Shown here in pieces: positions 1 to 64,000 of a stretch of 64,000 nucleotides of DNA. The stretch's first letter is position 1. Every line of letters starts with the position of its first letter. The position numbers were made by a program, and so were the translations under genes. Origin of the DNA: Streptomyces sp. NBC_00224 (GTDB lineage: Bacteria > Actinomycetota > Actinomycetes > Streptomycetales > Streptomycetaceae); the NCBI RefSeq assembly GCF_041435195.1, contig NZ_CP108106.1, forward strand, positions 6,239,501-6,303,500, written 5' to 3'. The notes below the pieces were generated by a model, which searched no databases, was not told the origin of the DNA, and was given only the letters and a program-made list of their open reading frames with translations.

Positions 1-606
1 CAGATAGCGGCGTGCGGTGATGCGCGAGATGCCGACGGTCTCGGCGGCGGCCGACGCGGTGACGCCCGTCGGCGAGGACCGCAGGGTGCGGGTCACCGCC
101 TGGAGCGTGGGCGCGCTGAGCCCCTTCGGCAGGGCCGTGGGCTGCGGGGCGCGCAGGGTGGACAGGGCCCGGTCGACCTCCTCCTGCCCGCTGGCCTCCC
201 CGGCGGTCGCGCGGAACTCGGCGTACCGCACCAGCCGGTCGCGCAGGGTGGCGAAGGTGAAGGGCTTCAGGACGTACTGGACGACGCCGAGCGAGACGCC
301 CTCGCGCACCATCGTCAGATCGCGGGCCGAGGTCACCGCGATGACGTCCGCGCCGTGCCCGGCGGCCCGCAGTGAGCGCACCAGCTGGAGGCCGTGCCCG
401 TCCGGCAGATAGAGGTCGAGCAGCAGCAGGTCGACCTCGACGCGCTCAAGCACCCGCAGCGCCTCGGCCCGCGAGTGGGCGGCTCCGGCCACCGCGAAGC
501 CGGGCACCCGGCCGACGTACAGCTGGTGCGCGTCGGCGGCGACCGGGTCGTCCTCGACGACCAGCACTCTGATGGGCCCGTCGGCGGACCCTCCGGCGGC
601 CGTCAT
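1..606 (-). CDS. DctR/CitB-family response regulator (3' end beyond window)
   Basis: Two-component response regulator, cytoplasmic, predicted to bind DNA when phosphorylated by the kinase encoded just upstream. The frame reads from ATG at 606 leftward off the window edge, so about 202 residues are visible. An N-terminal receiver domain is clear: an acidic pocket (VVEDDP) near residue 18, the phosphoacceptor aspartate in LLLLDLYLPDG near residue 63, and the lysine in VLKPFTF near residue 112. The C-terminal part begins a helix-turn-helix (TASAAAETVGISRITARRYL), the layout of CitB/DcuR/DctR regulators. Its ATG overlaps the kinase stop codon (ATGA), so the two are translationally coupled. The divergent dctA gene makes C4-dicarboxylate uptake the likely target, which is inference from context. 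Confidence 0.88.
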   Translation of the reverse strand, partial: MTAAGGSADGPIRVLVVEDDPVAADAHQLYVGRVPGFAVAGAAHSRAEALRVLERVEVDLLLLDLYLPDGHGLQLVRSLRAAGHGADVIAVTSARDLTMVREGVSLGVVQYVLKPFTFATLRDRLVRYAEFRATAGEASGQEEVDRALSTLRAPQPTALPKGLSAPTLQAVTRTLRSSPTGVTASAAAETVGISRITARRYL

Positions 607-2195
607 ACCGCGACCGCCTCGCTGCGCAGCGGCAGCCGTACGGTGAACTCGGCGCCCCCGTAAGGCCCTTGCGCCAGCTCCACGCTTCCGCCGTGCCGCG
701 CCACCGTCATCCGCACGAGCGCCAGGCCGATGCCGCGCCCCGGGCTCTTGGTCGACCAGCCGCGCTCGAAGACGGCGTCCACGGCGGCCGGGTCGACCCC
801 GTGCCCGCTGTCCGCGACCCGCACCACCAGCTCCTGGCCCTCGGTGGTGAGGGTGACCGCGACCCGGGCGCCGACGCTGCCCTGCGCGGCGTCCACCGCG
901 TTGTCCACCAGGTTGCCCAGGACCGTGACCAGGTCGCGGGGTGGCACGGTGGGCGGCAGCAGCCCGTCCTCGATGGCGCTGCCCTCGGTCAGTGTCAGCT
1001 CGACGCCGTGCTCGTGGGCCTGGGCGGCCTTGCCGAGCAGCAGCGCGGCGAGCACCGGCTCGCCGACGGCGGTGACGACCTGGTCGGTGAGGGCCTGGGC
1101 GAGCTCCAGCTCGGCGGTCGCGAACTCCACGGCCTCCTCGACCCGGCCCAGTTCGATCAGCGAGACCACCGCGTGCAGCCGGTTCGCCGCCTCGTGCGCC
1201 TGCGCCCGCAGCGCCTGGGTGAACCCGCGCTCGGAGTCCAGCTCGCCCGCCAGCGACTGGAGTTCGGTGTGGTCGCGCAGGGTCACCACGGTGCCCCGGC
1301 GGCCGCCGCTGGAGACCGGGCGGGTGTTGACCACCACGATCCGGTCGGCCGTCATATGGACCTCGTCCGCCCTCGGCTCGCTCGCGAGCAGCGCCCCCGC
1401 GAGCGGCGCGGGCAGGCCGAGCCCGGCCACCGACCGGCCCACCGCGTCCTCGCCGAGCCCGAGCAGCTCCCGGCCGCCGTCGTTGATCAGCGCGATGCGG
1501 CGCTGCCCGTCCAGCATCAGCAGCCCCTCGCGCACCGCGTGCAGCGCGGCCTGGTGGTAGTCGTGCATCCGGCTGAGCTCGGCCGCGTTCATCCCGTGGG
1601 TGTGCCGCCGCAGCCGTGCGTTGATCACGTATGTGCCGAGCCCGCCGAACGCCAGCACCCCGGAGGCGACCGCGAGCAGCGCCGCCACCTGCTTGCGCAC
1701 CTGCTCGCTGATCTTGTCGATGGTGATGCCCGCGCTGACCAGGGCGGTGATCCGGCCGTGGTCGCGCACCGGCGAGACGACCCGCACGGACGGTCCGAGC
1801 ACGCCCATGTGCGTCTCGCTGAACGTCTCGCCGCGCAGCGCGGGCCGGATGTCGCCGAGGTACTTGCGGCCGATCTCGCCGGGCACCGGATGCGTCCAGC
1901 GGGTCCCGTCCGGCGCGAGGATCACCACGAAGTCGACGCCGGAGGTGTGCCGCAGGGTCTCCGCGTACGGCTGGAGGACCGCCGTCGGATCCGCGGAGCG
2001 CACCGCCTCCACCACCGCGGGCGAGGTGGCGACGGCGGTCGCGATCGCGGTGGTCTGGCGCCGGGCGGTCTCCTCGGCCTGGGCCCGGTCCTGGACGTAC
2101 GAGTAGAGCGCGCAGCCCGCAACGATCGCCGCGACCAGCACCACCTGCATGGCGAAGAGCTGGCCCGCGAGGCTGCGGGGACGGGGTATGCGCAT
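603..2195 (-). CDS. Sensor histidine kinase, DcuS/CitA type
   Basis: Membrane sensor kinase that probably senses C4-dicarboxylates or citrate outside the cell and phosphorylates the adjacent regulator. I place the start at ATG 2195 (MRIPRPRSLAGQ), giving 530 residues; an upstream extension in frame reads into the divergent promoter and looks non-coding. Visible order: membrane helix about residues 10-31, extracytoplasmic sensor about 32-170, second helix about 172-193, a PAS domain about 205-310, then a DcuS-like phosphoacceptor segment with His in QAHEAANRLHAVV, and a C-terminal HATPase with N box LGNLVDNAVDAA and glycine boxes DSGHGVD and GRGIGLALV. The PAS between the second helix and the kinase core is diagnostic of the CitA/DcuS family. 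The ligand is not deducible from sequence. Confidence 0.88.
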   Translation of the reverse strand: MRIPRPRSLAGQLFAMQVVLVAAIVAGCALYSYVQDRAQAEETARRQTTAIATAVATSPAVVEAVRSADPTAVLQPYAETLRHTSGVDFVVILAPDGTRWTHPVPGEIGRKYLGDIRPALRGETFSETHMGVLGPSVRVVSPVRDHGRITALVSAGITIDKISEQVRKQVAALLAVASGVLAFGGLGTYVINARLRRHTHGMNAAELSRMHDYHQAALHAVREGLLMLDGQRRIALINDGGRELLGLGEDAVGRSVAGLGLPAPLAGALLASEPRADEVHMTADRIVVVNTRPVSSGGRRGTVVTLRDHTELQSLAGELDSERGFTQALRAQAHEAANRLHAVVSLIELGRVEEAVEFATAELELAQALTDQVVTAVGEPVLAALLLGKAAQAHEHGVELTLTEGSAIEDGLLPPTVPPRDLVTVLGNLVDNAVDAAQGSVGARVAVTLTTEGQELVVRVADSGHGVDPAAVDAVFERGWSTKSPGRGIGLALVRMTVARHGGSVELAQGPYGGAEFTVRLPLRSEAVAV

Positions 2196-2218
2196 GCCGG
2201 ACAGTGTGCACCCGCGCA

Positions 2219-2304
2219 GGTCACCGTTCGGACAAGCGGCGTGAACGAAATGCACGCAAGGGTGACCGGCGTCACAGCCTGATGGATAGTCGCGGAGATC
2301 CATC
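2219..2304. promoter_or_regulatory. Divergent dct promoter region with inverted repeats
   Basis: The 170 bases between the kinase start (2195) and the dctA start (2366) contain two inverted repeats. GGTCACC at 2219-2225 faces GGTGACC at 2261-2267, and GATGGAT at 2281-2287 faces ATCCATC at 2298-2304 with a 10-base spacer. Either could be a binding site for the response regulator. This is seen in sequence, but the regulator assignment is inference. Confidence 0.35.
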
Positions 2305-2365
2305 GAGCCATCGGGACACAGACGCACGTGCGCGGGACGCGTACGGAATCAGTAGGAGGCACCCC

Positions 2366-3772
2366 GTGACCGCAGCAGCCGCCCGGCGGGACCGTACGCA
2401 CTATCTCTATCTCGCCGTGATCGCCGCGGTGCTCATCGGCATCACCGTCGGCTTCGCCGCCCCCGGGGTGGCCGTCGAGCTCAAGCCCATCGGCACCGGC
2501 TTCGTGAACCTGATCAAGATGATGATCTCGCCGATCATCTTCTGCACGATCGTGCTCGGCGTCGGATCGGTCCGCAAGGCCGCCAAGGTCGGCGCGGTCG
2601 GCGGCCTCGCGCTCGGCTACTTCATGGTGATGTCGACCGTGGCGCTCGCCATCGGCCTGGTCGTCGGCAACATCCTGGAGCCCGGCTCCGGCCTGCACCT
2701 CACCGAGGCGGCCCGGCACGCGGGCGCCAAGCAGGCGGCGGGGGCCAGCGAGTCCACCGCCGACTTCCTGCTCGGGATCATCCCCAAGACGATGGTCTCC
2801 GCCTTCACCGAGGGCCAGGTCCTGCAGACCCTGCTGATCGCCCTGCTCGTCGGCTTCGCGCTCCAGGCCATGGGCTCCGCCGGTGAGCCCGTGCTGCGCG
2901 GCATCGGCCACATCCAGAAGCTGGTCTTCCGGATCCTGTCGATGGTGATGTGGGCGGCGCCGGTGGGCGCGTTCGGCGCCATCGCGGCGGTGGTCGGCGA
3001 GACCGGTACGGACGCGCTGAAGTCACTGGCCGTCATCATGATCGGCTTCTACATCACCTGTGCGCTCTTCGTCTTCGTGGTCCTCGGTACGCTGCTGCGC
3101 CTGCTGGCCGGGGTGAACATCTTCCGGCTGCTGAAGTACCTGGGCCGCGAGTTCCTGCTGATCCTCTCCACCTCGTCCTCCGAGACGGCGCTGCCGCGGC
3201 TGATCGCCAAGATGGAGCACCTGGGCGTGAGCCGGTCGGTGGCGGGCATCACCGTGCCCACGGGCTACTCGTTCAACCTGGACGGCACCGCGATCTACCT
3301 CACGATGTCCTCGCTCTTCATCGCCAACGCGATGGGCAGCCCGCTCAGCGCAGGCCAGCAGGTCTCGCTGCTCCTGTTCATGATCGTCGCCTCCAAGGGG
3401 GCGGCCGGAGTGACCGGCGCGGGCCTGGCGACCCTGGCCGGCGGCCTCCAGTCGCACCGCCCCGAACTCGTCGACGGCGTCGGCCTGATCGTCGGCATCG
3501 ACCGCTTCATGAGCGAGGCGCGGGCGCTGACCAACTTCGCGGGCAACGCCGTCGCCACGATCCTGGTGGGCACCTGGACCAAGGAGATCGACATGGCGCG
3601 GGTCGAGGAGGTCCTGGCGGGGCGGGTCCCGTTCGACGAGGTGACGTTCGCGGCGAGCGACGCGCACGGACCGGCCGACCCGGCGCCCGCGCCGCAGAAG
3701 CAGGAGGTCACGCTCGCCAAGGGCGCCCCCACCTCGGAAGTCCCCGAGGCGCGGGAACCCGCCACCCCCTGA
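2366..3772 (+). CDS. dctA: Dicarboxylate:cation symporter (DctA-like)
   Basis: Secondary transporter of the dicarboxylate/amino acid:cation symporter (SDF/GltP) family, importing C4-dicarboxylates such as succinate, fumarate or malate with Na+ or H+. The 468-residue protein starts at GTG 2366, five bases after AGGAGGC (2354-2360). It shows the multi-helix hydrophobic pattern and family signatures: the serine-rich hairpin LSTSSSETALPRLI, the NLDGTAIY motif in TM7 and the GNAVATI motif in TM8. The C-terminal 40 residues are hydrophilic and Pro/Ala-rich. It is divergent from the sensor kinase/regulator pair, the usual arrangement for a DctA regulated by a DcuS/DctB system. An amino-acid substrate cannot be excluded, but the neighbouring regulators favour dicarboxylates. 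Confidence 0.88.
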   Translation: MTAAAARRDRTHYLYLAVIAAVLIGITVGFAAPGVAVELKPIGTGFVNLIKMMISPIIFCTIVLGVGSVRKAAKVGAVGGLALGYFMVMSTVALAIGLVVGNILEPGSGLHLTEAARHAGAKQAAGASESTADFLLGIIPKTMVSAFTEGQVLQTLLIALLVGFALQAMGSAGEPVLRGIGHIQKLVFRILSMVMWAAPVGAFGAIAAVVGETGTDALKSLAVIMIGFYITCALFVFVVLGTLLRLLAGVNIFRLLKYLGREFLLILSTSSSETALPRLIAKMEHLGVSRSVAGITVPTGYSFNLDGTAIYLTMSSLFIANAMGSPLSAGQQVSLLLFMIVASKGAAGVTGAGLATLAGGLQSHRPELVDGVGLIVGIDRFMSEARALTNFAGNAVATILVGTWTKEIDMARVEEVLAGRVPFDEVTFAASDAHGPADPAPAPQKQEVTLAKGAPTSEVPEAREPATP

Positions 3773-3845
3773 ACGCCGTCCGGACAGGTGTCCACTACCG
3801 TGCGGGGCGTCCGTCCGGAAGCGGGTGGCGGGGAAAGCGAGCGGA

Positions 3846-4619
3846 ATGAAGATCGACTGGGACCGGCGCACCTGTGCGCGCCGGGGGCATGTGACGTACG
3901 AGCCGAGCGAGGCGGAGCTGCGCCAGCGGCTGCGCGCCCACACCGGGCTCGGCGAGGCCTGGCGCTGTCTGCGCTGCGGCGACTTCGCCCTCGGCACCCC
4001 GCACGGCTCGGGGCCCGCCGAGGACGCGCCGCTGGTGCCGCGCGGCAAGGTGCTGCGGGACCTGTTCATCCTGCGGTTCCTGGCCGTGGAGCGGCTGGTG
4101 CGCGGGGTGTTCATCGTCCTGGTGGCGGCCGCGGTGTGGAAGTTCAGCAACAGCCAGGACTCGGTGCGCCGGCTCTTCGACGAGAACCTGGACGTCCTGC
4201 GCCCGGTGTTCCAGCACTTCCACTACGACCTCGACCACTCGCCCGTCGTGGGCACCATCCAGAAGTCCTTCGGCTACAAGCACTCCACGCTGGTGGCGGT
4301 GGCGGCGGCGCTGCTCGTGTACGCGGTGATCGAGATCGTCGAGGCCGTCGGGCTGTGGCGGGCCGAGCGCTGGGCGGAGTACCTGACCGTCGTCGCCACG
4401 GCGGCGTTCCTGCCGCTGGAGATCTACGAGCTCACCGAGAAGATCAGCTACCTCAAGATCGTCACGCTGGGGCTCAACGTCCTCGCCGTGCTCTACATCC
4501 TGCTCTCCAAGCGCCTGTTCGGCCTTCGCGGCGGGCGGGCAGCCTTTGAGGCGGAGAGGCACAGCGCGTCGCTGATGGAAGTCGAGGCGACGGCCGGTCT
4601 CGCGGTGGGGACGACGTGA
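3846..4619 (+). CDS. DUF2127-like membrane protein
   Basis: Conserved actinobacterial membrane protein of unknown function, 257 residues from ATG 3846. The N-terminus carries two CxxC/CxxH-like elements (TCARRGH and RCLRCGD), suggesting a small metal-binding knuckle before the membrane part. Hydrophobic helices follow at about residues 82-96, 148-165, 178-195 and 205-222, with charged loops between, the DUF2127 pattern. Its stop overlaps a GTG, and the next small gene starts 15 bases later, so the two are probably cotranscribed. Function is unknown; the family assignment is from recognition of the helix pattern. Confidence 0.7.
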   Translation: MKIDWDRRTCARRGHVTYEPSEAELRQRLRAHTGLGEAWRCLRCGDFALGTPHGSGPAEDAPLVPRGKVLRDLFILRFLAVERLVRGVFIVLVAAAVWKFSNSQDSVRRLFDENLDVLRPVFQHFHYDLDHSPVVGTIQKSFGYKHSTLVAVAAALLVYAVIEIVEAVGLWRAERWAEYLTVVATAAFLPLEIYELTEKISYLKIVTLGLNVLAVLYILLSKRLFGLRGGRAAFEAERHSASLMEVEATAGLAVGTT

Positions 4620-4633
4620 AGGGAACCGGAACG

Positions 4634-4972
4634 ATGAGCAAGAAGTTCGCAGTGGTACTCGCCCTCCTCCTGGGCACGGCCCTGGTGGCCCCGGCGGCGG
4701 CCGAGGCGGCGCCGAACGCGGTGGTGCGGACGGTGTCGGCGCAGCCGGCGTCCGACGCGCTCGCGCCCGCCGCCGCACAGGCGGCGGCGCACCAGACGGC
4801 CGGCCACGCTTCCCATGTGACGCTCGCCAAGCCGAAGAAGAAGAAAAAGAAGAAGAGCTTCCTCAAGAAGCTGGGCATCCTCCTCCTGGTGATCTTCCTG
4901 CTCTTCGTGGCGCTGATCGTCCTGGTGATCTGGCTGATCGTCCGCAAGATCCGCAGGCGGCGCACGGCCTGA
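4634..4972 (+). CDS. Small membrane protein with lysine run
   Basis: Unrecognised 112-residue protein. I chose ATG 4634 because AAGGGA (4619-4624) lies nine bases upstream; a GTG at 4616 overlapping the previous stop is the alternative. It begins with a signal-like segment (KKFAVVLALLLGTALVAPAAA), continues with an Ala-rich stretch of about 40 residues, then a run of seven lysines followed by SFLKK, one strong membrane helix (GILLLVIFLLFVALIVLVIWLI) and a short basic tail (RKIRRRR). If the signal is cleaved, the lysine run would face outside and the tail inside. Proteins of this plan occur in Streptomyces, but I know no function. Confidence 0.7.
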   Translation: MSKKFAVVLALLLGTALVAPAAAEAAPNAVVRTVSAQPASDALAPAAAQAAAHQTAGHASHVTLAKPKKKKKKKSFLKKLGILLLVIFLLFVALIVLVIWLIVRKIRRRRTA

Positions 4973-4984
4973 CGTACGCGCCCC

Positions 4985-5860
4985 TCACGGCAGCAGCGCC
5001 CGCTCCTCGTCGGTGAGGACCAGATCGGCGGCCGCCGCCGAGTCCCGTACGGACTCGGGGCGGCTGCCGCCCGGAATGGGGATCACGTTCGGGAAGCGGT
5101 CGAGCAGCCAGGCCAGGGCGATCTGCTGCGGACTGACGCCACGGACGCGAGCGACGGCGTGGAACCCGTCGTACGAGGAGTCGGCGGCGATCGCCGAAGC
5201 CCCGTCCAGCGAGCTCCGCGAGATCCCGCCGAGCGGACTCCACGGCAGGAACGCGATCCCCAGCTCGGCGGTGAGTCGCAGCTCGGGCTCGGCGTCGCGG
5301 ACGGCGGGGGAGTAGCGGTTCTGCACCGCCACCAGCCGGTCCCCGAGGATCTCCCTGGCCTGCCGGATCTGACCGGCGTCGGCGTTGGAGATCCCGGCGA
5401 GCCGGACCGTACCGTCGTCGAGGAGCTCGCGCAGGGCGCCGAGCGAGTCCGCGTACGGGACCGCCGGGTCCGGCTTGTGCAGCTGGTAGAGGCCGATGGC
5501 TTCGGTGCCGAGCCGCCGCAGCGACTCCTTCGCTGCCCGCTTCAGATGCTCCGGCCGCCCGTCGACGCTCCAGTCCCCGTCGTCGGTGCGCCCGCGCCCG
5601 CCCTTGGTGGCGACGAGGACGCCGTCCGTGTCACCGCCGTACGAGGCGAGGGCGCGGGCGAGGAGCAGCTCGTTGTGACCGGGCTCGCCGCCGGGGGCGT
5701 AGTACGAGTCGGCGGTGTCGAGCAGGGTCATCCCCGCGTCGAGCGCCGCGTGGACGGTGGCGAGGGCGCGCGCCTCGTCGGGCCGCCCTTCGATGGACAG
5801 GGGCATGGCGCCGTACCCGATGGCGCCGACCTTCACGTCTCCAAGTGTGCGGTACCGCAT
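4985..5860 (-). CDS. Aldo/keto reductase
   Basis: NADPH-dependent oxidoreductase of the aldo/keto reductase superfamily, cytoplasmic, 291 residues from ATG 5860. The catalytic tetrad is present: Asp48 (LLDTADSYY), Tyr53, Lys86 (VATKGG) and His128 (LYQLHKPD). The C-terminal IPIPGGSRPESV segment is the usual cofactor-phosphate binding region. The substrate cannot be read from sequence. It follows the epimerase-like gene at 5862-6776 with one base between that gene's stop and this start, so the two form an operon and may act on related substrates. It is convergent with the small membrane protein gene. Confidence 0.9.
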   Translation of the reverse strand: MRYRTLGDVKVGAIGYGAMPLSIEGRPDEARALATVHAALDAGMTLLDTADSYYAPGGEPGHNELLLARALASYGGDTDGVLVATKGGRGRTDDGDWSVDGRPEHLKRAAKESLRRLGTEAIGLYQLHKPDPAVPYADSLGALRELLDDGTVRLAGISNADAGQIRQAREILGDRLVAVQNRYSPAVRDAEPELRLTAELGIAFLPWSPLGGISRSSLDGASAIAADSSYDGFHAVARVRGVSPQQIALAWLLDRFPNVIPIPGGSRPESVRDSAAAADLVLTDEERALLP

Positions 5861-5861
5861 G

Positions 5862-6776
5862 TCAGTTGCTCCCCTTGAGCGTCTCGGCCACGGCGTCCGT
5901 GAGCCAGTCCCCGGTGTGCGAGAAGGTGAACCCGAGCCGCTCGGCGCGGGTGTTGTCCATGCCGTACGAGCGCCGGAAGGAGAACGGCGAGACCTCTCCG
6001 ACCTCCACCGCCCGGTACCGCGCGGGCCCGCCGCCGATCGCGGCCACGATGTCCTCGGTGGTGAGCGGCCCGTGCGAGGCGGCGTTCACGGGCCCGGTGA
6101 AGTCCTGCCCCGCCGTCCAGAAGAGGAAGTCGGCGATCTCGTCGACGTTGATGTAGGTGGCGGGGTGGTTGGGAGCCGGGACGGCGATGGGCTCGCCGTC
6201 GCGGAGGCGCTCCGCGTAGTGGGTGACGCGCCCGGTGAAGTCGTCGGCGCCGCCGAGGACATGGGCGACGCGGACGGAGACGTACGGGAAGTCGGGCGCG
6301 GCGGCGAACACGGCTTCGGCCTGCCGCTTGCCTTCCCCGTAATGGGAGGCGAGGAAGTCGTTCTCCTCCCACGGGAGTTCAAGGTCGAAGGCGATGCCGA
6401 GGGGGTCGACGGCGGCTTCCCGCACCGGCTGGGCCGAGTCCTCGTACTCGTACACCTCCACCGTCGACGTCATCACGTACCGACGGGTGCGGTGGGCGAA
6501 GACGCGGCGGGCGGCGGCGGCCTGGCGCGGGGTGTAGCAGACCTGGTCGAGGACGACGTCGAACGTCCGGTCACCGAGGGCGGCTTCGAGGGCGGCCTCG
6601 TCGTCGCGGTCGGCGACGAGGTGTTCCGTGCCGGGAGGGGGCGGCGAGGACCCCCGGTTCAGTACGGTGACGTGGTCACCGGCGGTGACGAGCCGGGCGA
6701 TGAGCCGCTTGCCGAAGTAGCGATTACCACCGATGACCAGCACGTTTCGCGTGTTCTCTGCCATGTCGTTTGCCAT
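5862..6776 (-). CDS. NAD-dependent epimerase/dehydratase-like reductase
   Basis: Rossmann-fold protein of the extended short-chain dehydrogenase (NAD-dependent epimerase/dehydratase) type. I place the start at ATG 6776 (MANDMAENTR), giving 304 residues; ATG 6764 is an alternative. The nucleotide-binding glycine motif is GGNRYFGKRL near residue 15, and a Y-x-x-x-K-like element occurs as YGEGKRQAE. The sequence resembles the atypical epimerases near mRNA-binding CSP41-like proteins. No ribosome site is evident, so the message may be leaderless. It is divergent from the Lrp-type regulator at 6821, which may control it together with the aldo/keto reductase. Substrate unknown. Confidence 0.8.
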   Translation of the reverse strand: MANDMAENTRNVLVIGGNRYFGKRLIARLVTAGDHVTVLNRGSSPPPPGTEHLVADRDDEAALEAALGDRTFDVVLDQVCYTPRQAAAARRVFAHRTRRYVMTSTVEVYEYEDSAQPVREAAVDPLGIAFDLELPWEENDFLASHYGEGKRQAEAVFAAAPDFPYVSVRVAHVLGGADDFTGRVTHYAERLRDGEPIAVPAPNHPATYINVDEIADFLFWTAGQDFTGPVNAASHGPLTTEDIVAAIGGGPARYRAVEVGEVSPFSFRRSYGMDNTRAERLGFTFSHTGDWLTDAVAETLKGSN

Positions 6777-6778
6777 GT

Positions 6779-6787
6779 ACACAGTGT
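6779..6787. promoter_or_regulatory. Short palindrome between divergent genes
   Basis: ACACAGTGT is a 9-base inverted repeat in the 44-base gap between the reductase start (6776) and the Lrp-type regulator start (6821). It is well placed for an autoregulatory site, but it is short and could be chance. Confidence 0.2.
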
Positions 6788-6820
6788 TACGTTGGCGGGT
6801 GGAATCCTGAAGGGGGAAAC

Positions 6821-7339
6821 ATGGGAGAACTGTCCGCTGTACCGAAGGAACCACGGAGTTCAAGGGCGTTGGCCCACGATTCCTCATCGGCCTTGGATCA
6901 GGTGGACCGGCAGCTCCTCGAACTGGTCCAGTCGGAGGGCCGGATCAAGCTGAGCGAGCTGGGCCGGAGGGTGCGGCTGAGCCCCGCCGCCGTCACGGAA
7001 CGGCTGCGGCGGCTGGAGGCGAGCGGGGCGATCACGGGGTACGGGGCACGGGTCGACCCGGCGCGGCTCGGCTACGGCATCCAGGCGTTCATCCGGGTCA
7101 ACCCGCACGGCGGCTACACCCTGAAGCACCCCAGGACGCTGGAGCTGATGGAGCGCGAGGAGATCCGGGAGGTCCACCACGTGGTGGGCGAGGACTGCTG
7201 GATCATCAAGGTCGCGGTCGCGGACACGGTCCACTTGGAGGAGGTGCTGGGGGAGGTGTCGGCGCTGGGGCGTACGACGACGTCGATCGTGCTGTCGTCA
7301 CCGGTGATCGGGAAGCCGCTGCTGCCGCCGGGCCGCTGA
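6821..7339 (+). CDS. Lrp/AsnC-family transcriptional regulator
   Basis: Leucine-responsive-regulator-type protein, 172 residues from ATG 6821, preceded by GAAGGGGGAAAC. The N-terminal winged helix-turn-helix spans about residues 28-75 (LDQVDRQLLELVQSEGRIKL through RLRRLEASGAITGYGA). The C-terminal RAM ligand-binding domain spans about 90-165 and includes the VHHVVGEDCWIIKV strand and the final TTSIVLS strand. Members act as octamers sensing amino acids or related metabolites. It is divergent from the epimerase/aldo-keto operon, its most likely target; that and autoregulation are inference from gene position. Confidence 0.9.
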   Translation: MGELSAVPKEPRSSRALAHDSSSALDQVDRQLLELVQSEGRIKLSELGRRVRLSPAAVTERLRRLEASGAITGYGARVDPARLGYGIQAFIRVNPHGGYTLKHPRTLELMEREEIREVHHVVGEDCWIIKVAVADTVHLEEVLGEVSALGRTTTSIVLSSPVIGKPLLPPGR

Positions 7340-7369
7340 CCTGCACGCTTACCTCGTAGTGCGTATCTG

Positions 7370-7389
7370 ACAAATAAGTCCGTACTTGT
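7370..7389. promoter_or_regulatory. Imperfect inverted repeat upstream of reductase
   Basis: A 20-base imperfect palindrome, ACAAATAAGTCCGTACTTGT, matches its own complement at 7 of 10 positions per half. It lies 33-52 bases before the reductase start at 7422. AT-rich sequence of this type is unusual locally and resembles binding sites of HxlR- or TetR-type regulators, but no such gene is adjacent. Confidence 0.3.
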
Positions 7390-7421
7390 GGGGAGTTGGG
7401 GCGGGGCGAAAGATCGTCTGC

Positions 7422-8342
7422 ATGACGACACAGCGCAACGACCTGGATTCCCCTCATACCCCCCTTACCCCTCTTACCCCTGTGACCGTTCTCGGCCTCG
7501 GCAACATGGGCCGCGCGCTGGCCGGCGCGTTGCTCGCGGCCGGGCATCCGACCACCGTCTGGAACCGTTCGGCCGGGCGCGGCGACGACCTCGTGGCCCG
7601 GGGCGCGGTCCACGCCACGAGCGCCGAGGACGCGGTGCGGGCGAGCGTGCTGACGGTGGTGTGCGTGGTCGACTACGACGCGGCCGAGGCGATCCTGGCG
7701 CCGGTGGCGGAGGCCGGGGCGTTCGAGGGCGGCCGGGTCCTGGTGAACCTCACCTCGGACACGCCCGAGCGGTCCCGTTCGGCGGCGGCGTGGGCGGCCG
7801 AACACGGCATCGCGTATCTCGACGGCTCGGTGATGGTGCCGACGACCGTGGTCGGCGGGCCCGAGGCGTTGATCTTCTACAGCGGGGACCGCGAGGCGTT
7901 CGCCACGCACGAGGGTGTGCTGCGAGCACTGGGCGGCAAGGCCACGTTCCTGGGCGAGGATCCGGGCCTGGCGGCGGTGTACGACCTGGCGATGCTCGAC
8001 TTCTTCTATACGGCGATGTCGGGGCTGGTGCACGCGTACGCCCTGGCGGGGGCGGACGGGGTGGGGGCGGCGCGGCTGGCCCCGTACCTGGACACGATCT
8101 CGTCGATCCTGCCGCCCATCTCCGCGGTGATGGCCGGGCACATCGACGCGGGCGCGCACCCCGGCGACCTGGGCACCCTCGCGATGGAGGTCGCGGGCAT
8201 CGACCACATCCTGCACATGGCCAGGACCCGGGGCCTGGATGTCACGGTCCTGGAGGCGGTCCGGGCGATCGCGGGGCGGGCAGTGGAGAAGGGGCATGGG
8301 GGTGACGACTGGTCGCGGACGGTGGAGGAGGTGCGGGGGTAG
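7422..8342 (+). CDS. Imine-reductase-like NAD(P)-dependent oxidoreductase
   Basis: 306-residue enzyme of the 6-phosphogluconate/beta-hydroxyacid dehydrogenase superfamily. The start is ATG 7422 (MTTQRNDL). An N-terminal Rossmann domain carries GLGNMGRALAGALLAAGH and the NADP-type TTVWNRS loop. The C-terminal helical domain (from about residue 180, VYDLAMLDFFYTAMSGLVHA) resembles the dimerisation helices of bacterial imine reductases rather than classic hydroxyisobutyrate dehydrogenases. Reduction of cyclic imines or related C=N substrates is plausible, but the physiological substrate is unknown. It is monocistronic, behind an imperfect palindrome and ahead of a large repeat. No clear ribosome site precedes it. 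Confidence 0.8.
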   Translation: MTTQRNDLDSPHTPLTPLTPVTVLGLGNMGRALAGALLAAGHPTTVWNRSAGRGDDLVARGAVHATSAEDAVRASVLTVVCVVDYDAAEAILAPVAEAGAFEGGRVLVNLTSDTPERSRSAAAWAAEHGIAYLDGSVMVPTTVVGGPEALIFYSGDREAFATHEGVLRALGGKATFLGEDPGLAAVYDLAMLDFFYTAMSGLVHAYALAGADGVGAARLAPYLDTISSILPPISAVMAGHIDAGAHPGDLGTLAMEVAGIDHILHMARTRGLDVTVLEAVRAIAGRAVEKGHGGDDWSRTVEEVRG

Positions 8343-8640
8343 GGGTGGGGCGGTTTTTCCCCACCCCACCCCTTCCCGAAAGCCCTCTGGCGGGCGGCCG
8401 GGGGGCTTCGCCCCCTGGACCCGTGTTCGTCTGCGGGCCGGTGGTGGGCTGGCCGCGCAGTTCCCCGCGCCCCTTAAATGCCGCTGCGCGGAATCCGCAT
8501 TTTTAGGGGCGCGGGGAACTGCGCGAGCAACCACGGACGGCCTGCAGACGAACGGGGTCCGGGGGCGCAGCCCCCGGGAAACCACCTCCACCCCCCCACC
8601 CACCCCCGGAGGGTCTAGGCGAAGGGGCGGGGTGGGGCTT
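8343..8640. repeat. Large palindromic Streptomyces intergenic repeat
   Basis: This roughly 300-base gene-free stretch is almost entirely repeat. The core is a perfect 20-base inverted repeat: GCGCAGTTCCCCGCGCCCCT at 8455-8474 faces its complement at 8505-8524. A second pair, GTTCGTCTGC at 8425-8434 facing GCAGACGAAC at 8544-8553, encloses it, so about 130 bases can fold into one long hairpin. GC-rich flanks contain smaller snap-backs such as GGGGGCTTCGCCCCC. The outer segment near 8575-8637 matches the element inside the ABC exporter gene at 40048-40306. It may act as a transcription barrier between the reductase and merR; it is probably a non-autonomous mobile or recombinogenic repeat. Confidence 0.75.
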
Positions 8641-8647
8641 CCCCTTG

Positions 8648-8667
8648 CCTTGACGTCCGCGTCAAGG
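8648..8667. promoter_or_regulatory. MerR-type operator/promoter
   Basis: A perfect 8-base inverted repeat, CCTTGACG at 8648-8655 and CGTCAAGG at 8660-8667 with a 4-base centre, contains a -35-like TTGACG. It ends 14 bases before the merR start. A palindrome between -35 and -10 followed by TACCGTCG just before the start codon is the classic MerR-family arrangement and implies autoregulation from a leaderless or near-leaderless promoter. Confidence 0.65.
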
Positions 8668-8681
8668 ATTACCGTCGCAGC

Positions 8682-9113
8682 ATGCGAATCGGCGAGTTGG
8701 CCGCGCGGGCCGGGACCACCACCCGGGCGCTGCGCTACTACGAGTCGCGCGGCCTGCTGACCGCGCGCCGGGCGGAGAACGGGTACCGCGCGTACGACGA
8801 GGACGACCTGCGACTGCTCACCCAGATCCGGACCCTCCAGGACTTCGGGTTCGAGCTGGAGGAGACGAGGCCGTTCGTGGAGTGCCTGCGGGCGGGCCAC
8901 CCGGCGGGGGACACCTGCCCCGCGTCGCTCGCCGTCTACCGGCGCAAGCTGGCCGAGCTCGACGGGCTCATCGGGCAGCTCCAGTCCGTACGCGACCAGG
9001 TCGGCGCGCAGCTGGCCCGGGCGGAGACGGCCCGCGCCGAGCTGGAGGCCGGTTCGCTGGTGCCCGGGGCCCCCGGGTGCGAAATGACGGGTATCGAGGA
9101 GGGGTTGGGATGA
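8682..9113 (+). CDS. MerR-family transcriptional regulator
   Basis: 143-residue MerR-type activator from ATG 8682. The N-terminal winged helix DNA-binding domain is typical (RIGELAARAGTTTRALRYYE near residues 2-21, then NGYRAYDEDDL). A long dimerisation coiled coil follows at about residues 85-120 (YRRKLAELDGLIGQLQSVRDQ). Cysteines occur at the C-terminal side of the DNA-binding domain (VECLRAGHPAGDTC) and near the end (GCEM), so a thiol or metal sensor role is possible. The stop overlaps the thioredoxin start (ATGA), and a MerR-type operator lies just upstream. I infer that it autoregulates and induces the thioredoxin under redox or electrophile stress; the inducer is unknown. Confidence 0.88.
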   Translation: MRIGELAARAGTTTRALRYYESRGLLTARRAENGYRAYDEDDLRLLTQIRTLQDFGFELEETRPFVECLRAGHPAGDTCPASLAVYRRKLAELDGLIGQLQSVRDQVGAQLARAETARAELEAGSLVPGAPGCEMTGIEEGLG

Positions 9114-9445
9114 GCGTGCAGGCCGTGGGTGTGGACGTCGTGACGGATGCGACCTTCGACGCGGAGGTGCTGGCGGCGGATCTGCCGGTGCTGGTGGAGT
9201 TCACCGCCGAGTGGTGCGGGCCGTGCCGGCAGCTCGCGCCGGTGCTGAGCCAGATCGCCTTCGAGGAGGGCGACCGGCTCAAGGTCGTGCAGCTGGACGT
9301 GGACAAGGACCCGGAGACGACGGTGAAGTACGGCGTGCTGTCGATGCCGACGCTGATGGTGTTCCGCGCGGGCGAGCCGGTGAAGTCGATGGTGGGCGCG
9401 CGCCCGAAGCGTCGCCTGATGCAGGAGCTCGAAGACGTGCTGTAG
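9110..9445 (+). CDS. trxA: Thioredoxin
   Basis: Cytoplasmic disulfide reductant of 111 residues from ATG 9110, with the canonical active site WCGPC (residues 38-42 region, FTAEWCGPCRQL), the cis-proline segment SMPTLMVF and the usual full-length fold. It is translationally coupled to the MerR regulator through an ATGA overlap and ends at a strong hairpin terminator. An additional thioredoxin dedicated to a MerR regulon is more likely than the housekeeping copy, which in Streptomyces usually sits beside thioredoxin reductase near the origin. The symbol denotes the family only. Confidence 0.9.
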   Translation: MSVQAVGVDVVTDATFDAEVLAADLPVLVEFTAEWCGPCRQLAPVLSQIAFEEGDRLKVVQLDVDKDPETTVKYGVLSMPTLMVFRAGEPVKSMVGARPKRRLMQELEDVL

Positions 9446-9486
9446 TGCCGGTCGCAGTTCCCGTAAGTGCTGGAGAAACAAAAATG

Positions 9487-9516
9487 CCCCGGTCCGATAT
9501 TGCGGCCGGGGTTTTT
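9487..9516. terminator. Intrinsic terminator after thioredoxin
   Basis: CCCCGG at 9487-9492 pairs with CCGGGG at 9506-9511, extended by a G-T and a C-G pair, and is followed by five T. An A run lies just before the hairpin. It ends the merR-trx transcript. Confidence 0.8.
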
Positions 9517-9605
9517 CTCTGCCTATAGTGGATTCTTCGTGTGCGACCATTCGGAAACACACGAAAAGCCCTTACAGAAAGCACTGTATCGCGTCAGGAG
9601 CGGAA

Positions 9606-11837
9606 TTGTCAACCGAGGAAATTCGGAAAGAACAGCAATTCATCGACGGGCTCTACGCACGCCTCGAAGACCTGCGCGAGCAGGCCGAGGTGTCGGTGCG
9701 GCGCGCTCTGGCGCAGGTCGGGACCGGTCTCCAGGCGCGGTTTGAGCGCGATGTGCTGGTGGCCGAGCAGTCCGGGCTGCTCAGCGCGCTCGACGGCGGC
9801 GAGAACGGGCTCTGCTTCGGCCGCCTCGACTTTTCCGACGGGCGCGCCCACCACATCGGCCGCATCGGAATCCGTCGCGACGACACGGAACGCACGCCCC
9901 TCGTCGTCGACTGGCGGGCCGATGTGGCGCGGCCGTTCTATCTCGCCACCGGGTACACCCCGATGGGGCTGCGCCGCAGGCGGTACCTCACCACCCAGGG
10001 GCGTACGGTCACCGCGCTGCACGACGAGATCCTCGACCTCGCGGACGCGGCCCGCACCGGGCACGAGGGCGCGGACGCCGACGCCGTGCTGCTCGCGGCG
10101 CTGGACGCGGCCCGCACCGGCCGGATGCACGACATCGTGCAGACCATCCAGGCCGAGCAGGACAAAATCATCCGGGCCCCGCAGCGCGGCGTCCTCGTCG
10201 TCGAGGGCGGGCCCGGCACCGGCAAGACGGCGGTCGCGCTGCACCGGGCGGCGTATCTGCTCTATGCGTACCGCGAGCAGCTGGCCCGGCGCGCCGTGCT
10301 GATCGTCGGCCCCAACCCGGCGTTCCTCGGCTATATCGGGGAGGTGCTGCCCGCGCTCGGCGAGACCGGCGTGCTGCTCGCCACCATGGGCGAGCTCTTC
10401 CCCGGAGTGCACGCCAACGGCACCGACACCCCGGCCGCCGCCGAGGTCAAGGGGCGGAGTGCGATGGCCGAGGTGCTGGCCGAGGCCGTGCGCGACCGGC
10501 AGACCGTTCCGCACATCGCCGCCGAGATCGACCACGAGGGGTACGGGACGCTCAGCCTCGACCGGGCCATGGCCGAGGACGCCCGCTGGCGCGCCCGCGA
10601 GAGCGGGCTTCCGCACAATCTGGCCCGCCCGCACTTCGCCTTCCACATCATCGACGCGCTCACCGCACAGCTCGCCGAGCGGATCGGCGCGGATCCCTTC
10701 GGCGGCGAGAACCTGCTCGGCCCCGACGACCTCGCCCAGCTCGGCAAGGAGATCGCCACCAGCCACGAGGTGCACGCCGCCATCGACGAGTTCTGGCCCG
10801 CGCTCACCCCGGAGCGGTTCGTCGCCGACTTCCTGGCCGATCCGTCCCATCTGGCGGACATCGACGCGGAGTTGATCCGCCGCGAGGGCGGTGACTGGAC
10901 GGCGGCCGACGTGCCGCTGCTCGACGAGGCCGCCGAAATCCTCGGCGAGGACGACTCGGCGGCCCGCGCCGCCGCCGAGGCCGAGCGCCAGGACCGGATC
11001 GCGTACGCGCAGGGCGTCCTCGACCTCTCCGCGGGCTCGGAGAGCTTCGAGTTCGAGGACGAGGAGTCCGAGGTGCTCGCGGCGCACAACATCATCGACG
11101 CCGAGCGGTTCGCGGACCGCCACGAGGAGGCCGACCACCGCAGCGCCGCCGAGCGCGCCGCCGCCGACCGCACCTGGGCGTTCGGCCACATCATCGTGGA
11201 CGAGGCGCAGGAGCTCTCCGCGATGGCCTGGCGGCTGCTGATGCGCCGCTGCCCGACCCGCTCGCTCACCCTGGTCGGGGACCCCGCCCAGACCGCCGAC
11301 GCGGCGGGCGTCGGTTCCTGGCGGCGGATCCTGGAGCCGTACGTGGAGGACCGCTGGGAGCATGTGCGCCTCGGGGTCAACTACCGTACGCCCGCCGAGA
11401 TCATGGAGGTGGCGGCGCAGGTCTGCCGCGCGGTGGACCCGTCGTTCGAGCCGCCGAGCTCGGTACGGGCCACGGGGGTGCGGCCCTGGGCGCGCGAGGC
11501 GGCGCCGCACGCCCTCGCGCAGGCCGTCGCCGAGGCGGTGAAGGCGGAGACCCCCGGGGCGGGCCGCCTCGCGGTCGTCGCGCCCCGCACCCTCCACCCC
11601 GCGCTGCACGCCGCGCTCCCGGACGTCCCGCCGGGCGAGCCCGATCTGACCCGCCCGGTCGTCCTGCTCGACCCGCGTCAGGCCAAGGGGCTTGAGTTCG
11701 ACACGGTCCTGGTGGTGGAGCCGGCCGAGTACGGGGTCAGCGACCTGTACGTGGCGCTGACCCGGGCCACCCAGCGGCTCGGCGTGCTGCACTCGGCGCC
11801 CCTGCCGAAGGCGCTGGCCGAGGCGTTGGAGGGCTGA
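9606..11837 (+). CDS. HelD/HelR-like RNA polymerase-associated UvrD-fold ATPase
   Basis: 743-residue superfamily 1 ATPase of the HelD type. HelD proteins bind RNA polymerase and clear it from stalled or drug-bound complexes; actinobacterial HelR members can displace rifampicin. I choose TTG 9606 (L/MSTEEIRKEQQF) because AGGAG at 9596-9600 lies five bases upstream. The N-terminus (EEIRKEQQFIDGLYARL...) forms the helical arm, then Walker A GGPGTGKTAVALH near residue 200, a long insertion, Walker B IIVDEAQELS near 530, and C-terminal helicase motifs (VALTRATQRLGVLHS). Length matches actinobacterial class II HelD. I saw no rifampicin-associated promoter motif upstream. A generic UvrD-like helicase is the alternative. 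Confidence 0.8.
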   Translation: MSTEEIRKEQQFIDGLYARLEDLREQAEVSVRRALAQVGTGLQARFERDVLVAEQSGLLSALDGGENGLCFGRLDFSDGRAHHIGRIGIRRDDTERTPLVVDWRADVARPFYLATGYTPMGLRRRRYLTTQGRTVTALHDEILDLADAARTGHEGADADAVLLAALDAARTGRMHDIVQTIQAEQDKIIRAPQRGVLVVEGGPGTGKTAVALHRAAYLLYAYREQLARRAVLIVGPNPAFLGYIGEVLPALGETGVLLATMGELFPGVHANGTDTPAAAEVKGRSAMAEVLAEAVRDRQTVPHIAAEIDHEGYGTLSLDRAMAEDARWRARESGLPHNLARPHFAFHIIDALTAQLAERIGADPFGGENLLGPDDLAQLGKEIATSHEVHAAIDEFWPALTPERFVADFLADPSHLADIDAELIRREGGDWTAADVPLLDEAAEILGEDDSAARAAAEAERQDRIAYAQGVLDLSAGSESFEFEDEESEVLAAHNIIDAERFADRHEEADHRSAAERAAADRTWAFGHIIVDEAQELSAMAWRLLMRRCPTRSLTLVGDPAQTADAAGVGSWRRILEPYVEDRWEHVRLGVNYRTPAEIMEVAAQVCRAVDPSFEPPSSVRATGVRPWAREAAPHALAQAVAEAVKAETPGAGRLAVVAPRTLHPALHAALPDVPPGEPDLTRPVVLLDPRQAKGLEFDTVLVVEPAEYGVSDLYVALTRATQRLGVLHSAPLPKALAEALEG

Positions 11838-11838
11838 C

Positions 11839-14133
11839 TCACACCGGCCGCAGCCACACCGTGGCCAGCGGCGGCAGGGTCAGCTGGATGCTGACCGGCT
11901 GCCCGTGGGTCGGTGTGGAGTCCGGCTTGAGGGGGTCCTCGTTGCGGATGTCGCCGCCGCCGTAGCGCGCGGCGTCCGTGTTGAGGACCTCCGCCCAGGC
12001 GGGGACGGTGTCGGGGACGCCGAGCCGGTAGTCGTGGCGGACCACCGGGGAGAAGTGGGAGACGGCCAGCAGCGGGGCGCCGGAGGCGTCGTGGCGCAGG
12101 AAGGCGAAGACGTTGTCCTCCGCCGCGTCGCCCGCCACCCAGGCGAAGCCGGCCGGGTCGGTGTCCCGCTGCCACAGCGGCGGGGCGTCGCGGTAGACCG
12201 TGTTGAGGTCGCGGACCAGGTCCCGTACGCCCCGGTGGTCCGGCTCGGCCGAGTACGACGGGTCGAGCAGCCACCAGTCGGGGCCGTGCGTCTCCGACCA
12301 CTCCGCCCCCTGGGCGAACTCCTGTCCCATGAAGAGGAGTTGCTTGCCCGGGTGCGCCCACATGAAGCCCAGATAGGCGCGGTGGGTGGCGCGTTGCTGC
12401 CACCAGTCGCCGGGCATCTTGGAGACCAGCGAGCGCTTGCCGTGGACGACCTCGTCGTGGGAGATCGGCAGGACGTAGTTCTCGCTGTACGCGTACACCA
12501 TCGAGAACGTCATCTCGTGGTGGTGGTACTTGCGGTGGACCGGCTCGTGGGCCGCGTAGCCCAGCGAGTCGTGCATCCAGCCCATGTTCCACTTCAGGCC
12601 GAAGCCGAGCCCGCCGAAGCCGCCGGGGCCCACGTGGTGGGTCGCGCGCGTCACGCCGTCCCACGCCGTGGACTCCTCGGCGATGGTGATCGCGCCCGGG
12701 CAGCGGCGGTAGACCGTGGCGTTCATCTCCTGGAGGAAGGCCACCGCGTCCAGGTTCTCCCGGCCGCCGTGCTCGTTGGGCGCCCACTCGCCCTCCTCGC
12801 GCGAGTAGTCCAGATAGAGCATCGAGGCGACCGCGTCCACCCGCAGCCCGTCGATGTGGAACTCCTCGCACCAGTACGTGGCGTTGGCCACCAGGAAGTT
12901 GCGGACCTCCTTGCGGCCGTAGTCGAATTCGAGGGTGCCCCAGTCGGGGTGCTCGGAGCGCGCCGGGTCCTCGTGCTCGTACAGGGTGCGCCCGTCGAAG
13001 TGGGCCAGCGCCCAGTCGTCCTTCGGGAAGTGCGCGGGCACCCAGTCGACGATCACCCCGATCCCGGCCCGGTGCAGCGCGTCCACCAGGAAGCGGAAGT
13101 CGTCCGGGGTGCCCATCCGGGCGGTGGGGGCGTAGAAGCCGGTCACCTGGTAGCCCCAGGAGCCCCCGAAGGGGTGCTCGGCCACCGGCAGGAACTCGAC
13201 GTGGGTGAAGCCCAGGTCGCGTACGTACGCCGGGAGCTGCTCGGCGAGTTGATGATACGTCAGGCGTGGTCGCCAGGACGGCAGGTGCACCTCGTACACC
13301 GAGAACGGGGACTCGTGGACCGGCCGGTCGCCCCGCGCCGCCATCCACAGGTCGTCCTGCCACACGTGGTGCGACTCGGTCACGATCGACGCGGTCGCCG
13401 GCGGTACCTCGGTGCGCCGGGCCATCGGGTCGGCCCGCAGGGTGTGCGAGCCGTCGGGGCGGGTGATGTCGAACTTGTAGAGCGCGCCGTCGCCGACGCC
13501 CGGCAGGAACAGCTCCCACACGCCGGTGGAGCCGAGCGAGCGCATCGGGTACGCCGTGCCGTCCCAGTAGCAGAAGTCGCCGGTGACACGGACGCCGAGG
13601 GCGTTGGGGGCCCAGACGGTGAACCGGGTGCCTGGCACGCCCTGGTGGGTCATCGGGCGCGCGCCGAGCGCCGTCCACAGCTCCTCGTGGCGGCCCTCGC
13701 CGATCAGGTGCAGATCGAGGTCGCCGAGCGCCGGCAGGAAGCGGTACGGGTCCTCGGCCTCGATCTCGCTGTCGTCGTAGGCGATGAGCAGCGAGTACTC
13801 GGGGACCTCGGGCAGCGGCAGCACCCCGCAGAACAGGCCGTCGCCCTCGTCGTGCAACTCGGCGCGGAGCCCCTTGGCCAGCACGGTCACGGCCTGCGCG
13901 TACGGCCGCAGCACCCGGAACGCGACGCCGCCGCGCACCAAGTGGGCGCCGAGCAGCGCGTGCGGGTCGTGGTGCGCCCCGGCGAGCAGCCGGGCGCGGT
14001 CGTCCGCGGCGAGCGGCCGCGCGGCCCGTACGCCGTGGCTCCCGCCGCGCTTCGGCTTCGACGGCGCTTCCGTCGTCGACGACTCGGGGGAGCCGGGCCG
14101 GGAGGGATCGGGGTTCTGCGGGCGGGCGGTCAC
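11839..14133 (-). CDS. glgB: 1,4-alpha-glucan branching enzyme
   Basis: GH13 enzyme of 764 residues that introduces alpha-1,6 branches into the glucan made by GlgE. The start is GTG 14133, with GAGGAGG nine bases upstream. An N-terminal extension and carbohydrate-binding (CBM48) region occupy about residues 1-240, followed by the catalytic barrel. Catalytic residues are visible: the nucleophile Asp in [11 protein letters not shown], the acid Glu in [10 protein letters not shown] and the third Asp in ISHDEVVHG. It is the last gene of the glgE-treS-mak-glgB block, 37 bases after the maltokinase. Its 3' end is only one base from the convergent helD stop, leaving no room for a terminator. Confidence 0.95.
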
Positions 14134-14170
14134 GGGTACGGCCTCCTCGGGGGCGGTGCGGGGGTCGGGG

Positions 14171-15508
14171 TCAGTCCTGGGCCAGTCGGCGGACCGCCGC
14201 CATCGGGACGGCGAGCCAGTCGGGGCGGTGGCGGGCCTCGTAGAGCACCTCGTACACCGCCTTGTCGGTCTCGTACGCCCGCAGCAGCTCGGGCTCGTCG
14301 CGCGGGTCGGTGCCCGCGGTCGCCGCGTAGCCCGTGCAGTACGCGTCGCGGCAGGACTCGGCCCACTCGGGGCGCCACGGGAGCTGGGTGCGGGCGGCGT
14401 AGTCGAAGGAGCGCAGCATCCCGGCGACATCGCGGACCGGTGGCTGCGGGCGGCGGCGCTCGGCCAGCGGCCGGGCGGGCTCGCCCTCGAAGTCGATGAC
14501 CGCCCAGCCGCCGCCGTCGGTCCGCAGGGTCTGGCCCAGGTGCAGATCGCCGTGGACGCGCTGGGCGGGCCGGGACCCGGCCACCTGGGTCACCGCGTCG
14601 AACGCGGCCCGCAGCCCGGGCACATGGGGCAGCAGCGTCGGCACCGCCCGCGCGGTCGCCTCCAGGCGCTCGCGCATCGCGGCCGCGAGCAGCTCGGTCT
14701 GGGCGCGGCCGAGCGTGACCACCGGCAGTGCGGCGGCGAGCGCGGTGTGCACCTCGGCGGTGGCCCGGCCGAGCGCGTGGGCCTCCCGGGTGAAGTCGCG
14801 CCGGTCGGCGAGCGCGCGCAGCGCCAGCTGCCAGCCGTCCTGGGAGCCGCGCAGGAACGGCTGGAGCACGGCGAGCGTGGCGTGCTCGGGCCGCTCGGTC
14901 TGGATCCAGGCGGCGGGCGCGGGCACCCGGGGGCACCCGTGCCGGGCCAGGACCAGCGGAAGCTCCAGGTCGGGGTTGACCCCGAAGTGGATCCGGCGGA
15001 ATACCTTGAGGATGAACGTATCTCCGTACACCAGCGAGGAGTTGGACTGCTCGGTGGCGAGGAGGCGGGGCGCGAGCCCGGCGGGGACGGGGATGCCCGC
15101 GTCGCAGCCGAAGCGCAGCGGGCCGAGCCGCCCCGGGGTGCGCAGCCGTTCCAGGAGCAGCGCGGCGACCTGCGGGTCCTGGAGCGCGTCGTACACGGTG
15201 AGCCCGGTCAGCGGTCCGGCGGTGGCGTGGCCGACGAGCGCGGGGGCGAGCGGCGGCGGCAGCATCTTCCGTACGCCGAGCAGCAGCTGGTAGACGTCGC
15301 CGGGCTCGGGAGCGGCGCCGGACTGCTCGGCCCGTACGAGCAGATGCAGACAGCCCGGGAGCAGCTCGGTGACCGAGGCCAGCGAGAAGCCGGTGACCGG
15401 GCGGCCCTTGCCCGCGAACCAGCGCTGTCTGGGGAGCCATTCGTGCAGCAGCGGCGCCAGCGAGGGCAGTAGCGCGACAGGAGTCAGGGTGGGTGCGGCC
15501 TTGGGCAT
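14171..15508 (-). CDS. mak: Maltokinase (Pep2/Mak)
   Basis: 445-residue kinase that phosphorylates maltose from TreS to maltose-1-phosphate, the GlgE donor. The start is ATG 15508 ([10 protein letters not shown]) behind AAAGGA. It has an aminoglycoside-phosphotransferase-like fold: the catalytic-loop motif [10 protein letters not shown] near residue 325 and the metal-binding aspartate in AVIDFEGEP about 20 residues later. The N-terminal cap ([16 protein letters not shown]) is characteristic of mycobacterial and Streptomyces maltokinases. In many genera TreS and the kinase form a complex or fusion; here they are separate genes with a 201-base gap holding a large hairpin. Confidence 0.93.
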
Positions 15509-15641
15509 GGCAGCGCGTCCTTTCCCCGGGCTCACAGCAGGATGTGCGCAGAGTGTCCCGGATTGCGGCATTGGCTGTCCGGCGGCGCGCGGAGCGTCCG
15601 GTGTGCCACTGGGAGCGGTCCGGAGCGTCGCTGAGGAGAGT

Positions 15642-15679
15642 GCCCCGGGCGGGCCGGAGGAAACCGGCCCGCCCGGGGC
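15642..15679. terminator. 16-bp perfect hairpin between treS and mak
   Basis: A perfect 16-base stem (15642-15657 with 15664-15679, arms beginning GCCCCGGG) with loop AGGAAA lies 31 bases after the treS stop and 133 bases before the maltokinase start. No T run follows. It probably attenuates or terminates transcription between treS and mak, or protects the treS 3' end. Confidence 0.65.
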
Positions 15680-15709
15680 CGCCCGGAGGCGCCCCTCGGC
15701 GGGGTGGAA

Positions 15710-17437
15710 CTAGCCGATCACGATGCAGTCCTTGCGCAGCCGGAACCAGTAGAAGCCGTGACCCGCCAGAGTCAGCAAGTACGGCCACTGGCCGATGGCC
15801 GGGAAGCGCACCCCGCCGATCAGCTCCACCGGATGGCGTCCGGCGAAGGCCCGCAGATCGAGCTCGGTGGGCTGGGCGAACCGCGAGAAGTTGTTCACGC
15901 AGAGCACCAGGTCGTCGCCCTCTCCGCCGGAAGCGGGTACTTCCCGCAGGAAGGCGAGGACCGCCGGGTTCGAGGACGGGAGTTCGGTGTACGAGCCGAG
16001 CCCGAAGGCCGGATTCTGCTTGCGGATCTCGATCATGCGCCGGGTCCAGTGCAGCAGCGACGACGGCGAGGCCATGGCGGCCTCGACGTTGGTCACCTGG
16101 TAGCCGTAGACCGGGTCCATGATCGTGGGCAGGAACAGCCGTCCCGGATCACAGGACGAGAAGCCCGCGTTGCGGTCGGGAGTCCACTGCATGGGGGTGC
16201 GCACCGCGTCCCGGTCGCCCAGCCAGATGTTGTCGCCCATCCCGATCTCGTCCCCGTAGTAGAGGATCGGCGAGCCGGGCAGCGAGAACAGCAGCGCGGT
16301 GAACAGCTCGATCTGGTTGCGGTCGTTGTCCAGCAGGGAGGCGAGCCGGCGCCGGATGCCGATGTTGGCGCGCATCCGGGGGTCCTTGGCGTACTCCGCG
16401 TACATGTAGTCGCGCTCTTCGTCCGTGACCATTTCGAGGGTCAGCTCGTCGTGGTTGCGCAGGAAGATGCCCCACTGGCAGGTCTTGGGGATGGCCGGGG
16501 TCTTGGCGAGCACCTCGGAGACCGGGTAACGGCTCTCGCGGCGCACGGCCATGAAGATGCGCGGCATCACGGGGAAGTGGAACGCCATGTGGCACTCGTC
16601 GCCGCCCGCCGCGTAGTCGCCGAAGTAGTCGACGACGTCCTCCGGCCACTGGTTGGCCTCGGCGAGCAGCACGGTGTCCGGGTAGCTCGCGTCGATCTCG
16701 GCGCGCACCCGCTTGAGGAACTCATGGGTGGCCGGCAGGTTCTCGCAGTTGGTGCCCTCCTCCTGGTAGAGGTACGGGACGGCGTCGAGGCGGAAGCCGT
16801 CGATTCCCAGGTCCAGCCAGAACCGCAGCGCGGCCAGGATCTCGTCCTGGACGGCCGGGTTCTCGTAGTTGAGGTCGGGCTGGTGGGAGAAGAAGCGGTG
16901 CCAGTAGTACTGCTTGCGGATGGGGTCGAAGGTCCAGTTGGAGGTCTCGGTGTCGACGAAGATGATCCGGGCGTCCTGGAACTGCTTGTCGTTGTCGGCC
17001 CAGACGTAGTAGTCGCCGTACGGGCCCGCGGGGTCCTTGCGCGACTCCTGGAACCACGGGTGCTGGTCGCTGGTGTGGTTCATCACGAAGTCGATGATCA
17101 CGCGCATGCCGCGTTGGTGGGCGGCGTCCACGAACTCCACGAAGTCGGCGAGGTCGCCGAACTCCGGGAGTACCGCGGTGTAGTCCGAGACGTCGTAACC
17201 GCCGTCCCGCAGTGGGGACTTGAAGAAGGGCGGCAGCCAGAGGCAGTCCACCCCCAGCCACTGCAGGTAGTCGAGTTTGGCGGTGATGCCCTTCAGATCC
17301 CCTACGCCGTCGCCGTTGCTGTCCTGGAAGGACCGCACGAGCACCTCGTAGAAGACGGCCCGCTTGAACCATTCGGGGTCGCGGTCCTTGGCGGGAGTGT
17401 CCTCGAAGGTGTCGTGGACGGGCTCGTTGACGATCAT
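15710..17437 (-). CDS. treS: Trehalose synthase (maltose-trehalose isomerase)
   Basis: GH13 enzyme of 575 residues that interconverts trehalose and maltose by intramolecular transglucosylation, feeding the GlgE pathway. It starts at ATG 17437, overlapping the glgE stop (ATGA). Catalytic residues are visible: Asp in [11 protein letters not shown], Glu in [11 protein letters not shown] and Asp in [11 protein letters not shown]. The N-terminal [20 protein letters not shown] is typical of TreS. There is no fused kinase domain, consistent with the separate mak gene. Its length matches the family. Confidence 0.95.
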
Positions 17438-19518
17438 GGTGTGGGTGACCCTCCGATCGGCGGGGACGGTCGCAGGACCAGCACGTGCGCGGGCGCGCGG
17501 CCCGGCTCTAGGCGCACGTAGTTGGTCCTGCCCCAGTGGTAGGTCTCACCGGTGAGCTCGTCGCGCACCGGGACGGACTCGTGCCACGAAAGGCCGAGTT
17601 CCGGCATGTCCAACGAGACCGTGGCCTCCTGGGTGTGGTGGGGGTCGAGGTTGGCGACCACCAGAACGGTGTTCGATCCCGAGCGCTTGCTGTACGCGAG
17701 CACCGCGTCGTTGTCGGTGTGGTGGAAGCGCAGCGAGCGCAGCTGCCGCAGCGCCGGGTGGCGGCGGCGGATCCGGTTCAGCGAGGTCAGCAGTGGGGCC
17801 AGCGAACGGCCCTCGCGCTCGGCCGCCTCCCAGTCCCGGGGCCGCAGCTCGTACTTCTCCGAGTTCAGGTACTCCTCGCTGCCGCCGTGCAGCGCCGCGT
17901 TCTCGCACAGCTCGTAGCCCGCGTACACGCCCCAGCTGGGCGCGAGCGTCGCGGCGAGCACCGCGCGCAGCTCGAAGGCGGGGCGGCCGCCGTGCTGGAG
18001 GTAGGCGTGCAGGATGTCCGGCGTGTTCACGAAGAAGTTGGGGCGCATGTACGCGGCCGCCTCGCCGGTCAGCTCGGTGAGGTAGTCGGTCAGCTCCTGC
18101 TTGGTGGTGCGCCAGGTGAAGTACGTGTACGACTGCTGGAAGCCGATCCGGGCCAGCGTGTGCATCATCGCGGGCCGGGTGAACGCCTCGGCCAGGAACA
18201 CCACGTCCGGGTCGGTCCCGTTGACCTCGGCGAGCACCTGCTCCCAGAACACCGCCGGCTTGGTGTGCGGATTGTCGACGCGGAAGATCCGCACCCCGTG
18301 GTCCATCCAGAACCGCAGGATCCGCACGGTCTCGGCGACCAGGCCCGGCATGTCCCGGTCGAAGGCGAGCGGGTAGATGTCCTGGTACTTCTTGGGCGGG
18401 TTCTCGGCGTACGCGATGGTGCCGTCCGCACGGTGGTGGAACCAGTCGGGGTGCTTGTCCACCCAGGGGTGGTCCGGCGAGCACTGGAGCGCGAAGTCGA
18501 GGGCGACCTCCATACGCAGATCGCGGGCCGTGCGCACGAAGTCGTCGAAGTCGTCGAGGGTGCCCAGGTCGGGGTGGATCGCGTCGTGCCCGCCGTCCGG
18601 CGAGCCGATGGCCCAGGGCACGCCCACGTCGCCGGGCGCGGCCGCCAGGCTGTTGTTGGGGCCCTTGCGGAACGTGGTGCCGATGGGGTGCACGGGCGGC
18701 AGATAGACCACGTCGAAGCCCATCGCGGCGACCGCGGGCAGCCGCTCGGCGGCGGTCCGGAACGTGCCGCTCACCGGCGGCTTCCCGGCCTGGACCACCG
18801 CGCCCTCGGAGCGCGGGAACAGCTCGTACCAGGAACCGAAGAGCGCCCGCTCGCGCTCGACCAGGAGCGACAGCGGCTCCGAGGCGCTGAGCAGTTCGCG
18901 CAGCGGGTACCGGGCGAGGGCCGCGTCGGCCTCGGGGGTGAGGGCCGCGGCCAGCCGGGCGGCCGGCGGGCGGGAGCCGTCGCGCAGCGCGTCCACCGCG
19001 GCGAGCACCGCCTCGCGGCCCTTGGTCTTCGGCACCCCGCGCGCGGCCCGCTCGTACAGCGCCGCGCCCTCGGCGAGGACGAGGTCGGTGTCCAGACCCG
19101 CCGGGATCTTGATCCCGGCGTACCGGCGCCAGGTGGCCACCGGGTCGCTCCACGCCTCGACCGTATACGACCAGCGCCCTTCGGCCGCCGGAGTGACCTC
19201 GGCGCCCCAGCGGTCGCTGCCGGGCGCCAGCTCGCGCATCGGCGTCCACGGTCCGGGCCGCCCGCGCGGGTCGCGCAGGACCACGTTGGCGGCCACCGAG
19301 TCATGGCCCTCGCGGAAGACGGTGGCGGTGACCATGAAGGTCTCGCCCGCCACCGCCTTCGCCGGCCTTCTGCCGCAGTCGACGGCGGGGCGGACGTCCA
19401 GGACGGGGATACGGCCGATGGGCAGATTCACGGGCTCACCTGGTGGCTGGTGGGTGCGGGGCGTGGCGGGGTCTGCTCTTTGTAACTGCTCCGTTGACGT
19501 TTGACGGGCTGCGGGCAT
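17434..19518 (-). CDS. glgE: Alpha-1,4-glucan:maltose-1-phosphate maltosyltransferase
   Basis: GH13_3 enzyme of 694 residues that adds maltose from maltose-1-phosphate to alpha-1,4-glucans. ATG 19518 is preceded by CAGGAG at a six-base gap, the best start; GTG 19431 at the [10 protein letters not shown] block is an alternative. An N-terminal beta domain precedes the barrel. The nucleophile Asp lies in [11 protein letters not shown] and the acid Glu in [11 protein letters not shown]. The sequence closely follows what I recall of Streptomyces coelicolor GlgE. It is the promoter-proximal gene of the block, overlapping treS by four bases and divergent from glgP. Confidence 0.95.
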
Positions 19519-19937
19519 GGCCGCTCCTGTCCGCGTTCACTCGGGTGGCGGTTAGCGGTTGCACAGACGGCGTCCTACCGATGGAGCCTTCCACAGGCTC
19601 CGAGTGGGCATTCCGGTGGTTTGTTAACTACCTGGGCGTAACGGTTCAGACAAGGAAACGGCCCCGTCTTTCGGCGGGACCGCCCCAGAATTTGCCTACC
19701 CACAAGTTCAGTTGGTGCCCGGATCGCCGCCCGCCCGCCGTGGTACGGCGCGGCCGACCGCGCCCTTCGCAGCCTCCCGCCCCCGGGGGGACGCCCACAA
19801 GGGCGCACGCCGGGGGCGGTCGCCTCCGTGCGCCGTGGTAGTGCGGGGCGCCCGCCCACTACCTTCGAGGGTGAAGGACAGTCGAACAGAGCTGTACGTC
19901 CACCCTGTTGCGTACATCCCCTGCGAAGGTGGAACAC
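19519..19937. promoter_or_regulatory. Divergent glgE-glgP intergenic region
   Basis: A 419-base gap between divergent glycogen genes. It contains a 6-base inverted repeat (GGAGCC at 19583-19588, GGCTCC at 19596-19601, 7-base loop) in the 5' leader of glgE, an AT-rich patch TTTGTTAACTA near 19620-19630 that could hold promoter elements, and a GC-rich stretch before the glgP ribosome site AAGGTGG (19926-19932). No coding sequence is convincing here. Confidence 0.5.
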
Positions 19938-22574
19938 GTGAAGGCAATCCGTCGATTCACCGTCCGCCCCGTCCTCCCCGAGCCCCTGCGGCCGCTGAGC
20001 GAGCTGGCCCGCAATCTGCGCTGGTCCTGGCATCCCGAGACCCGCGAACTCTTCCAGTCCGTCGACCCCGAGGGATGGCGGGCGGCCGGAGAGGATCCCG
20101 TGCGCCTGCTGGGGTCGGTCTCCGCCGCCCGGCTCGCCGCGCTGGCCGAGGACCGCCGCTTCGTCCGTTCCCTTACCGCCTGCGCCGACGACCTCGCCGA
20201 CTATCTGGGCGGGCGGCGGTGGTACCAGGAGCAGCCCGAGGGGCTGCCCCGTGCCATCGCCTACTTCTCGCCGGAGTTCGGGATCACCGCCGCCCTGCCG
20301 CAGTACTCGGGCGGGCTCGGCATCCTCGCCGGCGACCATCTGAAGTCCGCGAGCGACCTCGGCGTACCGCTGATCGGCGTCGGGCTCCTCTACCGGCACG
20401 GCTACTTCCGCCAGTCGCTCTCGCGCGACGGCTGGCAGCAGGAGCACTATCCCGTGCTCGACCCCAACGAGCTGCCGCTCGCGCTGCTGAGGGAGGCCGA
20501 CGGCGAGCCCGCCCGGATCTCGCTGCACCTGCCCGGCGGCCGCGCGCTGCACGCGGTGGTCTGGATCGCCCGGGTCGGCCGGGTCCCGCTGTTGATGCTC
20601 GACTCGGACGTGGAGGGGAACGGCCCGGGCGAACGCGACGTCACCGACCGGCTGTACGGGGGCGGCAGCGAGCACCGGCTGCTCCAGGAGATGCTGCTCG
20701 GCATCGGCGGGGTGCGGGCGGTGCGCGCGTACTGCCGGATCACCGGGCACCCCGCGCCCGAGGTCTTCCACACCAACGAGGGCCACGCGGGCTTCCTCGG
20801 TCTGGAGCGCATCCGCGAACTCGCCGGTGAGGGGCTTGAGTTCGACGCGGCCCTGGAGTCGGTGCGGGCCGGGACCGTCTTCACCACCCACACCCCGGTC
20901 CCCGCCGGGATCGACCGCTTCGACCGCGAGCTGGTCGCCCACCACCTCGGCGACGACGGCGAGCTGCCGGGCGTGGAGGTCTCGAAGATCCTCCAGCTCG
21001 GCATGGAGACCTACCCCGGCGGTGAGCCCAACCTGTTCAACATGGCCGTGATGGGGCTGCGCCTGGCCCAGCGCGCCAACGGCGTCTCCACCCTGCACGG
21101 GGAGGTCAGCCGGGAGATGTTCGCGGGCCTGTGGCCCGGGTTCGACCCCTCGGAGGTGCCGATCACCTCCATCACCAACGGAGTGCACGCGCCGACCTGG
21201 GTGGCGCCCGAAGTGTTCCGGCTCGGCGCCAGACAGATCGGCGCCGGGCGCGCCGAGGACGCGCTGAGCGTGGGCGGCTCGGCGCGCTGGGACGCGGTCG
21301 CCGACATCCCCGACACGGAGATCTGGGAGCTCAGGCGAGAGCTGCGCGAACAGCTGGTCCTCGAAGTGCGCGAGCGGCTGCACGCGTCGTGGCGCACCCG
21401 CGGGGCCGGCACGGCCGAGCTCGGCTGGGTGGACGGGGTGCTCGACCCCGACGTCCTCACCATCGGCTTCGCCCGCCGCGTCCCCTCGTACAAGCGGCTG
21501 ACCCTGATGCTCCGCGACCGGGACCGGCTGATGGAGCTGCTGCTCCATCCGACCCGGCCGGTGCAGATCGTGGTGGCGGGCAAGGCGCACCCCGCCGACG
21601 ACAGCGGCAAGCGGCTGGTCCAGGAGCTGGTGCGGTTCGCCGACGACCCCCGGGTGCGCCACCGCATCGTCTTCCTGCCCGACTACGGGATGGCGATGGC
21701 CAAGAAGCTCTACCCGGGCTGCGACGTGTGGCTCAACAATCCGCTGCGGCCCCTTGAGGCGTGCGGGACCAGCGGGATGAAGGCCGCGCTGAACGGGTGC
21801 CTCAACCTGTCGGTCCTGGACGGCTGGTGGGACGAGTGGTTCGAGCCGGACTTCGGCTGGGCCATCCCGACCGCCGACGGCTCCGCCACCGACGAGGACC
21901 GCAGGGACCAGCTGGAGTCGGCCGCCCTGTACGACCTGATCGAGGACCGGGTGGCGCCGCGCTTCTACGACCGGGGCGCGGGCGGGCTGCCCGGCCGCTG
22001 GATCGAGATGGTCCGCGAGACCCTCACCTCGCTCGGCCCGAAGGTGTTGGCGGGGCGGATGGTGCGTGAGTACGTGGAGCGGCTGTACGCGCCCGCCGCC
22101 CACGCCCACCGTGACCTCGATCCGGACACGGCCCGGGAGCTGGCGGCCTGGAAGGCCCGGGTGCGGGCGGCCTGGCCGCAGGTGGCCGTCGACCACGTGG
22201 AGGCGGTGGCCGCGACCGCGCCGAACGGTCACGCGGAGCTCGGTTCCACGCTCGCCCTGCGGGTGCGGGCGGGGCTCGGCGGGCTCCAGCCGGACGATGT
22301 GGAGGTGCAGGCGGTCGCGGGGCGGGTGGACGCCGCCGACACGCTCGCGGAGGCCCGTACGGTCGCCCTGAAGCCCGCGGGCGGCCCGGACCTGGAGGGA
22401 CGCTGGGTGTACGAGGGCCCGCTGGCCCTGGACCGGACCGGCCCCTACGGCTACACGGTCCGCGTCCTGCCGGCCCACCGGCTCCTGGCCGACGGCGCCG
22501 GCGGCACCGACATCGGACTGGTCGCGCTGCCGACCGAGGCGACGGGGGAGGGGGCGGGGGTGTTGATGCGCTGA
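19938..22574 (+). CDS. glgP: Alpha-glucan (glycogen) phosphorylase
   Basis: GT35 phosphorylase, 878 residues, releasing glucose-1-phosphate from alpha-1,4-glucans. The start is GTG 19938 (VKAIRRFTVRP) with AAGGTGG upstream. The short N-terminal DUF3417-like domain (ELARNLRWSWHPETRELF) marks the archaeal/actinobacterial subtype that lacks the long regulatory N-terminus of the E. coli enzymes. The PLP lysine is in the CGTSGMKAALNG segment near residue 615. The catalytic histidine region TNEGHAGFLGLE is present. It is divergent from glgE, pairing glucan breakdown with synthesis. Confidence 0.93.
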   Translation: MKAIRRFTVRPVLPEPLRPLSELARNLRWSWHPETRELFQSVDPEGWRAAGEDPVRLLGSVSAARLAALAEDRRFVRSLTACADDLADYLGGRRWYQEQPEGLPRAIAYFSPEFGITAALPQYSGGLGILAGDHLKSASDLGVPLIGVGLLYRHGYFRQSLSRDGWQQEHYPVLDPNELPLALLREADGEPARISLHLPGGRALHAVVWIARVGRVPLLMLDSDVEGNGPGERDVTDRLYGGGSEHRLLQEMLLGIGGVRAVRAYCRITGHPAPEVFHTNEGHAGFLGLERIRELAGEGLEFDAALESVRAGTVFTTHTPVPAGIDRFDRELVAHHLGDDGELPGVEVSKILQLGMETYPGGEPNLFNMAVMGLRLAQRANGVSTLHGEVSREMFAGLWPGFDPSEVPITSITNGVHAPTWVAPEVFRLGARQIGAGRAEDALSVGGSARWDAVADIPDTEIWELRRELREQLVLEVRERLHASWRTRGAGTAELGWVDGVLDPDVLTIGFARRVPSYKRLTLMLRDRDRLMELLLHPTRPVQIVVAGKAHPADDSGKRLVQELVRFADDPRVRHRIVFLPDYGMAMAKKLYPGCDVWLNNPLRPLEACGTSGMKAALNGCLNLSVLDGWWDEWFEPDFGWAIPTADGSATDEDRRDQLESAALYDLIEDRVAPRFYDRGAGGLPGRWIEMVRETLTSLGPKVLAGRMVREYVERLYAPAAHAHRDLDPDTARELAAWKARVRAAWPQVAVDHVEAVAATAPNGHAELGSTLALRVRAGLGGLQPDDVEVQAVAGRVDAADTLAEARTVALKPAGGPDLEGRWVYEGPLALDRTGPYGYTVRVLPAHRLLADGAGGTDIGLVALPTEATGEGAGVLMR

Positions 22575-22641
22575 GGGCGAATGGGTTGTACCGTACGTCG
22601 GCCGCTGCCATGCACCCCGTACGGAACTGCGAGGTCCGATT

Positions 22642-22998
22642 GTGAATCCTGCCGAGAATGTCGCCGCTCGTCCCATACGTCCGTATGGGACCTGGGCGGC
22701 GCGCACGGGCCTCGCGCTGCTGCCCTTCGCGACCCTGGGGCTGCTGTGCCCGGTGCCGTCGCTGGTGATCGCCATCAAGCGGCACCGGAGCGCGGACTGG
22801 GTCGCCTTCGCGGTCTTCTGCGCGGTGTGGGTGTCCTGGGTGCTCCAGCTGGCGACCACTCCGGACACCACGCACGGCATGAGGTTCGCGGCCGACGTGC
22901 TGCTCATCGGGCTGTCGACGGCCGGGGCGGCCGCGCACGCCTGGAAGGCGTGGCCGGCGACCCGGCAGTCCCCGAACGAGAACGGCAAGAGCGCGTGA
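22642..22998 (+). CDS. Small hypothetical membrane protein
   Basis: Unrecognised 118-residue protein from GTG 22642 with GAGG about eight bases upstream. Three hydrophobic segments are visible: about residues 23-45 (GLALLPFATLGLLCPVPSLV), 53-70 (VAFAVFCAVWVSWVLQL) and 83-101 (AADVLLIGLSTAGAAAHAW). A basic KRHRS loop sits between the first two. Its stop overlaps the GTG of the next gene (GTGA), so the two are coupled and probably work together at the membrane. No function can be assigned. Confidence 0.75.
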   Translation: MNPAENVAARPIRPYGTWAARTGLALLPFATLGLLCPVPSLVIAIKRHRSADWVAFAVFCAVWVSWVLQLATTPDTTHGMRFAADVLLIGLSTAGAAAHAWKAWPATRQSPNENGKSA

Positions 22999-23627
22999 AG
23001 CAGGTCAAGCAGGTACGTCAGGCCCGGGCGGCGAAGGCCGCCCGGGAGGAGCAGGACAAGAAGGACAGATACGCGCGCTACCGGGTGCGCTTCGCCCGGC
23101 TCACGGCGTTGGCGCGGGTGCACCGGCGCCGGATCTGGATCGCCGCGGGCGCGGCGGCGGCCGTCGCCGTCGCCGCGGTGCTCGTCTCGGTGCTGGGCGG
23201 GGACGACAAGCCGGGGCCGCCGGATCCGCGGGCCCGGCAGTACAAGAACGTCGACGCCTGTCTGCTGACCGGGGACAAGGGCGTCACCGAGGGCACGGAG
23301 GGCGCGCCGGTGTGGGCGGGAATGCAGGACGCCTCGAAGGCCACCCACGCGCGCGTCAACTTCGTCCCCGTGACGGGCGAGCAGACCGCCGCCAACGCCA
23401 CCCCGTTCGTCAACAGCCTCCTCCAGCGCTCCTGCGACGTGGTCGTGGCGGTCGGCAAGGCTCCGGTGGCGGCGGCCGAGGCGGCGGCGAAGGCCCACCC
23501 CAAGGTCCGTTTCGTGGTGGTCGGTTCAGAGGCCGCGGCGGCCAATGTGACGGCTGTGAAGCCGGGTGACGGAGTGCGGGCGGATGTCGCCCGGGCTGTC
23601 GAGCAGGGGGTCAATACACCCGGTTAG
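22995..23627 (+). CDS. Membrane-anchored BMP/periplasmic-binding-like protein
   Basis: 210-residue protein from GTG 22995, translationally coupled to the preceding membrane protein. The N-terminus is a highly charged cytoplasmic helix (KQVKQVRQARAAKAAREEQD), followed by one membrane helix at about residues 52-72 and an outside domain. That domain resembles the first half of a BMP/periplasmic-binding-protein fold: VDACLLTGDKGVTEG, NSLLQRSCDVVVAVG and HPKVRFVVVGS strands. There is no lipobox and no second lobe, so it is shorter than true ABC substrate-binding proteins (usually about 330 residues or more). Ligand binding for signalling rather than transport is one possibility; the role is unknown. 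Confidence 0.7.
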   Translation: MKQVKQVRQARAAKAAREEQDKKDRYARYRVRFARLTALARVHRRRIWIAAGAAAAVAVAAVLVSVLGGDDKPGPPDPRARQYKNVDACLLTGDKGVTEGTEGAPVWAGMQDASKATHARVNFVPVTGEQTAANATPFVNSLLQRSCDVVVAVGKAPVAAAEAAAKAHPKVRFVVVGSEAAAANVTAVKPGDGVRADVARAVEQGVNTPG

Positions 23628-23770
23628 CCCGGAATTTGTTGTTCCGCACCGCATGAACATGGCAAAGGAATGTCAAAGGATCATGGGGTGGAAGCAACCT
23701 CCGGAAACGCGTGGGGCACGATCGCTGGGCTTTGTCTTCTGTAAGCCTCGCGTAAGTAAAGGCTGTCTCA

Positions 23771-26700
23771 ATGCGCGCTCGATGGGCCCGAACGTCCCGT
23801 CTTCTGTTTCCACCCGGTAGAACCGGACACCGCAGGGCCAGGAGGATCGCCCTCCTGGTCCTGCTGGCTTTCTCCTTCATGCTGACGACGGAGACAGCGG
23901 AAGCCACCGGGGCCACGCTGCCCCGTCTGTCCATGCCCAAGTGGTCCCTGTCGGGTATGTGGGAGTGGGCCAACAAGTCCCCGCTCGACACCCCGGACCA
24001 GCGAAGCGGCACCGCCCGCGGCAAGAGCCACACCGCCGCCGCCAAGCAGACCCGGGCCAAGGGCGGCAACGGCCACCGGCCCGGCAAGGGCAAGGGCGAA
24101 CTCGGCGCGTACGAGCGGCCGCAGGACAAGACCGAGCCGGTGAAGACCGGCAAGGCGGCCGGGAGCGCCAAGAGCTTCGACGCCCGCACCAGCCGGCGCG
24201 ACGCCAAGAAGTCGACGGCGACCTCGGACTTCTACACCAACGCCGACGGCTCCACGACGGTGCGCCACTACACCGGCCGCTCCAACTTCAAGGGCGCCGA
24301 CGGCAGCTGGAAGCAGATCGACACCAAGCTGCGCGAGGAGAAGGGCGGCCGGCTGGTCGAGAACGCCAACTCGCTCGGCGTCGCCTTCGCCCCCGACGCG
24401 GTCACCCCCGACCTCGCCTCGGTCGACTTCGGTTCCGGGCGCGCGCTGTCGTACGGGCTGCACGGCGCCGCCAAGAGCGAGCCGGTGGTCGACGGCGACT
24501 CCACCGCCACGTACGACAACGTTCTCAAGGACACCGACCTCAAGCTGTCGCCGCTGACCGAGGGCTTCAAGGAGCGCATCGTCCTGCGCTCCAAGGCGGC
24601 GCCCAACACCTGGCTCTTCCCGCTGAAGGCGAAGGGGCTCACCCCGAGGATCGCGGCCAACGGCGACGTGGTGTTCACCGACGCCGACGGCAAGGTGACC
24701 GCGACCGTCCCGCACGCCTTCATGGAGGACTCGAAGATCGACCCGCGCTCGGGCGACGCCGCCCAGTCCCGCGCGGTCACCTATGAGCTCACCACCCTGG
24801 ACGGCGCCCCCGCGCTGCGGATGACCGCCGACCGGGCCTGGCTGGACGACCCGAAGCGGGTCTTCCCGGTCACCGTCGACCCGACGGTGACGGCCAGCAA
24901 CTCGACGTACACCCAGAACACCATCGGCGGGGACCACTCCACCGAGAACATGATCAAGGTGGGGTCGTACGACTCCGGTACCAACAAGGCGAACTCGTTC
25001 CTCCAGTTCTCCTCGCTCGGCACCACACTGGCCGGCCAGAAGGTCACCGCGGCGACCCTGAACGTCTACGCGGTCTGGTCCTCGACCTGCACCGCCGAGC
25101 CGTTCAACGTCCACCCGGTCACCAAGGCCTGGACGCCCTCCACGGTCACCAGCTACCCCGGCCCGACCTACGGCTCGGCGATCGGCTCGGCGACGCCGGC
25201 GCCCGGCGCGTCCTGCACCAACTCCTCCAGCTCCACGAGCGTCGGCGTGAAGATGCCCGTCCCGCTCAACACCGGCTGGTTCAACACGGTCGCGGGCGGC
25301 GGTGCCAACTACGGCCTCGCGATGACCGCGATCACCAGTGACATGCTGCACTGGAAGAAGTTCCACTCGGACAACTCCACCACCGCGGGCTTCCGCCCGG
25401 CGCTCGACCTCACCTACACGGCCAATGTGGCCCCGCAGGTCAACGCCCAGTACCCGCCGGAGAACCACCAGGCCAACACGCTCCGCCCGGAGCTCACGGT
25501 CTACGCGACCGACGCCGACCACGGCCCGAGCGCCCTGTCGTACTCCTTCGACGTCTTCGACGCGGACTCCACCAGCCAGACCCCGGTGGTCAGCTCCGGC
25601 ACCCTCACCCAGGGCGCCTGGGCGATCCCGGCCGGCAAGCTGAAGTGGAGCAAGAACTACCTCTGGTTCGCCACCGTCAGCGACGGCACCAACTCGGTGT
25701 CGTACGACAGCCGGTTCACCACCGCCGTGCCGCAGCCGCCGGTGACCTCGGGGCTCAGCCAGAACACCGACGGCCACGAGTTCGACCCGAGCGACGGCAA
25801 CTACACCACCGACGACACCGACGCGGACGTCGAGGTCACCGGGCCCTCGCTCTCCATCGAGCGCTCCTACAACAGCCTCGACCCGCGCCAGGACAGCGCG
25901 TTCGGCGCGGGCTGGGCGACCATCGCGGACATGAAGGCCGCCGAGGTCAAGGACGGCTCCGGCGCGGTCACCAGCGTGGTCATCACCTACCCCGGCGGTG
26001 AGCAGGTCGCCTTCGGCCGCAACAGCGACGGCACCTTCGTCCCGCCGCTGGGCCGGTACGCCCGCTTCCAGGCGGTCACCGGCGGCTACACGCTGGTCGA
26101 CAAGGACTTCACCACCTACAGCTTCACCCAGACCACGGCCAGGGTCGGGGTCTACGCGATCAAGACCATCACGGACTTCGCGAACCGTGGGGAAACGTTC
26201 CTCTACACCAACAACCAGCTGACCAAGATCACGAACACCACGTCCAACCGTTCGCTGACCCTCAGCTGGCAGACCCCCGCGGGCGCCACCGCCGCGCACG
26301 TCAACACGGTCGCCACCGACCCGTCGACGGCGGGCGACTCGGCCACCGCGCAGACCTGGCAGTACAGCTACACCGGTGACCAGCTCACCAAGGTCTGCCC
26401 GCCCGCCGACTGGTCCAAGTGCATCACCTACGGGTACGCCACCGGCAACCACTACCGCACCACGGTCCTCGACGAGGACCCGTTCGCGTACTGGCGGCTC
26501 GGCGAGGCGGCCGGTGACGGCGTCGCCAAGGACGCGGTCGACCTCAACCAGGGCAAGTACAACGGCATCTACCACAACGTGACCACCGGTGGCACCGGCG
26601 TGCTCGCCGGGTCCACCCAGCCGGCCGCCACGTTCAACGGCACCAGCAGCTACGTGGAGATACCCAGCGCCCCGGGCGCGACCCCCTCGTACGCGACGGT

Positions 26701-29700
26701 CTCGCTCTGGTTCAAGACCTCCCAGGCGGGCGGTGTCCTCTTCTACTACGGCGACAAGCCGCTGAGCGACCCCGACCCGGTGGGCACCACGACCCACAAC
26801 ACCCCGGCGGTCTACGTCGGTACCGACGGCAAGCTGCACGGCTGCTTCGCCTCGTCGCCCGGCTGCAACACGACGATCGTCTCCGCCGCCGCCGTCAACG
26901 ACAACAAGTGGCACCAGGCAGTCCTCACCGGCGCCGCCACCACCATGTCGCTCTACCTCGACGGCGTCGCCCAGGGCACCAAGGCCGGCACCATCAACGA
27001 CTGGGCGCAGCCCTACCTCACCCTCGGCGCCGGGGTGAACACCGACGGCTGGCCGAACATGAACGCGGCCGACCCGCTCGGCCACTTCAGCGGCCAGCTC
27101 GCCGAGGCGGCGATCTACTCCGAGCCGCTGAGCCAGGACGTCATCACCGCCCAGTACCAGGCGGCGACCCGGCCCGCCGGACTGCTCAACAAGATCACCA
27201 CGCCGAACGGCAAGAGCCAGAGCGCCGTCACCTACTCCACCGCCGACGACATGGTCACCCAGGCCGTCGACGGCGACGGCGGCACCTGGAAGCTCAACCC
27301 GGCCACCGTGACCGGCTCCTCGCAGGTCTACCGCTCGGCCGTGATGGGCGACGCGCCCTCCGGGTACTGGCGCCTCGGTGACGTCCAGGGCGCGCCGCAG
27401 GCCGCCAACGAGGTGCACACCGGCTTCGGCACGTACAACACGGTCACCCAGGGCGCCGAGGGTCCGTTCGGTCCCGACGACGCGACGGCGGTCGACTTCG
27501 ACGGCGCGACCTCCTTCGCCGAGCTGCCGTACGCCCCGCTGCACCGCTCCGGCAACCGGGCGATCGAGCTGTGGTTCCGCACCGCGAAGCCCGGTGTGAT
27601 CGCCGCCGACCAGGCCCGGGTCCCCAATGACCCGGCGGGCGCGGGCGCGGCCTACTCGCCGCTGATGTACGTGGGCGCGGACGGCAAGCTGCGCGGCCAC
27701 TGGTGGAGCGCCACCGGCAGCGGCACGACCGACTTCGGCTCCAAGACGGCGGTCACCGACAACACCTGGCACCACGCGGTCCTCTCCGCCTCCGGCACCA
27801 CCCAGACGCTCTACCTGGACGGCGAGAAGCAGGCCGACTACACCGGCGCCGCCGGTGACCAGACGACCACCCGCACCTTCATCGGCGCGGGCTTCACCAA
27901 GGGCTGGATCAGCTCGCCCTCCGACGTCAGCTACTTCGACGGCTCCATCGCCGAAGTCGGCTTCTACGCGCAGCCGCTGACCGCGGACGAGGTCGGCCGC
28001 CACTACTCGGCCGCCAAGGCGTCCTCGGGCACCGCCCCGGTCCGCACGGTCAAGCTGACCGACCCGACCGACAAGACGCTGACCTACGTGTACGACGCGG
28101 AGCTGGGCAACCGGCTGCTCGCCGCGTACGACACCGCGGGCAACCGGACGACGTACGGGTACGACACCTCCGGCTTCCTGCACACCGTCACGGACGCCAA
28201 CGGGAACCGCTCGGTGACCGGCCACGACGTGCGCGGCAACACGGTCTCCACGACCACCTGCCAGAACACGGCCGCCAACACCTGTGCCACCGAGTACTAC
28301 ACGTTCTACCCGGACGCGACCACGCTGTTCCCGGCGATGGACCCGCGCAACGACCTGGTGCTCACCGAGCGCGACGGCCGTTCCTCGGGCCCCACCGACA
28401 ACACGTACCTCACCAGCTACACCTATGACACGGGCGGAAACGTCACTTCGGTGACCACCCCGCCGGTGCCGGGCTCGCCCGCGGGCCGTACGGGCTCCAC
28501 GGTGTACACCACCGCGACCACCGTCGCGGCCGAGGGCGGCACCAACTACGCCCCGGCCGGACTCGTCGCCGAGGTGCGCACGCCCGGTGGCCGCAGCACC
28601 AAGTACACCTACTTCAAGAACGGCGACCTGGCGCAGATCACCGACGCCAACGGCGCCTCGGGGAAGTACACGTACGACAACCTGGGCCGCCAGATCACCA
28701 AGACGGAGGTCTCCGACTCCTATCCGGCGGGTCTGACGACCACGCTGGCGTACGACAAGGACGACCAGGTCGTCTCGGAGATCAGCCCCAAGGTCACCAA
28801 CCGGGTCACCGGCGCCGTCCACCAGGCGAAGTCGACGACCGTCTTCGACCCGGACGGCAACGTCCAGTCCCAGACGGTCGCGGACACCACCGGCGGCGAC
28901 ACCGCCCGGGTCACCTCGATGACGTACGACGCCTACAACCGGGTCGCGACCCGGACGGACCCGGGCGGCGACGTCACCGCGTTCGCGTACGACGTCTACG
29001 GCAACAAGGTCAAGGAGACGGACCCGGTCGGGAACGTCAACGAGTACACCTTCGACGCCGAGGGCCGTCCGCTCACCACCAGTCTGCTCAACTACACCGG
29101 CGACCCGAACAGCCCCTCCGCTCCCACCAAGCTGGTGCAGGAGTCGCGGGCGTACGACCCGGCGGGCCGGCTCGCGTCGATCACCGACGCGATGGGCTGG
29201 GCCACCGAGTACACGTACACCGACGACGGCCTGTCCGCGTCCGTGGTGCGCAGGGACCCGCAGAACAACAAGTCGTTCACCGAGCAGGCCAACACCTACG
29301 ACGCGGCCGGGAACCTGACCAAGCAGGTGACCAACGACGGCACCACGACCACCTCGTTCACGGTGGACGCGGCCGACCGTACGACGTCGACGACGATGGA
29401 CCCGGGCGGGCTCGCCCGCACCAGCAAGGTCTCATACGACCCGGACGACAACGTCGTGTCGGAGACGGACCTCGACCCCACCGGTGACACCAGCACCACC
29501 GACACGCGCTACGACGCGCTCGGCAACGTCACCGGCTCCACCGTCCACGACGGCACCACCGCGCCGGTGGGCCGCTGGAAGCTCAACGAGACCAGCGGCA
29601 CCAACGCGGCGGACTCCTCCGGCGGCAACAACAAGGTCACCTTCGGCACCGGCGTCACCCGCTCCACCGAGCAGGGCGGCAGCGCGGTCTTCGACGGCAC

Positions 29701-32700
29701 CACCAACGCGTACGGCCAGGGCAGCGGCCCTGCCGTCAACACCAACGGCGGCTTCACCGTCTCGACCTGGGTGAAGCTGGCCGACACCACCGCCAACCAC
29801 ACGTTCGTCTCCCAGGACGGCACCGCCGACCACGGCTTCCAGCTGTACTACTCGACGGCGTACGGCTGGTCGTTCAACCGGACCTCCGGCGACGTGGCGG
29901 CCCCGACGCTGGCCCGTGCCACCTCCGGCACGGCCGCGGTGACGGCCAACACCTGGACGCATCTGACGGGTGTCTACGACGCGGCGGCGGGCGAGATCCG
30001 CCTCTACGTCAACGGCGCACTGAAGGCGACCACCCCGTACAGCGGCTCCTGGGAGGCCACCGGCCCGCTCCAGATCGGCCGGCGTCTGTCGGGCGGCACA
30101 CAGGGCGAGTACCACAAGGGCTCCCTCGCGGACGTCCAGGTCTACGGCGAGGCGCTCACCGCGTCGCAGATCTCCGGCGTCTACGGCAAGACCCTGCCCG
30201 CGGCGGGCAGTTCGGTGCGCGCCACCAGCTGGAAGCTGGACCAGCGCGGCATGCCCCTGTCGGTGACCGACGCCAACGGCGCGACCACCGACTACGGCTA
30301 CGACGAGTCGGGCCAGCAGACCAGCGTCACCGAGCCGGCCGTCAACGCCGAGCAGAACGGCGGCACCCCGTCCTCCGTCCGCCCGGTCTCGCTCACCGGC
30401 TACAACACGTACGGCGAGGAGACCGAGTCCTCCGACCCGCTCGGCAACGTCACGGTCACCGCCTACGACGGCGAGGGCCAGGAGGCGTCCACGACGCTTC
30501 CCGACTACACCGCGCCGGGTGCCTCGACGCCGATCAAGGCGGTGTCCTGGAACGAGTACAACCACCTCGGCCAGGTCTCCGCGGAGACCGACGCGCTGGG
30601 CAACCGCACCGAGTACACCTACACCCAGCTGGGCGACCTGGCCTCGGTGAAGGAGCCGGGCGGCGACACCACCAGGTACACCTACGACACCAACGGCGAC
30701 CAGCTCTCCGCGACCCGCCCGAACGGCGCCCGCCAGGAGTCGACCTTCGACTACCTGGGCCGCGAGGTCACCAGCACGGACGTGGTGCGCCAGCCGACCC
30801 CGCGCGCGTTCACGGCGATCAACTACTACGACGCGCCGGGGCAGCAGCTCTCCCGCCGGGTGAGCCCGGCCGGGGTCAGCGAGTCGTACGGCTACAACGC
30901 GCTCGGCGAGGTCACGTCCACCACGGACGGGGCCAACAACACCACGCGGTTCACCTACGACATGGACGGTGAGCTCCTCACCTCCACCGACCCGGACGGC
31001 ACCAGCACCAAGAACACCTACAACGGGTACGGCGAGCTGTCCTCGGTCAGCGACCTGGACGCGACCGGCGCGGTGCTGCGCACCAGCAGCGCGGCGTACG
31101 ACCGGATGGGCAACGCGGTCTCCACGACCGACTTCCGCGGGCACACCACCGCCTTCACGGTGGACCCGACGGGCCTGATCACCAAGGCCGTGCAGCCGGT
31201 CTCCGCGACCGAGTCGATCACCACGACCTACGGGTACGACGTCGGCGGCCACCGGACCCGCTCCACCGACGGGCGGGGCAACGCGTTCCTGACCACGTAC
31301 AACACGTGGGGCCTTGAGGAGTCGCAGGTCGAGCCGTCCACCCCGGCCTACCCGAACGCGGCGGACCGCACCTTCACCCTGGTGTACGACGCCAACGGCA
31401 ACGCGCGCGAGCAGCGCTCGCCCGGCGGGGTGACCGTCACCAACGAGTACGACGTCAAGGGCCGCCTCACCAAGCAGCACGGCACCGGCGCCGAGGCCGC
31501 GACGGCCGACCACACCTACACCTATGACTCGGACGACCGGATCACCTCGGTGACCGGCACCGACTCCGACACCGGAAAGGACACCTTCGGCTACGACGAC
31601 CGAGGTCAGCTGCTGTCGACCAGCGGGCCGTCGGGCACCTCGTCCTTCGCGTACGACGGCGACGGCGGGATGACCTCGCGGACGGACGCCTCGGGCACGT
31701 CCAGCTACGGCTACGACAACGACGGACGTCTGTCCACGGTCAACGACGGCTCCACCGGCGCCACGCTGACCTACGGCTACGACGTCAACAGCAACCTCAA
31801 GTCGATCGACTACGGCACCGGCAAGGCCAAGCGCGCCTTCGGCTACGACGCCCTCCAGCAGCTCAAGTCGGACACCCTCACCTCGCCGACCGGCAGGACG
31901 CTGGCCTCGGTGGGCTACGGGTACGACGAGAACGGCAACGAGACGTCGAAGACGACGACCGGGGTCGCGGGCGCGTCCGCCAACACGTACACCTACGACT
32001 GGGCGAACCGCCTGTCGTCCTGGAACAACGGGACGACGACCGAGAGCTACGGGTACGACGCCTCCGGCAACCGGACGCGCGTGGGCGGCGACACCTACAC
32101 CTACGACGCCCGCAACGAGCTCACCTCCGACGGGCACAGCTCGTACACGTACACCGCCCGCGGCACGATGAACACGCTCACCGACGAGCAGGGCAAGCAG
32201 ACCGCGGTCAAGTCCGACGCCTTCAACCGGGTGATCAACGAGGGGGACCGCACCTACACCTACGACGGCCTGGACCGGGTGCTCAGCGCCAACGACCCGG
32301 GCATGGTCCCGGTGTTCCAGTTCGCCTACAGCGGCACCGGCAACGACGTCGCGAGCGACGGCTCGGCCACCTACAGCCGCAACCCCGACGGTTCGCTGGT
32401 CGGTGTGAAGGACGCGTCGCGGTCCGCGCTGGCGATGACCGACCTGCACGACGACGTCATCGCGCAGTTCACGGCGGGCGGCGAGGCGCTCAGCGGCTCG
32501 ACCACCTACTCGCCGTTCGGCAAGGTCGGCCAGACCAGCACCATGCTGGGCCGGCTGGGCTACCAGTCGGGCTGGACCGACCCGGAGACCGCCAAGGTCA
32601 ACATGGCGGCTCGCTGGTACTCGCCGCAGACCGGCCAGTTCAACAGCCGCGACACCGCGGACGTGTCGGACGCCGGGGCCTCGGTCAGCGGCAACAAGTT

Positions 32701-34504
32701 CGCCTACGGCGACGACAACCCGATGACCATGACCGACCCCACCGGTCACTGGAGCTTCGGCGGCGCCTGGAAGAAGTTCAAGAAGAAGGTCAAGCACGTC
32801 GCCAAGTCGGCGTGGCACAAGGCCAAGAAGGCCGTCAAGCACGTCGCCAAGGCCGTCAAGAAGGCCGCGAAGAAGATCAAGCACGCGGTCAAGAAGGCGG
32901 TCAAGCGGGTCAAGCACGCGGTCCGCAAGGCCGTGCACTACGTGCATGACGCCGTCAAAAAGGTCAAGAGATACGTCAAGCGGACCTACAAGCGCGTCAA
33001 GCACTACGTCCACAAGGTCGCCAAGGCCGTCAAGCACGCGGTGAAGCGGGTCGCCAAGGCGGTCAAGCACGTCGCCCACAAGGTGGTCAAGGCGGCCAAG
33101 AAGGTCGGCAGAGCGGTCAAGAAGGCCGCCAAGGCCGCAGCCAACTATGTGAAGCAACACGCCTCGACCATCGTCCCGATGGTGGTGGGAATCGCCGGTG
33201 CGGTCGCCTGTACGGCACTCACCGCCGGCGTCGGCGCGGTGGCGTGCGCCGCGGCGGCCGGGGCGCTGGCCAACGCGGTCGGCTACGCGATGAGCGACGG
33301 TCCCCACACCCTGGGCGGCTTCCTCGGAGCCGCCGCGATCGGCGCGGGCACCGGGCTGATCGGCATGGGCGCGGGCGCGGCGGTCGGCCGGGCCCTGGCG
33401 GGCAGCGCGATGGGCGCGGTGGCCAGGGGCGCGGCTTCGGGCATGGCGGCCGGAGCGGCCGAGAGCGGCTCCTACTACGGGGCCACCTGCGCGGGCAGCG
33501 AGGACGGCTGCAGCGTCAGCGGCGCCGTGAAGGCGACCGCCACCGGAGCGGCGCTCGGCGGCATCTTCGGCGCCGTGGGCGGCAAGGTGCGCGGCGGCTG
33601 CCACAGCTTCAGCGGTCAGACCTCGGTCGTGCTCGCGAGCGGTGCGGCCCGGCCCATCAGCCAGGTCAAGGTCGGCGACTTCGTCCTGACCGCCGAGCCG
33701 GGCAAGGACAAGAAGGAGGTCCACAAGGTCACCAAGGTCCATGTGACCAAGCACGACCGGGACTTCGTGGACCTGACCGTCGCCACCAAGGAGGGCCCCA
33801 AGCCGCTCCACACCACGGCGCTGCACCAGATCTACGAGACGACCGCCAAGACGTGGACGCGGGCGAAGGACCTGCACCCGGGCCAGCGGATCCAGACCCT
33901 CGACGGCTCCACCGCCGAGGTCCTGAACGCCCGCGCCTTCTCCAGCACCACGACCGTCACCTACGACCTGACCGTCGACGGACTGCACACCTACTTCGTC
34001 ACGGTCGGCGACGAGTCGCTGCTCGTCCACAACTGCAACACGCCGAAGAACGTCGACGCCACGGTCTCCGCGAAGACCCGGGATCACGTGGTGAACGGCA
34101 ATATCAACCAGAAGGGCGCGTTCGGGGGGTGGCACATGCACCCCAAGCAGTCCGGCGGCATCCCGGCCAACCGCTACATCAACGGTGAGCTGAGCACCAA
34201 CGCCGACGGCTCGGTGACCGTTCGCGGGACGAACGGCGAGGGCCACGGCAAGGTCGGGGCCATCCGCGAGGACGGCACCACGCTGGAGAAGCAGGGCTCG
34301 GCGGGCCAGACCTTCTTCCCGGAGGACTGGTCGGCCGATGACATCATGGAAGCCGGGGCGAAACTCTTCTGCACCGGCAGATACAAGAAGGGCGGCACGG
34401 TGGTCCAGGGCGAGCACAGGGGAGTGAAGATGACCGGCTTCCTGGAGAAGGGCGGCGACGGCATGTACCGGCCCTCGACCTTCTACCCGAAGGGCAAGTC
34501 ATGA
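23771..34504 (+). CDS. RHS-repeat polymorphic toxin with HINT and EndoU-like C-terminus
   Basis: Giant secreted protein of 3,577 residues from ATG 23771, with a signal peptide about residues 24-45. Order of parts: DNRLRE-like domain about 365-555; a DUF6531-like start of the RHS region about 660-720; three LamG/concanavalin-type lectin domains at about 896-1134, 1188-1414 and 1932-2140; many YD/RHS repeats about 1430-1930 and 2150-2920; the RHS core about 2929-2994 (MAARWYSPQTGQFNSRD); a Lys/Ala/His/Val-rich basic region about 2998-3132; a Gly/Ala hydrophobic region about 3133-3274; a HINT autoprotease about 3276-3422, from CHSFSGQTSV to the VHNC junction; and a toxin tip about 3423-3577. The tip has candidate catalytic His3439, His3455 and His3457 and a C-terminal STFYP, matching bacterial EndoU RNases. 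RHS shells enclose toxins and HINT releases them. The immunity gene overlaps its stop. Confidence 0.9.
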   Translation: MRARWARTSRLLFPPGRTGHRRARRIALLVLLAFSFMLTTETAEATGATLPRLSMPKWSLSGMWEWANKSPLDTPDQRSGTARGKSHTAAAKQTRAKGGNGHRPGKGKGELGAYERPQDKTEPVKTGKAAGSAKSFDARTSRRDAKKSTATSDFYTNADGSTTVRHYTGRSNFKGADGSWKQIDTKLREEKGGRLVENANSLGVAFAPDAVTPDLASVDFGSGRALSYGLHGAAKSEPVVDGDSTATYDNVLKDTDLKLSPLTEGFKERIVLRSKAAPNTWLFPLKAKGLTPRIAANGDVVFTDADGKVTATVPHAFMEDSKIDPRSGDAAQSRAVTYELTTLDGAPALRMTADRAWLDDPKRVFPVTVDPTVTASNSTYTQNTIGGDHSTENMIKVGSYDSGTNKANSFLQFSSLGTTLAGQKVTAATLNVYAVWSSTCTAEPFNVHPVTKAWTPSTVTSYPGPTYGSAIGSATPAPGASCTNSSSSTSVGVKMPVPLNTGWFNTVAGGGANYGLAMTAITSDMLHWKKFHSDNSTTAGFRPALDLTYTANVAPQVNAQYPPENHQANTLRPELTVYATDADHGPSALSYSFDVFDADSTSQTPVVSSGTLTQGAWAIPAGKLKWSKNYLWFATVSDGTNSVSYDSRFTTAVPQPPVTSGLSQNTDGHEFDPSDGNYTTDDTDADVEVTGPSLSIERSYNSLDPRQDSAFGAGWATIADMKAAEVKDGSGAVTSVVITYPGGEQVAFGRNSDGTFVPPLGRYARFQAVTGGYTLVDKDFTTYSFTQTTARVGVYAIKTITDFANRGETFLYTNNQLTKITNTTSNRSLTLSWQTPAGATAAHVNTVATDPSTAGDSATAQTWQYSYTGDQLTKVCPPADWSKCITYGYATGNHYRTTVLDEDPFAYWRLGEAAGDGVAKDAVDLNQGKYNGIYHNVTTGGTGVLAGSTQPAATFNGTSSYVEIPSAPGATPSYATVSLWFKTSQAGGVLFYYGDKPLSDPDPVGTTTHNTPAVYVGTDGKLHGCFASSPGCNTTIVSAAAVNDNKWHQAVLTGAATTMSLYLDGVAQGTKAGTINDWAQPYLTLGAGVNTDGWPNMNAADPLGHFSGQLAEAAIYSEPLSQDVITAQYQAATRPAGLLNKITTPNGKSQSAVTYSTADDMVTQAVDGDGGTWKLNPATVTGSSQVYRSAVMGDAPSGYWRLGDVQGAPQAANEVHTGFGTYNTVTQGAEGPFGPDDATAVDFDGATSFAELPYAPLHRSGNRAIELWFRTAKPGVIAADQARVPNDPAGAGAAYSPLMYVGADGKLRGHWWSATGSGTTDFGSKTAVTDNTWHHAVLSASGTTQTLYLDGEKQADYTGAAGDQTTTRTFIGAGFTKGWISSPSDVSYFDGSIAEVGFYAQPLTADEVGRHYSAAKASSGTAPVRTVKLTDPTDKTLTYVYDAELGNRLLAAYDTAGNRTTYGYDTSGFLHTVTDANGNRSVTGHDVRGNTVSTTTCQNTAANTCATEYYTFYPDATTLFPAMDPRNDLVLTERDGRSSGPTDNTYLTSYTYDTGGNVTSVTTPPVPGSPAGRTGSTVYTTATTVAAEGGTNYAPAGLVAEVRTPGGRSTKYTYFKNGDLAQITDANGASGKYTYDNLGRQITKTEVSDSYPAGLTTTLAYDKDDQVVSEISPKVTNRVTGAVHQAKSTTVFDPDGNVQSQTVADTTGGDTARVTSMTYDAYNRVATRTDPGGDVTAFAYDVYGNKVKETDPVGNVNEYTFDAEGRPLTTSLLNYTGDPNSPSAPTKLVQESRAYDPAGRLASITDAMGWATEYTYTDDGLSASVVRRDPQNNKSFTEQANTYDAAGNLTKQVTNDGTTTTSFTVDAADRTTSTTMDPGGLARTSKVSYDPDDNVVSETDLDPTGDTSTTDTRYDALGNVTGSTVHDGTTAPVGRWKLNETSGTNAADSSGGNNKVTFGTGVTRSTEQGGSAVFDGTTNAYGQGSGPAVNTNGGFTVSTWVKLADTTANHTFVSQDGTADHGFQLYYSTAYGWSFNRTSGDVAAPTLARATSGTAAVTANTWTHLTGVYDAAAGEIRLYVNGALKATTPYSGSWEATGPLQIGRRLSGGTQGEYHKGSLADVQVYGEALTASQISGVYGKTLPAAGSSVRATSWKLDQRGMPLSVTDANGATTDYGYDESGQQTSVTEPAVNAEQNGGTPSSVRPVSLTGYNTYGEETESSDPLGNVTVTAYDGEGQEASTTLPDYTAPGASTPIKAVSWNEYNHLGQVSAETDALGNRTEYTYTQLGDLASVKEPGGDTTRYTYDTNGDQLSATRPNGARQESTFDYLGREVTSTDVVRQPTPRAFTAINYYDAPGQQLSRRVSPAGVSESYGYNALGEVTSTTDGANNTTRFTYDMDGELLTSTDPDGTSTKNTYNGYGELSSVSDLDATGAVLRTSSAAYDRMGNAVSTTDFRGHTTAFTVDPTGLITKAVQPVSATESITTTYGYDVGGHRTRSTDGRGNAFLTTYNTWGLEESQVEPSTPAYPNAADRTFTLVYDANGNAREQRSPGGVTVTNEYDVKGRLTKQHGTGAEAATADHTYTYDSDDRITSVTGTDSDTGKDTFGYDDRGQLLSTSGPSGTSSFAYDGDGGMTSRTDASGTSSYGYDNDGRLSTVNDGSTGATLTYGYDVNSNLKSIDYGTGKAKRAFGYDALQQLKSDTLTSPTGRTLASVGYGYDENGNETSKTTTGVAGASANTYTYDWANRLSSWNNGTTTESYGYDASGNRTRVGGDTYTYDARNELTSDGHSSYTYTARGTMNTLTDEQGKQTAVKSDAFNRVINEGDRTYTYDGLDRVLSANDPGMVPVFQFAYSGTGNDVASDGSATYSRNPDGSLVGVKDASRSALAMTDLHDDVIAQFTAGGEALSGSTTYSPFGKVGQTSTMLGRLGYQSGWTDPETAKVNMAARWYSPQTGQFNSRDTADVSDAGASVSGNKFAYGDDNPMTMTDPTGHWSFGGAWKKFKKKVKHVAKSAWHKAKKAVKHVAKAVKKAAKKIKHAVKKAVKRVKHAVRKAVHYVHDAVKKVKRYVKRTYKRVKHYVHKVAKAVKHAVKRVAKAVKHVAHKVVKAAKKVGRAVKKAAKAAANYVKQHASTIVPMVVGIAGAVACTALTAGVGAVACAAAAGALANAVGYAMSDGPHTLGGFLGAAAIGAGTGLIGMGAGAAVGRALAGSAMGAVARGAASGMAAGAAESGSYYGATCAGSEDGCSVSGAVKATATGAALGGIFGAVGGKVRGGCHSFSGQTSVVLASGAARPISQVKVGDFVLTAEPGKDKKEVHKVTKVHVTKHDRDFVDLTVATKEGPKPLHTTALHQIYETTAKTWTRAKDLHPGQRIQTLDGSTAEVLNARAFSSTTTVTYDLTVDGLHTYFVTVGDESLLVHNCNTPKNVDATVSAKTRDHVVNGNINQKGAFGGWHMHPKQSGGIPANRYINGELSTNADGSVTVRGTNGEGHGKVGAIREDGTTLEKQGSAGQTFFPEDWSADDIMEAGAKLFCTGRYKKGGTVVQGEHRGVKMTGFLEKGGDGMYRPSTFYPKGKS

Positions 34505-34860
34505 CCGGGTCCGCCCGCCCGGCCGTGTGGACGTTCGCCCTGGACGAGGACGAGGACTGGGTCCCGTCCAGGGAGCCGGCCGGAGACGAGAACCTCCGGC
34601 TGGCGGTGGAGACACTGCTCATGGGGATCGCCTCGGCCAAGGCCGCGGAGGCGTACCTCGCGGCCTGGCGCGCCGACACCGAGCGCTGGGGGTCGGGTTT
34701 CTCCCTGTCGACCGCCAGCGCCAGTGTCGAGCGGGTCTCCGCCGGGACCGTCCGGCTGATCGACATGTACGGGCAGTTCGAGGACTGCGACATCGCGGCG
34801 GACGAGTTCGACGCGATGCTCCAGGACTATCTGGCGGCCGCCCGGGCCGCCGAGAGCTAG
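34501..34860 (+). CDS. Candidate immunity protein for the EndoU-like toxin
   Basis: 119-residue acidic protein from ATG 34501, which overlaps the toxin stop codon (ATGA). I do not recognise a family. It is predicted to be mostly helical: LRLAVETLLMGIASAKAAEAYLAAW and the acidic C-terminal helix MYGQFEDCDIAADEFDAMLQ. Small size, strong negative charge, tight coupling directly after the toxin module and a shared terminator are the usual marks of a polymorphic-toxin immunity gene. The acidic surface would suit binding a basic RNase. Immunity function is inferred from position only. Confidence 0.65.
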   Translation: MTGSARPAVWTFALDEDEDWVPSREPAGDENLRLAVETLLMGIASAKAAEAYLAAWRADTERWGSGFSLSTASASVERVSAGTVRLIDMYGQFEDCDIAADEFDAMLQDYLAAARAAES

Positions 34861-34893
34861 CGGCAGGGCCGGGAGCCTCCCGGTGAAACGAGC

Positions 34894-34926
34894 GGTGCCC
34901 GGACCCCTTGTGGGGGTCCGGGCACC
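34894..34926. terminator. Bidirectional terminator
   Basis: A perfect 14-base stem, GGTGCCCGGACCCC (34894-34907) with its complement (34913-34926), loop TTGTG, then TTT. It separates the toxin/immunity transcript from the convergent protease gene, which stops at 34956. Confidence 0.85.
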
Positions 34927-34955
34927 TTTCACGTTCTAGTCAGCCGCCTGACCGT

Positions 34956-36992
34956 TCAGAACGTGAGCTTGAAGTTGTCGATGTAGCCGGTGTCGATCCG
35001 CGCCTTGTCCTGGACCTTCAGCTTCCACGTGCCGTTGGCGACCTCCGAGGAGGCGTTGACGGTGTACGTGGTGTCGATGTTGTCCGTCGAGCCGCCGGTG
35101 CCCGTGGCCTTCAGCGGGTAGACCGAGCCGTCGGGCGCCACCAGGTCGATCTGGAGGTCACCGATGTAGGTGTGGACGATCTTCACGCCGACCTTGAGGG
35201 TGCTGGGCGCGTTGCCGGTGACACCGGTGACGCTGACCGACGAGGTGACCGCCGCTCCCGGGGAGTCCGGGATGTTGACGTTGGTGCCGCTCTCGAAGAC
35301 CTTGCCGCCCGGGTCGCCGCCGCCGTGGCGGGCGCCGACCGCGATGGCCGCCCACGCGTCGGTGATGTTGTTGACCTCGGCGCTGCCCGCACCGTAGAGC
35401 TCGGTCGCCGCGGCGATGGTGCCGTCGCGGGCGCCCTTGTAGTCGGTGCTTGAGTTGAACTTGGTGGTGAGCGCCTTGTACCAGACCAGCTGGGCCTTGT
35501 CGCGGCCGATGCCGGTGACCGGCAGGCCGTCGGAGGTCGGCGAGTTGTAGGTCACGCCGTTGATGACCTTGGTGCCGCTGCCCTCGGAGGCCAGGTAGAA
35601 CCAGTGGTTCGCCGGGCCGGAGGAGTAGTGGACGTCCAGGTTGCCGATGCCGGCGTACCAGCTGTCCTTGGAGCCGCCGTCCTTGCTCGGCTTGTCCATG
35701 TAGCGCAGCGGGGTGCCGTCGCCGTTGATGTCGATCTTCTCGCCGATGAGGTAGTCGCCGACGTCGGAGCTGTTGTTGGCGTAGAACTCCACCGCGGTGC
35801 CGAAGATGTCCGAGGTCGCCTCGTTGAGGCCGCCGGACTCGCCGCTGTACTCCAGGCCCGCCGTGTTGGAGGTGACGCCGTGCGTCATCTCGTGGCCGGC
35901 CACGTCCAGCGAGGTCAGCGGGTCGTTGTTGCCCGAGCCGTCGCCGTACGTCATGCAGAAGCAGCCGTCGTCCCAGAACGCGTTGACGTACGCGTTGCCG
36001 TAGTGGACGCGGGAGTACGCGCCGACGCCGTCGCCCTTGATGCCGCTGCGGCCGAAGACGTTCTTGTAGAAGTCCCAGGTCTCGCCCGCGCCGTAGGCGG
36101 CGTCGGCGCCCGCGGTGGCGGCGTTGGAGTTGGTGCCGTCGCCCCAGGTGTCGTTGGTCTGGGAGAACAGCGTGCCGGTGCCGGACGAGCCGTGGTTCAG
36201 GTTGTACGTCTTGTGGTTGCCGCGGCCGCCGTCGGTCAGCGTGTAGTTCGAGCCCGACTGCGTGCTGCCGAGGGTGACCTGGCCGCTGTAGTGGGTGTTG
36301 CCGACACCGGTCTCGATGCCCTGCCACTGGTACAGCTTCGCGCCGGTCGACGCGTCGGTGATGACGTGCAGCTGGTTCGGGGTGCCGTCGTCCTGCAGAC
36401 CACCGACGACCGTCTCGTACGCGAGGGTCGGCGTGCCCTTGGCCATCCAGACGACCTTGCGCGGGGCGCGGTCGGCGCTGGCCTTCTTGGCGCCCTTGTC
36501 GGCGGCGGCCGCGAGAGCCTGCTTCTGCGCGCCGGCCGGGCCCTGCTTGGCCGTGGTGGCGATGTTCGCCAGCTGGGCGCCGTTCGCCTTGATGACGCCC
36601 TGGGTACGGCCGGCGGCCGTGTCGACGACGAGGTCGCCGCCGAGGACCGGGAGCCCGGCGTAGGTGCGCTCGTACCGCGTGTGCTGGGTGCCGTTCTGGT
36701 CCTTGGTCACATCGCGGACGACGAGCTTCTCCTGCGCGCCGAGGCCGAGGTTCTTGGCGGTCTCCGCCGTCTTGTCGCCGGCCTGGCGTATGAGCTCTGC
36801 GCGCTGCGAGGGCGAGAGCTTGGCGGGCAGAGCGCCCGGGTTGCGTACGGCCTGCGCCTTGAGGGCGTTGGCGGACGCGGAGTCGTCGGGACGTGCGCTG
36901 GCGCTACCTGCCTGGACTCCGACGGTGAGCATGGCGGCTGCGGAGAGCAGTGCGGCGGTGGCGGTGGCACGACGACGGTGCGTGGATCTCAC
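34956..36992 (-). CDS. Secreted M4 (thermolysin-family) metalloprotease
   Basis: 678-residue secreted zinc endopeptidase from GTG 36992, with AAGGAG seven bases upstream. Order: signal peptide about residues 1-33, FTP/PepSY propeptide about 60-215, catalytic M4 domains about 220-550, and a C-terminal P/homoB-type beta-sandwich about 560-678. The zinc site is HEMTH (AGHEMTHGV) with the downstream Glu in GLNEATSD, and the transition-state histidine is in DVHYSSGPANHWFY. The P domain is common in secreted Streptomyces neutral proteases and may aid folding or substrate binding. The gene stands alone, convergent with the toxin/immunity pair. Confidence 0.93.
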   Translation of the reverse strand: MRSTHRRRATATAALLSAAAMLTVGVQAGSASARPDDSASANALKAQAVRNPGALPAKLSPSQRAELIRQAGDKTAETAKNLGLGAQEKLVVRDVTKDQNGTQHTRYERTYAGLPVLGGDLVVDTAAGRTQGVIKANGAQLANIATTAKQGPAGAQKQALAAAADKGAKKASADRAPRKVVWMAKGTPTLAYETVVGGLQDDGTPNQLHVITDASTGAKLYQWQGIETGVGNTHYSGQVTLGSTQSGSNYTLTDGGRGNHKTYNLNHGSSGTGTLFSQTNDTWGDGTNSNAATAGADAAYGAGETWDFYKNVFGRSGIKGDGVGAYSRVHYGNAYVNAFWDDGCFCMTYGDGSGNNDPLTSLDVAGHEMTHGVTSNTAGLEYSGESGGLNEATSDIFGTAVEFYANNSSDVGDYLIGEKIDINGDGTPLRYMDKPSKDGGSKDSWYAGIGNLDVHYSSGPANHWFYLASEGSGTKVINGVTYNSPTSDGLPVTGIGRDKAQLVWYKALTTKFNSSTDYKGARDGTIAAATELYGAGSAEVNNITDAWAAIAVGARHGGGDPGGKVFESGTNVNIPDSPGAAVTSSVSVTGVTGNAPSTLKVGVKIVHTYIGDLQIDLVAPDGSVYPLKATGTGGSTDNIDTTYTVNASSEVANGTWKLKVQDKARIDTGYIDNFKLTF

Positions 36993-37427
36993 GCGAACTC
37001 CTTCTGCGAGGGGGGTACCGGCGGCTGGGTAGGGCCGTCCGGGCGGAGCATGCGGAGCGGTGATTCTTGGATCGGGGAGAGAGTGCCAGGAGTGGCCGAC
37101 CGCTGTCAGGAGCGCGTCAAGAAGTTGGCCGGAAATCGTTCGTTGTACGAAGGACGCCGTTCGTTAAGCGGACGTTTCCTTTGTCAACACCGTGTGTCCA
37201 GTGAGCAGTTGGGTGCGTCGCGATCGACGGGAGTGTCCGGATACGCACCCTGCCCGACCAGCACGAAAGGCGTTCCAAACGGTCGCGGAAACCGCTTTCG
37301 ACAATGGCCGCAATGCGACTCCGCACTTGTCGCCGCGGAGCCCGGACGGCGTCCGCCAGGCGGACAGTGGGACGGATGCGGCGGCGATCCGGTTCCCGCC
37401 GCCCCGCCCCTTCCGGGCTCCTTCCGG
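36993..37427. other. Intergenic region upstream of protease
   Basis: 435 bases without a convincing gene. An 8-base inverted repeat GGGTGCGT (37211-37218)/ACGCACCC (37243-37250) lies about 220 bases upstream of the protease start. A compact palindrome, TCCGCC-A-GGCGGA within 37351-37365, sits 63 bases after the ABC exporter stop and may help terminate that transcript. The protease promoter should lie in the left half. Confidence 0.4.
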
Positions 37428-39311
37428 CTACGCCAGGCTCTCCCGCCACGCCCGGTGAAGATCCGCGAACCGGCCGGTTCCCGCGATGAGTTCGGCGGGC
37501 GAGCCGTCCTCGACGACGCGCCCGTGCTCCATCACCAGCACCCGGTCCGCGATCTCCACGGTCGACAGCCGGTGGGCGATGACGACGGCGGTACGGCCGT
37601 GCAGCACCGTATGCATCGCGCGCTGCACCGCCCGCTCGCCCGGGATGTCCAGGGACGAGGTCGCCTCGTCGAGGATCAGCACCGCCGGGTCCGCGAGCAG
37701 CGCGCGGGCGAAGGCGACCAGCTGGCGCTGGCCCGCCGAGATGCGCCCGCCGCGCTTGCGCACGTCCGTGTCGTAGCCGTCCGGCAGCCGGACGATGAAG
37801 TCGTGCGCGCCGATCGCCTTCGCGGCCCGCTCGATCTCCTCGCGGGTCGCCTCGGGGCGGCCGATGGCGATGTTGTCGGCGACCGTACCGGAGAAGAGGA
37901 ACGCCTCCTGGGTGACCATCACGACCCCGCGCCGCAGCTCGGGCACGGCCAGCTCGCGCAGATCGACGCCGTCCAGCAGGACCCGGCCTGTGGAAGGATC
38001 GTAGAAGCGGGCCAGCAGCTTGGCGAGGGTGGACTTGCCGGCGCCGGTCGAGCCGACCACGGCCACGGTCTGCCCGGCCGGGATCGTCAGGTCGAAGCGG
38101 GGGAGGACCTCGCCGCCCGTACGGTACGAGAAGCCGACGCCGTCGAACTCGACGCGCCGCCCCGGGAGTTCACCGGAACGCTCCGGCAGCGGCACCGGCC
38201 GCTCGGGCTCGGGCACGGTCGGCGTCTGGGCGAGCAGCCCGGCGATCTTCCCGAGGGACGAGACGGCCGCCTCGTACGAGTTGAGGAACATCCCGAGCCG
38301 GTCGATCGGGTCGTACAGCCGCCGCAGATACAGCACGGCGGCGGCGAGCACGCCCAGCGCGAGGGTGCCGTCGGCGACCCGGGAGGCACCCCACAGCACC
38401 ATCGCGGCGACGGCGGTGTTGGCCACCAGACGCGAACCCACCACGTACTGGGCCATTTCGAGGATCGCGTCGCCGTTGGTGCGCTCGTGGTGGTGGTTGA
38501 GCTTGTGGAACTCCTCGTCGTTGGCGCGCTCGCGGCGGAACGCCTGGACCGGCCGGATGCCGTTGAGGGTCTCCGCGAACTTGACGATCACGGCCGCGAT
38601 CGCCGTCGAGCGGGCGTCGAACGCGCGCGAAGCCCGGCGCCGGTAGCGGCGGATCAGCAGATGCAGCGGCGCGTACGAGGCGACGGCGAGCGCGCCGATG
38701 CCCCAGTCGAGCCAGAGCAGCATCGCGCAGATGTACACGGCGGAGAGCACGACGCCGATGAGCTCCTGGAGCCCCTCGTTGAAGAGTTCGCGCAGCGACT
38801 CCACGTCGGAGGTGGAACGGGAGATGAGCCGGCCCGAGGTGTACCGCTCGTGGAAGTCCACGCTCAGCGCCTGCGCGTGCCGGAAGATCCGCCCGCGCAG
38901 ATCGAGCAGCACGTCCTGGCCGACACGGGTGGAGGCGCTGATGAACGCGTACTGGAGCAGCCCGGCCCCGAGGGCGCAGACGAGGTACCCGGAGCCGACG
39001 GCTATGAGGGGTCCGTATTCGTGCTCGCGAAACGCGGGCACACCCCGGTCGATGGCGTATGCGACGAGCATCGGCCCCGCCTGCACGGCGGCCTGCTGCA
39101 ACAGGATGAGCAGCGCGGTGACGACGACGCGCCGCCGCATGGGGCGCAACAGGTCGAAGAGGAGGGCGCGGGTGGCGCCGGCGGGGGAGGGGAGGGCGTC
39201 GCGATCGAAGGGATCGCCGGCCGGTGGCGGCCCCTCGGTCCCCTTTGGCCCCTCTGACCCCTCCGGCTCCTCCGGATCGGCCTGGCGCTCCGCACCCATG
39301 GTGGTCGTCAT
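37428..39311 (-). CDS. ABC exporter half-transporter, second subunit
   Basis: 627-residue type IV ABC exporter half (membrane domain fused to ATPase) from ATG 39311, overlapping the stop of the first subunit (ATGA). After a Glu/Pro-rich N-terminus, six membrane helices span about residues 50-350, then the ATPase: Walker [13 protein letters not shown], Walker [13 protein letters not shown] with the catalytic Glu, and H-loop IAHRLSTVE. The signature reads ISAGQ rather than LSGGQ. With the partner's Asp-for-Glu Walker B, this fits a heterodimer with one degenerate ATP site. Substrate unknown; many such pairs export lipids, peptides or drugs. Confidence 0.9.
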
Positions 39312-41287
39312 CGGTCCTCCCCCTGATCCCCCGCGCCGGACATCAGCCAGGCGTACTCGGCGTTGCTGCGCAGCAGTTCCTGATGGGTGCCGACGGCGGC
39401 GACTCGGCCGCCGGAGAGCAGCGCGACCCGGTCGGCGAGCATCACCGTCGACGGGCGGTGGGCGACGACCAGCGCGGTGGTCTCGCGCAGGACGTCGCGC
39501 AGGGCCGCCTCGACGCGGGCCTCGGTGTGTACGTCGAGCGCGGAGAGCGGGTCGTCGAGCACCAGGAACCTGGGCCGCCCGACGACCGCCCGCGCGAGAG
39601 CGAGCCGCTGGCGCTGCCCGCCGGAGAGGCTGAGCCCCTGCTCGCCGACCTGGGTGTCGACGCCGTACGGGAGCTCCCGTACGAATCCGGCCTGCGCGAC
39701 GTCCAGGGCGCGGTCGAGGTCCTCGGGCCCGCCGCCGCCCATCAGGACGTTCTCGCCCACGGAGGCGGAGAAGAGCGTGGGTTCCTCGAACGCCACGGCG
39801 ACGAGCTCGCGGAGCCGCTCGCGGGGCATGGTGGCGATATCGACCCCGTCGAGGGTGATGCGCCCACCGGTCGCGTCGTACAGCCGAGGCACGAGCGCGG
39901 TGAGCGTCGTCTTCCCGGACCCGGTCCCGCCCACGATGGCCATGGTCTCGCCGCTCCGGATGTGGAGATCGATCTCGGAGAGGAGGGGCGGGCTGTCGGC
40001 GGGGGCGTCGGGGTAGCGGAAGGCGACGTGGTGGAATCTGATGCCGTGTTCGTCTGCGGGTGGGTGGGGGCTGGTCGCGCAGTTCCCCGCGCCCCTAAGG
40101 GGGTCGGGGGCGTGGCCAAATCCAGCCCCGGCGGCGGGAAAATCAGCCCCTCCGGCGTTTGAGGAGCGGGGTCCGGGGCGGAGCCCCGAAGCGGGGTGCA
40201 GGGGCCGCAGGCCCCGCTCGGGGTCCGGGGGCGTAGCCCCCGGGAGACCGCCCTTACCCCCACCCACCCCCGGAGGGTTTAGGGAAGGGGCGGGGTGGGG
40301 GCTCTCGTCCAGGACCTCGAAGAACCGCTCTGTCGCCGTCCCCGCCTCCTGGCTCATCGCCAGCAGGAACCCGATCGAGTCCACCGGCCACCGCAGCGCC
40401 AGCGCCGTGGACAGGAACGCCACCAGCGTCCCGGCCGACAGGTCACCGTCGGCCACCCGCACGGTCCCCAGCACCAGCGCCGCCCCGATGGCGAGTTCGG
40501 GTATCGCCGTGATCACGCCCCACAGCGCCGCGAGCAGCCGAGCCTTGTGCAGCTCGGTGCCCCGCAGCCCCCGCGCCAGCTCCCCGAACGCCCGCGCCTG
40601 GCTGCGATGGCGCCCGAACCCCTTGATGATCCGGATGCCGAGCACGCTCTCCTCGACCAGCGTCGTCAGATCGCCCACCTGGTCCTGTGCCCGCCGCGCC
40701 GCCACCGAGTAGCGCGACTCGAAGAGCGAACACAGCGCCACCAGCGGCACCACGGGAATGATCAGGACCAGCCCCAGCGTCCACTCCTGCGACAGCAGGA
40801 TGACGAAGCCCACCAGGATGGTCACCGCGTTGACCAGCAAGAACGTCAGGGGGAACGCCAGGAACATCCGTACCAGGCTCAGATCCGTCGTCCCCCGCGA
40901 CAGCAACTGGCCCGACGGCCACCGGTCGTGGAAGGACACCGGCAGCCGTTGCACATGCCGGTAGAGATCCGCCCGCATCGCCGCCTCCACCCCCGCGAGC
41001 GGCCGCGCCACCAGCCATCGCCGCAGGCCGAAGAGGAGCGCCTCCGCCACCCCGAGCAGCAGCAGGACGAGCGCCCCCAGCCAGACCCCGCCGGGGTCGC
41101 CGTCGCTGACCGGGCCGTCGACGATCCACTTCAGTACGAGCGGGATCACCAGCCCGAGGCAGGACGCGAGGACCGCGACCGACGCCGCGCTGAACAGGCG
41201 AGTTCGGACGGGTCGTACGTACGGCCAGAGCCTCAGCAGCGTACGGACCGTCGACTGGTTCTTGGTGGGTGCATGTATGTCTGGCAT
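39308..41287 (-). CDS. ABC exporter half-transporter, first subunit, with repeat-derived linker
   Basis: 659 residues from ATG 41287 (a TTG at 41290 is in frame directly before it). Six membrane helices occupy about residues 25-310; the ATPase starts about residue 417. Walker A is GGTGSGKTTLTA, the signature LSGGQRQRLAL, and Walker B FLVLDDPLSALD, with Asp replacing the catalytic Glu. Between membrane domain and ATPase lies an extra segment of about 87 residues (about 329-416), rich in Pro/Gly and encoded by a GC-rich palindromic repeat at 40048-40306. The frame is kept, so the protein is probably made with a floppy linker. It is translationally coupled to the second subunit. No strong ribosome site is seen. 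Confidence 0.85.
   Translation of the reverse strand: MPDIHAPTKNQSTVRTLLRLWPYVRPVRTRLFSAASVAVLASCLGLVIPLVLKWIVDGPVSDGDPGGVWLGALVLLLLGVAEALLFGLRRWLVARPLAGVEAAMRADLYRHVQRLPVSFHDRWPSGQLLSRGTTDLSLVRMFLAFPLTFLLVNAVTILVGFVILLSQEWTLGLVLIIPVVPLVALCSLFESRYSVAARRAQDQVGDLTTLVEESVLGIRIIKGFGRHRSQARAFGELARGLRGTELHKARLLAALWGVITAIPELAIGAALVLGTVRVADGDLSAGTLVAFLSTALALRWPVDSIGFLLAMSQEAGTATERFFEVLDESPHPAPSLNPPGVGGGKGGLPGATPPDPERGLRPLHPASGLRPGPRSSNAGGADFPAAGAGFGHAPDPLRGAGNCATSPHPPADEHGIRFHHVAFRYPDAPADSPPLLSEIDLHIRSGETMAIVGGTGSGKTTLTALVPRLYDATGGRITLDGVDIATMPRERLRELVAVAFEEPTLFSASVGENVLMGGGGPEDLDRALDVAQAGFVRELPYGVDTQVGEQGLSLSGGQRQRLALARAVVGRPRFLVLDDPLSALDVHTEARVEAALRDVLRETTALVVAHRPSTVMLADRVALLSGGRVAAVGTHQELLRSNAEYAWLMSGAGDQGEDR
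40048..40306. repeat. Intergenic-type palindromic repeat inside ABC exporter gene
   Basis: About 260 bases share modules with the intergenic repeat at 8343-8640: GTTCGTCTGC at 40048-40057, GCGCAGTTCCCCGCGCCCCT at 40077-40096 (identical to 8455-8474), and a long block near 40235-40300 ending in AAGGGGCGGGGTGGGG (with CACCCCCGGAGGGT) that matches 8575-8637. Several snap-back hairpins (GGGGCGGAGCCCC, GGGGGCGTAGCCCCC) lie inside. It lacks the second arm of the long inverted repeat. Here it is read in frame as an 87-residue linker. Confidence 0.8.
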
Positions 41288-41388
41288 CAATCATCGAGCC
41301 TAAACTTCGCCACCGACAACGCCCACCGGCTTTTTGACCCGGGACCAAGGTCGTACCCCGTATCGACCGTTCGTTTGATGACCTCGAC

Positions 41389-43668
41389 TCACCCCGTCAC
41401 TCGCAGCACTTGTACCGACCGCGCTCCCACCCCCACCTCCGTCCCACCCCGGTGCACCCGCCCCGGCACCCCCGCCTGGTCCTCTCCGGACGTGTCCACC
41501 AGCACCTCGTACCCCTCCGCCCACGGCGCCCCCGGCACCACGAACCCCGTCGGGCGGCTGCCCGCGTGCAGGACGATCAGGAAGCTGTCGTCCACCACGG
41601 GGGCGCCCCGGGCGTCCCGGCCGGGGATGTCGCGGCCCGACAGGTAGAGGCCGAGCGTGGCCGTCGGCGCGTACCAGTCCCGCTCGGTCATCTCCTCCCC
41701 GCGCGCGGTGAACCACGCCAGGTCCCGCAGCCCGTCCGCCCCCTGCGCGCGGCCGGAGAAGAACGCGCGGCGGCGCAGCACCGGGTGGCGGTGGCGCAGG
41801 GCGACGAGGCGCCGCGCCAGTTCGAGCAGCCCGCGGGGGCCCGGCTGTTCCAGGAGGGACCAGTCGATCCACCCCACCTCGCCGTCCTGGCAGTACGCGT
41901 TGTTGTTGCCGCCCTGGGTGCGCCCCATCTCGTCCCCGGCCACCAGCATCGGCACCCCGGTGGAGACCAGGAGCGTCGTCAGCAGGTTGCGCAGCTGGCG
42001 GCGGCGCAGGGCGTTGACCCGGGGGTCCTCCGTCTCGCCCTCCACCCCGCAGTTCCAGGACCGGTTGTCGTCCGTCCCGTCCCGGTTGCCCTCCCCGTTC
42101 GCCTCGTTGTGTTTGTGCTCGTACGAGACCAGGTCGCGCAGGGTGAAGCCGTCGTGGGCCGTGACGAAGTTGATCGACGCGTACGGGCGGCGGCCGCCCC
42201 ACGCGTACAGGTCGCTCGACCCCGAAAGGCGGTAGCCCAGGTCGCGCACATCGGGCAGCGCGCCGCGCCAGAAGTCCCGTACCGCGCCCCGGTAGCGGTC
42301 GTTCCACTCCGTCCACAGCGGCGGGAAGGCACCGACCTGGTACCCGCCGCGTCCCACGTCCCACGGCTCCGCGATCAGCTTGACCCGGCGCAGCACCGGG
42401 TCCTGGGCGATGACGGCCAGGAAGGGGGAGAGCATGTCGACGTCGTGCATCGAGCGGGCGAGCGCCGCCGCCAGGTCGAAGCGGAAGCCGTCCACCCCCA
42501 TCTCCGTCACCCAGTACCGCAGCGAGTCCGTGATCAGCCGCAGCACCTGGGGCTGCACCACGTGCAGCGTGTTGCCGCAGCCCGAGTAGTCCGCGTACCG
42601 GCGCGCGTCCGACTGGAGGCGGTAGTACCCCTTGTTGTCGATGCCGCGCAGCGACAGCGTCGGGCCGCGCTCGCCCGCCTCCGCCGTGTGGTTGTAGACC
42701 ACGTCGAGGATGACCTCGATGCCCGCCGCGTGCAGCGCCCGCACCATCCGTTTGAACTCGCCGACCTGCTGGCCCGCCGTCCCGGAGGCCGAGTACGCCG
42801 CGTGCGGCGCGAAGTAGCCGATCGAGTTGTAGCCCCAGTAGTTGCGCAGGCCCCGGCGCAGCAGATGGTCCTCGTGGGCGAACTGGTGCACCGGCAGCAG
42901 TTCGACCGCCGTCACCCCCAGGCGTACGAGATGGTCGAGCGCCGCCGGGTGCGCGAGTCCCGCGTACGTGCCGCGCAGCTCCTCCGGGATCCCGGGGTGC
43001 AGTTTGGTGAAGCCGCGCACGTGCAGCTCGTAGATGACCGAGTCGGCCCATGGCGTCTTCGGGCGGCGGTCGTCCGACCAGTCGTCGTCATCGTGGACGA
43101 CGACACTCTTGGGGACGAACGGCGCCGAGTCCCGGTCGTCGCGGACGGTGTCGGCCACCTGCTGCTGCGGCCAGTCGCGCACATGCCCGTACACCTGCGG
43201 CGGCAGCGCGCTGTGTCCATCTCCTATGGAGCCGTCGACCGCCCGCGCGTACGGGTCGAGCAGCAGCTTCGACGGGTTCCAGCGGGCCCCCGTCCAGGGA
43301 TCCCAGCGGCCGTGCACCCGGTAGCCGTACCGCTGCCCCGGCCGTACGCCCGGCACGAAGCCGTGCCAGATCTCATGGGTGAGCTCGACCAGGGCGAGCC
43401 GGGTCTCGGTGCCCGCCGCGTCGAACAGGCACAGCTCCACCGACTCCGCCCCGCCCGCCCACAGTGCGAAGTTGGTGCCCGCCACCCCGTCCGGCCCCAC
43501 CCGGAACCGGGCCCCCAGCGGGGTAGGCGCACCCGGCCAGACCTGTGGCCGCAGCCCGCCGGGGCTGCCCCGCCGGCCGTGATGGCCGTTCAGTTCCCGG
43601 TGCCCTTCCCCGTGCGGAGCCGGTCGCCCCACCGCCCGCTCTGCCTCCTGCTCTGCTGCGCTCGACAC
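41389..43668 (-). CDS. glgX: Glycogen debranching enzyme GlgX
   Basis: GH13_11 isoamylase-type debranching enzyme of 759 residues, hydrolysing alpha-1,6 branches of limit glycogen left by phosphorylase. The start is GTG 43668, with GGAGG seven bases upstream; an upstream in-frame extension overlaps the divergent lipoprotein gene and is not real. A CBM48 domain occupies about residues 40-170. Catalytic residues are visible: Asp in DGFRFDLAAALA, Glu in KLIAEPWDVGRGG and Asp in FVTAHDGFTLRD. It lies about 19 kb from glgP, its functional partner, and 101 bases upstream of the ABC exporter genes on the same strand. Confidence 0.93.
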   Translation of the reverse strand: MSSAAEQEAERAVGRPAPHGEGHRELNGHHGRRGSPGGLRPQVWPGAPTPLGARFRVGPDGVAGTNFALWAGGAESVELCLFDAAGTETRLALVELTHEIWHGFVPGVRPGQRYGYRVHGRWDPWTGARWNPSKLLLDPYARAVDGSIGDGHSALPPQVYGHVRDWPQQQVADTVRDDRDSAPFVPKSVVVHDDDDWSDDRRPKTPWADSVIYELHVRGFTKLHPGIPEELRGTYAGLAHPAALDHLVRLGVTAVELLPVHQFAHEDHLLRRGLRNYWGYNSIGYFAPHAAYSASGTAGQQVGEFKRMVRALHAAGIEVILDVVYNHTAEAGERGPTLSLRGIDNKGYYRLQSDARRYADYSGCGNTLHVVQPQVLRLITDSLRYWVTEMGVDGFRFDLAAALARSMHDVDMLSPFLAVIAQDPVLRRVKLIAEPWDVGRGGYQVGAFPPLWTEWNDRYRGAVRDFWRGALPDVRDLGYRLSGSSDLYAWGGRRPYASINFVTAHDGFTLRDLVSYEHKHNEANGEGNRDGTDDNRSWNCGVEGETEDPRVNALRRRQLRNLLTTLLVSTGVPMLVAGDEMGRTQGGNNNAYCQDGEVGWIDWSLLEQPGPRGLLELARRLVALRHRHPVLRRRAFFSGRAQGADGLRDLAWFTARGEEMTERDWYAPTATLGLYLSGRDIPGRDARGAPVVDDSFLIVLHAGSRPTGFVVPGAPWAEGYEVLVDTSGEDQAGVPGRVHRGGTEVGVGARSVQVLRVTG

Positions 43669-43809
43669 CCCTCGGCCTCCCGCGGCTCGGCGCCTGGACG
43701 GAGCGCGGCGTCCCGGCCGCTGCTCCCCACGCGTGTCCTCGCAGGCTTTCTTCCCGTTACCCGGCTCGTACTCACGTTTCCCCCGGCGGGGCGCGGTCGT
43801 TGACCCGTC

Positions 43810-45066
43810 GTGAGATTCGTACTGAAGCGGGCAGGGGCGAGCACCGCGGCCGCCCTGACATGGGTGGGACTGACGGCGGCCCTGGTGGCCGGGCTGGCCG
43901 GGTGCAGCGGGGACCATCTGGACATCGGCGGGGTCGACGGGGTCAAGGACGTCGTCGCGGGCAAGGCACAGTCGCCCCGGGACGTGATCCTGGTGACCCC
44001 CGACGACGGGGCCAAGGGTGTCAAGGCGGACGGGAGGATCGGAGTGCGGGTGCCCGGCGGGCGCCTGGAGCGGGTCAGGGTGATGAAGGCCGAGGACGCG
44101 CAGCCCGAGGAGGTGCCGGGCCGGATCAGCGAGGACGGGCTCTCCTGGGAGCCGACCCGGGGCGCGGCGGAGCGGCTCGAACTGGCCGCCAAGTACACGG
44201 TGGACGCGGTGGCGCTCGACGGCCACGGCCACCGCCAGGCCCGGCACACCAGCTTCACCACGCTGGTGCCCGAGCACCGGTTCATCGGCTACTTCAAACC
44301 GGAGAACCGCTCGACGGTCGGCGTCGGCATGATCGTCTCGTTCAACTTCAACCAGGCGATCGAGAACCGGGCGGCCGTGGAGCGCGCCATCAGGGTCACC
44401 TCGAATCCGGCCGTCGAGGTGGTGGGCCACTGGTTCGGCAAGGAGCGCCTGGACTTCCGGCCCAGGGAGTACTGGAAGCCGGGCACCAAGGTCACCGTGG
44501 ACATGCGGCTGCGCGACGTCCCCGGCGCCCCGGGGGTCTACGGCATCCAGGAGAAGCGGGTCGGCTTCACCATCGGGCGCGACCAGGAGTCCCTGGTGGA
44601 CGCCGACGCGCACACGATGGAGGTGCGCCGGGGCGGCGAGCTGGTCAGTACGGTGCCGATCTCGGCGGGGTCGCCCAAGAACACCACGTACAACGGCAAG
44701 ATGGTCGTCACCGAGATGTTCGACGTGACCCGGATGAACAGCCGTACGGTCGGCTTCGGCGGGGAGTACGACATCCCCGACGTGCCGCACGCCATCCGGC
44801 TGACCGCCTCCGGGACCTTCCTGCACGGCAACTACTGGGCGACGTCGGGCACCTTCGGCTCCAGCAACACCAGCCACGGCTGTGTGGGCCTGCGCGATGT
44901 GAAGGGCGGCAGCCCGGACACCCCGGCGGGCTGGTTCTTCGACCGCACGCTCGTCGGGGACGTGGTGGAAGTCATCAACTCCCGTGACAAAACGGTCGCG
45001 CCCGACAACGGGCTCGGTGGCTGGAACCTCGGCTGGGTGAAGTGGAGGGCGGGCTCGGCCCTCTGA
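43810..45066 (+). CDS. L,D-transpeptidase lipoprotein (copy 1)
   Basis: 418-residue cell-wall enzyme from GTG 43810, exported as a lipoprotein (lipobox LAGC near residue 31). Two Ig-like domains span about residues 55-255 (ending in FTIGRD), followed by the YkuD catalytic domain about 260-390 with the motif SHGCVGLRD holding the nucleophilic cysteine. L,D-transpeptidases make 3-3 cross-links in peptidoglycan. The plan matches mycobacterial LdtMt2-like proteins with paired Ig domains. It is divergent from glgX and tandem with a close paralogue at 45292. Confidence 0.92.
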   Translation: MRFVLKRAGASTAAALTWVGLTAALVAGLAGCSGDHLDIGGVDGVKDVVAGKAQSPRDVILVTPDDGAKGVKADGRIGVRVPGGRLERVRVMKAEDAQPEEVPGRISEDGLSWEPTRGAAERLELAAKYTVDAVALDGHGHRQARHTSFTTLVPEHRFIGYFKPENRSTVGVGMIVSFNFNQAIENRAAVERAIRVTSNPAVEVVGHWFGKERLDFRPREYWKPGTKVTVDMRLRDVPGAPGVYGIQEKRVGFTIGRDQESLVDADAHTMEVRRGGELVSTVPISAGSPKNTTYNGKMVVTEMFDVTRMNSRTVGFGGEYDIPDVPHAIRLTASGTFLHGNYWATSGTFGSSNTSHGCVGLRDVKGGSPDTPAGWFFDRTLVGDVVEVINSRDKTVAPDNGLGGWNLGWVKWRAGSAL

Positions 45067-45291
45067 CCCACCCTCGCCGGCCGGCCCGGCCCGTACCCAC
45101 CCCCGGTGACGTCGTGATGTCGCCACAGCGAACGCACGGGACTATTGGCACTGAACGGTGACATTCGCGTGGCGGTGCGTGTGCGTCCGGTGTGATTACC
45201 TAGGCAATCGTGTGCGCGCAGGATGCGCGCGGGGGTGTTTTTCAGTACGGGCCGTGGCTTGATCCAGGCCGTGCGAGGGGAGAGAACTGTC

Positions 45292-46548
45292 GTGAACGGG
45301 CAGCACATATCGGGGGCTCCGAACAGGGCGGCGGGACGGCGGCGCGGCACGCCGGGTCTGCTGGCTCTGCTGCTGGGGGCGCTGCTCCTGCTGGTCTCCG
45401 CCTGCGGTGGCGGCGACGACTCCGCCGGCGGCGGTGACGGCAAGGGCAAGGGCGGCGCCGGCAAGGCCGCCGAGGACACCAAGGCCTCGGCCGCGGTCGT
45501 GACCGTCGCGCCCAAGGACGGCGCCGGCGACGTGGCGACGAGCGGCGCGCTGAAGATCTCCGCGACCCAGGGCAAGCTCACCGCCGTCGCGGTCGCGGAC
45601 ACCAAGGGCAACGCGGTGGCCGGGAAGATCTCCGCCGACGGCGCCGCCTGGGCCCCGGACCAGCACCTCGCCTCCGCCACCAAGTACAAGGTCCACGCGA
45701 TCGCCAAGGACGACCAGGGCCGCGAGTCCGCCAAGGACACGACCTTCACCACGCTCGTCCCCAAGAACACCTTCATCGGCACCTACGCCCCCGAGGACGG
45801 CGACACCGTCGGAGTCGGCATGCCGGTGTCGATCAACTTCAGCCGCGGCATCACCAACCCGCAGGCCGTCGAGAAGGCCATCAAGGTGACGGCCGAGCCG
45901 TCGGTGCCGGTCGAGGGCCACTGGTTCGGCAACGACCGCCTGGACTTCCGCCCGGAGAAGTACTGGGCGGCGGGCACCAAGGTGACCGTCAAGTTCAACC
46001 TCGACGGCGTCGAGGGCCGCCCCGGCGTCTACGGCAAGCAGACCCGTACGGTGAAGTTCACCGTCGGCCGCTCGCAGGTGTCCACGGTCGACGCGGCCGC
46101 CCACACCATGACCGTCGTGCGCGACAGCAAGACGCTCAAGACCATCCCGATCAGCGCGGGCTCCCCGCAGAACACCACGTACAACGGTCAGATGGTGATC
46201 AGCGAGAAGTACCAGGTGACCCGGATGAACGGCGCCACCGTGGGCTTCGGCGGCGAGTACGACATCAAGGACGTGCCGCACGCGATGCGCCTGTCCAGCT
46301 CGGGCACCTTCCTCCACGGCAACTACTGGGGCGACCCGTCGGTGTTCGGCAACACCAACACCAGCCACGGCTGCGTGGGTCTGCGGGACGCGCGCGGCGC
46401 GGGCGACTCCTCGACCCCGGCGGCCTGGTTCTACGACCGCTCGCTCATCGGTGACGTGGTCATCGTGAAGAACTCCAAGGACAAGCAGATCCAGCCGGAC
46501 AACGGCCTGAACGGCTGGAACATGTCCTGGGCGGAGTGGACGAAGTAG
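45292..46548 (+). CDS. L,D-transpeptidase lipoprotein (copy 2)
   Basis: 418-residue paralogue of the preceding gene, from GTG 45292 with GGGGAGAG about eight bases upstream (an upstream ATG at 45223 is less likely). Signal peptide and lipobox LLVSAC, a Gly/Asp/Lys-rich linker, two Ig-like domains, then a YkuD domain with TSHGCVGLRD. The copies share most catalytic-domain blocks (AGSPxNTTYNG, GFGGEYDI, SGTFLHGNYW) but differ in N-termini and linker. The 225-base gap between them has its own promoter-like sequence, so they may be separately regulated. A long hairpin ends the transcript. Confidence 0.92.
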   Translation: MNGQHISGAPNRAAGRRRGTPGLLALLLGALLLLVSACGGGDDSAGGGDGKGKGGAGKAAEDTKASAAVVTVAPKDGAGDVATSGALKISATQGKLTAVAVADTKGNAVAGKISADGAAWAPDQHLASATKYKVHAIAKDDQGRESAKDTTFTTLVPKNTFIGTYAPEDGDTVGVGMPVSINFSRGITNPQAVEKAIKVTAEPSVPVEGHWFGNDRLDFRPEKYWAAGTKVTVKFNLDGVEGRPGVYGKQTRTVKFTVGRSQVSTVDAAAHTMTVVRDSKTLKTIPISAGSPQNTTYNGQMVISEKYQVTRMNGATVGFGGEYDIKDVPHAMRLSSSGTFLHGNYWGDPSVFGNTNTSHGCVGLRDARGAGDSSTPAAWFYDRSLIGDVVIVKNSKDKQIQPDNGLNGWNMSWAEWTK

Positions 46549-46587
46549 GACGCGCCTGAAGAGACGCGCCTGAAGAGATCCGAAGGG

Positions 46588-46627
46588 GACGGACCCGGCC
46601 GCTGTGACGCACAGCACCGGGTCCGTC
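46588..46627. terminator. Long hairpin terminator
   Basis: GACGGACCCGG (46588-46598) pairs with CCGGGTCCGTC (46617-46627), and inside it GCTGTG (46601-46606) pairs with CACAGC (46610-46615), forming one long stem. A direct repeat of GACGCGCCTGAAGA lies just upstream, after the L,D-transpeptidase stop. Confidence 0.75.
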
Positions 46628-46654
46628 GCCGTTGACGGCAACTAACCTGCTGCC

Positions 46655-47422
46655 ATGACTGTGACCCTCGAAGTCTCCGAAGGCGTCGGCACCCTCCGCC
46701 TGGACCGCCCCCCGATGAACGCCCTGGACATCGCGATCCAGGACCGGCTGCGCGAGCTCGCCGAGGAGGCGACCCGCCGCGACGACGTGCGCGCCGTGGT
46801 GATCTACGGCGGCGAGAAGGTGTTCGCGGCGGGCGCGGACATCAAGGAGATGCAGGCGATGGACCACACCGCGATGGTGGTGCGGTCCCGGGCGCTCCAG
46901 GAGTCGTTCACCGCCGTCGCGCGCATCCCCAAGCCCGTCGTCGCCGCCGTCACCGGGTACGCGCTGGGCGGCGGCTGCGAGCTCGCGCTCTGCGCCGACA
47001 TCCGGATCGCCGCCGACAACGCCAAGCTGGGCCAGCCCGAGATCCTGCTCGGCCTGATCCCGGGCGCGGGCGGCACCCAGCGGCTGTCCCGGCTGATCGG
47101 CCCGGCCAAGGCCAAGGACCTCATCTTCACCGGCCGGATGGTCAGGGCCGACGAGGCGCTGACGCTCGGTCTGGTGGACCGGGTGGTCGCGGCGGAGAAG
47201 GTGTACGAGGAGGCGCACGCCTGGGCGGCGAAGCTCGCCCAGGGCCCGGCGCTCGCGCTGCGCGCCGCCAAGGAGTCCATCGACGCGGGTCTGGAGACGG
47301 ACATCGAGACCGGGCTCGCCATCGAACGGAACTGGTTCGCGGGCCTGTTCGCGACCGAGGACCGCGAGCGCGGGATGCGCAGCTTCGTCGAGGAGGGCCC
47401 GGGCAAGGCCAAGTTCCTCTGA
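46655..47422 (+). CDS. Enoyl-CoA hydratase/isomerase family protein
   Basis: Crotonase-fold enzyme of 255 residues from ATG 46655. The oxyanion-hole and active-site segments are typical: AAGADIKEM near residue 55, and GGGCELALCADIRIA plus GQPEILLGLIPGAGGTQRL, keeping both catalytic glutamates of true hydratases. Hydration of trans-2-enoyl-CoA in fatty-acid or branched-chain breakdown is therefore likely. No ribosome site is seen; TAACCT lies six bases before the ATG, consistent with a leaderless message. It stands alone between two terminators. Confidence 0.9.
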   Translation: MTVTLEVSEGVGTLRLDRPPMNALDIAIQDRLRELAEEATRRDDVRAVVIYGGEKVFAAGADIKEMQAMDHTAMVVRSRALQESFTAVARIPKPVVAAVTGYALGGGCELALCADIRIAADNAKLGQPEILLGLIPGAGGTQRLSRLIGPAKAKDLIFTGRMVRADEALTLGLVDRVVAAEKVYEEAHAWAAKLAQGPALALRAAKESIDAGLETDIETGLAIERNWFAGLFATEDRERGMRSFVEEGPGKAKFL

Positions 47423-47597
47423 GCCGCGCGCGGTTGGAGGCCGGTCGTACACCCTGCGGGTGGATTAGCCTGGCCTTAAAGGAGTCTTAAGTACGACGGG
47501 TTACGAACGCTTGGTGATCAGCTGATCGCGGCCCGTCATCGCAGCTCGTGGGCGGTGCGGGCGTGATCCGCTGCCCTCGGCATATGCTGAACGAGCT

Positions 47598-47620
47598 CCC
47601 CGGAACCTCTGGTTCCGGGG
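47598..47620. terminator. Hairpin upstream of ATPase gene
   Basis: CCCCGGAACC (47598-47607) pairs perfectly with GGTTCCGGGG (47611-47620) around loop TCT, followed shortly by TTTT. It is 175 bases after the crotonase stop and 56 bases before the next gene, so it could end the crotonase transcript, a short leader RNA or both. A 12-base palindrome GATCAGCTGATC lies upstream at 47516-47527. Confidence 0.65.
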
Positions 47621-47675
47621 GCCGTTTTCCCCGGGAACGGCCCCGGAGGCGGCTCCGGGCGGCCATGATGGGGGC

Positions 47676-48179
47676 ATGGCGGGGCTGGATGGTGTGGAAC
47701 AACCGCGGCAGCGCGGCAGCGCGACCGCGGCTCGGTGGACGCCGGCCGTCGAGGACGAACGGGCGCTCAAGGCACTGGAGTTGTTCGGCAACCCGACGGA
47801 CCAAGAGGTGCGGCTGCCGTCCCGGCCCGAGTCCGCGGCGACCGCACGCCGGCTCACCCAGTGCGTGATACTGCGCCAGTGGGCGCTCTCCCCGGCCCTC
47901 GCCGAGCAGGCGATCCTGCTCGTCTCCGAACTGGTCGGCAACGCGGTACGGCACACCGGTGCCCGCGCCTTCGGGCTGCGGATGATGCGGCGCCGGGGCT
48001 GGATCAGGATCGAGGTGCGCGACCCCTCGCGCGGGCTGCCCTGTCTGATGCCGGTCCACGAGATGGACACCAGCGGGCGCGGGCTCTTCCTCGTCGACAA
48101 GCTCTCCGACCGCTGGGGCGTGGACCTGCTGCCGCGCGGCAAGACCACCTGGTTCGAGATGCGGGTCGCCGACCGCTAG
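47676..48179 (+). CDS. ATP-binding protein, anti-sigma/HATPase_c type
   Basis: 167-residue GHKL ATPase domain protein from ATG 47676, of the large Streptomyces family related to the anti-sigma kinases RsbW and SpoIIAB. N box: LVSELVGNAVRHTG near residue 90; glycine box: DTSGRGLFLVDKLSDRWG near residue 132. There is no phosphoacceptor histidine or sensor domain, so it is not a two-component kinase. Such proteins bind or phosphorylate anti-sigma antagonists; no sigma or antagonist gene is adjacent, so the partner is unknown. Confidence 0.85.
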   Translation: MAGLDGVEQPRQRGSATAARWTPAVEDERALKALELFGNPTDQEVRLPSRPESAATARRLTQCVILRQWALSPALAEQAILLVSELVGNAVRHTGARAFGLRMMRRRGWIRIEVRDPSRGLPCLMPVHEMDTSGRGLFLVDKLSDRWGVDLLPRGKTTWFEMRVADR

Positions 48180-48209
48180 AGCGGCCTTGAGGGCGGCCTT
48201 GAGTACGCC

Positions 48210-48253
48210 GAAGCCCCCGTGCCTGCCGGATGCGGCCTGCCTGCGGGGGCTTC
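48210..48253. terminator. Terminator after ATPase gene
   Basis: GAAGCCCCCG (48210-48219) pairs perfectly with CGGGGGCTTC (48244-48253), with a 24-base loop that can itself fold. It lies 31 bases after the ATPase stop. Confidence 0.7.
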
Positions 48254-48588
48254 TGCGGAGCGCCGCCGCGGATCGAAGGGGGTGTGATCCACGGCGACTG
48301 AAGACGACCGAGCTCGGGTCAATGAGGGGTCGTGTCCCCGACTATGGCAGACGGGGGGCCTTCACGCCAAAAGTCCTTACTCGGACAAACTTCCCCATAC
48401 CCTCACAGTTTAGCTGTGAATCGTAGGTGAGCTAGAGCACGGGCCTTGTAAATGGTGAATAAGTATGGGCATCGCTGAGTGATTCAGTGAACCGGGTCGT
48501 CGGGCGAATGGCGCGTCCCGGCGACCCGCAAAGGTCCTGAAATGGGTCAATCATTACCTTCCGCCCGTCGGCGCACTTAAATGTCCAT
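48254..48588. other. Gene-free leader upstream of deacetylase-like gene
   Basis: 335 bases, unusually AT-rich for the window, with no convincing gene. Notable parts: TCACAG/CTGTGA inverted repeat at 48403-48408 and 48414-48419, and a hairpin with GGGTCG (48494-48499) and CGACCC (48522-48527) extended by CGGG/CCCG inside. These suggest regulated transcription or a structured leader for the downstream lipoprotein pair. Confidence 0.45.
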
Positions 48589-49398
48589 GTGCTCAATCCA
48601 TCTCCCCGTGGGGTCGACCGCCGCAGCGCACTGCGTGCCGGGGCGGGGGCGGCCGTCGTGGGGGCCCTCGCGGCCGGCTGCACGGACGACGAGGGCGGCG
48701 CCGGACCGCCGCCCGCCGCAGCGACGCCCACCGGGTCCCCCGCCTCCGCCCGCCCCGGGACCACCCGCGCCGCCCCGGTCCCCCGCGCCTTCCCGGCGCA
48801 GCCGGCCCAGATCGCGAACGGCCCCCGCGACCGGCCGCAGATCGCGCTCACCTTCCACGGCCAGGGCGACCCCAAGGAGGCCACCGCCGTCCTCGCCGAG
48901 GCCGAGCGGGCCGGTGCCAAGGTGACCGTGCTCGCCGTCGGAAGCTGGCTCGACGAACACCCGCAGATGGCCCGCCGCATCCTCGACGGCGGCCACGACC
49001 TCGGCAACCACACCCAGCGCCACATCGACATCTCCGCGCTCGCGGAGCGGGACGCGTACGCCGAGATCACCGGCTGCGCGGACCGGCTGCGCCGGATCAC
49101 CGGCTCCATCGGGACCTGGTTCCGGCCCTCCCGTACCCAGTACGCGACGCCGCTCGTTCAGAGACTGGCCCGGCGGGCGGGGTACCCGCACGTCCTCTCG
49201 TACGACGTCGACTCGCTCGACTTCACCTCGCCCGGCGCCTCGGCCGTGACGCGCAATGTCATCGGGCGGATCCGCAACGGATCCGTGGTGAGTCTGCACT
49301 TCGGCTACGCGGACACGGTCGCCGCGCTGCCGGCCCTCCTCGCCGACCTCGACCGCCGCGGACTGCGCGCGGTGACCACCACGGAGTTGCTGACCTGA
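48589..49398 (+). CDS. Polysaccharide deacetylase-like lipoprotein with altered active site
   Basis: 269-residue protein from GTG 48589 with an RR-containing signal and lipobox (ALAAGC near residue 31), a Pro/Ala-rich spacer to about residue 70, then a NodB-like domain. Motif 2 is intact (GNHTQRH, metal-binding histidines) and LHFGYADT is a motif-5-like segment. Motif 1 reads TFHGQGD instead of the usual TFDDGP, losing the catalytic-base and metal-binding aspartates of carbohydrate esterase family 4. It may be inactive, or use other chemistry or a binding role. The stop and the next start share one base (TGATG), so it is coupled to the propeller gene. Confidence 0.82.
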   Translation: MLNPSPRGVDRRSALRAGAGAAVVGALAAGCTDDEGGAGPPPAAATPTGSPASARPGTTRAAPVPRAFPAQPAQIANGPRDRPQIALTFHGQGDPKEATAVLAEAERAGAKVTVLAVGSWLDEHPQMARRILDGGHDLGNHTQRHIDISALAERDAYAEITGCADRLRRITGSIGTWFRPSRTQYATPLVQRLARRAGYPHVLSYDVDSLDFTSPGASAVTRNVIGRIRNGSVVSLHFGYADTVAALPALLADLDRRGLRAVTTTELLT

Positions 49399-50579
49399 TG
49401 CCGACCCCCACCAAGAGGACCGCCGCGCTGCTGTGCGGCCTCCTGCTCGCCGCGCTCGCCGGCTGCGGCTCGTCCGCGGACAAGGGAGGGAACGAGGCCC
49501 TGGGCACCAAGGGCGCCGCGCAGCCCGTGCCGAAGAAGGCCGTGCCGCAGGGCCTGCCCGGGATGCCGCCGGTCCTGGACCCCAAGGACGCGTACGCCGC
49601 TGACCGCCCCAATGCGCTCCAGCCGGCCGTGAAGAACTTCCTCGAACGCGTCTATGTGCCCAACACCAACTCCAACACGGTGTCGGTGATCGACCCCAAG
49701 ACGTACAAGGTCATCGAGACCATCCCGGTCGGGCACCAGCCCCAACACGTCGTCCCCTCCTGGGACATGAAGACCCTGTGGGTCAACAACGACCTGGGGG
49801 ACAGCCTCACCGCCATCGACCCGGCGACCGGCAAGACGGGCCGCACGGTCCAGGTCTCCGACCCGTACAACCTCTACTTCACGCCCGACGGCAAGTACGC
49901 CGTCGTGATGGCGTCGATGGACCGCGAGCTGGTGTTCCGCGAGCCCGTCAACATGAACCGGGTCAAGACCGTCCCGGTCCACTGCGCGGGCGTCAACCAC
50001 GCCGACTTCTCCATGGACGGCCGCTACTTCATCGTCTCCTGTGAGTTCTCCGGCGAGCTGCTCAAGGTCGACACGGCGAAGATGCAGGTCATCGCCCATC
50101 AGAAGCTGCCGTTCGAGGGGGCGATGCCGCAGGACGTGAAGATGTCCCCGGACGGCAAGACCTTCTACATCGCAGACATGATGGCCCACGGCATGTGGGT
50201 CCTGGACGGCGACCGGTTCAGCACGCCGACGCTGCTGCCCACCGGCAAGGGCTGCCACGGCCTGTACGTCAGCCGCGACTCCAAGGAGATGTACATCTCC
50301 AACCGGGGCGAGGGCACCATCTCCATCTTCGACTTCGCCCAGAACAAGCTGACCAAGAAGTGGCAGCTGCCGGACGGGGGCAGCCCCGACATGGGCGGGG
50401 TCTCGGCGGACGGCAAGGTCCTGTGGCTGTCCGGCCGTTACGACGCCGAGGTGTACGCGATCGACACCACCACCGGCCGGGAGCTCGCCCGCATCCCGGT
50501 CGGCTCGGGCCCGCACGGCCTCGCGGTCTACCCGCAGCCGGGCCGCTACTCGCTGGGCCACACCGGTATCTTCCGCTGA
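49398..50579 (+). CDS. YVTN/YncE-type beta-propeller lipoprotein
   Basis: 393-residue secreted lipoprotein from ATG 49398 with lipobox LAALAGC near residue 23. A seven-bladed propeller is suggested by repeated blades of the YVTN type: RVYVPNTNSNTVSVIDPKTY, TLWVNNDLGDSLTAIDPATG, YFTPDGKYAVVM, KMSPDGKTFYIADM, EMYISNRGEGTISIFD and LWLSGRYDAEVYAIDTTTG. Such proteins bind ligands or partners at the cell surface, but this one has no assigned reaction. It is translationally coupled to the deacetylase-like lipoprotein, suggesting a surface complex. A strong terminator follows. Confidence 0.88.
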   Translation: MPTPTKRTAALLCGLLLAALAGCGSSADKGGNEALGTKGAAQPVPKKAVPQGLPGMPPVLDPKDAYAADRPNALQPAVKNFLERVYVPNTNSNTVSVIDPKTYKVIETIPVGHQPQHVVPSWDMKTLWVNNDLGDSLTAIDPATGKTGRTVQVSDPYNLYFTPDGKYAVVMASMDRELVFREPVNMNRVKTVPVHCAGVNHADFSMDGRYFIVSCEFSGELLKVDTAKMQVIAHQKLPFEGAMPQDVKMSPDGKTFYIADMMAHGMWVLDGDRFSTPTLLPTGKGCHGLYVSRDSKEMYISNRGEGTISIFDFAQNKLTKKWQLPDGGSPDMGGVSADGKVLWLSGRYDAEVYAIDTTTGRELARIPVGSGPHGLAVYPQPGRYSLGHTGIFR

Positions 50580-50592
50580 GTCCGTACGCACC

Positions 50593-50625
50593 GCTGCCCC
50601 CGGGGAGGACATCCCCGGGGGCAGC
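50593..50625. terminator. Bidirectional terminator
   Basis: A perfect 14-base stem, GCTGCCCCCGGGGA (50593-50606) with its complement (50612-50625), between the propeller gene and the convergent P450. A 14-base direct repeat (GTCTCACCGGCCGT twice) follows next to the P450 stop. Confidence 0.8.
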
Positions 50626-50659
50626 CGCGTCTCACCGGCCGTGTCTCACCGGCCGTGTC

Positions 50660-51901
50660 TCACCACAGCACCGGCAGCCGTTCCGGCAGGCGCTTGATGA
50701 AGCCGGTGCGCCACACCAGCTGTTCCGGCGGCACCGCCAGGCGCAGCCCCGGGAGCCGCTCCACCAGCGCGGTCAGCGCGATCTCCGCGTGCGCCCGGCC
50801 CAGACCCGTGGCCGGGCAGAAGTGGCTGCCCGCGCCGAAGGAGAGGTGCGGGTTGACCTCGCGGTCCAGGTCGAGCCGGTCGGGGTCGGTGAAGACCTCA
50901 GGGTCGAAGTTGGCGCCCTCGACCAGGACGAGCACCAACTCGCCCTTCCTGACCAGGACGTCACCGACCCGGGCGTCCTCGGTGGCCAGCCTCGGCAGGC
51001 CGTCCCCGATGGAGAGGTTCCAGCGCAGCAGCTCGTCCACCGCCCGGCCCATCCGGTCCGGACGCGCCCGCAAGTACTCGATCAGCTCCGGGTGCTGGAG
51101 CAGCGCGAGCACGGCGAGCACCAGGAACGCGGACGTGGAGACGGCGCCCGCGCCGAAGAGCGAGACCGCGACCGTCGCCAGCATCTCGTCGGTGAGGTGC
51201 GCGGACTCCTCCTCCGTACGCAGCTCCGCGAGGCGGCCGAGCAGACCCGCGCGCCGGTCCTCCGGCGCGTTGAGCCGGTCGACCATGTACCCCAGGTCCT
51301 TGTACCAGTTGAGGCGGGAGCCGTCGAAGGCGTGCGGGCTGGTCATGAACGCGATGTCCAGACCGCTCATCAGCCGCCGCCAGTCCGCGAACGGCACCCC
51401 GACCACCTTGCAGTGCAGAGCCGCCGAGAAGGGGTCGGCGAACCCCGCCCGGAAGTCCGCCGGCGGCCCCTCGGCGAGCAGCCCGTCGATGAACTCGTCC
51501 GCCCGCTCCCGCAGCCACTCCCGCAGGCCGTCGGTGCGCGGGTTGAGCGCCTTCATCACGGCGCCGCGCAGCCCGGCGCTGTTGATGTTCCCCATATTGT
51601 TGACGACCTCGGGCGGGATCGTCAGCGCGTACTGCCGCGGGGCGCCCGGGGCCGCGGTGTCCTTGAGGCTGAACCGGTCGTCCTCCAGGACCCGCTTGGC
51701 CAGCGCGTAACTGCTCACCAGCCAGGCGGTGTCGCCGGTCATGGTGCGCACCCGGGCCACCGGCTCCCTGGTGCGCAGGGCGGCGCACTCCTCGGGGAGC
51801 ACATCGCCGCGCCGGCCGAGCGGGAAGCCGAGCAGCGGGCCGGTGCCGGTGGTGCCGGCGGTCGCGCCAGCGGTCGTGGTGGTGGTGCTCGTGCGGCTCA
51901 T
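50660..51901 (-). CDS. CYP121-like cytochrome P450
   Basis: 413-residue soluble P450 from ATG 51901, overlapping the cyclodipeptide synthase stop (ATGA). It closely resembles, from memory, Mycobacterium tuberculosis CYP121, which couples the two tyrosines of cyclo(Tyr-Tyr) to mycocyclosin: shared AWLVSSYAL, PPEVVNNMGNI, LPRLATxDxxVGDVLVRKGE and the PERLPVLW end. The heme ligand is Cys362 in FGAGSHFCPATG, the ExxR motif is in DELLRW and the I-helix is LFGAGAVSTSAF. Substrate-contact positions differ: CYP121 Gln385 and Arg386 become Ile402 and Lys403. The substrate is surely a cyclodipeptide, but not necessarily cyclo(Tyr-Tyr). Electron partners are not adjacent. Confidence 0.9.
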   Translation of the reverse strand: MSRTSTTTTTAGATAGTTGTGPLLGFPLGRRGDVLPEECAALRTREPVARVRTMTGDTAWLVSSYALAKRVLEDDRFSLKDTAAPGAPRQYALTIPPEVVNNMGNINSAGLRGAVMKALNPRTDGLREWLRERADEFIDGLLAEGPPADFRAGFADPFSAALHCKVVGVPFADWRRLMSGLDIAFMTSPHAFDGSRLNWYKDLGYMVDRLNAPEDRRAGLLGRLAELRTEEESAHLTDEMLATVAVSLFGAGAVSTSAFLVLAVLALLQHPELIEYLRARPDRMGRAVDELLRWNLSIGDGLPRLATEDARVGDVLVRKGELVLVLVEGANFDPEVFTDPDRLDLDREVNPHLSFGAGSHFCPATGLGRAHAEIALTALVERLPGLRLAVPPEQLVWRTGFIKRLPERLPVLW

Positions 51902-52617
51902 GCGGCGACTCCTTCCGGGCGGACGGCCTGCGGGCGCACGACCGCGTACGCCTGGTTGCGGGAGGCGCGCAGACCGCCGCCCTTGGCGTAGAGGAGTTCG
52001 GTGAGCGGGATCAGCGCGTGATAGCTGGACACCGAGGACGGGACCTGGAGGATTCCCGGGGTGTCGAGGAAGAACGGGAGCTCGGCGGCGATGTAGTCGA
52101 GGCAGGCGGCGGTCTGCGCCGGGCTCACCGGGGCGCCGTCGGCCTTCCCGGCCAGGAACGCGGCGGCCATCTCCTCGCAGCCGGTGCGGAATTCGCGGTC
52201 GGTCGCGAGGAAGTGCCGCACCCGGCGGTGCAACAGGTCGTACACCGGGTTCCCCTCGAACTCCGAGAGCGCGTGCACACCGACCGGGAGCCCGGGGCGG
52301 CCGGCCTCCTCGACGCCCCGCACGATCCTTCTGCGGACCGCCTTCAGCTCCTTGGCGGCCCGCCTGCGCGCGTGCTCGTCGTCGTAGCCGAGCGTCGCGA
52401 ACATCCGGTCCACATGGCGGTCGGCGTAGACGAGGTCGACCCGGTCGAAGCGGGTGGAGGCCCAGCGGACGAGACCGGCGATGCGGTCGGCGCTGAAATA
52501 GCTGTTTCCCGGACTCACCCCGATGAGGACGTGGTCGCCCTCGTCCCAGATGAAACGACAGCTCCGGGTGAACGGCTGGAAGGTAAAGGTGGTGGTTGCT
52601 TCAGTGGTGGCAGTCAC
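51898..52617 (-). CDS. tRNA-dependent cyclodipeptide synthase (AlbC-like, NYH type)
   Basis: 239-residue enzyme that takes two aminoacyl-tRNAs and makes a diketopiperazine. It matches AlbC in length and motifs: the nucleophilic Ser35 in LIGVSPGNSYFS, Asn38, the Tyr175 and Glu179 pair in YIAAELPFF, and Tyr199-His200 in PSSVSSYH, placing it in the NYH subfamily. The amino acids used cannot be read from sequence. I choose GTG 52617 because its length equals AlbC, though AGGA directly abuts the codon; TTG 52683 is the alternative. The P450 gene overlaps its stop, so the pair forms a two-gene pathway like rv2275-rv2276. Confidence 0.9.
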   Translation of the reverse strand: MTATTEATTTFTFQPFTRSCRFIWDEGDHVLIGVSPGNSYFSADRIAGLVRWASTRFDRVDLVYADRHVDRMFATLGYDDEHARRRAAKELKAVRRRIVRGVEEAGRPGLPVGVHALSEFEGNPVYDLLHRRVRHFLATDREFRTGCEEMAAAFLAGKADGAPVSPAQTAACLDYIAAELPFFLDTPGILQVPSSVSSYHALIPLTELLYAKGGGLRASRNQAYAVVRPQAVRPEGVAA

Positions 52618-52788
52618 TCCTGAATCGCCCCAGCGCCGCGAGTCCCTGGGAGCCCTGTGCTCCCGGTGTGGCGGCGACAGCAAGAAGTTATCGCCCGGTG
52701 GCGGAGCGTAGGGAAGAGGGTTCCGGGCTTTTGGCGGGAATTCGACCCCTCGAAATGCCGTAGTCGATGTTTGCGGTGGCGGCAGGAC

Positions 52789-53458
52789 TCAGTGCGCGAC
52801 CAGCAGCGCTTCCGAGCCGACGGGGCGGTACCCCGCCGCCTGGAACGTCCGTACGCTGCGGGCGTTGCCCGGTGACTGCTGCGCCCAGACCACCGGCTCC
52901 GGCGCCAGATGCCGCGCCGCCAGCGCCAGCCGTACGCCAAGACCGCGCCCCCGCGCGCCCTCGTCCACCTCGATCGCCGCCTCCCAGCGGCCCGCCACGC
53001 CCCGCCCGAGGACCAGCACCCCGCCGTGCGTCGCCCACACCCTCACCTCGTCGCGGAACTTCAGCGCCCGCGCCACCCGGGGGTGGTCGGGGTCCGCCAG
53101 CTCCGTCAGCGCGAGCGGCGGCTCACCGGGCAGGGCGGGTGCGCAGGTGAGGAGGTCGACGCAGTTCATCCGACGGCCGGTACGTGCCATCAGCGCGGCC
53201 AGGAATCCCGGATTCATCGAGGCGCCCAGCGGATCGGCGTCGGTCGCGGCCAGGGTGGAGCGGATCCTCCCCCAAGCTCTTAAGGAGCAGGGGGGACCCC
53301 CACGGGTCCTCGTCCAGGAAGACCACCGAGTGCGCGGTGAAGGCGAGCACGCCCGCGTCGCGCGGGTTCGGCTGGGGAACGACGGTCGTCGCCCCGTCCG
53401 CGGGCGGGAAGTGCCCGCGTGCGGCGGCGGCCAGTATGTCGCCCAGTTCCTGCCCCAT
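52789..53458 (-). pseudogene. GNAT-type acetyltransferase disrupted by a frameshift
   Basis: Two frames together make one protein. The first, from ATG 53458 (MGQELGDILAAA), runs to about VVFLDEDPWG near 53306. The C-terminal GNAT domain (VDEGARGRGLGVRLALAARHL, acetyl-CoA loop, then QSPGNARSVRTFQAAGYRPVG) is read in another frame from about 53265 to 52789. Between them sits a 36-base palindromic element at 53266-53301 whose insertion explains the shift. The start of the C-terminal frame has no ribosome site. Unless a sequencing error or recoding is involved, the gene is broken. The original substrate is unknown. Confidence 0.7.
53266..53301. repeat. Mini palindromic element inside the GNAT gene
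   Basis: A compact element with runs CCTCCCCCAAGCTC and GAGCAGGGGGGACCCCC around the centre TTAAG; GCTC/GAGC and CCCCC/GGGGG arms give a hairpin. Similar short GC-rich palindromes recur in Streptomyces intergenic DNA, by my recollection. It interrupts the reading frame, adding about 31-34 bases net, which is not a multiple of three. Confidence 0.6.
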
Positions 53459-53593
53459 GCCCCTGCCACCTCTCCTGACCATCTCTGCTGCCCCCATGAT
53501 CGCCCACGGGCGGGGCCGGGCGCCGTACGGGGAGGGCGCGGGGCCGGTTAGTCTGACCCCCGTCAAAAACGCACCAAGATAGGGGTGGACCCA

Positions 53594-53806
53594 GTGGCGG
53601 ACATCGAAGAGGCCCGCAAGGCGTTCGCGCGACTCGACGTCGACGGCAACGGCGAGGTGACGGCGACCGAGTACAAGCAGGTCATGGCTCAGCTGGGCGA
53701 CTTCAACGTCACCGAGACCGTGGCCCAGGCCATCATCCGGGCCAAGGACGCCAACAGCGACGGCAAGCTCTCCTTCGAGGAGTTCTGGGCGTCCCTCAAC
53801 AAGTGA
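53594..53806 (+). CDS. EF-hand calcium-binding protein (CabD-like)
   Basis: 70-residue acidic protein from GTG 53594, with AGGGG nine bases upstream (a GTG at 53585 is less likely because it abuts that site). Two EF-hand loops are complete: DVDGNGEVTATE and DANSDGKLSFEE, each with aspartates at positions 1, 3 and 5 and Glu at 12. Small EF-hand proteins of this type (CabC, CabD) buffer calcium and influence aerial growth in Streptomyces; assignment as a CabD orthologue is from memory. It is convergent with sdaA across a perfect terminator. Confidence 0.85.
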   Translation: MADIEEARKAFARLDVDGNGEVTATEYKQVMAQLGDFNVTETVAQAIIRAKDANSDGKLSFEEFWASLNK

Positions 53807-53816
53807 CCCCGAGCCC

Positions 53817-53850
53817 GTCCGCCGGGCCGCGGTGACGCGGCCCGGCGGAC
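53817..53850. terminator. Bidirectional terminator between cabD-like gene and sdaA
   Basis: A perfect 15-base stem, GTCCGCCGGGCCGCG (53817-53831) with its complement (53836-53850), loop GTGA, placed between two convergent genes. Confidence 0.85.
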
Positions 53851-53857
53851 GGAGCCG

Positions 53858-55228
53858 TCAGCACTCGATGATGTTGACGGCCAGACCGCCGCGTGCGGTC
53901 TCCTTGTACTTCACGGACATGTCGGCGCCCGTCTCCTTCATGGTCTTGATGACCTTGTCGAGGGACACCTTGTGGCTGCCGTCGCCGCGCATCGCCATCT
54001 TCGCGGCGGTCACGGCCTTCACGGCTGCCATGCCGTTGCGCTCGATGCACGGGATCTGGACCAGACCGCCGACCGGGTCGCAGGTCAGTCCCAGGTTGTG
54101 CTCCATGCCGATCTCCGCGGCGTTCTCGACCTGCTCGGGGGTGCCGCCGAGGACCTCGGCGAGGGCGCCCGCGGCCATCGAGCAGGCGGAGCCGACCTCG
54201 CCCTGGCAGCCGACCTCGGCGCCGGAGATCGAGGCGTTCTCCTTGAACAGCATGCCGATGGCGCCCGCGGAGAGCATGAAGCGGACCACGCCCTCGTCGT
54301 CCGCGCCGGGCACGAAGTTCATGTAGTAGTGCAGCACGGCCGGGATGATGCCCGCGGCGCCGTTGGTGGGCGCGGTGACCACGCGGCCGCCCGCCGCGTT
54401 CTCCTCGTTCACCGCCATCGCGTACAGCGTCGCCCACTCCATCGCGTGCGCGTCCGGGTTGCCCTCGGCGCGCAGCTGGCGGGCGGTGGTCGCGGCCCGG
54501 CGGCGGACCTTGAGGCCGCCCGGCAGGATGCCCTCGCGGGACATGCCGCGCGAGACGCACGCCTGCATCACGCGCCAGATCTCCAGGAGACCGGTGCGGA
54601 TCTCGTCCTCGGTGCGCCAGGCCTTCTCGTTCTCCAGCATCATCGCGGAGATCGACAGGCCCGTCTCCTTGGCGAGGCGCAGGAGCTCGTCACCGGTGCG
54701 GAAGGGGTACTTCAGGACCGTGTCGTCCGGCACGATCGGGTTCTCGCCCGCCACCGCGTCCTCGTCCACGACGAAGCCGCCACCTACCGAGTAGTACGTC
54801 TTCTCCAGGACCAGGGCGCCCTCGCTGTCGTACGCGAAGATCGTCATGCCGTTGGCGTGGTACGGCAGCGCCTTGCGGCGGTGCAGGATCAGGTCCTCGT
54901 CGAAGTCGAAGGGGATCTCGTGGGCGCCGAGCAGGTTGATCCGGCCGTCCGACTTGATCCGCTCGACCTGCTCGTCGGCGCTCTCCACGTCGACCGTGCG
55001 CGGCGAGTTGCCCTCCAGGCCGAGCAGGACCGCCTTGGGGGTGCCGTGGCCGTGGCCGGTGGCGCCGAGCGAGCCGTACAGCTCCGCGCGTATCGCCGCG
55101 GTGTGGGCCAGCAGGCCCTCGTTCTTCAGCCGCCGCGCGAACATCCGGGCAGCGCGCATCGGGCCGACCGTGTGGGAGCTGGACGGGCCGATGCCGATCG
55201 AGAACAGGTCGAAGACCGAGATGGCCAC
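53858..55228 (-). CDS. sdaA: L-serine ammonia-lyase (iron-sulfur type)
   Basis: 456-residue single-chain L-serine dehydratase converting serine to pyruvate and ammonia. The start is GTG 55228 with AAGGAG seven bases upstream. The N-terminal beta domain begins [20 protein letters not shown], the family hallmark. The cysteine ligands of the [4Fe-4S] cluster lie in [26 protein letters not shown] and IPCIERN. It lies downstream of glyA in the glycine/serine cluster, linking glycine, serine and pyruvate pools. A 151-base gap separates it from glyA, so it may have its own promoter. Confidence 0.95.
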
Positions 55229-55379
55229 GGGAGGACTCCTTGTGGGTTGGTAGACGCCGTTGTCTGCCGGGGTGGTGCGGAAGAGCAGGAAAACGGGCGG
55301 TGCAAGGGTTCGGGGCACCGCACTCACTGTCCAGTGTGCGCGGTGCCCCGAAGGTTCGTACGAATAAAAGGGTACGAAA

Positions 55380-56639
55380 CTACTTCAGGCCGGGGTACAG
55401 CGGGTGCTTCGCGGCCAGGGCGGAGACCCGGGCGGCGAGAGCTTCCTTCTGGAAGTCCGGCTTCAGGGTCTCGGCGATGATGTCGGCGACCTCACGGAAG
55501 TCGTCGGCGCCGAAGCCGCGGGTGGCCAGTGCCGGCGTGCCGATCCGCAGGCCCGAGGTGACCATCGGGGGGCGCGGGTCGTTCGGGATGGCGTTCCGGT
55601 TGACCGTGATGCCGACCTCGTGGAGGCGGTCCTCGGCCTGCTGGCCGTCGAGCTCGGAGTTCCGCAGGTCCACGAGGACCAGGTGGACGTCCGTGCCGCC
55701 GGACAGGACCGAGACGCCGACCTCGGTCACGTCGTCCTGGATCAGGCGCTCGGCGATGATCCTGGCGCCCTCCAGGGTGCGCTCCTGGCGCTCCTTGAAC
55801 TCGGGCGAGGCCGCCACCTTGAAGGAGACCGCCTTGGCCGCGATCACGTGCTCCAGCGGGCCGCCCTGCTGACCGGGGAAGACCGCCGAGTTGATCTTCT
55901 TGGCGAGCTCCTGCGTCGACAGGATGACACCGCCGCGCGGACCGCCGAGGGTCTTGTGCGTGGTGGTGGTCACGACGTGGGCGTGCGGCACCGGGTTGGG
56001 GTGCAGACCCGCGGCGACCAGGCCCGCGAAGTGGGCCATGTCGACCATCAGGTATGCGCCGACCTCGTCCGCGATGCGGCGGAACGCGGCGAAGTCCAGC
56101 TGGCGCGGGTACGCGGACCAGCCGGCCACGATCAGCTGCGGCTTGGACTCCTTGGCCAGGCGCTCGACCTCGGCCATGTCGACCTGTCCGGTCTCGTCGA
56201 CGTGGTACGGGACCACGTTGTAGAGCTTGCCGGAGAAGTTGATCTTCATGCCGTGGGTCAGGTGACCGCCGTGGGCCAGGTTCAGGCCCATGATCGTGTC
56301 GCCCGGCTTGAGCAGCGCGAACATCGCGGCCGCGTTCGCCTGGGCACCCGAGTGCGGCTGCACGTTGGCGTGCTCGGCGCCGAAGAGCGCCTTGATGCGG
56401 TCGATCGCGATCTGCTCGACCACGTCGACGTGCTCGCAGCCGCCGTAGTAGCGGCGCCCCGGGTAGCCCTCGGCGTACTTGTTGGTGAGGACCGAGCCCT
56501 GGGCCTCCATGACCGCGACCGGAGCGAAGTTCTCCGAGGCGATCATTTCGAGGGTGGACTGCTGACGGTGGAGCTCGGCGTCGACGGCGGCGGCGACGTC
56601 CGGGTCCAGCTCATGGAGGGACTGGTTCAGAAGCGACAT
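55380..56639 (-). CDS. glyA: Serine hydroxymethyltransferase
   Basis: 419-residue PLP enzyme interconverting serine and glycine with tetrahydrofolate. The start is ATG 56639 ([12 protein letters not shown]). The PLP lysine lies in [16 protein letters not shown] near residue 229. It is 23 bases downstream of gcvH, inside the gcvT-gcvH-glyA operon controlled by the glycine riboswitch, so it can convert glycine-derived one-carbon units to serine. Length is typical. It could be a second glyA copy; Streptomyces often have two. Confidence 0.96.
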
Positions 56640-56662
56640 CAGAAGATCCCTGGAGTGGTAGG

Positions 56663-57040
56663 TCAGCCGGCGGTGAAGGCGGTGTACTCGTCGGAGGAGA
56701 GCAGGTCGCCCGGCTCGTCCGTGACGCGCACCTTGAACAGCCAGCCACCCTCGAACGGGGCGGAGTTCACCAGCGACGGGTCCTCCACGACGTCCTGGTT
56801 GGCGGCGACGACCTCGCCCGTGACCGGGGAGTACAGGTCGCTGACCGACTTGGTCGACTCCAGCTCGCCGCAGGTCTCGCCCGCGGTCACCGTGTCACCG
56901 ACCTCCGGGAGCTGGACGAACACCACGTCACCGAGCGCGTTGGCCGCGTGCTCCGTGATGCCGACCGTCGAGACGCCGTCCTCGGCGCCCGACAGCCACT
57001 CGTGCTCCTTGCTGTAGCGCAGCTGCTGGGGGTTGCTCAT
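56663..57040 (-). CDS. gcvH: Glycine cleavage system H protein
   Basis: 125-residue lipoyl carrier of the glycine cleavage system from ATG 57040 with AGGAG upstream. The lipoylated lysine is in [14 protein letters not shown] near residue 64, and the end of the domain is [14 protein letters not shown]. It shuttles the aminomethyl group between P, T and L proteins. gcvP is not in this window; in Streptomyces it is usually elsewhere. Confidence 0.96.
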
Positions 57041-57109
57041 GACCTGAATTCTCCTGTACGAGGGGGAGTGGTGGTGAACAGAGAAGTCTTGCGGTGCGTG
57101 TGCGAGGGG

Positions 57110-58222
57110 TCACTTCTGGCGCTTGTAGAACGGCAGCGCCACGACCTCGTACGGCTCATGCGTACCGCGAATGTCGACGCCGACGCCGGAGGTGCCCGGT
57201 GCGGCGTGCGCGGCGTCCACGTACGCCATGGCGATCGGCTTGCCCAGCGTCGGCGACGGGGCGCCCGAGGTGACCTCGCCGACGACCTCGCCCCCCGTGA
57301 CCACGGAGAATCCGGCGCGCGGCACCCGGCGGCCCTCGGCGATCAGGCCGACCAGCTTGCGCGGGGCCTTGGCGGCGGCGCGCTCGGCGGCGGCCTCCAG
57401 GGCCTTGCGGCCCACGAAGTCGCCCTCCTTCTCGAACTTCACGACCCGGCCGAGCCCCGCGTCGAACGGGGTGAGCGCGGTGGTCAGCTCGTGCCCGTAC
57501 AGCGGCATGCCCGCCTCCAGGCGCAGCGTGTCGCGGCAGGACAGACCGCACGGCACCAGGCCCGCGTCCTTGCCCGCGTCGGTGAGCGCGCGCCACAGCT
57601 GCTCGGCGTCGGCCGGGGCCACGAAGAGCTCGAAGCCGTCCTCGCCGGTGTAGCCCGTACGGGCGATCAGCGCCGGGACACCGGCCACGGTGCCGGGCAG
57701 GCCCGCGTAGTACTTCAGGCCGTCCAGGTCGGCGTCGGTGAGCGACTTCAGGATGCCGGGGGACTCGGGGCCCTGAATGGCGAGGAGGGCGTAGGCGTCC
57801 CGGTCGTCCCGTACGACCGCGTCGAAGGCGGCCGCGCGCTCGGTGATCGCGTCCAGCACGATCTGGGCATTGCCGGCGTTGGCGACGACCATGTACTCGT
57901 CCTCGCCGAGGCGGTAGACGATCAGGTCGTCGACGATGCCGCCGTCCTCCTGGCAGATCATCGTGTAGCGGGCGCGGCCCACGCCGATGGTGCTCATGTT
58001 GCCGACCAGCGCGTAGTCCAGCGCCTTGACGGAGTCCGGGCCGGTGACGGTGATCTCGCCCATGTGGGAGAGGTCGAAGAGACCGGCCCGGGTACGGACG
58101 GCGTTGTGCTCGTCGCGCTCGCTGCCGTACCGCAGCGGCATGTCCCAGCCGGCGAAGTCGGTCATGGTCGCGCCCAGCGAACGGTGAGTTGCGTCAAGGG
58201 CGGTGAGACGGGGATTGCTCAT
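57110..58222 (-). CDS. gcvT: Glycine cleavage system T protein (aminomethyltransferase)
   Basis: 370-residue tetrahydrofolate-dependent aminomethyltransferase from ATG 58222. The typical N-terminus (LTALDATHRSLGATMTDFAGWDMPLRYGSE), the folate-site segment LFDLSHMGEITVTG with the conserved aspartate, and GYTGEDGFELF are present. It is the first gene of the gcvT-gcvH-glyA operon, with a tandem glycine riboswitch in its leader, so glycine excess should induce it. Confidence 0.96.
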   Translation of the reverse strand: MSNPRLTALDATHRSLGATMTDFAGWDMPLRYGSERDEHNAVRTRAGLFDLSHMGEITVTGPDSVKALDYALVGNMSTIGVGRARYTMICQEDGGIVDDLIVYRLGEDEYMVVANAGNAQIVLDAITERAAAFDAVVRDDRDAYALLAIQGPESPGILKSLTDADLDGLKYYAGLPGTVAGVPALIARTGYTGEDGFELFVAPADAEQLWRALTDAGKDAGLVPCGLSCRDTLRLEAGMPLYGHELTTALTPFDAGLGRVVKFEKEGDFVGRKALEAAAERAAAKAPRKLVGLIAEGRRVPRAGFSVVTGGEVVGEVTSGAPSPTLGKPIAMAYVDAAHAAPGTSGVGVDIRGTHEPYEVVALPFYKRQK

Positions 58223-58265
58223 GAGGGTGTGGCTCCCAGGGCATGACGGCGAGGACGATCCTCCC

Positions 58266-58484
58266 CATCTGTCATCGGAACCTGAGAGGTTCGCCGGGAG
58301 ACCCGGCTTGCACCTTGGGTGGAGCCGCGCCGTCTGAGAACGTGCGGCCCGCTTTTCAGATCTGCCTCATCCACGCGGTACGGGGCCTGAGAGATTCAAG
58401 GGAGGGACTTGCTCCTTCGGCGCCCCGCGATCCTCCCGGCCTTCTGGGGCCTTGGGGGAACTGCTGGGGACTCTCCCGCGTGGA
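58266..58484 (-). ncRNA. Tandem glycine riboswitch upstream of gcvT
   Basis: The leader of gcvT on the minus strand has two glycine aptamers. The first (about 58484-58376) reads GCGGGAGAGTC, then GGCGCCGAAGGAGCAAGTCC (58405-58424) and CTCTCAGGC. The second (about 58375-58266) reads CCACCCAAGGTGCAAGCC (58305-58322) and CTCTCAGGTTCC. These are the conserved cores of glycine riboswitches, joined by a short linker. Glycine binding would switch on gcvT-gcvH-glyA. The expression platform lies between 58266 and the gcvT start. Confidence 0.92.
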
Positions 58485-58617
58485 TTCAAGCGGCCGGTAT
58501 GCAGTTTGGCGCGCACATCATTGCACGCCTCCCCCGGGCATCACATCACCTGAGTCTCATTACCATCCTTTTACGCGCATGGGGAAAGGGTCGTCCGACC
58601 CGGCAGGGGGAGCACCG

Positions 58618-59247
58618 ATGACGGTTCACACGACGGCGGCGGCGCAGGCGGAGGTCCCGGTTCCGGCGGTACGGGACCTGCGCGGCCGGGACGGTCGCTC
58701 ACCGCACACGCTCCGGTTCGCCGAGGGGGACGTGGTGGTGGTCTCCGGCCTGCCCGGCAGCGGCAAGACGACTCTGCTGCGCCGGGCCGTCACCGGCGTC
58801 GGCATCGACTCGCAGGACACCCGCCGCGCCTGGGAGGCCAGGATGGGCGGTGTGCCGTACGCGCTGTACCGCCCGGTGGTGCGGGTCGCCCACTTCCTGC
58901 GGATGCACCGGGCGCTGCGGTCGGGCGGGGGCCTCGCCGTCCACGACTGCGGCACCCACGCCTGGGTGCGCTGGTCGCTGGCGAAGGGTGCGGCACGGGA
59001 GGGCCGCTCACTGCACCTGGTGCTCCTCGACGTCACCCCGGAGACGGCCCTGGCGGGCCAGGTGGCCCGCGGCCGCAAGGTCTCCTCGTACGCCTTCGCC
59101 CGCCACGCCAGGGCGGTGCCCCGGCTGATAGCGGCGGTGGCGGAGGGCCGCCTGCCCCGGGGGGTGGCGTCGGCGGTACTGCTGGACCGCACGGCGGCGG
59201 AGACCGTGGGCCGAATCGCTTTCGGGGAGAGCGCTACGCGCCGCTAA
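58618..59247 (+). CDS. Small P-loop ATPase/kinase-like protein
   Basis: 209-residue P-loop protein from ATG 58618 preceded by GGGGGAG. Walker A is SGLPGSGKTTLLRR near residue 45. The pattern (short P-loop NTPase with an RRAW lid, the VARGRKVSSYAFARHARAV tail) resembles zeta-toxin/shikimate-kinase-like ATPases of the AAA_33 group, but I cannot assign a substrate. It is divergent from the riboswitch-controlled gcvT operon. Confidence 0.75.
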   Translation: MTVHTTAAAQAEVPVPAVRDLRGRDGRSPHTLRFAEGDVVVVSGLPGSGKTTLLRRAVTGVGIDSQDTRRAWEARMGGVPYALYRPVVRVAHFLRMHRALRSGGGLAVHDCGTHAWVRWSLAKGAAREGRSLHLVLLDVTPETALAGQVARGRKVSSYAFARHARAVPRLIAAVAEGRLPRGVASAVLLDRTAAETVGRIAFGESATRR

Positions 59248-59283
59248 GGTTTCGGTACGGGGGATCCACACCCCCCTGTTTTC

Positions 59284-59392
59284 AGGGGCGCGGGGCTGTG
59301 CCATTTGCGGCTCCGCCGCGGGGGCGCGACCCGCCGTACCCCCTAGGGGCGCGGGGCTGTGACATTTGCGGCTCCGCCGCGCGGGCGCGACC
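59284..59392. repeat. Tandem pair of 48-base GC-rich repeats
   Basis: A 48-base unit occurs at 59284-59331 and 59345-59392 with two mismatches and a 13-base spacer (period 61). Each contains AGGGGCGCGGGGCTGTG and the hairpin GCGGC-TCC-GCCGC. The second copy ends 34 bases before the SseB-family start, so it lies in that gene's 5' leader. Confidence 0.8.
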
Positions 59393-59426
59393 AGCCCAAG
59401 ACGGCACGCAGACAAAGGACAGGCAC

Positions 59427-60188
59427 ATGGAATTCCCGCACCCCCAGGGCGGCGGAGGCTGGCCGGGCAACGAGCTGGAGGAGGCGCTGGCCGCCTCGCT
59501 CGGCGTCCCGGGTGCGGGCCCCCGCCTGATAGAGGTCCTCGGCCGCAACCCCGTCTGGATCCCCCTCCCCAACGGCGGCAGCCGGGACAGCGCCGACCTC
59601 GACCTCCCCACCATGGAGATCGCCGGCTCCCCCTACGTCCCCGTCTACAGCTCCGAGCAGCAGTTCCTCCAGTGCGTCGGCCCGCACATGTCGTTCGCCG
59701 TCGCCCCCGCCGTGGAGTTCGCCCGAGGGCTGCCGCCGCAGCTGGGCATCGCGCTGAACCCGGAGGGCGCGGTCGGCGTACCGCTGCCGCCGCCCGCCGT
59801 GGCCGAGCTGTGCCGCACCGGGCGCACCGCCCTCGACGGGCCTGCCTCCGGCGCCCGGGTGCGGCTCTTCGAGCCCGACTGGCAGGAGGACCCGGTCGAC
59901 TTCCTGACCGCCGCGGCCGAGGAGTTCGACGCCACCGGCGTGGTGCGCACCGCCCGCCGTGCGCTCGCCTCCATCGAGGGCGACGACCCGACGCTCTTCG
60001 TCGGCGTGGAGTTCTCCACCTGGGACGGGGCCGGGCGTAACGCCCCCATGGAGGCGCTGGGCCGGGCGCTGGGCCGGGCCCCGGTCGGCTGGCCGGTGAA
60101 CCTGGTGCTGCTCGACGTGGCCCAGGACCCGGTGGGCGAGTGGATGCGGGAGCGCGTGCGCCCCTTCTACACGCGGGCCACCCCCTAG
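59427..60188 (+). CDS. SseB-family protein (first copy)
   Basis: 253-residue cytoplasmic protein from ATG 59427 with AAAGGACAGG upstream. It has an N-terminal SseB domain (SPYVPVYSSEQQF, LGIALNPEGAVGVPLPPPAV) and a C-terminal SseB-like domain (EGDDPTLFVGVEFSTW, VNLVLLDVAQDPVGEWM). SseB proteins alter serine sensitivity in E. coli through an unknown mechanism; in actinobacteria they often occur in pairs. The downstream gene is a second SseB-like protein, and sdaA and glyA lie about 4 kb away, a suggestive setting. Confidence 0.8.
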   Translation: MEFPHPQGGGGWPGNELEEALAASLGVPGAGPRLIEVLGRNPVWIPLPNGGSRDSADLDLPTMEIAGSPYVPVYSSEQQFLQCVGPHMSFAVAPAVEFARGLPPQLGIALNPEGAVGVPLPPPAVAELCRTGRTALDGPASGARVRLFEPDWQEDPVDFLTAAAEEFDATGVVRTARRALASIEGDDPTLFVGVEFSTWDGAGRNAPMEALGRALGRAPVGWPVNLVLLDVAQDPVGEWMRERVRPFYTRATP

Positions 60189-60284
60189 TCCTCCCGCATA
60201 AGCTGGTTTCATAATCCGTAGACCCCCACGGCCGCACGCCTGTGCACCGGCGGCGCGGGGGAACGAAGAGGGGCGGGACCCAGG

Positions 60285-61082
60285 GTGAGTGCGTCAGGCA
60301 CCGCGGCGGCCGGGCAGGTCGAGCACATGCTGCGCCAGGTGGCCCCCGGACGCTACGACGCGTACGAGGCGCTGCTGCACGCCCTCGCCGACCCCTCGTC
60401 CGGCCGGCTGTGGATGCTGCTCTGGCACGGCCGGCCCGGCGCCTCCGACGCGCAGTACGGGAACATGGAGGTCGACGGGGTGGCGTACGCACCCTGTGTG
60501 ACCTCCGCCCAGGAGCTCTCCGCCAGTGGCTGGAACCGGGACCACGAGATGGTCACCGGCCGTGACATCGCCCGCGCCCTCTACCCCGACCGGTACGGGA
60601 TCTGGCTCAACCCGCACGCCCCCGGCGGCGGGGTCGGCATCCCCTGGCCGGATCTGCGCCGGATCGCCACCGGCCTCGACCGGATGCCCGCGGGCCCGCT
60701 GCGGATCACCGAACCGGCCGTGGAGATCCCGCAGTTCTACGCCCTGCTCACCCAGCACGCGCACCGCACCCCGGCCGTCCGGGCGCTGCGCCGCGCCTGG
60801 GTGCAGCCCGCGCTCGGCATGGCGTATCTGGCCATCGGCCTCGACCTCTACGACACCGGGCCGCAGTCCGTCGACGCGGTGCGCGCGATGATGCAGCAGG
60901 CCGTCGCAGCCGTGCCCGACGGGCTGCCGGTCTCCACGGTCGCCCTGTCCGACGAGTACGACCCGGTCGGGCTGTGGCTGCGCGCCAACGGACGCCCCTT
61001 CTACGACCGCGAGGCGCACGCCGCCCCGGCGGCCCCCGCGGGCGGGTACGGCTACCCCCCGGCCGCCCCGCGCGCATACTGA
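60285..61082 (+). CDS. SseB-family protein (second copy)
   Basis: 265-residue protein from GTG 60285, 96 bases after the first SseB-like gene. An N-terminal SseB-like domain (LHALADPSSGRLWMLLWHG, VAYAPCVTSAQEL, YGIWLNPHAPGGGVGIPWPDL) and a C-terminal domain (PALGMAYLAIGLDLYDTG, VSTVALSDEYDPVGLWLRANGRPFYDR) resemble the first copy, ending with the same G-x-W-x-R-x-x-x-x-PFY pattern. The tail is Pro/Ala/Tyr-rich. It probably arose by duplication, and the two may form a heteromer; function unknown. Confidence 0.8.
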   Translation: MSASGTAAAGQVEHMLRQVAPGRYDAYEALLHALADPSSGRLWMLLWHGRPGASDAQYGNMEVDGVAYAPCVTSAQELSASGWNRDHEMVTGRDIARALYPDRYGIWLNPHAPGGGVGIPWPDLRRIATGLDRMPAGPLRITEPAVEIPQFYALLTQHAHRTPAVRALRRAWVQPALGMAYLAIGLDLYDTGPQSVDAVRAMMQQAVAAVPDGLPVSTVALSDEYDPVGLWLRANGRPFYDREAHAAPAAPAGGYGYPPAAPRAY

Positions 61083-61453
61083 CGTCACACGCGTCACCTA
61101 CGCAACACGTATCAAATCCCTCTTCATTCACCCCTGTCCCGGTTGCCCGGACTTCTTCACCCAATTCGACAGCTCATAAAGGCAGTTGGGTGACATGACC
61201 GATCTGGTCGGTTAGTACACGACTGATCCGCTCAGACGATCACCGCGTCCGGATAACGGAAGACGTCTGACCGCATCACGTTTAGGCAACCATTCACCGT
61301 CAGGTCTGGCGGGTGATCGCGAACGCGTTGAAGACTCCCGGCTAACAAGGGCCGGTTGGCCCGTCGCAGATCACCGCACCACCTGATGGAACAAGCCGCC
61401 ACAGCGGCTGGTACGGGCCGGCCATCCGCCGGCCGGGAGGGGTCAGAGGCACT
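61083..61453. promoter_or_regulatory. Promoter region of dipeptide ABC operon
   Basis: 371 bases, relatively AT-rich, without a gene. ACCCAA/TTGGGT form an inverted repeat across about 61139-61192 (with GACAGCTCATAAAGGCAG inside), and a perfect hairpin GGCCGGC (61416-61422)/GCCGGCC (61428-61434) lies just before the permease ribosome site (AGAGG). The first may be an operator and the second may affect translation. Confidence 0.4.
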
Positions 61454-62452
61454 GTGACCGCACCGCTAGAGACCACCGGATCGGCTGCCGAGGTGCCGCC
61501 GGAGGCAGTACTCACGGGGGCCAAGCAGAGCCAGATCGAGGGCCGTTCACTCGGACAGATCGCCTGGACGCGCTTCAAGCGCGACAAGCTCGCGGTCGCC
61601 GGTGGCGTCGTCGTCGTCCTGCTCATCCTGCTCGCCGTTCTTTCCAAGCCGATCCAGTGGGCGTTCGGGATGGATCCGAACGAGTTCCACCAGGAGCTGA
61701 TCGACCCGGCCCTGCTGGCACCCAAGGGAGCTTGGGGCGGCATGAGCTGGGAGCACCCACTGGGTGTCGACCCGCAGTACGGGCGCGACATCCTGTCCCG
61801 GATCATCGAGGGCTCCTGGGTGTCGCTGCTCGTCGCGGGCGGCGCCACCATGCTCTCCGTGGTCATCGGCGTGATCATGGGCGTCACGGCCGGCTTCTAC
61901 GGAGGCTGGGCGGACACCCTGATCAGCCGGGCGATGGACGTCTTCCTGGCGTTCCCGCTGCTGCTCTTCGCCATCTCGATCTCCGCGTCCCTCCAGGACG
62001 GGGCGTTCGGGCTGACCGGGCTGCCACTGAGGATCAGCGTGCTGATCTTCGTGATCGGGTTCTTCAGCTGGCCGTACATGGGGCGTATCGTCCGGGCCCA
62101 GACGCTCAGCCTGCGCGAACGCGAGTTCGTCGAGGCGGCCAAGAGCCTCGGCGCCCGCGGTCCGTTCATCCTGATCCGGGAGCTGCTGCCGAACCTGGTC
62201 GCACCGATCCTGGTCTACGCGACGCTCCTGATCCCCACGAACATCCTGTTCGAGGCAGGCCTCAGCTTCCTCGGCGTCGGCATCTCGCCGCCGCAGGCAT
62301 CGTGGGGCGGAATGCTCTCCACTGCGACCGACCTCTATGAGGCGGACCCGCAGTACATGATCGTGCCGGGCCTGGCGATCTTCGTCACCGTCCTGGCGTT
62401 CAACCTGCTGGGCGACGGGCTGCGAGACGCCCTCGACCCGCGAGGAAAGTAA
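61454..62452 (+). CDS. Dipeptide/oligopeptide ABC transporter permease (DppC/OppC type)
   Basis: 332-residue inner-membrane permease from GTG 61454. Six membrane helices are visible; the first at about residues 50-68 follows a hydrophilic N-terminus with the OppC-type N-terminal segment (LGQIAWTRFKRDKLAV). The EAA cytoplasmic loop, contacting the ATPase, is REFVEAAKSLGARGPFIL. It imports peptides with the binding protein encoded next. The DppB-type partner and ATPases are presumably beyond the right edge. Confidence 0.93.
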   Translation: MTAPLETTGSAAEVPPEAVLTGAKQSQIEGRSLGQIAWTRFKRDKLAVAGGVVVVLLILLAVLSKPIQWAFGMDPNEFHQELIDPALLAPKGAWGGMSWEHPLGVDPQYGRDILSRIIEGSWVSLLVAGGATMLSVVIGVIMGVTAGFYGGWADTLISRAMDVFLAFPLLLFAISISASLQDGAFGLTGLPLRISVLIFVIGFFSWPYMGRIVRAQTLSLREREFVEAAKSLGARGPFILIRELLPNLVAPILVYATLLIPTNILFEAGLSFLGVGISPPQASWGGMLSTATDLYEADPQYMIVPGLAIFVTVLAFNLLGDGLRDALDPRGK

Positions 62453-62517
62453 GCACGCGGCACCTGCCACACAACGACACATCTGCCGCAACCATCCATA
62501 GAGGGGGCATTCCTCAG

Positions 62518-64000
62518 GTGAAGACGAGAAAAGCGACCGTTCTGATCGCTACCGCCGTGGCGCTGACACTGGGGGCCACCGCGTGCAACGACTCCAAGGA
62601 CGACGACGGTGGTGCCAAGGGCGGCAAGTCCGTCACTGACGCCGGGCTCAGCCAGATCGTGAACAAGTCCGACAAGAAGGGTGGCACCGCCACCTACGCG
62701 ATGTCGGACGTCCCGGACTCCCTGGACCCGGGCAACACGTACTACGGCTGGGTGCAGAACTTCTCCCGCCTGTACGGCCGTACGCTCACCACGTTCAAGC
62801 CGGCCGCCGGCAAGGACGGCCTGACCGTGGTCCCGGACCTCGCGGAGTCGCTCGGCAAGCCCAGCGCGGACGCGAAGACCTGGACGTACACCCTGCGCAA
62901 GGGCCTGAAGTTCGAGGACGGCACGCCGATCACCTCGAAGGACGTCAAGTACGCCGTCGAGCGGTCGAACTTCGCCCCCGAGGCCCTGTCCAACGGCCCG
63001 ACGTACTTCAAGTCGCACCTGATCGACGGTGACAAGTACGAGGGTCCGTACAAGAACAAGGACCCCAAGGGCATCGCGTCGATCGAGACGCCGGACGACA
63101 ACACCATCGTCTTCAAGCTGAAGGACGCCTTCGCGGACTTCGACTACCTGGCGACGTTCTCGCAGACGGCCCCCGTGCCGGCGGCGAAGGACAAGGGTGC
63201 GACCTACGTCCAGCACATCGTCTCCTCCGGCCCGTACAAGTTCGAGTCGTACGAGGAGGGCAAGGGCGCGACCCTCGTCCGCAACCCGCAGTGGGACCAG
63301 AAGACCGACCCGGTCCGCCCGGCCCTGCCGGACAAGATCAGCATCCGGTTCAAGGTCAACGCGGTCACGGTCGACAACGACCTGCTCGCCGACAACCTGA
63401 CCGCCGACGCGGCCGGCACCGGTGTCTCCCCGCAGACCCAGCCGAAGGTCCTCACCAGCCCGAAGTACAAGTCGCAGACGGACGGTTCGTACGCCGGCGC
63501 CACCTCGTACATCGGTCTGAACCTGAACGTCGCCCCCTTCGACAACGTGCACTGCCGCAAGGCCGTCCAGTGGGGCATCGACAAGGCGTCGATCCAGGCC
63601 GCCGCTGGTGGCGCGCCCAAGGGTGACGTCGCCTCGACGCTGCTGCCGCCGTCGGTCAACGGCTACGCCAAGTTCAACCAGTACGAGACTCCGGGCGACA
63701 AGGGCGACGAGGCCAAGGCCAAGGAAGAGCTCAAGCAGTGCAACCAGCCGAACGGCTTCTCGACGAACCTGACGGCCCGCTCCGACCGCCCGTCCGAGAT
63801 GGCCATGGCCACCGCGGTCCAGGCGTCGCTGAAGAAGATCAACATCAACGCTGAGATCAAGTCCTTCCCCGCGGGCAAGTACTTCCAGAACTTCGCCGGC
63901 AACCCGCAGTACGTGCACGACCACAAGCTCGGCATGATCATGACCGCGTGGGGTGCCGACTGGCCGACCGGCTTCGGCTTCCTGGACCAGATCATCAACG
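62518..64000 (+). CDS. Dipeptide ABC transporter substrate-binding protein (3' end beyond window)
   Basis: Open from GTG 62518 to the window end, about 494 residues seen. It is a solute-binding family 5 (DppA/OppA) lipoprotein with lipobox LGATAC near residue 22 and an Asp/Lys/Gly-rich linker. The family signature near the N-terminus is GGTATYAMSDVPDSLDPGNT. Later blocks include WTYTLRKGLKFEDGTPITS, SGPYKFESYEEGKGATLVRN and AGATSYIGLNLNVAPFDN. A peptide ligand is likely given the DppC-like permease 65 bases upstream. Confidence 0.93.
   Translation, partial: MKTRKATVLIATAVALTLGATACNDSKDDDGGAKGGKSVTDAGLSQIVNKSDKKGGTATYAMSDVPDSLDPGNTYYGWVQNFSRLYGRTLTTFKPAAGKDGLTVVPDLAESLGKPSADAKTWTYTLRKGLKFEDGTPITSKDVKYAVERSNFAPEALSNGPTYFKSHLIDGDKYEGPYKNKDPKGIASIETPDDNTIVFKLKDAFADFDYLATFSQTAPVPAAKDKGATYVQHIVSSGPYKFESYEEGKGATLVRNPQWDQKTDPVRPALPDKISIRFKVNAVTVDNDLLADNLTADAAGTGVSPQTQPKVLTSPKYKSQTDGSYAGATSYIGLNLNVAPFDNVHCRKAVQWGIDKASIQAAAGGAPKGDVASTLLPPSVNGYAKFNQYETPGDKGDEAKAKEELKQCNQPNGFSTNLTARSDRPSEMAMATAVQASLKKININAEIKSFPAGKYFQNFAGNPQYVHDHKLGMIMTAWGADWPTGFGFLDQIIN

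Follow-up and report, generated by a model that had tools for sequence, protein, structure and literature searches.

We found that a cyclodipeptide synthase (CDPS) gene and a cytochrome P450 gene of Streptomyces sp. NBC_00224 are preceded by a structured leader whose base pairs are kept through compensatory changes in related loci. The locus is quite probably a two-gene operon of the guanitrypmycin type headed by a leader RNA, with its product, base, linkage, transcription start and hairpin action treated below as predictions. The pathway is most likely one known in kind, and its enzymes extend a known group by one. What is new here is the leader, apparently an undescribed structured element. 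It could represent a new class of regulatory RNA, which would matter more than the enzymes.

The CDPS and P450 genes

The window, the whole 64,000-nucleotide stretch of DNA that was analysed, belongs to an assembly of 9.18 Mb in 3 contigs. Two open reading frames, both on the minus strand, lie where a preliminary description of the sequence had put a CDPS and a P450. The CDPS gene (51898-52617) starts with GTG and encodes 239 amino acids (Pfam PF16715, 279 bits). The protein is of the NYH type, and Ser35, Tyr175, Glu179 and Tyr199-His200, read in the sequence, had been quoted correctly. The P450 gene (50660-51901) encodes 413 amino acids (PF00067, 63.7 bits) with the haem Cys362. The CDPS stop and the P450 start overlap as ATGA (51898-51901, minus strand), and GGAAGGAG, a Shine-Dalgarno-like sequence within the 3' end of the CDPS gene (51909-51916, minus strand), sits 7 bases ahead of the P450 start codon and may serve the P450. 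The arrangement behind the earlier suggestion of translational coupling is thus present, and coupling itself is plausible. A similar ATGA-like overlap was found in 15 of the 74 related loci having a CDPS.

Pfam searches of three genes per side detected HATPase, polysaccharide deacetylase and YNCE beta-propeller families, with weak matches to GNAT, EF-hand and serine dehydratase. No methyltransferase, ferredoxin or transporter family was detected among these six neighbours, in agreement with the preliminary description. The YNCE and deacetylase genes each occur in 40 of 78 loci, including those of S. purpureus, S. lavendulae and S. xanthophaeus, and mark a common chromosomal place. The same genome has a second CDPS-family match (G000:C1:8483245-8483727, L002; 55.9 bits), and an alignment of 140 residues gave 24% identity between it and the window CDPS. 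Further, CDPS and P450 lie in a single open frame, a possible natural fusion, at L040:5218-7227 (+) and L052:1155-3596 (+), both of which are without the leader.

The P450 clade, the CDPS pocket and the predicted product

The best solved relatives of the window P450 were 9o4d ('Cytochrome P450 121'), PtmB, GymB1 and 8q6x (GymB5), followed by M. tuberculosis CYP121. The window P450 was 81.4% identical to 9o4d over 392 positions. The P450 of S. purpureus JCM 3172 (L011) was 99.7% identical to 9o4d over 392 positions, and that of Kitasatospora mediocidica (L034) was 100% identical to PtmB. In a tree of 83 P450 rows, from which one truncated P450 (L080, counted on the window side for residue tallies) was omitted, a split with support of 100/100 separated 61 rows from 22. 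The 61-row side contained the window P450, PtmB and the enzymes of S. purpureus, S. xanthophaeus and S. lavendulae, which places the window P450 in the GutD/PtmB-like clade that transfers nucleobases to cyclo(Trp-Trp) (cWW). The top structural match of its AF2 model (mean pLDDT 82.6) was PtmB with cyclo(Trp-Trp) and hypoxanthine, guanine or adenine, with which CYP121 and GymB1 were tied within 1 Z.

For the pocket we used the CYP121 entry 3G5H, which we take to be the complex with cyclo(Tyr-Tyr) (cYY). The contact set comprised the 16 residues within 5 Å of the ligand in that entry, as given in Table 2 of PMC11084333. The window P450 was identical to 9o4d at 16 of 16 contact positions and differed from CYP121 at six: M62L, V78I, T229S, F280I, Q385I and R386K. 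Ile402 and Lys403 (codons at 50693-50698, minus strand) align with Gln385 and Arg386 of CYP121; this replacement had been noted before, and it holds together with those of Val78 and Thr229. GymB1 and GymB5, which belong to the cYY clade, also carry four of the six differences (M62L, V78I, F280I and R386K). Within the contact set T229S and Q385I alone separate the window clade from the cYY clade. The window P450 thus lacks the Gln385/Arg386 pair that CYP121 has at the substrate, though 2 of the 3 mycobacterial rows, M. gastri and M. ostraviense, have Ala385; the pair that had been taken as the key one is therefore variable even among these three rows. The pocket of an orphan P450 (L013) is altered by F168H, A233T and I385V.

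The altered CYP121 pocket of the preliminary description is not new, since it belongs to a whole known and crystallised clade. The description had further argued from the changed contacts to another cyclodipeptide or a product other than mycocyclosin. Clade, CDPS pocket and synteny point in the same direction; the argument from the contacts itself is weak, and partly refuted on the description's own terms, four of the changes being common to GymB1 and GymB5 and only T229S and Q385I not shared.

The P1 pocket of the window CDPS, LGVALFFS, is of the Trp type. Enzymes that accommodate Trp have V or I followed by A at positions 3 and 4 of P1 (PMC5816076, section 11), VA being found also in one Phe enzyme, and the window has VA at these positions. 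The cYY-type motifs are VG(I/V)TMLFN in P1 and LxFxQLP in P2, and the window, with LGVALFFS and MAFGAIP, has neither. The product of the S. purpureus CDPS is listed as cWW, 100%, in Table 1 of PMC5816076; in the text version of its Table 2 the pair LGVALFFS/MTFPQIP, carried by S. purpureus L011, is labelled W then Y, which conflicts with Table 1. The P2 motifs of the window and S. purpureus differ at 3 of 7 positions, and P2 was set aside as a product predictor because it is not predictive. In a CDPS tree without the incomplete L056 and L058, the cYY synthases formed a long branch nested among the Trp-type enzymes, close to L011 and L014, which may be an artefact.

The clusters of S. purpureus, S. 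lavendulae and S. xanthophaeus and the gym clusters for cYY are described in PMC7954767 and PMC10092475. Two of these clusters, those of S. purpureus (guanitrypmycin C3-1; GutD5737) and S. xanthophaeus NRRL B-5414, have the same gene order, neighbourhood, Trp-type P1 and leader as the window, with contact residues that are identical in the former and changed once in the latter. We tentatively equate the JCM 3172 strain (L011) with the GutD5737 strain NRRL B-5737 from the species and its single CDPS. The S. purpureus system differs in sequence, the window P450 being 81% identical to 9o4d and the window CDPS 75% identical to that of L011, and in its P2 motif. The P450 of S. xanthophaeus NRRL B-5414 (L026) was 73% identical here to that of S. 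purpureus (L011); the review PMC7954767 gives 57% for GutD5414. PtmA/PtmB of K. mediocidica (8yy7, 8yza, 8yyp) and GutA/GutD24283 of K. azatica belong to the same clade and have S229, I385 and K386, and differ from the window in about 70% P450 identity, Tyr at CYP121 position 276 and V228L. PtmB and GutD24283 carry out cWW and nucleobase chemistry, as predicted for the window pair. According to PMC13122648, cWW is the product of GutA24283, and GutD24283 joins it to guanine and hypoxanthine. The characterised members of the window P450 group couple guanine or hypoxanthine to cyclo(Trp-Trp).

We weighed two other readings of the enzyme pair. The CDPS might make cyclo(Tyr-Tyr), which the P450 would couple to itself, as in mycocyclosin, or to a nucleobase. 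According to PMC10092475, in which six clusters were tested, gym clusters yield mycocyclosin and nucleobase adducts; to judge from their names, GymB1 and GymB5 come from these clusters. For the window CDPS, the best solved relative is Rv2275; CYP121, GymB1 and GymB5 have the fold and most contact residues of the window P450, and CYP121 and GymB1 share most of its frame positions. However, these enzymes have a Tyr-type CDPS as partner, and T229 and M385 (or Q/A385). The window pair, in contrast, has LGVALFFS instead of VGVTMLFN in P1 and no LxFxQLP in P2, and its P450 lies across the 100/100 split from GymB1 and GymB5. Further, position 229 is S in 62 of 62 window-side rows and T in 22 of 22 cYY-side rows; position 385 is I in 61 of 62 window-side rows (V in one) and M (19), A (2) or Q (1) on the cYY side; and the window side is also marked by K184 (62 of 62) and, in most rows, by Y183 (56 of 62). 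On the grounds of clade, CDPS pocket and diagnostic residues we rejected this highly improbable reading. The other alternative is a pathway of the same type that makes a new guanitrypmycin, through another Trp dipeptide (cWX), a new linkage or another base. Linkages differ among the known relatives according to PMC7954767 and PMC13122648. The P2 difference from S. purpureus, in a motif that is not predictive, would agree with a new compound. The window P450 lies on a separate branch of four rows in the P450 tree, so that nucleobase and linkage cannot be read from relatives. The identity of all 16 contact positions with the S. purpureus enzyme speaks against a new compound, which we regard as possible, though not as the probable outcome.

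We favour the coupling of cWW to a nucleobase by a new member of the known base-coupling P450 group. The CDPS would most likely condense two Trp-tRNAs into cyclo(Trp-Trp), and the P450 would then attach an indole of this dipeptide to guanine and/or hypoxanthine, the reaction of GutD and PtmB. From clade, pocket and chromosomal place, the window pair should yield cWW adducts; among characterised pockets, that of S. purpureus (guanine, C8 to N1) is the nearest.

Position and structure of the leader

Comparison of CDPS start regions revealed a conserved block of about 74 bases (52618-52691, minus strand), which matches models R1 and R2 and ends directly before the CDPS start codon. It consists, in order, of the -10-like hexamer TAACTT (52685-52690, minus strand), GCCACACC, a small hairpin, GGGAC and a 3' arm. 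TAACTT is conserved upstream of the hairpin and may belong to a promoter; a sigma-70 promoter scan gave no match. In Streptomyces leaders the outer stem stops about 1-4 bases before a purine-rich stretch, a candidate ribosome-binding site. Of the 78 loci, 71 have the leader, among them loci of the cWW and cYY sides alike, and 7 lack it: L040 and L052 (CDPS and P450 in one frame); L066, L069 and L073 (another subtype); and the two mycobacteria. Its alignment contains insertions of 1-2 bases, which argues against a shared reading frame.

The leader-model search covered 74 sources, fewer than all loci. The leader alignment omitted L052, L066 and L069, whose pattern matches were judged spurious by eye and which had no model match. 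Identical rows were counted once (66 of 72 rows, the window included), and all counts were taken from alignment A6; alignment A5, with two spurious matches, was unused. The model search gave no match at other CDPS genes of the relatives (L093, L096 and L097) or at L002, which were dropped as leader carriers.

RNAalifold recovered the hairpin unaided from 66 aligned leaders. As defined by RNAalifold and pair counts, its core of 43 nt (52634-52676) comprises an outer stem (52671-52676/52634-52639), CC/GG pairs (52665-52666/52645-52646), an inner stem (52659-52663/52649-52653) and a pentaloop (52654-52658), all on the minus strand. For 13 pairs in 65 distinct rows (845 cells), 97.2% of the cells were paired, compared with 93.4 ± 0.3 in shuffles. 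Two-sided changes were seen in 46 cells (15.7 in shuffles) and 6 pairs (2.5 in shuffles), and covariation was 0.171 (0.100 in shuffles); none of 500 shuffles reached these values. Further pair types numbered 12 compared with 10.5, which 28 of 500 shuffles reached. Versions of the 13 pairs with slid partners were 35-51% paired. Most of the change occurred in the outer stem, where C-G/U-A counts were 33/25 and 44/14, and the unpaired positions (GCCACACC and GGGAC) were conserved as strongly as the stems. Thus, the leader shows the conserved pairing with compensatory changes that marks a cis-regulatory structured RNA.

Folding of single sequences was mixed. Of 72 rows, 53 gave the outer stem a probability above 0.5, the numbers with longer tails being 50 and 53; the shuffle z of the window hairpin was a modest -1.70, and a 63-nt stretch of the window folds differently from the hairpin. 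The case for the leader therefore rests on comparison and not on energy, and the folding energy of single sequences was set aside as proof. Some folds paired the 5' arm with the ribosome-binding region, as a switch might; this pairing was absent from the longer window fold, and we make no claim for a switch.

The leader resembles riboswitches and other cis-regulatory leader RNAs of Rfam 15 in its 5' position, covarying stems and conserved loops, and differs in that no family matches it. A search of window positions 52550-52800 with Rfam 15 at E up to 10 gave no match to the leader and one weak match outside the element; 8 further loci gave no leader match at the gathering threshold and one cobalamin riboswitch away from the leader. 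A cobalamin riboswitch (RF00174) lies at L029:1142-1384 (+), near the S. lavendulae locus. No published description of such a leader was found in literature searches or in the accessible part of PMC11610984.

In six loci, mostly of Kitasatospora (L034, L037, L041, L042, L046 and L048), over 200 bases separate the leader from the CDPS match, and the ATG of a possible short open reading frame, often M-R-x-R, follows the leader. In K. mediocidica (L034) about 450 bases lie between its end and the CDPS match, unlike in the window.

Gene contexts and possible action of the leader

In its own genome the leader model gave one strong match (E 4.2e-22), the next having E 0.26. We also searched draws of 392, 199 and 345 genomes with strict filters. 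Among the 392 genomes of the genus, a CYP121-like P450 was found in 94 (104 places) and the leader in 109 (124 places). The leader lay within 2.5 kb upstream on the same strand at 100 of the 104 P450 places (median 736 bases; 4 without), a figure that is not fully independent because the genome sets overlap, to an unknown extent, with the loci that trained the models; what the leader matches precede, and the absence of other strong matches, are unaffected by this overlap. Conversely, 100 of 124 leaders precede a CYP121-like P450 operon. By inspection, the other 24 comprised 14 at small LuxR-type genes, 8 at broken CDPS-P450 loci (G209 assigned by eye only) and two others, one before a probable secreted-protein gene with no Pfam match (G048:C2) and one beside nothing recognised (G127). 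The leader shares the strand of its gene in all linked or inspected cases. Among 345 genomes of the class, a match was found in 12, covering 2 of 126 genera; the sole match outside the genus (G584) lies upstream of a CDPS-P450 pair.

The LuxR-type protein has 116 amino acids and a GerE domain. Relatives at E <= 1e-20 occurred in 10 of 199 genomes (13 places). Model R1, derived from the CDPS loci, matched 6 of the 13 places at the gene start (E <= 0.0032), and four more had the leader shape, by eye only at L154, L159 and L164 and by eye and model R2 at L162; L160, L161 and L163 had no recognisable leader. In 12 LuxR leaders, which were not used to derive the pairs and whose alignment was made to R1 and so leans toward the model, 93.6% of 156 cells were paired (86.2 in shuffles), 10 cells had two-sided changes (3.1) and covariation was 0.336 (0.194), values reached by 0 of 500 shuffles. 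Two inner-stem pairs were G-U in 8 and 9 of the 12 rows, which speaks for RNA over a DNA palindrome. The genes beside five LuxR loci (9 proteins, 6 without a Pfam match) had no common theme. A role of this LuxR type as regulator of the window operon is unsupported, the window's own genome having no relative at E <= 1e-20.

In the simplest view, the mRNA probably starts near the foot of the 43-nt hairpin, which is built of the outer stem, a CACA x GACUn internal loop, the CC/GG pairs, and the inner stem with its pentaloop, and which lies just before the CDPS ribosome-binding region. The hairpin would most likely control translation of the operon, its conserved unpaired bases being recognised by a ligand or protein. 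The leader is common to cWW operons, cYY operons and LuxR genes, which argues for a shared signal rather than a specific dipeptide. A more specific form of this idea is a new riboswitch class, a compact hairpin in which the invariant loop positions CACACC and GGGAC would recognise a small molecule that the pathways and the LuxR regulators have in common; this is speculative and rather improbable; the ligand might perhaps be a purine base or an amino-acid-derived signal. If this were true, one aptamer would control, in Streptomyces, the operons for alkaloids that join a nucleobase to cyclo(Trp-Trp) or cyclo(Tyr-Tyr) as well as transcription regulators that stand alone.

Two accounts would dispense with sensing by an RNA. 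The leader could be a DNA operator, for example of a LuxR-type protein, as its place beside a -10-like hexamer and upstream of LuxR-type genes might suggest. However, its pairs are kept via compensatory changes and G-U, which would break a DNA palindrome, it never lies on the strand opposite to its gene in the cases linked or inspected, and the absence of such a LuxR at E <= 1e-20 from the window's own genome argues in the same sense; we think an operator quite unlikely. A stable 5' hairpin that merely protects the mRNA is conceivable but doubtful. The hairpin adjoins the start region and is without a known ligand, as such a clamp would be, whereas a mere clamp needs no unpaired GCCACACC and GGGAC conserved like the stems. 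Control of translation through recognition of these bases remains our preferred reading. According to PMC13122648 its guanitrypmycin cluster is seemingly silent in standard culture, and the activation of such clusters is not explained in the available parts of the cited guanitrypmycin and gym papers. With the leader at 100 of 104 P450 places and shared with LuxR-type genes, the question of cluster activation becomes directly testable.

Some further loci deserve mention. At L012, L013, L015 and L074 the CDPS is reduced to N- and C-terminal stubs with differing break points beside an open P450, and all four genomes have another CDPS next to a P450 elsewhere (L081, L085, L086 and L087), of the cYY type in the three that were read (L085, L086 and L087). 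A weak leader match (E 6.9e-4), which may be due to chance, lies at L202:1407-1480 (+) before an open reading frame that resembles an ECF sigma factor by eye. A leader match of 35.9 bits at L145:3276-4020 (-) precedes a probable secreted protein of 224 amino acids without a Pfam match, a possible third context of the leader.
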